Part shown: in pieces, positions 1 to 40,838 of the stretch
Numbering within the stretch: the first letter of the stretch is position 1
How the letters are laid out: each line of letters opens with the position of its first letter
Source: Candidatus Cloacimonadota bacterium
GTDB taxonomy: Bacteria; Cloacimonadota; Cloacimonadia; Cloacimonadales; TCS61
Assembly: GCA_018400535.1 (NCBI GenBank)
Contig: JAGYMQ010000100.1
Span: forward strand, 1-40,838
Direction of reading: 5' to 3'
DNA: 40,838 bases
Translations under genes and position numbers: made by a program
The notes under the pieces: model-generated
Seen by the model: the letters and a program-made list of their open reading frames with translations, nothing else
Database searches by the model: none
What the model was told of the DNA's origin: nothing

Positions 1-248
1 GATATCTTGAAATTTTATTTTATTTATTTTTGGATGGTAAAGATGGGTTAAAAATGGTGATAGGGAAAGAAAAATGGAAAAGGAGAAAAAACTAATTTGT
101 CCGGATTTATCGAGTAATTCGTTAGTAAAATAAATTATGTAAAATGGTGAAGAAAGAAAATTCAAAGAATTAGTGGTTTCTTGAATCTTTCACGGTATAA
201 ATTCTAAGAAGAATCCTGAAAATCCAAGAATTAAATTTCAGCGAGACC

Positions 249-593
249 TCAACTACATCGAATCTTCAATAGTTCTTGTAATTTTTTCAGCTCTTTTTTG
301 ATATTTTCTTTCTTTTCTTTTTTATCTACCGTGAAATCCAATTCCATCTGATCTTCTTTTTTATCTAATGCTTTCAGTTTTTTCTTCACACCTTCGATCG
401 TGAACCGCTGAGTATATAACATAAATTTGATCTTTTTTAGAAGCTCAATATCATCGGGATTATAGCGGCGATTGCGACCGAATCTTTTGCGCGGATGAAC
501 CTGCGGAAATTCCTTTTCCCAATATCGCAAAATATGGGGTTTTAGATCCAATAAATTGCTAACTTCGCCAATCGTATAATAATATTTTTTCAT
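249..593 (-). CDS. MerR-family HTH transcriptional regulator (short)
   Basis: The 114-residue product opens with YTIGEVSNLLDLKPHILRYW, a MerR-type winged helix-turn-helix in which the protein recognises DNA through a helix plus wing (RFGRNRRYNPDDIELL, about residues 37-52). After the DNA-binding domain (residues 5-75) there is only a Lys/Glu-rich tail of about 35 residues. There is no effector-binding domain and no Cys cluster, so the signal it senses cannot be predicted. It lies 3 nt after the lnt stop codon and is the last gene of the minus-strand operon. Similar short MerR proteins are common in FCB bacteria. Assignment to the family is firm; the regulatory target is unknown. Confidence 0.85.
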   Translation of the reverse strand: MKKYYYTIGEVSNLLDLKPHILRYWEKEFPQVHPRKRFGRNRRYNPDDIELLKKIKFMLYTQRFTIEGVKKKLKALDKKEDQMELDFTVDKKEKKENIKKELKKLQELLKIRCS

Positions 594-596
594 TTT

Positions 597-2069
597 TCAT
601 TTTTTTCGGATAACAAACGAAGCAATGAGAAATATCGTGCTGAAAATCAAAAAAAGATAGGGAAACCAAGAAAGAAATTTTGTAAAGATAGTTTTTTTTG
701 AATAAGTAATAATATTATCGGTCAGGATCGTCCGTTCGAATAATTCTGAGATCTGCTGAATTTCTCCCGTTGGTGAAACGACCATCGAATAGCCTGTATT
801 TGCGGCCCGAAAGAGCTGTCTTCTGGTCTCGATCGCCCTGAATTTCGTCATGATCGCATGCTGATAAGTTCCGCTTGAACGGTGAAACCAGGCATCATTA
901 GTGATATTTACAATAAAGTCTGGATTATTTTTCATCATTCTGGTGGTAAGACGCTCGAAGGCAATTTCGAAACAGATCAGAGGTGAATAGGAAAAATCAT
1001 CATGATCATAAAATTTTTGCTCTTTTCCATATTCCCAGTTTGCTTGCCCCAAATGGATATTCCACAAAAAAGGAAAATATTTCAGGAAAGGAATGCGTTC
1101 ACCAAAAGGAACAAGTATATTTTTGTTATAATGATCTTCGATCCTGCCATCAGCAGAAAATTGCGTAGCAGAATTGAAGAATGTGTAAGGACGCGGATGA
1201 CCTTTTTCATTTTTTTGGTAATGAGGAAAACCTGTGAAAATATCGACATCCAGCTTTTGCGCCAACGAACGAAAATATTCCCGATTAACATGATCTTTGA
1301 GAAGATAGAGTGGGAAAGCAGATTCCGGTAAGATCACTAATTTCGCCTTTTCCGCAGCTTGTAAAATAAAGTCATTATAGAGTCGCATTGTCGAATCAAA
1401 ATAGGCATCTTCCCACTTCAATTCCTGCGGAATGCTGACCTGGACGATCGCAGCTTTCTGATCTTGCTTTTGCATATCGAGGTTCTGCAGACGGAGAATT
1501 CCATAACCTATCCAGACAAACAATAAGATCACAAGCAGGATCAAAGAGCTGGAGAATTTTTTCAAAGCTCTGTATAAAAGGACATTTACCAAAATGATCA
1601 GCAGAGAAAGGAGATAAATCCCGCCCAGATCGGCGATTTGAAGAAGAGGTAAATATTCTGCCAGAGCATATCCAATATTAAACCAGGGAAAACTGAATTC
1701 ACCAAAATTTTGTAAAAACTCAAAACTAATCCAAAAACAAAGAAATATCCAATATTTGAATTTGGGAAATTGATGCCAGATCCTGTTCGACAACCAAAAG
1801 ATCAGAAAAAAATAGAAACCAAAAACTATGATCATTCCCAAAAAACCAGGAATTGTCACTAAATTGATCCAATGCAAAGAGATGACGGTGTAAACAAAGC
1901 TGAAAATGAAGCCATAAGCCAAAAGATGTTTTGTTCGATATTTGTTTTGGAAGAAATGAAAAAGTGGGATAAAACTCCAAAAAACCAGAAATCCGAGCTG
2001 AAGAGGCAAACGACTTAGCGCCAGCAATAAAGCAGAAAGAAAGATCAGAAGCATGGAATTTCGTTTCAT
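597..2069 (-). CDS. lnt: Apolipoprotein N-acyltransferase
   Basis: Lnt adds the third acyl chain to the N-terminal Cys of lipoproteins in the inner membrane. The 490-residue protein has about seven hydrophobic segments in residues 5-195, then a periplasmic nitrilase domain (about 205-450) and a last membrane helix (about 466-486). The nitrilase catalytic triad is visible: Glu249 in LVILPESAFP, Lys316 in YNKNILVPFGE and Cys366 in PLICFEIAFE. Length is usual for the family. Its start overlaps the stop of the upstream lipoprotein gene by 4 nt (ATGA), which fits translational coupling. A three-step lipoprotein pathway, and so an outer membrane, is implied. Confidence 0.95.
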   Translation of the reverse strand: MKRNSMLLIFLSALLLALSRLPLQLGFLVFWSFIPLFHFFQNKYRTKHLLAYGFIFSFVYTVISLHWINLVTIPGFLGMIIVFGFYFFLIFWLSNRIWHQFPKFKYWIFLCFWISFEFLQNFGEFSFPWFNIGYALAEYLPLLQIADLGGIYLLSLLIILVNVLLYRALKKFSSSLILLVILLFVWIGYGILRLQNLDMQKQDQKAAIVQVSIPQELKWEDAYFDSTMRLYNDFILQAAEKAKLVILPESAFPLYLLKDHVNREYFRSLAQKLDVDIFTGFPHYQKNEKGHPRPYTFFNSATQFSADGRIEDHYNKNILVPFGERIPFLKYFPFLWNIHLGQANWEYGKEQKFYDHDDFSYSPLICFEIAFERLTTRMMKNNPDFIVNITNDAWFHRSSGTYQHAIMTKFRAIETRRQLFRAANTGYSMVVSPTGEIQQISELFERTILTDNIITYSKKTIFTKFLSWFPYLFLIFSTIFLIASFVIRKK

Positions 2070-2875
2070 TTTTCGATGCTAAAAGCGATCTGCAATAATT
2101 GAAGAGAATTTTTGCGCACGACTAATAAACGGTCTTCTTGCACAAAAAGGTCAATGATTTCTGAAGTTCCGACAGCGAGTTTGGAATTCTCGGCGAGCTG
2201 AGTGAAACAGAATTTCTCGATTTTAAATTTTTTATCACGCCAAAAAACGATATTTCCATCCAGAGTTTCCTGGAATTGTCCTAATTTATTGTAAACGTAT
2301 GTCAGATAATTTTTTTGATCGTAGGCTGTCACAAAATTTTTATAAACTTTTAATTTTTTAACAGACTGCAATTTGAATTTGCCAAAGGAAAAACTGATCT
2401 TCTGTGAAAAAGGATCGATGATGAATATTTCTTTTTTATCATTGTCATAAACATATATATCTTCATTCAGAGCAATGTCGAAAGCCGTTGGCTCACTAAA
2501 TTCTGAAAGTGAAATTTCCATCATCCAACTGCCTTCAGCATCGAATTTTTTTATCTTTTTTTGGAAACTATCCAGCGCCATCAAATTGCCATCTGGGGCA
2601 AGAGCAATATCTGAGAGATGATCAAATTGGTTCTTTTCAAAACCCAAGCCACCGAGCGAATTGAGCAATCTCCTGTTTTGGTAAATATGCACAAAATTTT
2701 CCTCAAGCAAAAAATAACGCTGTTCTGAAGATGAAAAAAGCGCTTTCTGCGGATGAAAATTCAGCTGAAATTCTTCGATCGGTTTCAGTTCCTGGATGAA
2801 ATATTTTTTTTGAATTGGATTGTAGCTGCAATTGATCAAAACTAAGATGAATGAAATGACAATCAGTTTTTTCAT
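2066..2875 (-). CDS. Putative lipoprotein with NHL/6-bladed-propeller-like repeats
   Basis: This 269-residue protein begins with a lipoprotein-type signal peptide, MKKLIVISFILVLINCSYNP, with Cys16 as the likely lipidated residue. The residue before the Cys is Asn, which is unusual. The rest shows repeats such as LSDIALAPDGNLMALDSFQK and AFDIALNEDIYVYDNDKKEI, which resemble blades of NHL/SMP-30-like beta-propellers. No catalytic motif can be seen. The start codon overlaps the recJ stop by 1 nt (TGATG), and the end overlaps lnt by 4 nt, so it is tightly coupled to lnt. Function is unknown; the fold assignment is by pattern only. Confidence 0.75.
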   Translation of the reverse strand: MKKLIVISFILVLINCSYNPIQKKYFIQELKPIEEFQLNFHPQKALFSSSEQRYFLLEENFVHIYQNRRLLNSLGGLGFEKNQFDHLSDIALAPDGNLMALDSFQKKIKKFDAEGSWMMEISLSEFSEPTAFDIALNEDIYVYDNDKKEIFIIDPFSQKISFSFGKFKLQSVKKLKVYKNFVTAYDQKNYLTYVYNKLGQFQETLDGNIVFWRDKKFKIEKFCFTQLAENSKLAVGTSEIIDLFVQEDRLLVVRKNSLQLLQIAFSIEK

Positions 2876-4596
2876 CAGTCTCGTGGCAGTCGCAAATCTT
2901 TCAATTTTCCCTGGATCGTTGTTCTGCCCTGCCAGGTATTGAATTCCAGAGAATAGGCAATATCGATGTGAGAACCTTTTTTCAGGAAAGGAAGATAATC
3001 TCCCAAATTAAACCCGATCAGATCAAGCGTGCAACCATCTTTCATGACTTTCAGTTTCAGATGATTTTGTCCGACATTGTAGGGAAAACCGACAATCATA
3101 ACTTTATCGGTGAAAAATGTTGGTCTCATATTTCCTGGTCCGAAAGGAGCAAATTTGTTCAGCCATTCTAATAAATTTTCGTTGATCTCATATAATTCTA
3201 ACTTGGTGTCAATTTTCAGTGGTGGAATTAATTGCTCTTTTGTGATATGTTGACTGACAAATTTATGCAATTTATTTTCGATGAGATCGACATATTCGAT
3301 CAGGACAGAAATTCCTGCTGCATATTTGTGTCCGCCAAATGTTTCCAAATATTCTTCGACCGATTCCAGCGCTGCATAAAGATCAAATCCAGGAATGCTT
3401 CTGCCAGAGCCACTTCCCACTCCCTCTTTGAAAGTAATCATGATCGTGGGACGGAAATATTTTTCGACAAGTTTTGAAGCAACGATACCGATGACACCTT
3501 GATGCCAGTTATCAGAAGAAACCACGATCAAAGGTGTTTCTTCAATATTTTTATACTTTTTTTCGATAATTTCACAAGCTTCCTGAAATGTGCGTTGATC
3601 AATCTGCTGGCGCAAGGAATTCTCTCTTTCGATGATCTGAGCGAGTTCCATACTTTCATTTTCATCATTTGAAACCATCAGTTCGACTGCGCGCAACGCA
3701 CTTCCCATCCTGCCTGCAGCATTTATTCGCGGGGCTATTCCAAACACAATATCACTAGAATTCAATTTTTTCTGGGAAAGACCGGAAAGCTTGATCAGAG
3801 AAGTGATCCCGATATTATGTTTTGCGATCAATCTTGTCAGACCTATTTTTGCAAAAATGCGATTTTCGCCGGTGAGTGGGACAATATCGGCGACAGTTCC
3901 CAGTGCGACAAGATCAACATATTTATCGATCATTTCTTTTGTATCTACGCCCAGTCTTTTGTACACTCCCATCAAAAGCTTATAAGCAACGCCCACGCCA
4001 GCGAGATATTTATAGGGATATTCACAATTTGCGATCTTTGGATTGATCAAAGCTTGGGCAGAAGGCAATGTTTCTTTGGGATTATGATGATCTGTGATGA
4101 TGATATCGATGCCATTTTCCTGTAAAATTTTGATTTCTTCTGTCGCATTAATTCCGCAATCGACGCTGATGATGAGATTCGCTTTTTCTGCAATGAGTTG
4201 TTCCACTCCGCTGATCGATAGTCCATAACCATCGATCATTCGATGTGGGATATAGAAATCTACGATCGCATTAACTTTGGAAAGTCCCAAATATAGTAAC
4301 GCTGTGGAAGTCGTGCCATCCACATCATAATCGCCGTAAATCACGATCTTTTGCTGTTTATTGATTGCTTTGATGATACGTTCGACAGCCTTTCCCATAT
4401 CTTTGAAAATGAAGGGATCATGACAATCTTCTAATTTTGGATCAAAAAAAGTTTTGATCTCATCGCTATTGATAATATTTTTTCTGACCAGCATTTCTGC
4501 GATCATTTCCGGGCATTTGACCTTTTCGATGATCTGCTGTTTCTGCTCTTCTTGTTCTTGGCTCAAGCTATCTGATATTTGCCATCTTTTATGCAT
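2875..4596 (-). CDS. recJ: Single-stranded-DNA-specific exonuclease RecJ
   Basis: RecJ degrades single-stranded DNA 5' to 3' in recombination and mismatch or base-excision repair. The 573-residue length is normal. DHH-family metal-binding motifs are intact: GDYDVDGTT (residues 88-96), ISVDCGIN (Asp146) and IIITDHHNPK (Asp169-His170-His171). The DHHA1 region carries GSGSGRSIPGFDL and FGGHKYAAG, and an OB-like domain follows. The start is 23 nt after the 3' end of the RNase P RNA, preceded by AAGGATAAATAATT, a usable ribosome binding site. No terminator separates rnpB from recJ, so they probably share transcripts. Confidence 0.96.
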   Translation of the reverse strand: MHKRWQISDSLSQEQEEQKQQIIEKVKCPEMIAEMLVRKNIINSDEIKTFFDPKLEDCHDPFIFKDMGKAVERIIKAINKQQKIVIYGDYDVDGTTSTALLYLGLSKVNAIVDFYIPHRMIDGYGLSISGVEQLIAEKANLIISVDCGINATEEIKILQENGIDIIITDHHNPKETLPSAQALINPKIANCEYPYKYLAGVGVAYKLLMGVYKRLGVDTKEMIDKYVDLVALGTVADIVPLTGENRIFAKIGLTRLIAKHNIGITSLIKLSGLSQKKLNSSDIVFGIAPRINAAGRMGSALRAVELMVSNDENESMELAQIIERENSLRQQIDQRTFQEACEIIEKKYKNIEETPLIVVSSDNWHQGVIGIVASKLVEKYFRPTIMITFKEGVGSGSGRSIPGFDLYAALESVEEYLETFGGHKYAAGISVLIEYVDLIENKLHKFVSQHITKEQLIPPLKIDTKLELYEINENLLEWLNKFAPFGPGNMRPTFFTDKVMIVGFPYNVGQNHLKLKVMKDGCTLDLIGFNLGDYLPFLKKGSHIDIAYSLEFNTWQGRTTIQGKLKDLRLPRD

Positions 4597-4619
4597 AATT
4601 ATTTATCCTTGATCTGTTT

Positions 4620-5032
4620 GCCAAAGAAGATATTAAGCCGAATTCTGTAAATCACCTAACAAGTGATCTAATGTCTATTTCTCTAAGTCGGGCATTGCTG
4701 CACTCGATCGAGTTCGCCTGGCGACCGACTAAAGCTGTCCACCCGAGAATATTCAAGTCGGGCAAACTCATCTATTCTCCTATTTGACATTGCACCGGAT
4801 AAGGTTTTCCTGGCTTCCCGATTCACATCGAGAACCGGTGGTCTCTTACACCGCCATTTCAACTTTTCCTGGCATCTATTTCAGACAAAAAAATCAGTGC
4901 CAGGTAGTTTATTTCTGTGGAACTTGCTATCTGTTGCCAGATCTTCCGGTTAGGAAGTATCCTACCCTTTGGTGTTCGGACTTTCCTCCTGCTCACAAAT
5001 TGCATTCAGGCAGACATTTTATCTTCTTTGGC
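4620..5032 (-). ncRNA. rnpB: RNase P RNA, bacterial type A
   Basis: The minus strand reads the RNase P hallmarks in order: GAGGAAAGTCCG near the 5' end, CAACAGATAGCAA, GGTGTAAGAGACCACCGG, AAACCTTATCCGGTGCAA, CAAATAGG and ACAGAATTCGGCTTA near the 3' end. The ends were set by the P1 helix: 5' GCCAAAGAAGAT (5032-5021) is exactly complementary to 3' ATCTTCTTTGGC (4631-4620). The RNA is therefore about 413 nt, normal for type A. It is the catalytic RNA that matures tRNA 5' ends. It lies 19 nt downstream of one gene and 23 nt upstream of recJ on the same strand. Confidence 0.96.
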
Positions 5033-5051
5033 AAAACAATTTTTTTGAATA

Positions 5052-5759
5052 TCAATTGATTTTGTCCACGATTATTCGTCCACAATTTTCGCAATAAATT
5101 ATCTTATTCCCTTCAGATATCTCGATTATCATTTGTGGTCTGATCTGATAACCGCAGCCGCTACAATTATTATTGTCATTATAGACGACGGCTTTTCTGT
5201 TTTTATTTTTGATGAGAGCAGCGTAACGTTTTAGAATTTTGATCGGGATATTTTTTGCCATTTTATTTCTCTTTTCTCTGAGCGCATCAATGTCGTTTTT
5301 CAAGGTTGTGATCTTTTGCTTGATCTTTTCCTCATTCGCCTTCAATTCACTTTCTGCTTCCTTCTGTTTGTGTTTTTCAGCTTTGATCATGTCTTGCAGT
5401 TCAGATTCTCTTTCCATCAAATCAATGATCTCGTCATCGATTACAGAATTTTTTTTGAACAAATGAGTGATTTCGCTATTCAAAGCTTTGTATTCTTTGT
5501 TGGTTTTGATCGCCAGCAATTGATCTTTATATTTATTGATCTTATCTTCGTTGCTTTGGATCAAGACTTCTTTTTTCTTTTGATAATTTTTGTTAGCTTT
5601 CAATTCATTTTTACTTTTTTGCAAAGATTGTTCTGCCTTTTCCAAATTTTCGATCAAAGTATTGAGCTCTTTGGGTAAACTTTTCACGAGTTTATTTTTT
5701 TCTCCGATCACATCGTCCAATTTTTGCATTTCAATGAGAATTTCCAAATCTTTTATCAT
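5052..5759 (-). CDS. Coiled-coil protein with C4 zinc ribbon (CdsZ/DUF164 family)
   Basis: The protein (235 residues from the chosen start) has a long charged coiled coil, about residues 5-175, then a zinc ribbon with two CxxC pairs, NCSGCGYQIRP and IYCENCGRII, near the C terminus. This layout is the C4-type zinc-ribbon family often annotated next to rnpB or nif3-like genes; biochemical function is not established. I chose the ATG at 5759 because GGAG stands just before it; an in-frame ATG at 5822 would add 21 residues encoded across a terminator hairpin, which is unlikely. It begins the group with rnpB and recJ. Confidence 0.85.
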   Translation of the reverse strand: MIKDLEILIEMQKLDDVIGEKNKLVKSLPKELNTLIENLEKAEQSLQKSKNELKANKNYQKKKEVLIQSNEDKINKYKDQLLAIKTNKEYKALNSEITHLFKKNSVIDDEIIDLMERESELQDMIKAEKHKQKEAESELKANEEKIKQKITTLKNDIDALREKRNKMAKNIPIKILKRYAALIKNKNRKAVVYNDNNNCSGCGYQIRPQMIIEISEGNKIIYCENCGRIIVDKIN

Positions 5760-5768
5760 AATTACTCC

Positions 5769-5803
5769 AAAAAAAAAAGCATCTACCAATTGGTAAATGC
5801 TTT
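5769..5803 (-). terminator. Intrinsic terminator in the leader of the zinc-ribbon gene
   Basis: On the minus strand AAAGCATTTACC-AATT-GGTAGATGCTTT forms a near-perfect hairpin. Its only non-Watson-Crick pair is a U-G wobble, which is a pair in minus-strand RNA but a mismatch in plus-strand RNA. A run of about ten U residues follows and leads straight into GGAG, the ribosome binding site of the gene starting at 5759. It could end transcripts from the DUF342 gene about 100 nt upstream, or act as a leader attenuator. Confidence 0.8.
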
Positions 5804-5841
5804 CGTTTCTAATTTTTAGCAAAAAATTTAATAATACTTAA

Positions 5842-5849
5842 CAAATATA
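5842..5849 (-). promoter_or_regulatory. Possible TAnnTTTG promoter element
   Basis: The minus strand reads TATATTTG, an exact match to the TAnnTTTG element of Bacteroidota-type promoters, about 40 nt upstream of the terminator hairpin. No clear TTG element is visible at the expected distance upstream, so this is weak. Confidence 0.3.
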
Positions 5850-5904
5850 CTTTTTTCCACACCATTTTTCTTTTTTCCTTTCTTCCAAAAAAATTAAAGC
5901 GCTG

Positions 5905-7164
5905 TTATTTGTCAATGTCATAAATTTTTATTATTCCTTCATTATATAAAATATCAACTCTTTTCTTCAATTCATCGATCATTAAAGTTTGATCCAATAT
6001 CCTGCTCAAAACTCGAGGACGCAGTTCATTTTCAATGCGAATGCAAGCTTCTTTCTTCTTTAAATAATAATCCAGTTCAAGACTAAATTTTGTTTTGCTC
6101 TGCTCAAATTCTTTTTTTAAAGGTAATATATCTTCTTCTGATACATCACCTGTTTTTGATGCTTCCAGCTTTTTCGCAAGATCAACGATCTGATATTTTA
6201 AAAAGGGAGATGAAGTGATCTCCAATTCTGTGATCCCAGCAGGCGAACCAGCATTCTGAAGCGTGATGCTCAGAGCTGATCTGATCAAACCACCTGTAAT
6301 CGTAGATCTTTCTTCCCCGATAATATCTTGATCCGCTTCTAAAACAGAAAAAATCGATTTATTTTTTATGACTAATTTGCCCTGAGTTATGACATATGCT
6401 TTCTCAGCAATATTTATAACAGCATTACCGCTAACGACGATCGCCTTGTGTAAGCAATTCTTGATCTCACCTTTGACATTCAAATTACCTTCGACCCTAA
6501 TATGAGAATCATCTATGGAATTTTGAATGATTACATTTCCAAACAAATGCAGGTGCTTACTGTGAATATTTTCTTTGATGATGATCTCATCTTTGATATT
6601 AAATCTATTTTCTTCATCAAGATAGATGTAGCCGTTTTTTTCAGCGATCACAGCTTTTTTCTCGTTAGAATAAGCTACATTGTTTCCCAGATATTTTTCT
6701 GGATCAATCAAAATCAGTGAATTGGCACTGACTTTATGTCCAAAAATATCAAAGATATCTTTCTCTTCTGAAATTTTTTCAGACGAGACATGAGCAATGA
6801 TCTCACCTGCGAGAGCTTTTTCTCTTGTATTGATCGAAAAAAGATCAATAATGGAATCTGGATCAAGACAATTTTCCGGATCAAAATTATATGAAATCTC
6901 AGCTTGCTCAGGATCTATTTCTATTTTCGCTACCAGAAACGGTTTCCCGAATTCTTTCTGGATATTGTTATCTTTATTAAATTGGGAAGCTATTTCAATA
7001 CCTTTCACGATTCCTGCTTTTTCGATCAGTTCGATGATTTCCTGTTCATCGATGACTTGTGCCGATCGATGGACTACAAGATATGCAGAAAGATTGTCTT
7101 CTGCTATCCTTAGCTCTATATTTCCCAATTCGTTTATGATCTTGTTTTCTGGGTAATTATCCAT
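5905..7164 (-). CDS. FapA/DUF342-family polymer-forming-like protein
   Basis: The 419-residue protein has an N-terminal mixed domain (about 1-150), then a beta-helical DUF342 region with repeating steps such as [25 protein letters not shown] and [18 protein letters not shown] (about 190-310), and a C-terminal charged helical segment (about 325-400). The segment [19 protein letters not shown] followed by LIRSALSI is typical of FapA-like proteins. FapA proteins have been linked to flagellar assembly and signalling, but no flagellar gene is visible here, so another role is likely. Its start overlaps the end of the B12-binding gene by 8 nt, implying coupling. Confidence 0.8.
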
Positions 7165-7561
7165 TGTTCAATGTTTTATGAATAAAATCTACAACCGCTT
7201 GCGCTGGTGTCCCCGGTGTGAAAATAGCTTTGAAACCTTTAGATTTGAGAAATGCGATATCTTCTTCGGGAATCACTCCACCACCAAATAATAAAATATC
7301 TTCTCCACCTTTTTTCTTTAATAACTCTGAAACTTTGGGAAACAGGAAATTATGTGCACCCGATAAAAGGCTGAGACCAACGATATCTACATCTTCCTGC
7401 AAAGCAGAATTGGCGATCTGCTCTGGCGTCTGTCGGATTCCTGTATAGATTACTTCCATCCCAGCATCTCGAAGCGCACGAGCAATATATTTCGCTCCTC
7501 TATCGTGCCCGTCAAGACCTGGTTTTGCGATCATAACTCGAATTTTCTTTTCTTTTTGCAT
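7157..7561 (-). CDS. Stand-alone cobalamin-binding subunit of an acyl-CoA mutase
   Basis: This 134-residue protein matches the C-terminal B12-binding module of methylmalonyl-CoA mutase. The lower-ligand motif is D17-G-H19-D-R-G22 in [13 protein letters not shown], followed by [18 protein letters not shown] and the [14 protein letters not shown] strand-loop. The His replaces the base of the cofactor. Such separate small subunits pair with a catalytic subunit encoded elsewhere; none is in the window. The substrate could be methylmalonyl-CoA (propionate oxidation) or another acyl-CoA such as isobutyryl-CoA. GAGGAGG stands before the ATG, and a promoter candidate lies at 7584-7612. Confidence 0.9.
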
Positions 7562-7583
7562 CTATCCTCCTCTGGCAAAAAAT

Positions 7584-7612
7584 CACATTTGAGTTTTTCA
7601 GTTTCGCGTCAA
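7584..7612 (-). promoter_or_regulatory. Promoter candidate for the B12-binding gene
   Basis: On the minus strand TTGACG (7612-7607) is followed after exactly 17 nt by AATGTG (7589-7584), 22 nt before the start codon. It matches the TTGAC-N17-NNTNTG pattern seen at four other genes in the window. Confidence 0.45.
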
Positions 7613-7635
7613 TAAATTTTTCTGCAATTCATTTA

Positions 7636-7664
7636 TTGACATCAGATCAACAAGAAAATTGTTG
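7636..7664 (+). promoter_or_regulatory. Promoter candidate for purA
   Basis: TTGACA (7636-7641), a 17-nt spacer, then TTGTTG (7659-7664), 31 nt before the purA start codon. It is divergent from, and next to, the promoter candidate of the B12-binding gene, so the 134-bp gap probably holds two back-to-back promoters. Confidence 0.45.
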
Positions 7665-7674
7665 GAAGCCGTAA

Positions 7675-8937
<1,263 letters not shown>

Positions 8938-9204
8938 TAATAGAGAAAAATTCATCTTCCAAAGAAAATAACATTGCAATTCCTGAAAAAAATCAAATAG
9001 AATTTATATAACAAAGTCACTTCATTATCCATTCTTTACATTATCTATTTACCTTTGTTATTGACACAAACAAACAACTACAAACTTTGGAACAAATTAT
9101 TTTTTTCAAGATCGAGAATATATGAGTAAAAAAAAATTGTGTCAAAAAAAGCAATTTAAAGAAATATAAAAAATTGCACAAATAGAGAATAACTCGAGGT
9201 TACG
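8938..9204 (+). other. purA-ileS intergenic region
   Basis: This AT-rich gap holds the ileS promoter candidate (9061-9089) and a leader of about 110 nt. Inside the leader, TTGTGTCAA (near 9140) is the reverse complement of TTGACACAA at the promoter, but no compact hairpin or T-box-like element could be recognised. Confidence 0.5.
9061..9089 (+). promoter_or_regulatory. Promoter candidate for ileS
   Basis: TTGACA (9061-9066), a 17-nt spacer, then ACTTTG (9084-9089). The eight bases ending there, AAACTTTG, resemble TAnnTTTG. There is no TATAAT-like hexamer at the right distance. Confidence 0.5.
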
Positions 9205-12200
9205 ATGTACAAGAAATTTGATGTAAAAGAAAAAGCTTCCCAAATGGAAAAAAGAATTCGCCTATTTTGGGAAAAAAATGAAATCGCCAAAAAAAGTGAA
9301 AATTTTCGGGAAAAGGCAAAAAAATTTGTCTTCTTTGAAGGACCACCTACTGCAAACGGTATGCCAGGGATTCATCACATTATCGCCCGCACCTTGAAGG
9401 ATTCGGTCTGTCGTTACAAAACGATGCAAGGTTATCAGGTTAGAAGAAAAGCTGGTTGGGACACGCACGGATTACCTGTGGAGATCGAAGTGGAAAAAAG
9501 GTTGGGTCTCAAAGACAAAAAACAGGTGGAAGATTACGGTATCGAAAAATTTAATGATCAGTGCAAAAATTCTGTTTTTTCCTACGAAAAAGAATGGCGG
9601 GAAATGACTAAGATAATGGGCTATTGGATTGATCTTGATAATCCTTACATAACTCTGAAGAATGATTATATTGAAACAGTCTGGTGGATCTTGAACGATT
9701 TTTTCCAAAAAGGTCTAATCTACAAAGGACATAAAATTGTGCCTTACTGTCCCAGTTGTGGAACACCGCTCTCCAGTCATGAAGTTGCACAAGGATATGC
9801 CGAAACTGAAGATCCGTCCATCTTTATCAAATTCAAAGCAAAAAGTTGGAAAAACACTTATTTCCTTGCCTGGACGACAACGCCCTGGACACTAATTTCC
9901 AACGTCGCTCTGGTTGTTCATCCAGAAGCAAAATATATAAAGATCAAGCTAAACGATGAATTCCTGATCTTAGCAAAAGCAAGATTGGATGTAATTGATG
10001 AAGATTTTGAGATCATCGAGGAAATGAACGGTGTTGAACTTGAAAAAGAAGAATATGAACAGCTTTTTACCTTTATCAAACCAGATAAAAAAGCATTTTT
10101 CGTTGGATTGGCAGATTACGTGACTATGGATGAAGGAACAGGCGTCGTTCACACTGCACCAGCTTTTGGACAAGATGATTATGAACTGGGCAGAAAATAT
10201 GATCTTCCTGTCATTCAGCCAGTTGATCCTGAAGGAAAATTCAATGAACAGATCACAGATTGGAAAGGAATCTTTGTGAAAGAAGCTGATAAAGGCATCA
10301 TACGAAATCTGAAAGAACGAAATCTTTTATACAAAAGAAAACAAATTTTGCACAGCTATCCTTTCTGCTGGCGTTGTGACAGTCCACTCATCTATTATGC
10401 ACGATCCAGCTGGTATATCAAAACCAGCGATTATAAAGAACAAATGCTGAAAAATAACAAAGAAATCAATTGGTATCCCGATTTTGTGGGTGAAAAACGA
10501 TTTGGTGAATGGCTGGAAAACAACGTTGACTGGGCGATCTCACGAGATCGTTTCTGGGGAACACCGCTTAATGTTTGGGTTTGTGATGAATGCGGAAGCC
10601 TGGAAAGTGTTGACTCCATCCAGACTTTGCGTCAAAAAGGAAAGATGAAAGATGGCTCAGATATTCCTGAAGATATTGAATTACACCGTCCCTACGTTGA
10701 TGACATCGAGATGACCTGTTCCAAATGCGGTGGCAAAATGAAACGTACTCCCGAAGTTATTGACTGCTGGTTCGATAGCGGTTCGATGCCCTTTGCACAA
10801 TGGCATTATCCTTTCGAAAATAAGGAAAAATTCGAAAAAGAACTTTTCCCAGCTGATTTTATCAGCGAAGGAATCGATCAAACACGTGGCTGGTTCTACT
10901 CATTACTGGCGATTTCCACGATCTTGACCGGAAAATCTTCCTACAAAAATGTGCTAGTCAACGATATGATCCTCGATGCAAAAGGTCAAAAAATGAGCAA
11001 GCGCAAAGGAAATGCCGTTGATCCAATGCGTTTGATGCAAGATCACGGTGCGGATGCAATTCGCTGGTTTTTATTGGCTGTCAGTCCGCCTTGGATACCT
11101 ACTAAATTCGATGAAAAAGGGGTGCAAGAGATCGTGAATAAATTTTTTGGAACACTCAAAAATGTATATTCTTTCTATATCACTTACGCAAATATTGACG
11201 ATTTTGATGCAAATAATCATCGTTTTCAATCTGAGAAAAAATTTGAGATCGACAAATGGATCATTTCCAAATTGAATAATCTGATCAAAACTGTTCGCAC
11301 AAATAACGAAAAATATAATTTTACGAAAACCGTGCGCTCCATTCAAGATTTTGTCGTGGACGATCTGAGCAATTGGTATGTTCGCCGCAGTCGTCGGCGC
11401 TATTGGGAAATGGAATTAACAGAAAGCAAAAAAGAAGCCTATCTCACTTTACACCACGTTTTGGTAAAAGTTTGCAAATTGATGGCACCTTTTGCACCTT
11501 TCCTTGCAGAAGAGATTTTCACGAATTTAACAGGCAAAGAAAGCGTTCATTTAGAAGATTATCCACAAGCAAATGAGAAAATTATCTATCCTGAACTGGA
11601 AAAAGAAATGGATGTAGTGATCAAATTGGTTTCTTTGGGCAGAGCAGCGCGAAATGACTGTCAGATAAAAGTGCGTCAAACACTGGGCGATTTTTTTGTG
11701 CCGGCAAAATATCGTTCTTTGATCCAGCGCATGGAAGAACTGATCAAAGAAGAGATCAACGTGAAGAACATCAAATACATTTCAGGCAAAGATGACTTTG
11801 TTACTTATGAGATCAAACCAAATTATAAAATGATGGGGCCAAAATTCGGTAAACATGTAAAACACATTGCAAACGCTTTGCAAAAATCTGATGCAAACAA
11901 GATCGTAGATTCGATCCATTCGGGAAAAGATTATTATCTGGAAATTGATGGCAGCACCTTTCACATTGAAGAAGAAGATCTTTTGATAAACACAAAGAAC
12001 AAAGGAAATTTCGTGTTTGAAGCTTTAAACCAAGATATTTTTGTAGCATTGGATAAAACGCTGAACGATGAATTGATCGCCGAAGGACTCGCACGCGAAT
12101 TGGTCAATAAAATCCAAAATACGCGTAAAGAAAAGGATCTGGACATTATGGATCGAATCAATATTTTTTACACAGCAGAAAAGAACATTCAGAATATTTT

Positions 12201-12339
12201 CTTCCAATTCGCAGAATATATCAAAGCAGAAACCTTGACCGATTCTTTCCATTGCTGCGATGCATCTCATGAAGATATGCTAAAATGGGATATCAACGGT
12301 AATGAAGTATTTATGACTGTGGAAAAAAATGAAAAGTAA
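9205..12339 (+). CDS. ileS: Isoleucyl-tRNA synthetase (IleS2, eukaryotic-like type)
   Basis: IleRS charges tRNA-Ile. The 1044-residue protein is class I: the HIGH signature appears as GIHH (residues 55-58) within GPPTANGMPGIHHIIARTLK, and KMSKR is at 596-600. Between them lie the editing domain (WTTTPWTLISN, DEGTGVVHTAPAFGQDDY) and CxxC pairs CDECG and CSKCGG near residues 460-515. The PPTANGxPGIHH form marks the IleS2 clade (eukaryotes and some bacteria), which as a class tolerates mupirocin better than IleS1. The C-terminal part is the long helical anticodon-binding region. An in-frame ATG follows a weak site, GAGGTTACG. DUF1015 follows after 84 nt. Confidence 0.96.
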   Translation: MYKKFDVKEKASQMEKRIRLFWEKNEIAKKSENFREKAKKFVFFEGPPTANGMPGIHHIIARTLKDSVCRYKTMQGYQVRRKAGWDTHGLPVEIEVEKRLGLKDKKQVEDYGIEKFNDQCKNSVFSYEKEWREMTKIMGYWIDLDNPYITLKNDYIETVWWILNDFFQKGLIYKGHKIVPYCPSCGTPLSSHEVAQGYAETEDPSIFIKFKAKSWKNTYFLAWTTTPWTLISNVALVVHPEAKYIKIKLNDEFLILAKARLDVIDEDFEIIEEMNGVELEKEEYEQLFTFIKPDKKAFFVGLADYVTMDEGTGVVHTAPAFGQDDYELGRKYDLPVIQPVDPEGKFNEQITDWKGIFVKEADKGIIRNLKERNLLYKRKQILHSYPFCWRCDSPLIYYARSSWYIKTSDYKEQMLKNNKEINWYPDFVGEKRFGEWLENNVDWAISRDRFWGTPLNVWVCDECGSLESVDSIQTLRQKGKMKDGSDIPEDIELHRPYVDDIEMTCSKCGGKMKRTPEVIDCWFDSGSMPFAQWHYPFENKEKFEKELFPADFISEGIDQTRGWFYSLLAISTILTGKSSYKNVLVNDMILDAKGQKMSKRKGNAVDPMRLMQDHGADAIRWFLLAVSPPWIPTKFDEKGVQEIVNKFFGTLKNVYSFYITYANIDDFDANNHRFQSEKKFEIDKWIISKLNNLIKTVRTNNEKYNFTKTVRSIQDFVVDDLSNWYVRRSRRRYWEMELTESKKEAYLTLHHVLVKVCKLMAPFAPFLAEEIFTNLTGKESVHLEDYPQANEKIIYPELEKEMDVVIKLVSLGRAARNDCQIKVRQTLGDFFVPAKYRSLIQRMEELIKEEINVKNIKYISGKDDFVTYEIKPNYKMMGPKFGKHVKHIANALQKSDANKIVDSIHSGKDYYLEIDGSTFHIEEEDLLINTKNKGNFVFEALNQDIFVALDKTLNDELIAEGLARELVNKIQNTRKEKDLDIMDRINIFYTAEKNIQNIFFQFAEYIKAETLTDSFHCCDASHEDMLKWDINGNEVFMTVEKNEK

Positions 12340-12359
12340 CTCGAGACCCCAATCTCGAG
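12340..12359 (+). other. Small hairpin after ileS
   Basis: CTCGAGA and TCTCGAG form a 7-bp stem with a CCCCAA loop directly after the ileS stop codon. There is no T-run behind it, so it is not an intrinsic terminator; it may be an mRNA 3'-end or stability element. Confidence 0.35.
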
Positions 12360-12423
12360 ATGATCACATCGCTGATCGATATGCTCAATTTTGGAATGTT
12401 GAGTTACAAAAAGGAGATAAATT

Positions 12424-13668
12424 ATGGCAAAAATTAAAGCATTCAAGGGACTGCGTCCCAAACCTGACCGCATCAAAGACGTCGCTTCACCACCCTATGA
12501 CGTTCTAAATTCTGACGAAGCACGTGAACAGGTAAAAAATCGTCCGTTCAGTTTTTTGCATGTCGTGAAACCTGAAGTCGATCTTCCCACAAATATCGAT
12601 CTGTATGACGAAAAAGTCTACCAGATGGGGAAAAAGAATCTTGATAAATTGATCGATGAGGAAATTATGATCCAGGATGAACAACCATGTTTCTACCTTT
12701 ATCGGCTCGTGATGGGAAATGTTGATCAGATTGGAATCGTCGCTGGTGTTTCCATCGAAGATTATGAAAAAAATATTATCAAAAAACACGAACACACTCG
12801 TGCGAAAAAAGAAGCCGACCGCATCAAGCATGTCGAAACGCTGAATGCAAACACGGGTCCCGTTTTCCTCACTTATCGAGCACGTGTTGATATCAATGAG
12901 ATCGTGAATGAACAGACCAAAAATCCACCACTCTATAACTTTGAAACAGACGATGGGATCAAACATATTTTCTGGAAAATTGACGATGAAACGATCATCA
13001 AAACACTTACCAATACATTCGCCAACATAGATCATCTTTATGTGGCAGATGGACATCATCGTTCGGCTTCTGGAACACAAGTGGGCATCAAAAAGCGACA
13101 AAACAATCCCAATCACACCGGCAAGGAAGAATATAACTATTTTCTCTCTGTAATTTTTCCCCACGATCAATTATACATTATGGATTACAATCGCATCGTC
13201 AAAGATTTGAACGGATTATCAACAAAAGAATTTCTATTGCGAATTCAGGATAAATTCAGCGTTGAACCTTATTCCAATGCAGAACCCTATCATCCTGAAA
13301 ATCTGCATTATTTTGGAATGTATTTGGATGGAACCTGGTACAAATTGCAACCGATTCCAGGAACTTTTCCCGAAAATGATCCCGTCCTTTCACTCGATGT
13401 GTCAATTTTGATGGAAAATCTCCTGTCGCCAATTCTGAATATTGGTGATCCGCGCAAAGATGACAGAATTGATTTTGTCGGAGGAATTCGAGGATTACAA
13501 GAACTGGCGCGTCGTGTCGATTCTGGAGAAGCTGTTGCTTTTTCGATGTATCCCACTTCCATCGAGCAATTGATGACAATCGCTGATGCCGGTGAAGTGA
13601 TGCCACCAAAATCCACCTGGTTTGAACCAAAACTGCGTTCTGGAGTGATCGTCCATTTGTTGGATTGA
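12424..13668 (+). CDS. DUF1015 family protein
   Basis: The 414-residue protein starts FKGLRPKPDRIKDVASPPYD, the signature N terminus of DUF1015, and carries HTRAKKEADRIKH (about 122-134) and the motif DGHHRSASG (about 209-217). DGHHR-type motifs also occur in ParB/Srx-fold kinases such as the free serine kinase SerK, so a kinase-like role on a small molecule is conceivable, but that is inference. I recall DUF1015 genes standing next to serine biosynthesis genes in some anaerobes; here the neighbours are ileS and rimO. AAAAAGGAGATAAATT precedes the ATG, a strong ribosome binding site. Confidence 0.85.
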   Translation: MAKIKAFKGLRPKPDRIKDVASPPYDVLNSDEAREQVKNRPFSFLHVVKPEVDLPTNIDLYDEKVYQMGKKNLDKLIDEEIMIQDEQPCFYLYRLVMGNVDQIGIVAGVSIEDYEKNIIKKHEHTRAKKEADRIKHVETLNANTGPVFLTYRARVDINEIVNEQTKNPPLYNFETDDGIKHIFWKIDDETIIKTLTNTFANIDHLYVADGHHRSASGTQVGIKKRQNNPNHTGKEEYNYFLSVIFPHDQLYIMDYNRIVKDLNGLSTKEFLLRIQDKFSVEPYSNAEPYHPENLHYFGMYLDGTWYKLQPIPGTFPENDPVLSLDVSILMENLLSPILNIGDPRKDDRIDFVGGIRGLQELARRVDSGEAVAFSMYPTSIEQLMTIADAGEVMPPKSTWFEPKLRSGVIVHLLD

Positions 13669-13702
13669 TTACAACAGAATTTAGAAAATCATTTTTTTGA
13701 TT

Positions 13703-13752
13703 AGCCAAACTTCAAAACAGACGGATTGAGAAGTTTGGCTGATATTTTTTTT
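13703..13752 (+). terminator. Terminator-like hairpin in front of rimO
   Basis: AGCCAAACTT (13703-13712) and AAGTTTGGCT (13731-13740) form a perfect 10-bp stem with an 18-nt loop, followed by GATA and eight T residues (13745-13752). The T-run ends 3 nt before the rimO ATG at 13756. It can end DUF1015 transcripts; its position also makes it a possible attenuator of rimO. Confidence 0.65.
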
Positions 13753-13755
13753 GAA

Positions 13756-15030
13756 ATGAAAAAATATGCAATTATCAGCTTGGGTTGCTCCAAAAATCTG
13801 GTAGATAGCGAGCAATTTTCTGCCATTTTGGATGCTGCTGATTATCAACGCACAGAAGAATTGAACGAAGCTTCAGTCATCATAATCAATACCTGCGCTT
13901 TTATTTTACCGGCGAAAAAAGAATCGATTGAAACGATCTTGGAAATGGCGGATTGGAAGATTAACGGCAAATGTGAAAAATTAATCGTAACTGGCTGTAT
14001 GATCAAAAGATATAAAAATGAACTTGCGCAAACTATTCCTGAAATCGATGAAATTATCGAGTTAAAAGATTTTGAAAAATTCGCTCAAATTTTCCACAGC
14101 CAATCATCCAACACAAGAAATCTCCTCACACCACCTCATTATGCTTATCTTCGCATCAGCGACGGTTGTAATAACAATTGCAGCTATTGCATTATTCCCC
14201 AAATTCGAGGAAAATTGAAAAGTGTGCCTATTTCAGAATTGATCAAAGAAGCGAAAAAACTAATAGAAAACGGTGTGAAAGAATTGATCATCACGGCGCA
14301 GGATAGCGCTGCTTATGGCATTGATATCTATCATGAATTCAAATTGGTTGAACTATTGCAAGCACTTGAAAAAATTCCTAACCTACAATGGATCAGGCTA
14401 TTATATCTTCATCCAGCCCATTTATCTCAACAAATTATTGGACATATTGCAAAATCAGAAAAAATCCTGCCTTATTTTGAAATCCCTATTCAGCATATCA
14501 ATGACAGAATTCTGAAAAGAATGAACCGCAAAATTGATAAAAAAAGGATCGAAGATATAATTTATGAGATCCGGAGAAAAATTCCGCGAGCGATAATCAG
14601 AACCTCGCTTATCACTGGATTTCCAGGTGAAAATGAAGCAGATTTTGAAGAATTGAAGAATTTCATCAAAAAGACCAAATTTGAACGCTTGGGTGTTTTT
14701 TCATATTCGCGGGAGGAAAACACAAAAGCAGCTGAAATGCCAGATCAAGTTCCAGAAAACATTGCTGAAATAAGAAAACAAGAATTAATGGAAATTCAAG
14801 CAGATATTTCAGAAAATTTTCTCGCTGGTTTGATTGGACAAAAAATCGATGTGATCATTGACGAAATCGCTGAAGAAAGAGAATTTGCCTATGTTGGACG
14901 CAGTTATTTTGACGCTCCCGAAATTGATGGTGTAGTATATATCGAATCAGGCAATGCAGAGATTGGAAAGATTGTAACCGTCCAGATAATTGATAGCTGG
15001 GAATATGACCTGGTTGGGAGAATTATCTGA
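13756..15030 (+). CDS. rimO: Ribosomal protein S12 methylthiotransferase RimO
   Basis: RimO is a radical-SAM enzyme that methylthiolates an Asp of ribosomal protein S12. The 424-residue product has the N-terminal UPF0004 domain starting KYAIISLGCSKNLVDSEQ, the radical-SAM cluster ligands C138-x3-C142-x2-C145 in SDGCNNNCSYCIIP, and a C-terminal TRAM-like domain (about 360-424). NLVDSE and the SCS-type motifs separate it from MiaB. I chose the ATG at 13756 because the RimO family starts exactly there; an in-frame TTG at 13726 would add 10 residues lying in the hairpin. No Shine-Dalgarno sequence is visible, since the T-run occupies that place. Confidence 0.93.
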   Translation: MKKYAIISLGCSKNLVDSEQFSAILDAADYQRTEELNEASVIIINTCAFILPAKKESIETILEMADWKINGKCEKLIVTGCMIKRYKNELAQTIPEIDEIIELKDFEKFAQIFHSQSSNTRNLLTPPHYAYLRISDGCNNNCSYCIIPQIRGKLKSVPISELIKEAKKLIENGVKELIITAQDSAAYGIDIYHEFKLVELLQALEKIPNLQWIRLLYLHPAHLSQQIIGHIAKSEKILPYFEIPIQHINDRILKRMNRKIDKKRIEDIIYEIRRKIPRAIIRTSLITGFPGENEADFEELKNFIKKTKFERLGVFSYSREENTKAAEMPDQVPENIAEIRKQELMEIQADISENFLAGLIGQKIDVIIDEIAEEREFAYVGRSYFDAPEIDGVVYIESGNAEIGKIVTVQIIDSWEYDLVGRII

Positions 15031-15060
15031 AATGGATTTTTTCCTCGCAGGAATTTGATG

Positions 15061-15092
15061 TTCTAATGATCTAACGATCTTTCTAATGATCT
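15061..15092 (+). repeat. Short direct repeat upstream of recQ
   Basis: TTCTAATGATCT occurs twice (15061-15072 and 15081-15092) with AACGATCT between. It lies in the 89-bp gap between rimO and recQ and could be an operator half-site pair or chance in AT-rich DNA. Confidence 0.35.
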
Positions 15093-15119
15093 TTTGTTAA
15101 TTTTTACTTTGAGGGGAAA

Positions 15120-17501
15120 ATGATGATCGAGAGTGGACAGGCAAGTATTTATTATATATTAAAAAATATTTTTGGTCACAATGAGTTTCGTCCTTATCAG
15201 AAAGAAATCATCCAGCATATTCTGGTTAAAAAAGATACACTCATAATAATGCCGACAGGAAGCGGGAAATCTCTCTGTTATCAACTTCCAGCGCTCGTGT
15301 TTAAAGGAATAACGATCGTTATCTCACCGCTGATCTCATTAATGAAAGATCAAGTGGAACAACTCAGGGAAATTGGAGTATCAGCAATTTTTTTGAATAG
15401 TTCACTTTCTAATAGCGAATATCAATTTAACATAAAATTGATCTTACAAAAACAGGTGAAATTGGTTTATCTTGCACCGGAAGGAATATTGACGCCGAAT
15501 GTCCTGAAAGTTTTTTCCCAAGTAAAAATTGACTGTGTAACCATCGACGAAGCACATTGCATTTCTGAATGGGGACACGATTTCCGTCCTGAATATCGAC
15601 AATTGGTTAAAGTTCGGAAACTTTTTTCCAAAGCAGTATGCGTGGCTTTGACAGCAACCGCAACTCCCCGAGTTCAAAAAGACATCAAAGATACTCTCAA
15701 TTTTCAAACTTCGAATGAATTCATATCCAGCTTCAATCGCAAAAACCTCTATTTGCAGATCATTCCCAAGAAAAAGCCATTAAATCAAACGCTTGAATTT
15801 TTGAAGAAATTTCCTGATCAATCCGGAATAATTTATTGTTTCACTCGCAAGCAAGTTGATAAACTTTCTGCAATACTGGAAGAGAAAGGATTTTCCGTGA
15901 AACCTTATCATGCGGGTTTGAAACCTGAAGAACGAAAAAAAAACCAGGAACTTTTTATCAAAGATGATGTGCAGATAATCGTGGCGACCATCGCTTTTGG
16001 AATGGGAATAAATAAACCAAATATCCGTTTTATTCTGCATTACGATCTTCCTAAAAACATCGAAGGTTATTATCAGCAGATCGGAAGAGCGGGACGCGAT
16101 GGATTAAGATCATACTGCTTATTGCTTTTCAGTTATGGTGATATTGGCAAGATCAGATATTTCATCAATCAAAAAGAAGGACAAGAAAAGCGCGTAGCTT
16201 ATATGCACCTCGATTCTATCGTAAACCTTTGTGAAACGGAAAGTTGCCGCAGGATTCCGCTATTAGAGTATTTCGGCGAAGATTATGATCAGAAAAATTG
16301 CGGAATGTGCGATAATTGCGAAGAAAAATCAAAAGAATTGACTGATATCACAATTCCCGCCCAAAAGTTTCTTTCCTGCATAAAGCGAACAGGAGAATAT
16401 TTCGGAGCTGCTCACATTATCGCAGTTTTGCGCGGTTCAAAAAGAAAAAAAGTTCTGGAACAGAATCATGATCAGCTTTCCACTTATGGAATTGGAGAAG
16501 ATCTTTCCAGAAAACAATGGCATCATCTATCTCGTCAATTTTTACGAAAGCATTTGATCGAAAAAGACCATCAATATGGTAGTTTGAAGATCACGAAAAA
16601 GGGATGGAAAGTATTGAGAAATGAATCAACTGTCGAAGGTAGATTGATCGAAGAAGAAGCAAAATACAAAAAGATCAATGAGATTGATTATGACTATGAT
16701 CATGCATTATTTGAACGACTTCGCAAGAAGAGAAAAGAAATTGCTTCTGCTTCTGGTTTGCCGCCTTACATGATTTTTCATGATAGAGCTTTGATCGAGA
16801 TGTGTGCCTATTTTCCTCAAAATGAAATCAATTTCAAGAAGATCAACGGTGTGGGACAAAAAAATTCTGAAAAATATGGAGAACAATTTATAGAAATTAT
16901 CAGGAAATACTGTCTGGAATTCAAGATAGAAATCCAACACAAACAAGAAAAAAACAAAAATCAATCAAAATTGACTGATTCTCAGAAACCTCCAAAATAT
17001 GTGCAGGTATGCAATGCCTATAATTCTGGCAGTTCTTTCGATGAACTAAAAATTCAATTCAATGTGAAACGTTATTCTTTATTGAATTTTTTCAGGAAAT
17101 TTGTGGAAGAGGGAAAATCGTTACGCGATCCAGAAAATTTCCTGCAATTTTCTGAATCATCCCAAAATATGAGAATTAAAGTTCTCGAATATTTTGAAAA
17201 ATTTGGAACTGAACTGCCAACGGTCTATCAGAAGATTCAAGGAAAAATATCATACAATGAACTCACAGTTCTGAAAATTTATTATCTGGCAAAACAAAAG
17301 CTTCAGGATCAAAAAAATTTACCTTTCCATGAAATACGGAAAAAATTTCCCAATGCTTATGAAAAATGGACAGAAGAAGATGATAATTTGTTGAAAGCAA
17401 CTTATCAAAAAAACCAAAATATAGATATCTTAGCAAAACTTTTCCAACGCAAAAAAAGTGCGATCAGGTCGAGATTAAAAAAATTTGGCTTGATAAAATG
17501 A
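15120..17501 (+). CDS. recQ: ATP-dependent DNA helicase RecQ, long form
   Basis: RecQ unwinds DNA 3' to 5' in recombination and replication repair. The 793-residue protein is longer than the 609 residues of E. coli RecQ. Order of parts: Walker A MPTGSGKSLCYQ (44-55), DEAH box TIDEAHCISEWGHDFRPEY (about 141-159), helicase C domain with QQIGRAGRDG (about 319-328), the RQC zinc site (Cys in CETESC and NCGMCDNC), winged helix, an HRDC domain (about 535-605) and a C-terminal part with HTH-like segments. The last 45 residues, starting WTEEDDNLLKATY, look SANT/Myb-like. GAGGGG precedes the ATG; ATG at 15123 is an alternative. Confidence 0.93.
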   Translation: MMIESGQASIYYILKNIFGHNEFRPYQKEIIQHILVKKDTLIIMPTGSGKSLCYQLPALVFKGITIVISPLISLMKDQVEQLREIGVSAIFLNSSLSNSEYQFNIKLILQKQVKLVYLAPEGILTPNVLKVFSQVKIDCVTIDEAHCISEWGHDFRPEYRQLVKVRKLFSKAVCVALTATATPRVQKDIKDTLNFQTSNEFISSFNRKNLYLQIIPKKKPLNQTLEFLKKFPDQSGIIYCFTRKQVDKLSAILEEKGFSVKPYHAGLKPEERKKNQELFIKDDVQIIVATIAFGMGINKPNIRFILHYDLPKNIEGYYQQIGRAGRDGLRSYCLLLFSYGDIGKIRYFINQKEGQEKRVAYMHLDSIVNLCETESCRRIPLLEYFGEDYDQKNCGMCDNCEEKSKELTDITIPAQKFLSCIKRTGEYFGAAHIIAVLRGSKRKKVLEQNHDQLSTYGIGEDLSRKQWHHLSRQFLRKHLIEKDHQYGSLKITKKGWKVLRNESTVEGRLIEEEAKYKKINEIDYDYDHALFERLRKKRKEIASASGLPPYMIFHDRALIEMCAYFPQNEINFKKINGVGQKNSEKYGEQFIEIIRKYCLEFKIEIQHKQEKNKNQSKLTDSQKPPKYVQVCNAYNSGSSFDELKIQFNVKRYSLLNFFRKFVEEGKSLRDPENFLQFSESSQNMRIKVLEYFEKFGTELPTVYQKIQGKISYNELTVLKIYYLAKQKLQDQKNLPFHEIRKKFPNAYEKWTEEDDNLLKATYQKNQNIDILAKLFQRKKSAIRSRLKKFGLIK

Positions 17502-17520
17502 GCTATTTGAAAATTTTAGT

Positions 17521-17709
17521 ATGAAAAGATTTTTTATGAAAAGAAAAGTAACTTTGAAAAATTCTTCGCTTGAAGAAATTATCGATGAACTAAAAAATTC
17601 CGCTGATCTGATAGAAAAATTGATCAAGATTCATATCTTTGTCTCGAAAAGGACAAACAGAGAATTTGCTCTGGATTATGATCAAAATCTTCTGGATATG
17701 CGAAATTGA
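17521..17709 (+). CDS. Hypothetical small protein, 62 residues
   Basis: This small reading frame starts 19 nt after recQ and encodes a charged, helical-looking product (EEIIDELKNSADLIEKLIKI in the middle). Its third-position base use resembles the flanking genes. No domain was recognised. The upstream sequence has no clear ribosome binding site for the ATG at 17521; an ATG at 17536 is another possible start. It may be translated by coupling with recQ. It could also be a chance open frame. Confidence 0.45.
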   Translation: MKRFFMKRKVTLKNSSLEEIIDELKNSADLIEKLIKIHIFVSKRTNREFALDYDQNLLDMRN

Positions 17710-17755
17710 TCATATAAAATAATGATATTTCAATTTAATTTTATCAGGAGTTTCT

Positions 17756-18760
17756 ATGAATAAAAAAATTGCTGTAACTGGAATCAAACCGACTGGAATT
17801 CCACATATTGGAAATTATTTCGGTGCGATCAAACCAGCTCTGGAACTAACAAAAGAATATGATGCTCGCTATTTCATTGCCGATTATCATGCGCTGAATT
17901 CGATCAAAGATCCGAAATTATTACAAGAAATGACTTATGAAGTGGCAGCTACCTGGCTCGCTTGCGGACTCAATCCCAAAAGATCATTGGTCTATCGACA
18001 ATCGCAGGTGCCAGAAACCTTTGATCTCACTTCCATTTTGATGGCTTTCACCCCCAAAGGCTTGATGAACCGCGCCCACGCTTACAAAGCAAAGCTCGCA
18101 GAAAATGAAGAACTAAAACGCGATCCCGATGATGGAGTCAATATGGGATTATTTTCCTATCCTGTTTTGATGGCAGCAGATATTTTACTTTTTGACGCTG
18201 ATGTCGTGCCTGTTGGCAAAGATCAAGCACAACATCTGGAAATGACGGTTGATATTGCGCAAAGCATCAATCACAATTATCAGAAAGAACTTCTAAAAAT
18301 TCCACAAGCGCTCATTCGCAAACAAACTGAGACGGTCATTGGCTTGGATGGAAGGAAGATGAGCAAAAGTTATGACAATACGATCCCTCTTTTTCTGCCA
18401 ACAAAAAAAATGAGAAAGTTAGTGATGAAAATTGTGACAAATTCTCAGACTGTGGAAGAACGGAAAGATCCCGAAACCTGCAATATTTTTGCATTGTATA
18501 AACTTTTTGCCACACCAAAAGAGCAAGAGAAAATGAAAATCCGTTATCGTGCTGGTGGAATGGGCTGGGGTCATGCCAAACAGGCATTATTTGAAAAAAT
18601 GGAAGAAACAATATCTCCTATCCGCAAAAAATATGATGAGATAATTTCTGACAAACAATATATCGATGAGATTCTGGCTGCGGGTTCACAAAAAGCACGA
18701 GAAATAGCAGCAGAAAAAATTCAATCTTTAAAAAACGAGCTGGGTTTGGGAACAGCGTGA
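17756..18760 (+). CDS. trpS: Tryptophanyl-tRNA synthetase
   Basis: TrpRS charges tRNA-Trp. The 334-residue length is normal. The class I signatures are GIPHIGNYFGAIK (HIGN at 17-20) and GRKMSKSYDN (KMSKS at 201-205); the tryptophan-pocket and ATP-binding stretch YPVLMAADILLFDADVVPVG is intact, and DQAQHLEMTVDIA follows. TCAGGAG stands 6 nt before the ATG. It lies 46 nt after the small hypothetical gene and about 107 nt before secG. Confidence 0.96.
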   Translation: MNKKIAVTGIKPTGIPHIGNYFGAIKPALELTKEYDARYFIADYHALNSIKDPKLLQEMTYEVAATWLACGLNPKRSLVYRQSQVPETFDLTSILMAFTPKGLMNRAHAYKAKLAENEELKRDPDDGVNMGLFSYPVLMAADILLFDADVVPVGKDQAQHLEMTVDIAQSINHNYQKELLKIPQALIRKQTETVIGLDGRKMSKSYDNTIPLFLPTKKMRKLVMKIVTNSQTVEERKDPETCNIFALYKLFATPKEQEKMKIRYRAGGMGWGHAKQALFEKMEETISPIRKKYDEIISDKQYIDEILAAGSQKAREIAAEKIQSLKNELGLGTA

Positions 18761-18812
18761 TATCACTAAAAGAGATTTTCTGTTAGAATAAAATGGACAA
18801 AGAAATTTTGAG

Positions 18813-18841
18813 TTGACACAGAAAAGTAAAAAATAAATCTG
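18813..18841 (+). promoter_or_regulatory. Promoter candidate for secG and tRNA-Leu
   Basis: TTGACA (18813-18818), a 17-nt spacer, then AATCTG (18836-18841). The eight bases ending there, TAAATCTG, match TAnnTTTG at all but one fixed position. It stands 26 nt before the secG start codon. Confidence 0.5.
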
Positions 18842-18867
18842 GCAAACACTAAAAGAGAGGTGTGATA

Positions 18868-19221
18868 ATGTTCACTTTTTTATTGATCATACATGTAATA
18901 ATTTCAATCGCTTTGATCCTCGTGATCTTGGCGCAATCGAGCAAAGGCGGCGCATTAGAAGGATTGGGCGGCGGAGCAGCTTCCAATATGCTGGGATCGC
19001 AAGGTGCTTCAAAATTCCTGAAAAATACCACTCAGATATTAGCTGCACTTTTTATGCTCAATTGCGTTTTATTGGCATTTCAATTGAAACCTGGATCGAA
19101 ATCTAAAACTTCCAAAGCTGTCGAAATGATGAAAGAAGAAAAAGCAAAAGAGTCTGAAACTTCGCAAGAATTGGAAGAACTACCTGTAGTTCCAGAAGAA
19201 ACTAAAGAAACCAACGAATAA
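18868..19221 (+). CDS. secG: Preprotein translocase subunit SecG
   Basis: SecG is the small accessory subunit of the SecYEG channel in the inner membrane. The 117-residue protein has two membrane helices (about 1-22 and 52-72) around the conserved loop AQSSKGGALEGLGGGAASN, then a charged Glu/Lys-rich tail of about 40 residues, longer than in E. coli. I chose the ATG at 18868, which has AGAGAGG 7 nt upstream; a GTG at 18862 would overlap that spacing. The tRNA-Leu gene begins 10 nt after the stop codon, and a terminator follows both, so they form one transcription unit. Confidence 0.95.
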   Translation: MFTFLLIIHVIISIALILVILAQSSKGGALEGLGGGAASNMLGSQGASKFLKNTTQILAALFMLNCVLLAFQLKPGSKSKTSKAVEMMKEEKAKESETSQELEELPVVPEETKETNE

Positions 19222-19231
19222 CAAATTGAAA

Positions 19232-19320
19232 GCAGAAGTGGTGGAATTGGCAGACACGCAAGACTAAGGATCTTGTGCCCTTTTTTGGGTGTGCGGGTTC
19301 AAATCCCGCCTTCTGCACCA
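19232..19320 (+). tRNA. tRNA-Leu, anticodon AAG, CCA encoded
   Basis: The acceptor stem GCAGAAG/CTTCTGC, D stem GTG/CAC, anticodon stem CAAGA/TCTTG, long variable arm with CCC/GGG, T stem GCGGG/CCCGC, discriminator A and encoded CCA make a complete type II tRNA. The 7-base anticodon loop is CTAAGGA with U33 in place, so positions 34-36 (19266-19268) read AAG and G37 follows, as in CUN-decoding tRNA-Leu. An A at position 34 is rare in bacteria outside tRNA-Arg(ACG) and would normally be deaminated to inosine by TadA. It follows secG, the place of leuU(GAG) in E. coli. Confidence 0.95.
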
Positions 19321-19326
19321 GATCTT

Positions 19327-19352
19327 AAAGCCGATCAAATATCGGCTTTTTT
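19327..19352 (+). terminator. Intrinsic terminator after tRNA-Leu
   Basis: AAAGCCGAT and ATCGGCTTT pair around a CAAAT loop and are followed by a T-run (TTTTTT with the end of the stem). It lies 6 nt after the tRNA CCA and closes the secG/tRNA-Leu unit. Confidence 0.9.
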
Positions 19353-19636
19353 ATTATATATGAAGAATGTTACAATCTTTTTTTTAATAAAATCAGCTTA
19401 AACATTTCGAAGCTTCAACAAGCTGAAACATTCAAAATTTGAATATCTATGTAATCTGTGAAATTAGACAACCTGCCTGTCGAGTCGTAACATAGTGAAG
19501 ACTGGATGTTATATTCTTTCGAAAAACAAGTAACGATCAACTGCTTTGACGTTGTGGAGTAGAATATAAAAGTATTGATCTTTTCACTTGACACAAAGAT
19601 CAACTTAAAAGCAACTCAATCTCACAGGAGGTTGTT
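19353..19636 (+). other. Intergenic region with degenerate repeat
   Basis: No gene is seen. Bases 19466-19520 contain CTGTCGAGTCGTAAC and GGATGTTATATTCTTTCG; the second resembles the reverse complement of bases near 24436-24455. A TTGACA at 19588 lacks a recognisable partner element, but AGGAGG at 19627 is a strong ribosome binding site for the next gene. Confidence 0.4.
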
Positions 19637-22600
19637 ATGAAAAAGAATTATCTGTTTTTTTTAATACTATTTTGTTTTGCATCGCTTTGGTCAGAATGGA
19701 CGGTTGTGCAAACTTTCACAATACCAGGAAAAGCTTCAGGCCTTGCCTGGGACGGCACCTATCTCTATTCTGGAATTTATGGATCGAATGGAAGCGATGT
19801 TTATCGTATCGATCCCAATGATGGAACCTATCAATTACAATTTTCTGATCCAGAATTAGATGATACTTATGGTATGACCTATGACGGCAATAATCTCTGG
19901 ATCGGAGATCACCGCACAGGAATATCTGATCCAGCAATCGCTTATAAATATGACATGAGTGGAAATATTATCGATCAATTCAATCTCATCGATCATTATA
20001 TGTCAGGATTGACTTATGATAACGGTGATTTCTGGGCTGCCACCTATTATCCTGATGATCCAGCAATTATTTACAAAGTGGATACTTCCAGCAATATTCT
20101 GCATCAGTTCAATTTTGATCTTCCAGATAATGATGACGAACAGCCCTGGGATATCACTCTGGAAAATGGCGATATGTGGATCGCTGAATACTATGAAAAT
20201 ATGCTGTATAAAGTTGATACTTCCGATGGAACGATCTTGGAATCGCATTCAAGTGAAAACGTAAAACCATCTGGAATCACCTTTGACGGAACTTATCTTT
20301 GGTATGTCGATGGTCCGCTCAATTCGGACGCCACTTTGTATAAAGTTGATCTGAGTGGTGCTGGAACGCCTGCCATTTTGTTAGGTTGGGATGAATACGA
20401 TTTTGGAAATACTGTGATCGGTCAGCCTGCTTCTGTCGATCTCGCAATTTCAAATACAGGAACGGCAGATTTGATCATTGATGAATTGGATTTTTCACTC
20501 GATGAATTTTATTCTGATGTCACTTTGCCGCTCACGATATCCGTCGGCAATAGCGAAGATATCACGATTTTTTTTGATCCAACAAATGTGGGACAATATG
20601 ATGCAACTCTATATATTGATTCGAATGATCCGGTGAATCCCAATGAAGAAGTTTTATTGAGCGGATATGGTATCACAGAAGATCCGCAGATCATGGTCTC
20701 GCCAAACTCTCTGAATTTTGGTAATATCAGAGTTAATGCAACTTCTGGAAAATTTGTTTCTCTCAGCAATCAAGGTTCTGGAACTTTGGAAGTGAATGAG
20801 ATCGAATTTGATATCACACAATTTTATCTTGATCCAACCGTTGAATTACCACTAAATTTGACACCCACAGAAGAAATTGCAATCCGCATCTGGTTCAATC
20901 CCGATGCAGCACAAAATTTTGACGGTGCAATGACAATTCACAGTAATGATCCGATCACACCAATGGTCGATGTTGTCTTAAATGGCGATGGAGATGATTC
21001 GCAATATCCTATCGGTTCGGTTTTGTGGCAACATCAGATCACAACAGGTTATGATAATTCACCCAAAGCGATCGCACAAATTCCAGATGTTACAGAAGAC
21101 GGCATCAATGATGTGATCATCTGTTCTGAAGATCATTTTATTCGTTGCTTCAATGGAAATTCTTCCAACAGCGCTGATATCATCTGGGAAGTTGAAATTC
21201 CGGGAAATGTTTTCGATCACGACTGCATCACGATCATTCCAGACATTGATAATGATGATTATTCTGATCTTGTGATCGGAACAGGTGGCGGGGATAAAGC
21301 CGTGCGAGCAATGTCTGGTAAAACTGGAGAATTATTATGGGCCTATTTCACAAATCAATTTGGCGATGGTGGAACGGTATACCAAGTTGATTCTAAGCGA
21401 GATTTCAATAGCGATGGCATTCGCGATGTTTTGGCAGCGACTGGAGATGATGCAACCGGAACAGGACCTGAACGAACATTCCTGATCGACGGCTCAAATG
21501 GTTCTGTTATCTGGGATTTTGTGGGAAATGGCGGACCAAAATTTTCCTGTATCACGATCGAAGATGTTAATTCTGATAACATACCAGAAGTGCTTTCTGG
21601 TGCTTCCAACTTTAATGAAACAGAAGGACTTGTCTATTGTATTGATGGCGCAAGCGGTTCAGAGATCTGGCAGTTTACGACGGCGGGGAGTTCTGTCTGG
21701 GCGCTTTCCACTATCGACGATGTGAATGGAGACAATATCGATGATGTCGTCGCTGGAGACTTTGCCGGAAACTATTATGCTTTTGATGCTACGAATGGCT
21801 CATCTCTTTACACAGGAAGTTGTGGCGCTTGTATAATCCTGAATCTGGAAAAAATGAATGACGTTAATAATGACGGAAAGTCTGATATTGCCGTAGCACA
21901 CAGCTCAAATACAAATGCGATCGTCTTTGACGGTTTTACTGGACAGACGATCTGGCTGCATCCTGTTGCCGATCAACCCTGGGTTATAGACAAAATCGAA
22001 GATGTAAGCGGAGATGGGATAAACGACCTGATCGTGGGCACTCTTTACAGCAATAATTATGCCTATTTTCTCGATGGAACTGATGGTTCGGAGTTGGGTT
22101 CGCTGCCCGTCGGAACTCCAGTTGATGCTATCGCTGCCATCGAAGATGTTTCCAATGATAATTCCTGGGAAATGGTTCTGGGTGGAAGAGATGGCACTGT
22201 GATGTGCGTTTCTGGTGGACAAGCAGCTTCCACAGGAACATTGCTCGGAGATATTACCTTGATCGGTGGAAATGGAAACGTGGAAAATGCAGAAATATCT
22301 TGTAATGGCTACACAGTTAATCCTGATGCAACCGGCTATTTCGAAATGATTCTTCCCGCTGGGACTTACGATGTTACAGCAGAATGTGACGGCTATCAAC
22401 CGACCACGATAAACAACGTGGAAATAATTTCTGGTCTGATCACCTCAATAAATATTGGGTTGAACTATCTTTATCCACCCGAAAATTTGGAAGCATCGAT
22501 AGATGAAAATAATGTGACCTTGACCTGGGAAGAACCAGCTGCAATTCCAACTTCTTACAAAGTTTACCGCAACGATGAATTTATAGAAGAAGTTACTGAA

Positions 22601-23014
22601 TTGACCCATACGGACATTAATCTTCCAGCGGGGACCTATCAATATTTCGTCACTGCTATGTATAATGATCTGGAATCGGATCCTTCCAACACGATCGATG
22701 TAGCGATCACAGATGCAGATAATCCTGTAATTCCATTAGTTACCAAACTGGTAGGAAATTATCCCAATCCTTTCAATCCCACCACGAATATTAAGTTTTC
22801 CCTTAAAGATGCCGGTGAAGTAAGCCTGGTAATTTACAATGTTAAAGGCAAAAAGGTGAAAACACTCATAAAAGGCAGCCTTGAGCCAGATTTCTATGAT
22901 GTCTTGTGGGATGGTAAAGATGATTCCGGAAAATCTGTTTCCAGCGGAGTTTATTTCTATAAACTCAAAACAGATAAGATTATACAAGTGAAGAAAGCAA
23001 TATTGATTAAGTAA
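19637..23014 (+). CDS. Secreted multidomain protein with FG-GAP-like repeats and C-terminal sorting domain
   Basis: The 1125-residue protein has a signal peptide (1-19, ending FCFASLWS), then propeller-like repeats with GLAWDGTYLYSG and GMTYDGNNLWIG (about 30-235). Two ASPM/SPD-2/Hydin-type beta domains follow (about 245-350 and 355-450, each with FGN...SNDP). A VCBS/FG-GAP-like propeller comes next (about 460-860; IPDVTEDGINDVI, IEDVNSDNIPEVL and similar). A carboxypeptidase-regulatory-like domain (about 875-935), a fibronectin III-like domain (about 945-1030) and a FlgD-like sorting domain beginning VGNYPNPFNPTTNIKFSL (about 1040-1125) complete it. It is probably secreted and surface-attached; no catalytic site is visible. 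A GH18 gene follows after 1 nt. Confidence 0.85.
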   Translation: MKKNYLFFLILFCFASLWSEWTVVQTFTIPGKASGLAWDGTYLYSGIYGSNGSDVYRIDPNDGTYQLQFSDPELDDTYGMTYDGNNLWIGDHRTGISDPAIAYKYDMSGNIIDQFNLIDHYMSGLTYDNGDFWAATYYPDDPAIIYKVDTSSNILHQFNFDLPDNDDEQPWDITLENGDMWIAEYYENMLYKVDTSDGTILESHSSENVKPSGITFDGTYLWYVDGPLNSDATLYKVDLSGAGTPAILLGWDEYDFGNTVIGQPASVDLAISNTGTADLIIDELDFSLDEFYSDVTLPLTISVGNSEDITIFFDPTNVGQYDATLYIDSNDPVNPNEEVLLSGYGITEDPQIMVSPNSLNFGNIRVNATSGKFVSLSNQGSGTLEVNEIEFDITQFYLDPTVELPLNLTPTEEIAIRIWFNPDAAQNFDGAMTIHSNDPITPMVDVVLNGDGDDSQYPIGSVLWQHQITTGYDNSPKAIAQIPDVTEDGINDVIICSEDHFIRCFNGNSSNSADIIWEVEIPGNVFDHDCITIIPDIDNDDYSDLVIGTGGGDKAVRAMSGKTGELLWAYFTNQFGDGGTVYQVDSKRDFNSDGIRDVLAATGDDATGTGPERTFLIDGSNGSVIWDFVGNGGPKFSCITIEDVNSDNIPEVLSGASNFNETEGLVYCIDGASGSEIWQFTTAGSSVWALSTIDDVNGDNIDDVVAGDFAGNYYAFDATNGSSLYTGSCGACIILNLEKMNDVNNDGKSDIAVAHSSNTNAIVFDGFTGQTIWLHPVADQPWVIDKIEDVSGDGINDLIVGTLYSNNYAYFLDGTDGSELGSLPVGTPVDAIAAIEDVSNDNSWEMVLGGRDGTVMCVSGGQAASTGTLLGDITLIGGNGNVENAEISCNGYTVNPDATGYFEMILPAGTYDVTAECDGYQPTTINNVEIISGLITSINIGLNYLYPPENLEASIDENNVTLTWEEPAAIPTSYKVYRNDEFIEEVTELTHTDINLPAGTYQYFVTAMYNDLESDPSNTIDVAITDADNPVIPLVTKLVGNYPNPFNPTTNIKFSLKDAGEVSLVIYNVKGKKVKTLIKGSLEPDFYDVLWDGKDDSGKSVSSGVYFYKLKTDKIIQVKKAILIK

Positions 23015-23015
23015 T

Positions 23016-24392
23016 ATGATCCAAGTTCCTTCTAGGAAAAAGATATTCGTCTTCCTGTTAATTTTAAGTTTTATGAGTATCGCTGAAAGTCAAAATCTAC
23101 CCGAAAAAATAATCGTCGGCTACTGGCATAATTGGGGTTATACACCGAATACCGTTCTTATAGCTGAAGTTCCTCTGGAATATGATGTTATAAACATTGC
23201 TTTTGCCACTCCCACTCAACCAAATGGCGCAAACATGCATTTTATGCCTGATCCGGGAATTTATCCGGATGTCGATGAATTTATTAACGATGTAAGTTAC
23301 ATACAAACAAATGGTAAAAAAGTTGTTATCTCGATCGGAGGAGCTAATCATCCTATCTCGCTAAACAATCCGGATGATGTGCAGAATTTTGTTAATTCGA
23401 TGAGTACAATTATCGATACTTATGGGTTCGATGGCATAGATATCGACCTGGAAGGTGGTTCCCTATCTCTGGGAGCAGGTGATGATGATTTTCGCTTTCC
23501 CACAACTCCGAAGATAGTAAACATGATAGATGCTATCTCCCAGTTAACTGATCTGTACCCCGATATGATCTTATCTGCAGCTCCGGAAACAGCCTATGTA
23601 CAAGGAGGTTATAGTACTTATGCCGGGATCTGGGGAGCTTATCTACCTCTTCTTCATGCTCTACGCGATCAGTTGACGTATGTTCATGTGCAACATTACA
23701 ATACAGGTTCTATGTACGGGCGGGATGGAAATATCTATAATCCTGCAACGGCAGATTTCCACGTTGCAATGGCAGATATGCTGCTAGCTGGCTTTAACGT
23801 GGATGTGTGGGGTAATAATATATTTTTTGAACCTCTCTATCCAGAACAAGTTATGATCGGATTACCAGCATCTAATTCTGCAGCAGGAAGTGGATATACT
23901 CCACCCGATGTGGTTCAAATAGCTTTAGATTACCTGATTTTGGGAAACACTTTCGGTGGGCAATATCAAATTCATGATCCCGAAGGCTATAATCCATTCA
24001 GAGGTTTAATGACCTGGTCGATTAACTGGGATATAGCTAATGATCTGGAATTTGTAAACAACCATAGACCTTACCTGGACAACCTGATCAATTCCTCAGC
24101 AGATCAAATATTTACAGCTAGCAGAAGTTTAGCTAATTATCCTAATCCATTTAATCCTGATACAAAGATTTGTTTTTCCTTAAAAGATGCCGGCCAAGTC
24201 AAATTGACTGTTTACAACATCAAAGGAGAAAAAGTTAAAACTCTAGTGGATCAGCAGATGGATCCAGATTTTTATGAGATCCTTTGGAATGGTGATGATG
24301 AGCAAGAAAAAGCTGTTGCGTCGGGAGTATATTTCTATCGCTTACAAACACAAGATTATTGCAAAACCAGAAAATGTATCTTGCTGAAGTAG
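23016..24392 (+). CDS. GH18 family chitinase-like glycosidase, secreted, with sorting domain
   Basis: GH18 enzymes cleave chitin or related beta-1,4-GlcNAc polymers by substrate-assisted catalysis. The 458-residue protein has a signal peptide (1-25), the beta-3 motif VVISIGGAN, and the catalytic DxxDxDxE as D139-G-I-D-I-D-L-E146, with Glu146 the acid. The beta-6 HYNTG and beta-8 MTWSINWD segments are also present, so the barrel looks complete (about 30-350). The last 85 residues are a sorting domain, LANYPNPFNPDTKICFSL, closely like that of the preceding protein. One nucleotide separates the two genes. By eye it uses more ATA and CTA codons than its neighbours, which could mean a different origin. 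Confidence 0.92.
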   Translation: MIQVPSRKKIFVFLLILSFMSIAESQNLPEKIIVGYWHNWGYTPNTVLIAEVPLEYDVINIAFATPTQPNGANMHFMPDPGIYPDVDEFINDVSYIQTNGKKVVISIGGANHPISLNNPDDVQNFVNSMSTIIDTYGFDGIDIDLEGGSLSLGAGDDDFRFPTTPKIVNMIDAISQLTDLYPDMILSAAPETAYVQGGYSTYAGIWGAYLPLLHALRDQLTYVHVQHYNTGSMYGRDGNIYNPATADFHVAMADMLLAGFNVDVWGNNIFFEPLYPEQVMIGLPASNSAAGSGYTPPDVVQIALDYLILGNTFGGQYQIHDPEGYNPFRGLMTWSINWDIANDLEFVNNHRPYLDNLINSSADQIFTASRSLANYPNPFNPDTKICFSLKDAGQVKLTVYNIKGEKVKTLVDQQMDPDFYEILWNGDDEQEKAVASGVYFYRLQTQDYCKTRKCILLK

Positions 24393-24909
24393 CGAAAAAT
24401 TTGTTCTTCCTGATTTTTCATTGCCGCCTATGTAACGACAGAATATGACATATCGTGAAGAAATCTCTACTGATAGCATAATTTAGGGATCTCTTCGTTT
24501 GCTGCTAACAAAAAAAAGAATTGGCTATTCTAACATTTCTGGATAAACTGAAGAAATCATTACCGAAAGCGGTTGATCGTCACAATCTTTACGCTATGTA
24601 AATTCTTGTAAAATAATGATAATACTTTGAGATAATTCAAAATGTTATTGATGAAAGATTTGTTACTTTTGCAAAAAATAATGGAAAATTGGATAAACAC
24701 TTACGAAAAAATAGCTGATAGGAAGAATCCCGAATAATCAGATTTTAGAAGAATATGATCTGGATATAACGCATTACAAGAGCAGAGTAATCTAAAACTT
24801 TAGCTTTCCGATCTTTTGACGTCAGCATTCATTGCTATCCATCATCAAATTATGACTTTTTCTTGACCTGAAGATTTGAAAAATTTCTCTGACAAACGGA
24901 GAATAAATA
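24393..24909 (+). other. 517-bp intergenic region with probable decayed sequence
   Basis: No intact gene is seen. Bases 24420-24500 carry a repeat-like segment with GCCGCCTATGTAACGACAG and CGTGAAGAAATCTCT. Bases 24540-24770 hold short open stretches (for example encoding FLDKLKKSLPKAVDRHNLYA and IDERFVTFAKNNGKLDKHLR) broken by stops and frame changes, which looks like a decayed gene, though no family was recognised. The ispD promoter candidate is at its end. Confidence 0.4.
24863..24891 (+). promoter_or_regulatory. Promoter candidate for the ispD operon
   Basis: TTGACC (24863-24868), a 17-nt spacer, then TCTCTG (24886-24891), 18 nt before the ispD start codon. It fits the pattern seen at purA, ileS, secG and the B12-binding gene. 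Confidence 0.4.
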
Positions 24910-25602
24910 ATGAATGTTGCAATAATCACGGCTGGCGGATATGGTAAAAGAATGAATTCTGCTACAAAAAAGCAGTTTATTGAAATTGCTGGAAGACCTT
25001 TGCTCTTCTGGACAATTGATAAATTTATTGCCCATTCTCAAATTGATGAGATAATCTTGACGCTTCCACAAGATGAGCTGAGCTATTTCTCTCGAGAGAT
25101 CAAAACAGAATTTCCTAAAAAAAAAATCCAATTTATTGCTGGAGGAAAAGAGCGGCAAGATTCTGTTTTCAATGCTTTGCAAATCTGTTCTGTCGAAACA
25201 AAATTCGTTCTGATCCATGACGGTGTTCGTCCTTTTATTTCCCAAAATTGTATAACAAAATTATTACAGATAGTAAAAGAAAAAAAAGCAGTAATTCCTG
25301 CTTTTCCTTCCAAAAATACGATAAAGAAAATTTCTGGTGAAAAAATTATCGAAACTGTGCCACGAAAAGAATTCATCAATGTTATGACGCCACAGGTCTT
25401 CGATTTTCAGCTGATCCAAAATTATTCTGAAAAAGCGCAAGAACAAAAAATACATTTCACTGATGATGCTTCACTGTTAGAACATTTTGGCGAGAAAGTT
25501 TTCTGGATTCCTTGTCCAGCAATAAATTTCAAAATAACTGATAGCCACGACCTTGCTCTGGCAAAATCGATGATTGAAAATAATATGGGAGTTGATAAAT
25601 GA
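24910..25602 (+). CDS. ispD: 2-C-methyl-D-erythritol 4-phosphate cytidylyltransferase
   Basis: IspD joins CTP and methylerythritol phosphate in the non-mevalonate isoprenoid pathway. The 230-residue protein begins NVAIITAGGYGKRMNSATKK, the nucleotide-binding loop of the family, and continues with KQFIEIAGRPLLFWTID, LIHDGVRPFIS, a typical substrate-binding stretch, and FTDDASLLEHFG near the C terminus. Length is normal. It is the first gene of a tight operon with the GlmS-like gene (4-nt overlap), ispF and a U32 gene. ACGGAG precedes the ATG. Confidence 0.95.
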   Translation: MNVAIITAGGYGKRMNSATKKQFIEIAGRPLLFWTIDKFIAHSQIDEIILTLPQDELSYFSREIKTEFPKKKIQFIAGGKERQDSVFNALQICSVETKFVLIHDGVRPFISQNCITKLLQIVKEKKAVIPAFPSKNTIKKISGEKIIETVPRKEFINVMTPQVFDFQLIQNYSEKAQEQKIHFTDDASLLEHFGEKVFWIPCPAINFKITDSHDLALAKSMIENNMGVDK

Positions 25603-28298
25603 AATTAAATATTTTGAAAAAATGGAAAATTGTAGTTCCAATTCCGATTTTTGGGATTGGCTGCGGCGTGTTGGGACTCAGTTTGCAAAAACAGTCTGTG
25701 AATCTGGGAAAATACGCAGCAAAATTATTGAAAGCTCTGGAATATCGCGGTTATGATTCTACTGGCGCAGTTTTCCAAAAAAAGGATCTTGATGTAACGA
25801 TCTTAAAAGACGTGGGAGCACCCAGCACGCTGGTCAAAACGCTTGGTATCGAAAAAGAAAGCGGTAGAACTTTTTGCGGCCAAGTGCGATGGGCAACTTT
25901 TGGCACAGTTACAAAAAAAAATGCTCAGCCGCATATCGTGCGCTGCAAGAATTTTCTTTATGGTGCTCACAACGGAAATATCACGAACACGCGCGAATTG
26001 AAACATTTTCTGCTTTCAGAAGGGCACAACGTCGTTTCTGATAATGATGGTGAAATGCTGGTGCATATGGTGGAACATTGCTTCGACAATGTTTTGAGCT
26101 TGGAAAGGATCGAAGATCAGCGCAAGCCGTCAATTCGTCGAAAAGCTATGCGTCAGGCGATCATTCAAGCTTCCAAAAAATTGATCGGTTCTTTCGCCGC
26201 TGTCATCGTTGATCCACTCACAGAATACGTCTATGCGATAAAATCTGGCAGCAGTTTATATTTTGGGATCGGTGAAGTTGATAATATGAATTTTGGGTTA
26301 GCTTCTTCCGATCTGACAGCGGTTCTTCGCTTCACGAAAAATCTGGTCAATCTGCGCGAAGGTGAATTTGTGGAATTCAAAGAAAAAGAATTCAATATCT
26401 TTGCCTTCAAAGATTTACGTGTCAAACGCCCCAACCAGAAAGATATGATCTATCGTGCTGGTGAAAAGATCAAAAAACAAGCTGTTCGTTCTAAATTGAG
26501 AGCGGAAGATACAGAACTTCTTCCACCCTTCCAATATTTCATGGAGCAGGAAATTAATGCCGAAGTGGAATCTTCTCGAAAATTGGTAAAAATTTTTCAA
26601 GGCGGTTCTAATACGGGGAAAAAAATGCTCGAACTTCTTTCCAAAGAGAAGATGCTGAAAGATATGAACAAGATGAAAAATAACATTTTACAGAGCAATG
26701 ATTTTTCTGAACAGCTGAAATTTTTCAATGAATTCAGTGATTCCAAAAAAGCAAAGGAATTTTATGAAAAGGTGAAACAAAATTATTTTTCGATCTATAA
26801 TGAATTAGTAAAAGAGAATTTTGAAAAGCGCTTTTTCTTCTCTTCTGATATGAACACATTCATCGATCTTCTGAACACGCATTTTGATAAGAAAAAAATG
26901 TTGATCGCCAAAGCGTTGGATTCTCTGGCAGAAGAAGAAGACATCAAAGAATTTGAAGCAAATGTGAATGAATTTTTAAAAATCATGGAAAACACCGCTA
27001 AATATTCGCGCAATATTTACACGATCGCCTGTGGCACTTCTTTCCATGCTACCAAAGTTGCTTCGCTCTTCTTCAATGATATTGCGCACACCGAATTGAT
27101 CTCCACGCTGCCTGGCGATTTCCGCGGTCAATATTCACAAAGTTTGCAGGATAATGATGTGATCATCGGTGTTTCCCAGAGTGGTGAAACAAAAGACCTG
27201 ATCGATATTTTCAATGATGTAGAACATTCTGGTTTGAAGATCAAAAAAGTCGTTCTGGCGAATAATATGAATTCCACTTTGGGTCAGGAAAAAAGCGATG
27301 TTTCGATTCCGATAAATTGTGGTCCCGAAATTGCTGTTCCAGCCACGAAGAGCTTCATCAATCAGATCACGCTGTTTTATTATCTGGCGATCAAAGTAGC
27401 AGAGATGAAATTCAAAGATAGTGGTAATAAAAGTAAGAAAGCCAAGATCGAAGCCCGCCACAAATCAATCGAGCAAATTCCTGGTTTGATCCGCGATACG
27501 ATCCGCACCTGCGATGAACAGATAGATTACGTTGCTGGGAAAATCTATCTCGAACCTTCCATTCACATTGCTGCCACAAAGATCACTGGCGTGGCAAAAG
27601 AGGGTGCATTGAAAATCCGCGAAACTGTTCTAAATCATACTGAAGGCGGAGAAGCTTCTGAATTCAAACACGGTCCAAATACAATTTTGGGAAAGAACAC
27701 AGTTTTTGGGATCAAGAACGTCAAATCTATGCTCAAAGATTATAATAAGATGATATCCAGACTTCATGCCGAAGCAGTGCAAAAAAAATTACCGAGATCA
27801 GAATTTGAGAAAATGATCGGCGCTATTTCTAATGCAATTTTCAAACGTTCCTACCCTTTTAATCTCCATAAAGGATCTTTCAATCTTTTTGAAAAAACGC
27901 TAAAAGAGTTTTCTTTCTTCTACAATGCCTATCGTAATTATCCAATAATTTATGTAACCGGGCCAGAAGAACGCGATATCAATTTGACGATCTCGCAGGT
28001 GAATACGCACAAAATTCGGGGCGCAGATACTTTTGTGATCGCAGAAGATAACGAAAAATTATTAAAAAATGCAAGCGTCAATCCCCACGGCGAAAAATAT
28101 TATGGCTGGCACTATATTCCGCTTCCTGAAACAGGTGATTCTTTGATGACCGCTTTCTCGGCAACAATTGTTTTACAGCTTCTGGCCTTGAAAATGAGCA
28201 TTCGCAAAATGGAATATCTCAATCGTATTGGCATCACCGAACATGGCGTCCATCCTGATGTTCCCAAAAATGTTTCTAAATCGATCACAGTAGATTAA
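25599..28298 (+). CDS. Divergent GlmS-like glutamine amidotransferase/double-SIS protein, 899 residues
   Basis: The N-terminal domain is a class II glutamine amidotransferase: LEYRGYDSTG (48-57), VRWATFG (96-102; TRWATHG in E. coli), NAQPH, HNGNITN (oxyanion Asn125-Gly126) and SDNDGE. Two SIS domains follow (IACGTSFHA with VSQSGETKD; then EGALKIRE and EFKHGP), and the end DVPKNVSKSITVD matches the active-site Lys region of GlmS. Two insertions, about 120 residues before SIS1 and about 80 in SIS2, make it far longer than the usual ~610. The nucleophile is Cys22, so a 21-residue propeptide must be removed to free it. The start is fixed by a 4-nt overlap with ispD. It may make glucosamine-6-phosphate or act on another sugar phosphate. 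Confidence 0.85.
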   Translation: MKLNILKKWKIVVPIPIFGIGCGVLGLSLQKQSVNLGKYAAKLLKALEYRGYDSTGAVFQKKDLDVTILKDVGAPSTLVKTLGIEKESGRTFCGQVRWATFGTVTKKNAQPHIVRCKNFLYGAHNGNITNTRELKHFLLSEGHNVVSDNDGEMLVHMVEHCFDNVLSLERIEDQRKPSIRRKAMRQAIIQASKKLIGSFAAVIVDPLTEYVYAIKSGSSLYFGIGEVDNMNFGLASSDLTAVLRFTKNLVNLREGEFVEFKEKEFNIFAFKDLRVKRPNQKDMIYRAGEKIKKQAVRSKLRAEDTELLPPFQYFMEQEINAEVESSRKLVKIFQGGSNTGKKMLELLSKEKMLKDMNKMKNNILQSNDFSEQLKFFNEFSDSKKAKEFYEKVKQNYFSIYNELVKENFEKRFFFSSDMNTFIDLLNTHFDKKKMLIAKALDSLAEEEDIKEFEANVNEFLKIMENTAKYSRNIYTIACGTSFHATKVASLFFNDIAHTELISTLPGDFRGQYSQSLQDNDVIIGVSQSGETKDLIDIFNDVEHSGLKIKKVVLANNMNSTLGQEKSDVSIPINCGPEIAVPATKSFINQITLFYYLAIKVAEMKFKDSGNKSKKAKIEARHKSIEQIPGLIRDTIRTCDEQIDYVAGKIYLEPSIHIAATKITGVAKEGALKIRETVLNHTEGGEASEFKHGPNTILGKNTVFGIKNVKSMLKDYNKMISRLHAEAVQKKLPRSEFEKMIGAISNAIFKRSYPFNLHKGSFNLFEKTLKEFSFFYNAYRNYPIIYVTGPEERDINLTISQVNTHKIRGADTFVIAEDNEKLLKNASVNPHGEKYYGWHYIPLPETGDSLMTAFSATIVLQLLALKMSIRKMEYLNRIGITEHGVHPDVPKNVSKSITVD

Positions 28299-28314
28299 AT
28301 AAAAGGAAGACAAA

Positions 28315-28788
28315 ATGTTGAAGATCGGTTATGGTTATGATGTTCATCGCCTGGTGGCAAACAGAAAACTGATCCTGGGCGGCGTAAAGATTCCCTTCAA
28401 AAAAGGACTTTTAGGACATTCCGATGCTGATGTGCTTATTCATGCTGTGATCGATGCGATTCTGGGTGCGATGGCTTTGGGAGATATTGGGAAAATATTT
28501 CCTGACAGCGATAAAAAATATGAGGATATTGACAGCAGAATTTTATTGCGGAAAGTTTTTGCATTGATGAAAAAAAATAAATTCACCTTAAATAATCTTG
28601 ATGCTACTATTTCTGCACAATTTCCTAAATTGCAATCATACATTTTGGCGATGCGGGAAAATATTGCTGAAGATCTTCAAACCAAAATTGAAGCTATTTC
28701 CGTGAAAGCAACGACCGAAGAAAATCTGGGGATCACGGCGGAAGGAAGAGCGATCACTGCTGCTGCCGTTGTTCTCTTAGAAAAATGA
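28315..28788 (+). CDS. ispF: 2-C-methyl-D-erythritol 2,4-cyclodiphosphate synthase
   Basis: IspF closes the cyclodiphosphate ring in the methylerythritol pathway. The 157-residue protein has the zinc ligands Asp9 and His11 in GYGYDVHRL and His43 in DADVLIHAVIDA, the loop GHSDADV, DIGKIFPDSD, and the C-terminal VKATTEENLGITAEGRAI. AAAAGGAAG precedes the ATG. It lies 16 nt after the GlmS-like gene and overlaps the U32 gene by 4 nt. IspD and IspF act two steps apart, so their placement in one operon is expected. Confidence 0.96.
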   Translation: MLKIGYGYDVHRLVANRKLILGGVKIPFKKGLLGHSDADVLIHAVIDAILGAMALGDIGKIFPDSDKKYEDIDSRILLRKVFALMKKNKFTLNNLDATISAQFPKLQSYILAMRENIAEDLQTKIEAISVKATTEENLGITAEGRAITAAAVVLLEK

Positions 28789-30791
28789 TGGAACTTTTAC
28801 TTCCTGCAGGAAATCCTGAAGCGTTCTTTGCTGCTATCGAAGGTGGCGCGGATTCCGTCTATCTTGGTTTGCGCGATTTCAACGCTCGCGAGCGTGCCGA
28901 TAACTTCACGAAAAGTCAATTTTTATCAATTCTGAAAGAAGCACACAAAAACAGAGTGAAAATTTATCTCACATTAAATACTCTTCTAAAAAATAACGAG
29001 TTAGAAAAAATATTGGATTTGTTACATTTTCTTTCCAAAACTACGCTCGATGCTGTCATTATCCAAGATCTAGGAATTCTGTATTTGATCCAGAAATTCT
29101 TTCCAAAATTATCTGTTCATGCCAGCACGCAGATGGGTTTTCACAATTCCTTAGCTCCAAAATTTGGTAAGAAACAGAATTTCCAGCGTCTGATCCTGGC
29201 ACGCGAATTAACGAGATCAGAATTATCGCAGATCCAGAAAAAATCTTCGCTTGATTTAGAAATATTCGCTCACGGTGCGCTTTGTTATTCTTTTTCCGGA
29301 ATGTGTCTTTTCAGCAGTTTTCTAGGCGGAATGAGTGCCAATCGAGGAAAATGCCGTCAGCCCTGTCGTCGTTCATTTCTCAATGAGAATAGAACAGATT
29401 TCTTTTTCAGTCTCAAAGATCTACAATTGATAGACCTTATTCCTGAATTGAAAAAAATGAAAATTGCTTCGATCAAGATCGAAGGTAGAATGAAATCTGC
29501 TGAATATGTTTATCGTGTAGCCCGCGCCTATCGCATGGTTATCGAAGATGACACGAAATTAGAACAAGCGAAAAAGCTTTTGAGATTTGATCTGAGCCGA
29601 GAAAAAACTTCCTATTTCATCGGCGGGAAAGTGCAAAACGCTATCACTGAAAATCCCTATCTAGGCCTTTTGATCGGCGAAATTACAGAATCTTTTCCTA
29701 ACAAATTTGTTTTTCAAACTTCACATCCTCTCAGGCTGAGAAATCGGATCCGTCTTCAGCCAATAAGCGGAAGAAATACCGAAGCGCTCAAGATCAAACA
29801 TATGGAGATTGATCATCAAAAAGTAGAAAAAGCAAATGCTGGCGCAGAAGTAACTATTTTTGATGACAAAATTACAGCTGGAACTGGCGATAGAGTTTTC
29901 CTGATCGGATTGAACGAAAACAATTTTAATACCAAGCTACGTTCTCATCAGCTTCCACCGAGATTTTCAGCCAAAAAAAGAAAAAATATTCTGGCGAAGA
30001 TAGGTTCAAAAAAACATTTATTAGATATTCAAATATTTGTGCGAATCGATCAACTCAAATGGCTGAGAAAAGTTTATTTTGAAAGTTTTTCTTATCTTGT
30101 GCTAAATTTTCAAAGATCAGAATGGAAAAAATTTGCGATCAATAAACCCTTTCTACAAAAAAATATTTCCAAGATAATTATCCAATTACCAAAATTTATT
30201 CCAGAAAATGAGTTATCTTTCTATCAAAATCTGATCAAAAATTACATACACTTTGGTGTTACAAATTTTATGATCGCCCAAATCTCTCAAAAAGAATTAT
30301 TTCCAGCTTCCAATAAAATAATGATTTACACCAGCGAAAATGTTTATTGCCTGAATGATGCTACCATTCAATATCTCAAAGAAGAGAATATTTATTCTCA
30401 CGTTTATCCTCTGGAAAATGATAGAGAAAACCTGAGGCAGGGAAAAGACCGCAAAGGCATTGTGCCACTCTATTTTCATCCAGAATTGTTCTATTCGCGG
30501 ATGCCGATCAAAATGGGAAAAACATCGAATTCACAATATTCTTTTCAGGATCGCGATAATATTTATGAAAAACATGTGCGAAACGGTATCACGATGGTTG
30601 TTCCAAAATTACCAGTTTCTTTGCTTCAATATAAAGATGAACTTTTTAAACAAGGATTTCGTCGTTTCCTCATCGATCTTTCCTACGACAAACCTTCTCA
30701 GAATACATTCAATAGACTGCTAAAATTTTTTCATAATTCACAGGCAGAACAACCCAGTTCGGTTTTTAATTTCAAATCGGGATTGAACTAA
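28785..30791 (+). CDS. U32 family protein, RlhA-type
   Basis: U32 proteins were first named peptidases; characterised members RlhA and TrhP hydroxylate RNA bases. The 668-residue protein begins MMELLLPAGNPEAFFAAIEG and has the full family signature EIFAHGALCYSFSGMCLFS (about 163-181) followed by NRGKCRQPCRR, giving the four Cys ligands expected for the cluster. The length is close to E. coli RlhA (23S rRNA C2501 hydroxylation) rather than the shorter TrhP, and the C-terminal half fits the DUF3656-type extension. It overlaps ispF by 4 nt (ATGATG); either ATG may be used. The link to isoprenoid genes is probably only positional. Confidence 0.85.
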   Translation: MMELLLPAGNPEAFFAAIEGGADSVYLGLRDFNARERADNFTKSQFLSILKEAHKNRVKIYLTLNTLLKNNELEKILDLLHFLSKTTLDAVIIQDLGILYLIQKFFPKLSVHASTQMGFHNSLAPKFGKKQNFQRLILARELTRSELSQIQKKSSLDLEIFAHGALCYSFSGMCLFSSFLGGMSANRGKCRQPCRRSFLNENRTDFFFSLKDLQLIDLIPELKKMKIASIKIEGRMKSAEYVYRVARAYRMVIEDDTKLEQAKKLLRFDLSREKTSYFIGGKVQNAITENPYLGLLIGEITESFPNKFVFQTSHPLRLRNRIRLQPISGRNTEALKIKHMEIDHQKVEKANAGAEVTIFDDKITAGTGDRVFLIGLNENNFNTKLRSHQLPPRFSAKKRKNILAKIGSKKHLLDIQIFVRIDQLKWLRKVYFESFSYLVLNFQRSEWKKFAINKPFLQKNISKIIIQLPKFIPENELSFYQNLIKNYIHFGVTNFMIAQISQKELFPASNKIMIYTSENVYCLNDATIQYLKEENIYSHVYPLENDRENLRQGKDRKGIVPLYFHPELFYSRMPIKMGKTSNSQYSFQDRDNIYEKHVRNGITMVVPKLPVSLLQYKDELFKQGFRRFLIDLSYDKPSQNTFNRLLKFFHNSQAEQPSSVFNFKSGLN

Positions 30792-30881
30792 ATAATTTTT
30801 TTTGGGAAAAAACTTGTCTCAATCTCTGAAAAAAAAATTATTACAAATCTTGATTGAATTCGTCTGATGAAGGAGAAAAAA

Positions 30882-31988
30882 ATGACAGAAGATAAAAAGA
30901 TTTCAGTTAAGATCATCCACAAGTTAATGGAAAAGGTCTTTGTTCAACTGGGAGTTTTGCCAGAAGAAGCACGCATCTGCGCTGACGTTTTGATCGAAAG
31001 TGATCTACGCGGCATCAAATCTCACGGGATCGGCAGATTGAAAATGTATTATGATCGGATAAAAGCAGGCATTCAACAAGCAACGACAAAAATCGATGTT
31101 ATCAAAGATCACAAGGCAATTGCGGTTTGGGATGGAAATCATGGGATGGGACAGGTTATTGCCTATCGTGCCATGAAAGAAGCGATCAAAAAAGCAAAAG
31201 AATTTGGAATGGGAAGCGTTGCCGTGCGCAATTCAACACATTTTGGCATCGCTGGTTATTATCCGCTGATGGCAGCAAAAGAAAAAATGATCGGATTAAC
31301 AGTAACAAATGCCCGTCCTTCTGTAGCTCCAACCTTTGGGATAGAGCCGATGCTGGGAACAAACCCGATCGCTTTTTCAGCTCCTTCTGATCTGGAATTT
31401 GACTTTCTTTTTGATGCTGCCACTTCCATTTCACAAAGAGGAAAAGTCGAAGTCTATGATCGAATGAAAAAGGATATACCAGCTGGTTGGGTGATCGATG
31501 AAAAGGCAGAAATAGCAACCGATCCAACCTTGATCTTAAAAAAATTATTGGAAAAGAAAGCTTCCTTTTTACCGATCGGTGGCTTGCAGGAAGAAACGGG
31601 CGGACACAAAGGTTATGGCTTATCAACGATCGTTGAGATCCTTTCGGCAGCTTTGCAGAATGGAAGCTATATGCATGCATTAAGCGGAATAGAAAATGGT
31701 AAAAGAGTACCATACAAATTAGGACATTTCTTTATGGCGATCAATATTGATAATTTTATTGAGATCAAGGAATTCAGGAAAATCGTCGGAGATATTATGC
31801 GACAATTACAAAATTCCGAAAAAGCTCCAGATAAAGAATGGATCTATCTTGCTGGTGAAAAAGAATTCAATTCCTATGAAAAAGTAAAAAAAGAAGGAAT
31901 TCCCATCAATCCTGCTTTGCTGAAAAATATCAAAATTATGTTGGATGAATTACGAATAACAGATTTTTTTGCTTCGATTAAAGAATAA
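30882..31988 (+). CDS. Malate/L-lactate dehydrogenase family (Ldh_2) oxidoreductase
   Basis: The 368-residue product belongs to the NAD(P)-dependent Ldh_2 family, unrelated to classic Rossmann lactate dehydrogenase. Family motifs include SDLRGIKSHGIGRL (with the catalytic His), NSTHFGIAGYYPLMA, TNARPSVAPTFGIEPMLGTN and GGHKGYGLSTIVEILS. Substrates in the family include malate, lactate, ureidoglycolate, sulfolactate and cyclic imines, so the exact reaction is open. I chose the ATG at 30882, which has AAGGAG 6 nt upstream; an ATG at 30867 is less well placed. A terminator follows at 32032. The gene stands alone. Confidence 0.88.
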   Translation: MTEDKKISVKIIHKLMEKVFVQLGVLPEEARICADVLIESDLRGIKSHGIGRLKMYYDRIKAGIQQATTKIDVIKDHKAIAVWDGNHGMGQVIAYRAMKEAIKKAKEFGMGSVAVRNSTHFGIAGYYPLMAAKEKMIGLTVTNARPSVAPTFGIEPMLGTNPIAFSAPSDLEFDFLFDAATSISQRGKVEVYDRMKKDIPAGWVIDEKAEIATDPTLILKKLLEKKASFLPIGGLQEETGGHKGYGLSTIVEILSAALQNGSYMHALSGIENGKRVPYKLGHFFMAINIDNFIEIKEFRKIVGDIMRQLQNSEKAPDKEWIYLAGEKEFNSYEKVKKEGIPINPALLKNIKIMLDELRITDFFASIKE

Positions 31989-32031
31989 TATTGCAAATTA
32001 AACAATACTTCCAATATTTGGTTTCCCAATA

Positions 32032-32099
32032 TAAGTGAGTCATTTTACACCTCTTTTAGGGTTGATTTTGGTGTTATTTTGACTCACTTATTTTTTTTA
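32032..32099 (+). terminator. Intrinsic terminator after the Ldh_2 gene
   Basis: ATAAGTGAGTCA (32032-32043) and TGACTCACTTAT (32081-32092) form a perfect 12-bp stem, with an inner ACACC/GGTGT helix in the loop, followed by eight T residues. The mirror strand is not followed by a T-run of this quality. Confidence 0.85.
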
Positions 32100-32267
32100 T
32101 CATCAAATATAACTCCAGTTTACTAAAGGAATTTTTGTAAGCTTGATAAATTCAGAGGAAATTGCTTTTTTTTTCTTGCAAATAATGAAGAAGATAAATT
32201 TCGTGAAATACAAATCTACCAATAAAATTATATAATAAAAAATTTTATTGAAAAAATGGAGTTGATA

Positions 32268-32477
32268 ATGAATCAAAAAAAATATGTATGTCCCAAATGC
32301 GGTAATACTGAATATGAAGTTGGTGAATTTCGTGCAACAGGTGGAGCTTTCAGTAAAATCTTTGATGTGCAAAATAAAAAATTTACAACGATAACATGTT
32401 CACGTTGTAAATATACAGAAATTTATAAAGCCAGCACGAGTGCCTTGGGCAATATTTTAGATTTTTTCACCAATTAA
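32268..32477 (+). CDS. Small zinc-ribbon protein (DUF2082-like)
   Basis: The 69-residue product has two CxxC knuckles, YVCPKCGNTEY at the N terminus and ITCSRCKYTEIYK about 35 residues later, the layout of a zinc ribbon of the kind called nucleic-acid-binding DUF2082. Between them lies GEFRATGGAFSKIFDVQNKK, a conserved loop of the family. I chose the ATG at 32268 with GGAG 6 nt upstream; an ATG at 32256 would add 4 residues and overlap that site. Function is unknown; a nucleic-acid or protein contact is likely. Confidence 0.8.
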   Translation: MNQKKYVCPKCGNTEYEVGEFRATGGAFSKIFDVQNKKFTTITCSRCKYTEIYKASTSALGNILDFFTN

Positions 32478-32499
32478 AAAATCCTGATCTAATATTTTT

Positions 32500-32709
32500 A
32501 TGTATAGCGTGCTATATCATTTTGCGGGATTGATCATCTTGATCAATTTTATAATCAATTATGATATTAGGTTGAAATGGAAAATATCACTGACAGTTTT
32601 ACTGATCGGCGTCAGATTGTTTGTGCCTGGAATTTTTGCTTTGCTCAGTAGCGGATTGGTCTTGGTCGTGATGCTGCTGATGCTCAATTGGAATGGAGTC
32701 AAACTCTAA
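32500..32709 (+). CDS. Hypothetical small membrane protein
   Basis: This 69-residue frame encodes a strongly hydrophobic product with two to three predicted membrane segments (about 5-20, 28-40, 44-62) and the short loop NYDIRLKWK. It lies 22 nt after the zinc-ribbon gene and 12 nt before the next one on the same strand, which favours a real gene. No clear ribosome binding site stands before the ATG. No family was recognised. Confidence 0.6.
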   Translation: MYSVLYHFAGLIILINFIINYDIRLKWKISLTVLLIGVRLFVPGIFALLSSGLVLVVMLLMLNWNGVKL

Positions 32710-32721
32710 TAAGGATTTATC

Positions 32722-33882
32722 ATGAAAAAAAAGATTGTAGTTTTAGGCGTTGGTATGGTTGGCCTGGCGATCACTCGTGATCTTGCCAAAAAAAACAATG
32801 TGCTCGCTGTCGATATCAACCGGAAGAATTTGTCAAAATTAAGAAAATTTAAGAATATAGAGATCAGAAATATTGATCTTTCCAAAGTGATAAACATTAA
32901 AACAGTCATCGAAAGCGCAGATCTGGTTATTAATGCGGTACCCGGTTTTATGGGCTATAAAACTTTGAAAACTGTGATATCAGCAGGGAAGAATGTCATT
33001 GATATCGCCTTTTCACCAGAAGACACCTTAGCTCTGGATGCACTTGCCAAAGAAAATAAAATTGTAGCTGTCGTTGATTGCGGAGTAGCACCAGGCATGA
33101 GCAATGCGATCTTGGGCTATCATAATGCTAAAATGGAAGTAGAAGATTTTACCTGTTATGTGGGTGGATTGCCAAAAGTAAGAACATTGCCCTTCCAATA
33201 TAAGGCGCCTTTCTCACCTATCGATGTGATCGAAGAATATATTCGACCAGTTCGTTATGTGAAAAATCATAGAATTATCACGAAACCAGCACTTTCCGAT
33301 CCAGAATTGATCGAGTTTGAAAAGCTGGGAACATTGGAAGCTTTTAATACAGATGGTTTACGTTCCTTGATCCAAACAATGAAGATCATTAATATGAAAG
33401 AAAAGACATTGCGCTATCCGGGACATTTAGATCAGATTAAATGCCTACAAGAATATGGATTTTTTCAGACCAAAAGAATTGAGATCGGAGAAAAAAAGAT
33501 CAAGCCAGTCGATCTTACGACAAAATTATTAACTTCCAAATGGGAATTGAAAGAAGGTGAATCAGATTTAACAGTGATGAAGATCATTATTTCCGGAATT
33601 GAAAAGAAAAAACGAGTCCAATACGTTTATGATCTTTATGACGAATATGACATTGATAGTGGGATCACTTCGATGGCTCGCACGACTGGTTATTTTTGCA
33701 CAGCCGTAGCAGAACTTGTTCTTTCTGGATATTATGATCATATTGGAGTTTCGCCACCAGAGTTGATCGGAGCTCACAAAAACAGCTTGAAAAAAATTCT
33801 GAAATATCAAACTGATAGAAACATTATTTATAAAGTCCAAAAAAAAAAAAAATATTCTAAATTAAAAAGATCTGCTCATTAA
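32722..33882 (+). CDS. Saccharopine dehydrogenase-family oxidoreductase
   Basis: The 386-residue protein has an N-terminal NAD(P)-binding Rossmann fold, KIVVLGVGMVGLAITRDLA, with Asp at the end of beta-2 (LAVDINRKN), and the family stretches VINAVPGFMGYK, VVDCGVAPGMSNAILGYH and the C-terminal substrate domain with GLPKVRTLPFQYKAPFSP. This is the lysine 6-dehydrogenase/saccharopine reductase-like group, so lysine or another amino acid is the likely substrate; amino-acid catabolism would suit an amino-acid fermenter, which is inference. AAGGATTTATC precedes the ATG. It starts a run of four closely spaced genes to LemA. Confidence 0.85.
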   Translation: MKKKIVVLGVGMVGLAITRDLAKKNNVLAVDINRKNLSKLRKFKNIEIRNIDLSKVINIKTVIESADLVINAVPGFMGYKTLKTVISAGKNVIDIAFSPEDTLALDALAKENKIVAVVDCGVAPGMSNAILGYHNAKMEVEDFTCYVGGLPKVRTLPFQYKAPFSPIDVIEEYIRPVRYVKNHRIITKPALSDPELIEFEKLGTLEAFNTDGLRSLIQTMKIINMKEKTLRYPGHLDQIKCLQEYGFFQTKRIEIGEKKIKPVDLTTKLLTSKWELKEGESDLTVMKIIISGIEKKKRVQYVYDLYDEYDIDSGITSMARTTGYFCTAVAELVLSGYYDHIGVSPPELIGAHKNSLKKILKYQTDRNIIYKVQKKKKYSKLKRSAH

Positions 33883-33903
33883 GAGAGTTATGAGAGGAAT
33901 CGA

Positions 33904-34329
33904 ATGAAAGCACAATTTTTTGCCTTGATCACAGCGATCGCCTGGGGCGTCGGTGGCTATCTGGAAAAAAAAGGATTGCATTTGGGTAATCTTTCACCGC
34001 AAGTAGGAATCACCATCAGAACTTTTATCGCTTTGCTAATTTTGGCAGCAGTAAGCTATCCGCAGTGGAAATCGATCGGTCAAGCGGGCTCGAAAGCTCT
34101 GATCTATATGATCGTCGGTGGTGGCGTGGTGGCTGGAGCTGTGGGAATGCTCTGCTTTTATATGGCCATCAAAGGAGCTGCGCTCAGCAAAGTGATGCCG
34201 ATCGCTTTCACCTCTCCACTATTCGGAGCATTGATGGGAATCATCTTTTCTGGTGAACCGATAACTCTAAAGAATACAATTGGCATATTATTAACAGTTG
34301 GTGGGATAATAACGCTCACGGCAGGTTAA
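33904..34329 (+). CDS. Half-size EamA-family membrane transporter
   Basis: The 141-residue protein is one EamA repeat with five predicted membrane helices, beginning AQFFALITAIAWGVGGYLEK and containing YMAIKGAALSKVMPI and the end helix TIGILLTVGGIITL. Most EamA transporters have two repeats and about 300 residues; single-repeat forms must pair to make a carrier. Its substrate cannot be read from the sequence. It lies 21 nt after the saccharopine-dehydrogenase-like gene, so export of a product of that enzyme is possible but unproven. GAGAGGA stands before the ATG. Confidence 0.88.
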   Translation: MKAQFFALITAIAWGVGGYLEKKGLHLGNLSPQVGITIRTFIALLILAAVSYPQWKSIGQAGSKALIYMIVGGGVVAGAVGMLCFYMAIKGAALSKVMPIAFTSPLFGALMGIIFSGEPITLKNTIGILLTVGGIITLTAG

Positions 34330-34351
34330 TCCAATTTGCCAGGAGGATAAA

Positions 34352-34927
34352 ATGAGATTATTTATAACGTTCTTTCTTCTGATGAATATCAGTTTGTTTG
34401 CAGCTGAATTGAAATTCTCATTACGAAACGATCAGGTTTTCGCAGATATCGAAGATGATTATTATTTAATGAATTACTTTATCAATAACAACCAGAAAAG
34501 GTATTTCAGGAAACTTGATGATCGAGATAAAAAAAACTATTTAAGAGCTTTTTGGCATAAACTTGATTCCAATCCTGCCACAGAAAATAATGAATTTCTA
34601 GAAACAGTAGAACAGAGAATTATGTATGCAGATGAAAATTACAAACATTTCAAATCTGGTTGGAAAACCGATCGCGGTAGGATATATGTCCGATTTGGAG
34701 CGCCTTATGAGATCACCAAACAGAAAACAGCAAACACAAAATATACGCAAAGAGAATATGAAATTTGGAAATATCGTTTACCAGCTTATCGCAATTATAT
34801 CTTCATTGATCTGCAACAGCATGGAGATTACAGACTCATTTATAGCAATGGCGATGATAAGGAAGGAAGTTGGGCAGATTGGCGCAGTTATTTAGGTTCA
34901 GGATTTGATGAAAGTTTACTCAATTAA
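34352..34927 (+). CDS. GWxTD domain-containing protein (short form)
   Basis: The 191-residue protein has a signal peptide (about 1-18, ending ISLFAAE) and the family signature GWKTDRGRIYVRFGAP (about 102-117), followed by YEIWKYR and FIDLQQHGDYRLIYSN. GWxTD proteins occur in FCB bacteria and have no established function. Many are 350-500 residues with a long N-terminal part; here only a short one is present, with intact ends and no frameshift. CAGGAGG precedes the ATG. It lies 22 nt after the EamA gene and 18 nt before lemA. Confidence 0.85.
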   Translation: MRLFITFFLLMNISLFAAELKFSLRNDQVFADIEDDYYLMNYFINNNQKRYFRKLDDRDKKNYLRAFWHKLDSNPATENNEFLETVEQRIMYADENYKHFKSGWKTDRGRIYVRFGAPYEITKQKTANTKYTQREYEIWKYRLPAYRNYIFIDLQQHGDYRLIYSNGDDKEGSWADWRSYLGSGFDESLLN

Positions 34928-34945
34928 AAAAAACGGAGGAAAAAT

Positions 34946-35557
34946 ATGAGCAAGAATGCAAAACGTGGTTGTCTGATCGCAGCAATTGTCATTATCATCG
35001 TGGCTGTGATCATTATCGCCAGTATCTCTGGAACTTATAATAAAATGATCACTTATGAAGAAAATGTGAAGGAAAAATGGAGTCAGGTGGAAAATGTCTA
35101 TCAGCGGCGTTATGATCTTATTCCCAATTTGGTAGAAACAGTGAAAGGCTATGCTGAACATGAGCAGGAAACTTTTAAAGCGGTTACTGAAGCGAGAGCA
35201 AAAGCAGGTGGAACTTTCAATATTTCTGAAGAAGTTCTGAATGATCCAGCAATGTTCCAGAAATTTCAACAAGCTCAATCTTCTTTGGGAGGAGCATTGC
35301 AGCGTTTGATGGTCGTGATGGAACGCTATCCCGATCTGAAAGCGAACCAGAATTTCCTCTCTCTGCAAGACCAATTGGAAGGAACTGAAAACAGAATCGC
35401 TGTCGAGAGAAAACGCTTTAATCAAGCAGCACGCCAATTCAATACTTTTATCAAGAAATTCCCGCAAGTGATGCTGGCAAATATGTTCGGCTTTAGCGAA
35501 AAGCAATATTTCAAATCTACTGAAGGCGCAGAAGAAGCACCAAAAGTGGAGTTTTAA
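34946..35557 (+). CDS. LemA family membrane protein
   Basis: LemA proteins are membrane-anchored helical-bundle proteins of unsettled function. The 203-residue product has a signal-anchor helix (about 8-31, IAAIVIIIVAVIIIAS) and then the family core: MITYEENVKEKWSQVENVYQ, RRYDLIPNLVETVKGYAEHE, EARAKA, NQNFLSLQDQLEGTENRIAV and FNTFIKKFPQVMLANMFGF. Length is usual. CGGAGG precedes the ATG. Families with LemA often have a TPM-domain protein next to them; none is here. Confidence 0.93.
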   Translation: MSKNAKRGCLIAAIVIIIVAVIIIASISGTYNKMITYEENVKEKWSQVENVYQRRYDLIPNLVETVKGYAEHEQETFKAVTEARAKAGGTFNISEEVLNDPAMFQKFQQAQSSLGGALQRLMVVMERYPDLKANQNFLSLQDQLEGTENRIAVERKRFNQAARQFNTFIKKFPQVMLANMFGFSEKQYFKSTEGAEEAPKVEF

Positions 35558-35600
35558 AATATGAGTTTTTACTGATCAAAAAAAGATTGGAACATAAAGA

Positions 35601-35640
35601 CTTCCGAAACAAGGAAAATTTTTGCTTCCTGTTTCGGAAG
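35601..35640 (+). other. Long hairpin between lemA and the M28 gene
   Basis: CTTCCGAAAC-A-AGGAA and TTCCTGTTTCGGAAG form a 15-bp stem with one bulged A and a loop of about 9 nt. No T-run follows on either strand, so it is not a classic intrinsic terminator. It may end transcripts by another route or protect the mRNA. Confidence 0.5.
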
Positions 35641-35699
35641 GCTGATCCAAATCCGAATTGACAGAAATATTTACTTCGAATTTTTAAAATGAGGTGAAA

Positions 35700-36587
35700 A
35701 TGAGAAATCTGGTTCTAGCGCTGGTGACTTCGATCGTCGTGGTGAATTGTTCTTCATCCATTCCTAAATTTGATCGGGAACGCGCTTTTTCCTATCTTCA
35801 GCAGCAATGCGATCTGGGACCACGTTATCCAGGCTCAGAAGAAATTGAACTCTGCCGAGATTGGATAATCGATGTGCTAAAAGATTGCAATGCCGAAAAT
35901 ATCAAAGTCCAAGAATTTTCCGCAGAAATCAAGAAAGAACATATTACCGGCAAAAATATTATTGCCAGTTTTTATCCGCAGATGAGTAGAAGGATCTTGT
36001 TGGGAGCACATTATGATACAAGACCTTGGGCAGATAAGGATGCTGATCCCCAAAACCATAACACACCAATTATCGGCGCAAATGATGCGGCTTCCGGCGT
36101 GGCAGTATTGCTGGAAATCGCACAGAATATTTCACAGACACAACCAGCCCAATTTGGTATTGACCTTGTTTTTTTTGATCTGGAAGATATGGGTGAATAT
36201 GGAGATAATAGCACGTGGTGTCTTGGTTCTACTCATTTTGCTGAAAATTTCAGCGGTCCCAAACCCGAAAAAGCCATAGTTGTCGATATGATCGGAGACA
36301 ACGATCTGGATCTGCACATCGAATATTCTTCCTATCACAATTCGCCAAATTTGGTCAAAGAAGTCTGGGATCTCGGTAGAGAACTGGGTTTTTCTGAATT
36401 TCACTACAAGATCAATAACAAAATTTATGATGACCACATTCCTCTGATAATGAAAGGCTTTAATGCAATTGTCGTCATTGATATGGATTATCCCTTCTGG
36501 CACACGATCGATGATACACCAGATAAATGTTCACAAAATTCTCTGTTTGTCGTCGGGCAAACTTTGCTAAATCTAATTTATGAATAA
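35700..36587 (+). CDS. M28-family zinc peptidase, glutaminyl-cyclase-like lipoprotein
   Basis: The product (295 residues from ATG 35700) has a lipoprotein-type signal, LVTSIVVVNCSSS with Cys17. The zinc-peptidase core has GAHYDTRPWAD, GANDAASGVAVLLEIA, FFDLEDMGEYGD, VVDMIGDND and WHTIDDTPDKC, giving His, Asp, Glu, Asp and His metal ligands. This arrangement is that of M28 aminopeptidases and of animal-type glutaminyl-peptide cyclotransferases, which convert N-terminal Gln to pyroglutamate. The WCLGSTHFAEN stretch favours the cyclase-like subgroup. GAGGTG stands before the ATG; a GTG at 35694 lies within it. The next gene overlaps its end by 8 nt. Confidence 0.88.
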   Translation: MRNLVLALVTSIVVVNCSSSIPKFDRERAFSYLQQQCDLGPRYPGSEEIELCRDWIIDVLKDCNAENIKVQEFSAEIKKEHITGKNIIASFYPQMSRRILLGAHYDTRPWADKDADPQNHNTPIIGANDAASGVAVLLEIAQNISQTQPAQFGIDLVFFDLEDMGEYGDNSTWCLGSTHFAENFSGPKPEKAIVVDMIGDNDLDLHIEYSSYHNSPNLVKEVWDLGRELGFSEFHYKINNKIYDDHIPLIMKGFNAIVVIDMDYPFWHTIDDTPDKCSQNSLFVVGQTLLNLIYE

Positions 36588-37209
36588 TTTTTTTAATAAC
36601 TTTTTGACCAAAGACGAACAAAAGATATTATTATTTATCATCTTTTTTGGATTTCTTGGATTTATCTTAAAATTCAGTAATATTTCTGCTCAAAATCAAA
36701 CTGAAGCTCCAGACAGCTTGCAACTGGAAAAAGATTATGAAATCAAATATGATCTGCTTTCCGTCACACAAGAAGAATTAGAAACGATTTCTGGAATCGG
36801 ACCAAAAACAGCACAATCTATTTTATCTTTCCGTGAGAAACAGGGATTTCAGAATAAAATTGATCTTATGAAAGTTAAAGGAATCGGACCGAAAACATAT
36901 CAGAAGATCGAAAAATATTTTCTGGATTTTGGTGAAACTGAAGTTGAAGTTTCCAAAACTAACAACAAAAAAATGGCAAAAGCAAAATCTGAATCGAAAG
37001 ACCAGGTTAAGATAAATATTAATACGGCTGATGCAAAAGAATTTCAAAAATTAAAAGGGATCGGTCCAGCAAAAGCTGAAAAGATCATCCAATATCGTGA
37101 AAAAAACGGTGCTTTCCAATCTATCGACGATCTGCAAAAAGTGAAAGGAATCGGGCCAAAAACTTTAGAAAAATTACGAAAATCTCTAACTTTGGGAGAA
37201 AAAAAATGA
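36580..37209 (+). CDS. ComEA-like membrane protein with four helix-hairpin-helix motifs
   Basis: The 209-residue protein has one N-terminal membrane helix (about 15-35, LLFIIFFGFLGFILKF) and then four HhH motifs, each with GIGP: ETISGIGPKTAQ, MKVKGIGPKTYQ, QKLKGIGPAKAE and QKVKGIGPKTLE. They form two (HhH)2 units joined by a basic Lys-rich linker (about 120-145). The first unit and linker are followed by VKININTADAKEF, the classic ComEA start. ComEA binds incoming DNA in natural transformation; ordinary ComEA has one unit, so this is a tandem duplication. It overlaps the M28 gene by 8 nt and the next gene by 4 nt. Confidence 0.88.
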   Translation: MNNFFNNFLTKDEQKILLFIIFFGFLGFILKFSNISAQNQTEAPDSLQLEKDYEIKYDLLSVTQEELETISGIGPKTAQSILSFREKQGFQNKIDLMKVKGIGPKTYQKIEKYFLDFGETEVEVSKTNNKKMAKAKSESKDQVKININTADAKEFQKLKGIGPAKAEKIIQYREKNGAFQSIDDLQKVKGIGPKTLEKLRKSLTLGEKK

Positions 37210-38174
37210 TCAAACATCCTAATCCAACTTTTACGCTGGCAAAATTGTATGAAAATCAAGATCAACTTTTGGAAGCCATACAAATCTATCTGCAATTAAT
37301 CGACAAAAATGATCAGCCTGAATTACGAGAAAGACTTGAAGCGCTGAAAGATAAATATTATCAAAATAAGAAAAATGATTTCGCCGATCTGACCAAAGAA
37401 ATTTTTTCCAGGCAGGATAGAAAAAAATTCAATATCATCTCACACAAAGAATATCAAAATTATCTCGAATCTCACAAAGAACCACATGAATTTGAAACCT
37501 ATCCTGAAGAAATGCTCCAGAATGAAAATTCTAAAGAAATGAAAACATCAAAGGAGAATAATATAAAAACTGAAGCGGATCTTACTGTTTCCGAAAAAGA
37601 AAATGCTGACTCAGAAAGAGAAGAAGCTTCTCTGCGAGAGGAAAAAGAAATTACTGATGATCATTCTAGCGATATTGTCAAAGAAGATAATGAAAAATTT
37701 AATTTGGAAAAAAATCTTGATGAAGATCAGAAAGAAGAAACTTCCAGCGATAAAAAAAGCGAATTTGAATCTAAAAATATCAATCCAGTTGATGATATTC
37801 TAAATTTACATTATCGTGAAAAAGATGATGATCTGGAAGATGAATTCGAGGAGCTTTTTGCTGAAACAGAAAAATCTGAACCAGATGAGAAGCAAGAAAA
37901 TAACGATCGACCAACTCTGTCTGAAGAACAATCTCCACAGCTTTCTTCAGATGGAAAAGAAGGAAGTGTAAATGAAAGCAAAGAGATCAAAAATCATTAT
38001 AAAGCTTCTTCTAAAAGATTATTGGAAGATTTAAAAGAAATTGATGTTGTTAAGTTAAATGAAATTCTTTTTGAAAATCTGGGCTCAAAAAAATCTTTGA
38101 ACGATGTCAAATTGTCGGATCTGAATTTTGCCTTGCAATTGTTGAAAACAACTGAAAACAATGACGAAGATTGA
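37206..38174 (+). CDS. Hypothetical acidic protein with N-terminal TPR-like motif
   Basis: The 322-residue protein begins with a TPR-like helix pair, NPTFTLAKLYENQDQLLEAI (about 6-25) and QIYLQLIDKN. Residues about 90-265 are a low-complexity linker very rich in Glu, Asp, Lys and Ser, likely disordered. A short helical domain ends it (SKRLLEDLKEIDVVKLNEIL onwards, about 270-315). It has no signal peptide and no catalytic motif. The start overlaps the HhH gene by 4 nt, so the two are translated together. Function is unknown; a scaffold or assembly role would fit the shape but is not shown. Confidence 0.75.
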   Translation: MIKHPNPTFTLAKLYENQDQLLEAIQIYLQLIDKNDQPELRERLEALKDKYYQNKKNDFADLTKEIFSRQDRKKFNIISHKEYQNYLESHKEPHEFETYPEEMLQNENSKEMKTSKENNIKTEADLTVSEKENADSEREEASLREEKEITDDHSSDIVKEDNEKFNLEKNLDEDQKEETSSDKKSEFESKNINPVDDILNLHYREKDDDLEDEFEELFAETEKSEPDEKQENNDRPTLSEEQSPQLSSDGKEGSVNESKEIKNHYKASSKRLLEDLKEIDVVKLNEILFENLGSKKSLNDVKLSDLNFALQLLKTTENNDED

Positions 38175-38192
38175 TTTTCACGAAAATCTAAT

Positions 38193-38735
38193 ATGAGGAT
38201 CATTGCCGGAAAATTTAAAAAAGCGGAACTAACTTCGATCAAAGGTTCTCGCATTCGTCCCACCACAGATTATGTGAGAGAAGCTGTCTTCAATATTATC
38301 AGTAATATAAAAAATTCACAAGTCCTCGATCTTTTTGCTGGATCAGGAAGTTTGGGACTGGAAGCCTTGAGCCGAGGAGCCGCTTTCGTTACATTTGTGG
38401 ATTTCTCGGAAAAAGCGATCAGCGCAATGATAAAAAATTTCGATAAGCTAAATTGTCGTCAAGATTGTCGAATTTATCGAAAAAGAGTGACATCTTTCTT
38501 GAATAAATTTGAAAAAAATTTTGATATTATCTTTTTGGATCCGCCTTATAACAAGAATCTCGTGAATCCAACCATTAGAAATATTCTGGATAATAATATT
38601 CTGGTAGAAAATGGTCAAATGATCGTGGAACATTCTCCTCAAGAAAAGATCAACGAAGAAAAAAGGCTGAGAATCGAAACACGAAAACTTTCACAAAACA
38701 CTTCTGTTTCATTAATAACGATCAAAGAACATTGA
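38193..38735 (+). CDS. rsmD: 16S rRNA (guanine(966)-N(2))-methyltransferase RsmD
   Basis: RsmD methylates G966 of 16S rRNA in the small subunit. The 180-residue protein has the N-terminal MRIIAGKFKK, RPTTDYVREAVFNII, the SAM-binding loop VLDLFAGSGSLGLEALSRGA (44-63) and the catalytic DPPY at 116-119 in IIFLDPPYNK. Length is normal. No clear Shine-Dalgarno sequence is seen; GATTTTCACGAAAATC forms a small hairpin just upstream. It lies 18 nt after the acidic protein gene. Confidence 0.95.
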   Translation: MRIIAGKFKKAELTSIKGSRIRPTTDYVREAVFNIISNIKNSQVLDLFAGSGSLGLEALSRGAAFVTFVDFSEKAISAMIKNFDKLNCRQDCRIYRKRVTSFLNKFEKNFDIIFLDPPYNKNLVNPTIRNILDNNILVENGQMIVEHSPQEKINEEKRLRIETRKLSQNTSVSLITIKEH

Positions 38736-38796
38736 GCGCTTTGCTCATTGCTTGACGGAATTTCTCCACAAAATTTTTTACACTTCAGAGGTAGTT

Positions 38797-40170
38797 ATGA
38801 AAATTTTTAATACAATGAAAAAAAGAAAAGAAGAATTTGTCCCGATCGAGGCTGGAAAACTGAAAATGTATGCTTGTGGACCGACAGTCTATAATTATTT
38901 CCATATTGGAAATGCACGGGCATTTCTCTTTTTTGATGTGGTGCGTCGTTATTTCGAATTCCTGGGATATGACGTGACTTATGTGCAAAATATCACCGAC
39001 ATCGAAGATAAATTGATCAAACAATCTCAAGAAGAAAAATTACCCGTATCCAAAATTGCCGAAAAATATATCAAAGCATTTCTGAAAGATACAAAAGCTC
39101 TCGGTATCAAACCAGCGGATCATTTGCCCAGAGCAACTGAATATATCAATGAAATGATCAAACTCATCCAAAAATTAGAAAAAAAAGGGTTTGCTTATCA
39201 AGTTGATGGCGATGTCTATTTTTCGGTCAGCGATTTCAAAGAATATGGCAAACTTTCAGGGAAAAAGATCGATGAATTGAAAACAGGCGCAAGAGTCGAC
39301 GAAAACAAAAATAAAAAACATCCTGCTGATTTCACACTCTGGAAAAAAGCAAAACCACAAGAGCCAAACTGGGAAAGTCCCTGGGGAAAAGGAAGACCAG
39401 GCTGGCATACGGAATGCGTTGTAATGTCGCGCACACTTCTGGGTGAAACTTTTGATATACACGGCGGTGGTAATGACCTGATCTTTCCTCATCATGAAAA
39501 CGAGATCGCACAAGCGCAAGCTTCCACAGGGAAAGCGCTGGCAAAATATTGGATGCACAATGGCTATCTCAATATCGAAGGTGAAAAAATGTCCAAAAGC
39601 CTGAACAATTTCTTTACAACCCGTGATATTTTGAAAAAATATGATCAAGAAACCATTCGATTTTTCTTTCTCTCAAAACATTATCGCAGCCCGATCGATT
39701 TTAACGAAGATATCTTGATCGAATCCAGAAAAGCAGTGAACGGGTTTTATCAATTGTTCAAAGAAGTCGATTATCCACATATTTCCTCAAAACATGAATA
39801 TGACGAACAACAGAAAGATTTGAAGAAAAAATTCATCGCTGCAATGGACGATGATTTTAATACCGCAAAGGCAATATCTTATCTGTTTGAGATCCTGAAG
39901 CTTTATCGTAAGCTCAAAGATGTTAATTTGATTTATCTTTTGATCGAATTGGGACAATCACTGGGATTTTTCCAAAATATTGAGGATAGATTGCAGAAAA
40001 ATTTGAACGATATTTCTGAAGAATTGGTGAAGCTTTTGATCGATTATCGTAAGCAATTCAAAAGGGAAAAAAGATGGGAATGGGCAGACAGGATTAGAGC
40101 AGACCTGAAAGAAATTGGTATCCAATTAAGGGATACTTCAGAAGGAACAGATTGGGAATTGCAAGAATAA
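38797..40170 (+). CDS. cysS: Cysteinyl-tRNA synthetase
   Basis: CysRS charges tRNA-Cys. The 457-residue protein has the zinc ligand Cys27 in MYACGPTVYNYFHIGNARAF, HIGN at 36-39, the zinc-binding WHTECVVMS and HGGGNDLIFPHHENEIAQ, and KMSKS with Lys264 in GEKMSKSLNNF. I chose the ATG at 38797, with CAGAGG upstream and the family-typical MKIFNT start; a TTG at 38752 would add 15 residues. The gene is followed by a 248-bp gap and a tRNA cluster. Confidence 0.96.
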   Translation: MKIFNTMKKRKEEFVPIEAGKLKMYACGPTVYNYFHIGNARAFLFFDVVRRYFEFLGYDVTYVQNITDIEDKLIKQSQEEKLPVSKIAEKYIKAFLKDTKALGIKPADHLPRATEYINEMIKLIQKLEKKGFAYQVDGDVYFSVSDFKEYGKLSGKKIDELKTGARVDENKNKKHPADFTLWKKAKPQEPNWESPWGKGRPGWHTECVVMSRTLLGETFDIHGGGNDLIFPHHENEIAQAQASTGKALAKYWMHNGYLNIEGEKMSKSLNNFFTTRDILKKYDQETIRFFFLSKHYRSPIDFNEDILIESRKAVNGFYQLFKEVDYPHISSKHEYDEQQKDLKKKFIAAMDDDFNTAKAISYLFEILKLYRKLKDVNLIYLLIELGQSLGFFQNIEDRLQKNLNDISEELVKLLIDYRKQFKREKRWEWADRIRADLKEIGIQLRDTSEGTDWELQE

Positions 40171-40292
40171 TTGAGTAAATGTTTTTTCAGGAAGGATGCG
40201 TTGCAAAATTTTTATTGATTTGTATAATGATAAGAGAATGGTGATAATGGAATGTTTTTTGCTTAGGATTTGCAAATTTAAAAATAAAATAT

Positions 40293-40322
40293 TTGACAGA
40301 TAAGGAAAGCCAAAAAATTTTG
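40293..40322 (+). promoter_or_regulatory. Upstream promoter candidate of the tRNA-tuf unit
   Basis: TTGACA (40293-40298) with ATTTTG after 18 nt (40317-40322). It lies about 97 nt before tRNA-Thr; it may be a second, distal promoter. Confidence 0.35.
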
Positions 40323-40369
40323 CATTCTCAAAATATTTTTGCTCTTTTGCAGATCATATCGTGAAATTA

Positions 40370-40399
40370 TTGACAGAAATGCGAAGGATTTTTCATTTG
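40370..40399 (+). promoter_or_regulatory. Proximal promoter candidate of the tRNA-tuf unit
   Basis: TTGACA (40370-40375) with CATTTG after 18 nt (40394-40399); the eight bases TTCATTTG differ from TAnnTTTG at one fixed position. It ends 19 nt before tRNA-Thr, a good distance for a stable-RNA promoter. Confidence 0.45.
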
Positions 40400-40418
40400 C
40401 GCAAATTTCTGAAAATCT

Positions 40419-40493
40419 GCCGACGTGGCTCAACGGAAGAGCACTCGACTTGTAATCGAGCGGTTGTGGGTTCGATTCCTACCGTCGGCACCA
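40419..40493 (+). tRNA. tRNA-Thr, anticodon TGT
   Basis: Acceptor stem GCCGACG/CGTCGGC, anticodon stem CTCGA/TCGAG with loop CTTGTAA (anticodon TGT, 40451-40453), T loop TTCGATT, discriminator A and encoded CCA. First of four tRNAs before tuf. Confidence 0.97.
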
Positions 40494-40497
40494 TATC

Positions 40498-40583
40498 GGA
40501 GGGGTTCCCGAGCGGTCAAAGGGAACAGACTGTAAATCTGTCGGCAGTTGCCTTCGGAGGTTCGAATCCTCCCCCCTCCACCA
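40498..40583 (+). tRNA. tRNA-Tyr, anticodon GTA
   Basis: Type II tRNA with acceptor stem GGAGGGG/CCCCTCC, anticodon stem ACAGA/TCTGT with loop CTGTAAA (GTA, 40532-40534), a long variable arm, T stem GGAGG/CCTCC, discriminator A and encoded CCA. Confidence 0.97.
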
Positions 40584-40587
40584 TTTT

Positions 40588-40663
40588 GCGGGAGTAGCTC
40601 AATTGGTAGAGCATCAGCCTTCCAAGCTGAGGGTCGCGAGTTCGAACCTCGTCTCCCGCTCCA
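40588..40663 (+). tRNA. tRNA-Gly, anticodon TCC
   Basis: Acceptor stem GCGGGAG/CTCCCGC, anticodon stem TCAGC/GCTGA with loop CTTCCAA (TCC), T loop TTCGAAC, discriminator T and encoded CCA. Confidence 0.97.
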
Positions 40664-40672
40664 TAAATTAAG

Positions 40673-40748
40673 GCTCATGTAGCTCAGACGGTAGAGCGCA
40701 TCCTTGGTAAGGATGAGGCCATCGGTTCAAGTCCGATCGTGAGCACCA
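40673..40748 (+). tRNA. tRNA-Thr, anticodon GGT
   Basis: Acceptor stem GCTCATG/CGTGAGC with one T-G pair, anticodon stem CATCC/GGATG with loop TTGGTAA (GGT), T loop TTCAAGT, discriminator A and encoded CCA. Last tRNA before tuf. Confidence 0.97.
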
Positions 40749-40787
40749 GAAAATTTAAGAACAACTTATAAACCTAGGAGGTTTTCG

Positions 40788-40838
40788 ATGGCTAAAGCAA
40801 AATTTGAGAGAAAGAAGCCCCATATTAATATTGGGACT
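40788..40838 (+). CDS. tuf: Elongation factor Tu, 5' part only
   Basis: EF-Tu brings aminoacyl-tRNA to the ribosome. Only 17 codons lie in the window, encoding MAKAKFERKKPHINIGT, the standard EF-Tu N terminus just before the GTP-binding loop. CTAGGAGG stands before the ATG, a strong ribosome binding site. It follows four tRNA genes in the order Thr, Tyr, Gly, Thr, the arrangement of the tufB operon. The gene continues past the window end. Confidence 0.97.
   Translation, partial: MAKAKFERKKPHINIGT

Follow-up and report, generated by a model that had tools for sequence, protein, structure and literature searches.

A tRNA-Leu(AAG) gene directly downstream of secG

The window, by which we mean the whole 40,838-nucleotide stretch of DNA that was analyzed, carries a complete tRNA-Leu(AAG) gene with an encoded CCA on the forward strand at positions 19,232–19,320, and the same gene is found throughout the Cloacimonadota, the phylum of uncultured bacteria to which this genome belongs. 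ARAGORN places the anticodon at tRNA position 35, and Rfam RF00005 matches positions 19,232–19,317 with a score of 57.1 bits (E = 7e-10). The anticodon AAG occupies positions 19,266–19,268 within the loop CUAAGGA, A34 being base 19,266, and the anticodon arm (CAAGA-CUAAGGA-UCUUG) extends from 19,259 to 19,275, all on the forward strand. The initial annotation had read a complete tRNA-Leu with AAG at positions 34–36, a reading confirmed by both programs and by the sequence. The acceptor stem comprises 7 bp (GCAGAAG/CTTCTGC), the discriminator is A73, and the variable arm of the class II cloverleaf is long, features that together with the leucine anticodon assign the gene to tRNA-Leu. The minimum structure from plain RNA folding was not the cloverleaf, as is common for tRNAs.

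The gene begins 10 bp after the end of secG (18,862–19,221, forward strand; TIGR00810, 73 bits against a cut-off of 30.9), which is single-copy in this genome and is itself preceded by trpS, encoding tryptophan–tRNA ligase (17,756–18,760, forward strand; TIGR00233, 302 bits). On the 3′ side of the tRNA gene, a consensus scan revealed a terminator-like hairpin followed by a T run (19,327–19,349, forward strand), the function of which is only presumed. In E. coli, a tRNA-Leu with a GAG sequence lies 14 bp 3′ of secG, and the proposal that the gene occupies the position of leuU is upheld by this comparison together with the TIGR00810 assignment. Elsewhere, the window encodes an 1125-residue protein (19,637–23,014) that has choice-of-anchor D domains and scores above the cut-off for a T9SS-type sorting tail, a class A RNase P RNA on the reverse strand (4619–5029, 237.9 bits), and a tRNA-Thr(TGT)-Tyr-Gly(TCC)-Thr(GGT) cluster 3′ of cysS, just before the contig end (40,419–40,748).

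The genome as a whole gave 38 RF00005 matches. At the loci retrieved, ARAGORN resolved 36 different tRNAs, and the anticodon loops still visible in the two matches truncated by contig ends identify both as Met(CAT). Five leucine tRNAs are present (AAG, CAG, TAG, CAA, and TAA), and neither RF00005 nor ARAGORN detected a tRNA-Leu(GAG) in this assembly of 146 contigs, in keeping with the AAG gene replacing it. Because the assembly is 95.7% complete, this absence is weak evidence when taken alone. For valine, only Val(TAC) was found, and the draft assembly may lack some tRNAs. An Arg(TCG) gene is present besides Arg(ACG), even though inosine in the latter would already read CGA.

Distribution of A34 tRNA-Leu in Cloacimonadota and other bacteria

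A survey of 125 Cloacimonadota genomes, 71 of them near-complete, with a motif pattern that left positions 27–32 free detected the motif AGACTAAGG in about 95 of the 125. Among the near-complete genomes, 66 of 71 carry Leu(AAG), and in two further genomes of the phylum a contig end truncates the motif. Five near-complete genomes (G015, G039, G074, G090, and G115) have neither the motif nor secG. Because secG is elsewhere adjacent to the tRNA, the locus falls in an assembly gap in all five; a true loss of the gene was rejected on these grounds. Coordinates were compared in nine Cloacimonadota (G001, G055, G061, G084, G104, G107, G112, G121, and G124), and every one has secG next to the tRNA. 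In two genomes, tRNA-Leu(AAG) is present as two identical tandem copies, 126 bp apart in one (G051, L125) and 505 bp apart in the other (G059, L126).

The matching search for GAG across the 125 genomes returned chance-level matches and a single true tRNA-Leu(GAG), in G104. It lies on a 4.6-kb contig and lacks an encoded CCA, which nearly all complete Cloacimonadota leucine tRNAs seen do encode, and G104 has the AAG gene elsewhere. We therefore set aside the view that it is native to G104, and it is likely, if not proven, to be foreign. Leu(AAG) is thus a phylum-wide, well-supported lineage trait, as the initial annotation had suspected, with relatives that do not carry GAG at this locus, and the only GAG gene found sits on one stray contig, in agreement with replacement of Leu(GAG) by the AAG gene.

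These data also bear on whether the A at 19,266 might reflect a sequencing or assembly error, or the gene might have decayed while an ordinary Leu(GAG) persists at another locus. The draft state of the assembly (146 contigs, 95.7% complete) lends this some initial plausibility. The recurrence of this loop in nearly every Cloacimonadota genome excludes a base-call error, and the intact scores in both ARAGORN and Rfam speak against a decayed copy. With the same loop in some 95 genomes and near-complete members devoid of GAG save on the one contig, the phylum survey already refutes this explanation, to which we attach a vanishingly small probability.

Outside the phylum, a strict Leu(AAG) pattern applied to one genome per species gave at least 117 stretches. 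The pattern fixed the anticodon arm, and the arm's conservation in lineages other than Cloacimonadota and Deferribacterota is therefore in part built in. Among the matches listed are Deferribacterota, Hydrogenedentota, Sumerlaeota, Nannocystaceae and other myxobacteria, Fibrobacter, candidate phylum UBP6, Clostridia including Pumilibacter, and Mycoplasmopsis, although metagenome bins can carry a wrong lineage label, and one "Bacteroidales" match resembles a Cloacimonadota contig. ARAGORN confirmed Leu(aag) in nearly all of the listed stretches beyond Cloacimonadota. When 30 such genomes were searched with a pattern that admitted either A34 or G34, each yielded an A34 tRNA and none a G34 match resembling tRNA-Leu. 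The Deferribacterota divide into 24 genomes with AAG, 23 with GAG, and 4 with neither, and no genome combines the two; one apparent exception (G172) was rejected, as its GAG-like match is not a tRNA. Eight viral contigs from IMG/VR (L085–L092) also carry tRNA-Leu(AAG), some together with other leucine tRNAs and Arg(ACG).

The view in the initial annotation that A34 tRNA-Leu is known only from a few lineages such as some lactic acid bacteria does not hold, given at least seven other lineages found here. A review places Leu(AAG) in Leuconostocaceae and some Firmicutes (PMC8007984), and a 2026 GtRNAdb survey in PNAS Nexus assigned nearly all bacterial Leu(AAG) genes to Bacilli, with Mycoplasma and Prochlorococcus in addition (PMC13249217); it does not name Cloacimonadota or most of the other phyla found here. 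We found no published report of Leu(AAG) in these phyla in a literature search of incomplete coverage, so earlier reports are possible. What is new is the much wider range; the tRNA-Leu(IAG) mechanism is already known from Oenococcus and Streptococcus.

Ancestry of the gene and its anticodon arm

The E. coli leuU gene resembles the gene described here in lying directly 3′ of secG, in the codons CUU and CUC, and in its body, whereas its wobble base is G rather than A and its arm is CUACC-UUGAGGU-GGUAG. The orthology to leuU is seen in position and body and not in the GAG anticodon or arm. In Cloacimonadota and Deferribacterota, the two sets unbiased for the arm, the Leu(AAG) stem ends in G-A/U-C and the loop is CUAAGGA, as opposed to a stem end of U-C/G-G and a loop UUGAGGG in Deferribacterota Leu(GAG). 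The whole arm differs, so the change is more than a point mutation of the wobble base. The core of the arm is near those of tRNA-Arg(ACG) and unlike those of Leu(GAG); within this genome, the loops of Leu(AAG) and Arg(ACG) (CUAAGGA and UUACGGA) differ only at positions 32 and 35, and A38 is present in all Arg(ACG) arms compared.

For the remainder of the molecule, with the arm and variable loop left out, the Leu(AAG) body is identical to Deferribacterota Leu(GAG) at 51 and 49 of 55 positions and to the other leucine isoacceptors of its own genome at 44–47 of 55, in a comparison of few sequences by pairwise identities rather than a tree. Since the body is nearest Leu(GAG) and the gene keeps its position at secG, the evidence favors descent from leuU with a rewritten anticodon arm. 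A different origin, with the same function, would be duplication of another leucine isoacceptor (UAG or CAG) followed by an anticodon change and loss of Leu(GAG). The arm itself speaks for such a history, as it is nearer to Leu(UAG) (11–14 of 17 positions) than to Leu(GAG) (8 of 17), and in one Deferribacterota genome (G164) the Leu(AAG) arm matches that genome's own Leu(CAG) at 15 of 17. Set against this are the body, nearest Deferribacterota Leu(GAG), and the location 3′ of secG as in E. coli, and we regard an isoacceptor origin as unlikely, though it deserves consideration. Conversion of the arm alone is possible, and remodelling of leuU and an isoacceptor origin can be mixed.

TadA and the decoding of CUC

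Codons were counted in long open frames taken as genes, without annotation. CUC makes up 9.8% of the 12,045 leucine codons in this genome, and C/(C+T) for CUY is 0.36, in line with the other four-fold boxes (0.27–0.42, with Arg at 0.52). Across the Cloacimonadota, the CUC share of leucine codons is 5–29%. It reaches 24–29% in the GC-rich G029, G055, and G024, where CUC accounts for 0.69–0.72 of CUY, and it is the second commonest leucine codon in GC-rich members. In G001, G005, and G051, CUC is used less than the C-ending codons of most other boxes, and the Val box (GUC) behaves alike. Given this usage, CUC is very probably among the codons that the tRNA reads, and I34 is the likely means. The GC-rich members cannot be reconciled with a tRNA restricted to CUU, and require either I34 or help from tRNA-Leu(UAG).

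The own Leu(AAG) gene encodes A34 preceded by U33, the box has no G34 isoacceptor, and the genome encodes TadA. The tadA gene (positions 35,314–35,754 of contig C68 of this genome, G000) specifies a protein of 148–153 residues with intact HAE and PCxxC motifs; it scores 129 bits against NF008113, under the curated cut-off of 150, with other families far lower. TadA was also found in the five further Cloacimonadota genomes searched. At the threshold used, no match to TadA was obtained in some small or fragmentary genomes with A34 tRNA-Leu or in Mycoplasmopsis, and I34 should therefore not be assumed for every A34-Leu lineage.

We aligned TadA from A34-Leu and G34-Leu lineages with the proteins of E. 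coli, S. aureus, B. subtilis, Aquifex, and S. pyogenes; the E. coli and S. aureus sequences used agree with PDB alignments. No position in this alignment separates the two groups of lineages. Residue 111 (E. coli numbering) is A, F, N, or S in many A34-Leu lineages and T or G in E. coli, S. aureus, and B. subtilis, but was rejected as a signature: GAG-bearing Deferribacterota can have F111 as well, and some A34-Leu lineages have G111. The S. pyogenes enzyme deaminates tRNA-Leu(AAG) and the E. coli enzyme does not (PMC11472039), so acceptance of this tRNA by Cloacimonadota TadA is not automatic. The initial annotation had argued that TadA would need a widened substrate range; the need stands, for an enzyme able to accept UAAG, and the widening may be surmised from the same study (PMC11472039), whereas comparison of the enzymes gave no residue that marks it.

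Some bacterial A34 tRNAs are reported to be unmodified (PMC8266599), and the tRNA might likewise retain A34, reading CUU and leaving CUC to A34-C pairing or to superwobbling by tRNA-Leu(UAG). The presence of tRNA-Leu(UAG) in this genome and the relatively low use of CUC in some members would be compatible with this. It sits poorly with a TadA that is present and intact in six of six Cloacimonadota genomes examined, with the rank of CUC as second commonest leucine codon in GC-rich members, and with a loop in which U33, G36, G37, and A38 are retained, matching the tRNA-Arg(ACG) of this genome, a TadA substrate, and we consider it improbable. Leu(AAG) shares A34, U33, G36, and A38 with this canonical substrate, and in this genome also G37 and the G-A/U-C stem end, and differs in having A35 rather than C35 and in being a class II leucine tRNA. 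Since the rewritten arm also resembles Leu(UAG), its likeness to Arg(ACG) is not proof of recognition by TadA.

The reading that we hold with considerable confidence is that Leu(AAG) is the functional CUU- and CUC-reading leucine tRNA of Cloacimonadota, an orthologue of leuU with A34 deaminated to I34 by TadA. In this scheme, an A34-type anticodon arm would have taken the place of the G34-type arm of leuU. TadA, the gene for which lies elsewhere in the genome, would convert A34 to inosine, and the resulting tRNA-Leu(IAG) would read CUU and CUC and could read CUA, which is also covered by tRNA-Leu(UAG). Both the deamination and the decoding are what we infer from the genes. The nearest precedents are Oenococcus oeni and Streptococcus, for which tRNA-Leu(IAG) has been demonstrated, with TadA forming I34 in Streptococcus tRNA-Leu(AAG) (PMC11472039, PMC13249217). 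In Lactobacillales and Oenococcus, as here, the A34 tRNA replaces Leu(GAG), never standing alongside it, and TadA and tRNA-Arg(ACG) are present (PMC13249217, PMC11472039, PMC8007984); the Cloacimonadota differ in being distant from these bacteria, in having the trait fixed phylum-wide, and in that the trait is read here from genomes.

Linkage of secG to tRNA-Leu is common to Cloacimonadota, Sumerlaeota, a deltaproteobacterial, myxobacterium-like bin, and E. coli. In the Cloacimonadota sister family f13, the order is secG - tRNA-Leu(AAG) - tRNA-Arg(ACG), with the tRNAs 11–66 bp apart in eight genomes (L128, L130, and L132–L137), placing the two likely TadA substrates together 3′ of secG. The Sumerlaeota locus (L481) reads secG - Leu(AAG) - ORF - Ser(TGA) - Ser(GCT) - Arg(ACG) - tadA - Ser(CGA) - Ser(GGA), and that of the myxobacterium-like bin (L482/L177) reads secG - Leu(AAG) - serS - Ser - Ser - Arg(ACG) - tadA - Ser - Ser. 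Further loci from deltaproteobacterial bins (L183 and L214) have Leu(AAG), Arg(ACG), tRNA-Ser genes, and tadA in one cluster. Clustering of A34 tRNAs with tadA fits a shared function, but the placement of tadA beside tRNA-Ser and tRNA-Arg genes may date far back and be shared by GAG species. A more far-reaching idea, which we advance as doubtful, is that an A34 tRNA-Leu read as IAG is old and widespread in bacteria, with its gene in an ancient cluster secG - tRNA-Leu(AAG) - serS - tRNA-Ser - tRNA-Arg(ACG) - tadA. Were this so, several lineages would have had a TadA that acts on two tRNAs since early times, and the Arg-only E. coli enzyme would be one outcome of several.

Wobble inosine in bacteria is usually ascribed to tRNA-Arg(ACG) alone, with the exception of lactic acid bacteria, and the step from one to several inosine tRNAs is usually discussed for eukaryotes. 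If inosine in tRNA-Leu is fixed in whole phyla, that step would have been taken repeatedly in bacteria with a plain TadA, and the Deferribacterota, with 24 AAG and 23 GAG genomes, would offer a natural comparison for the widening of the TadA range.
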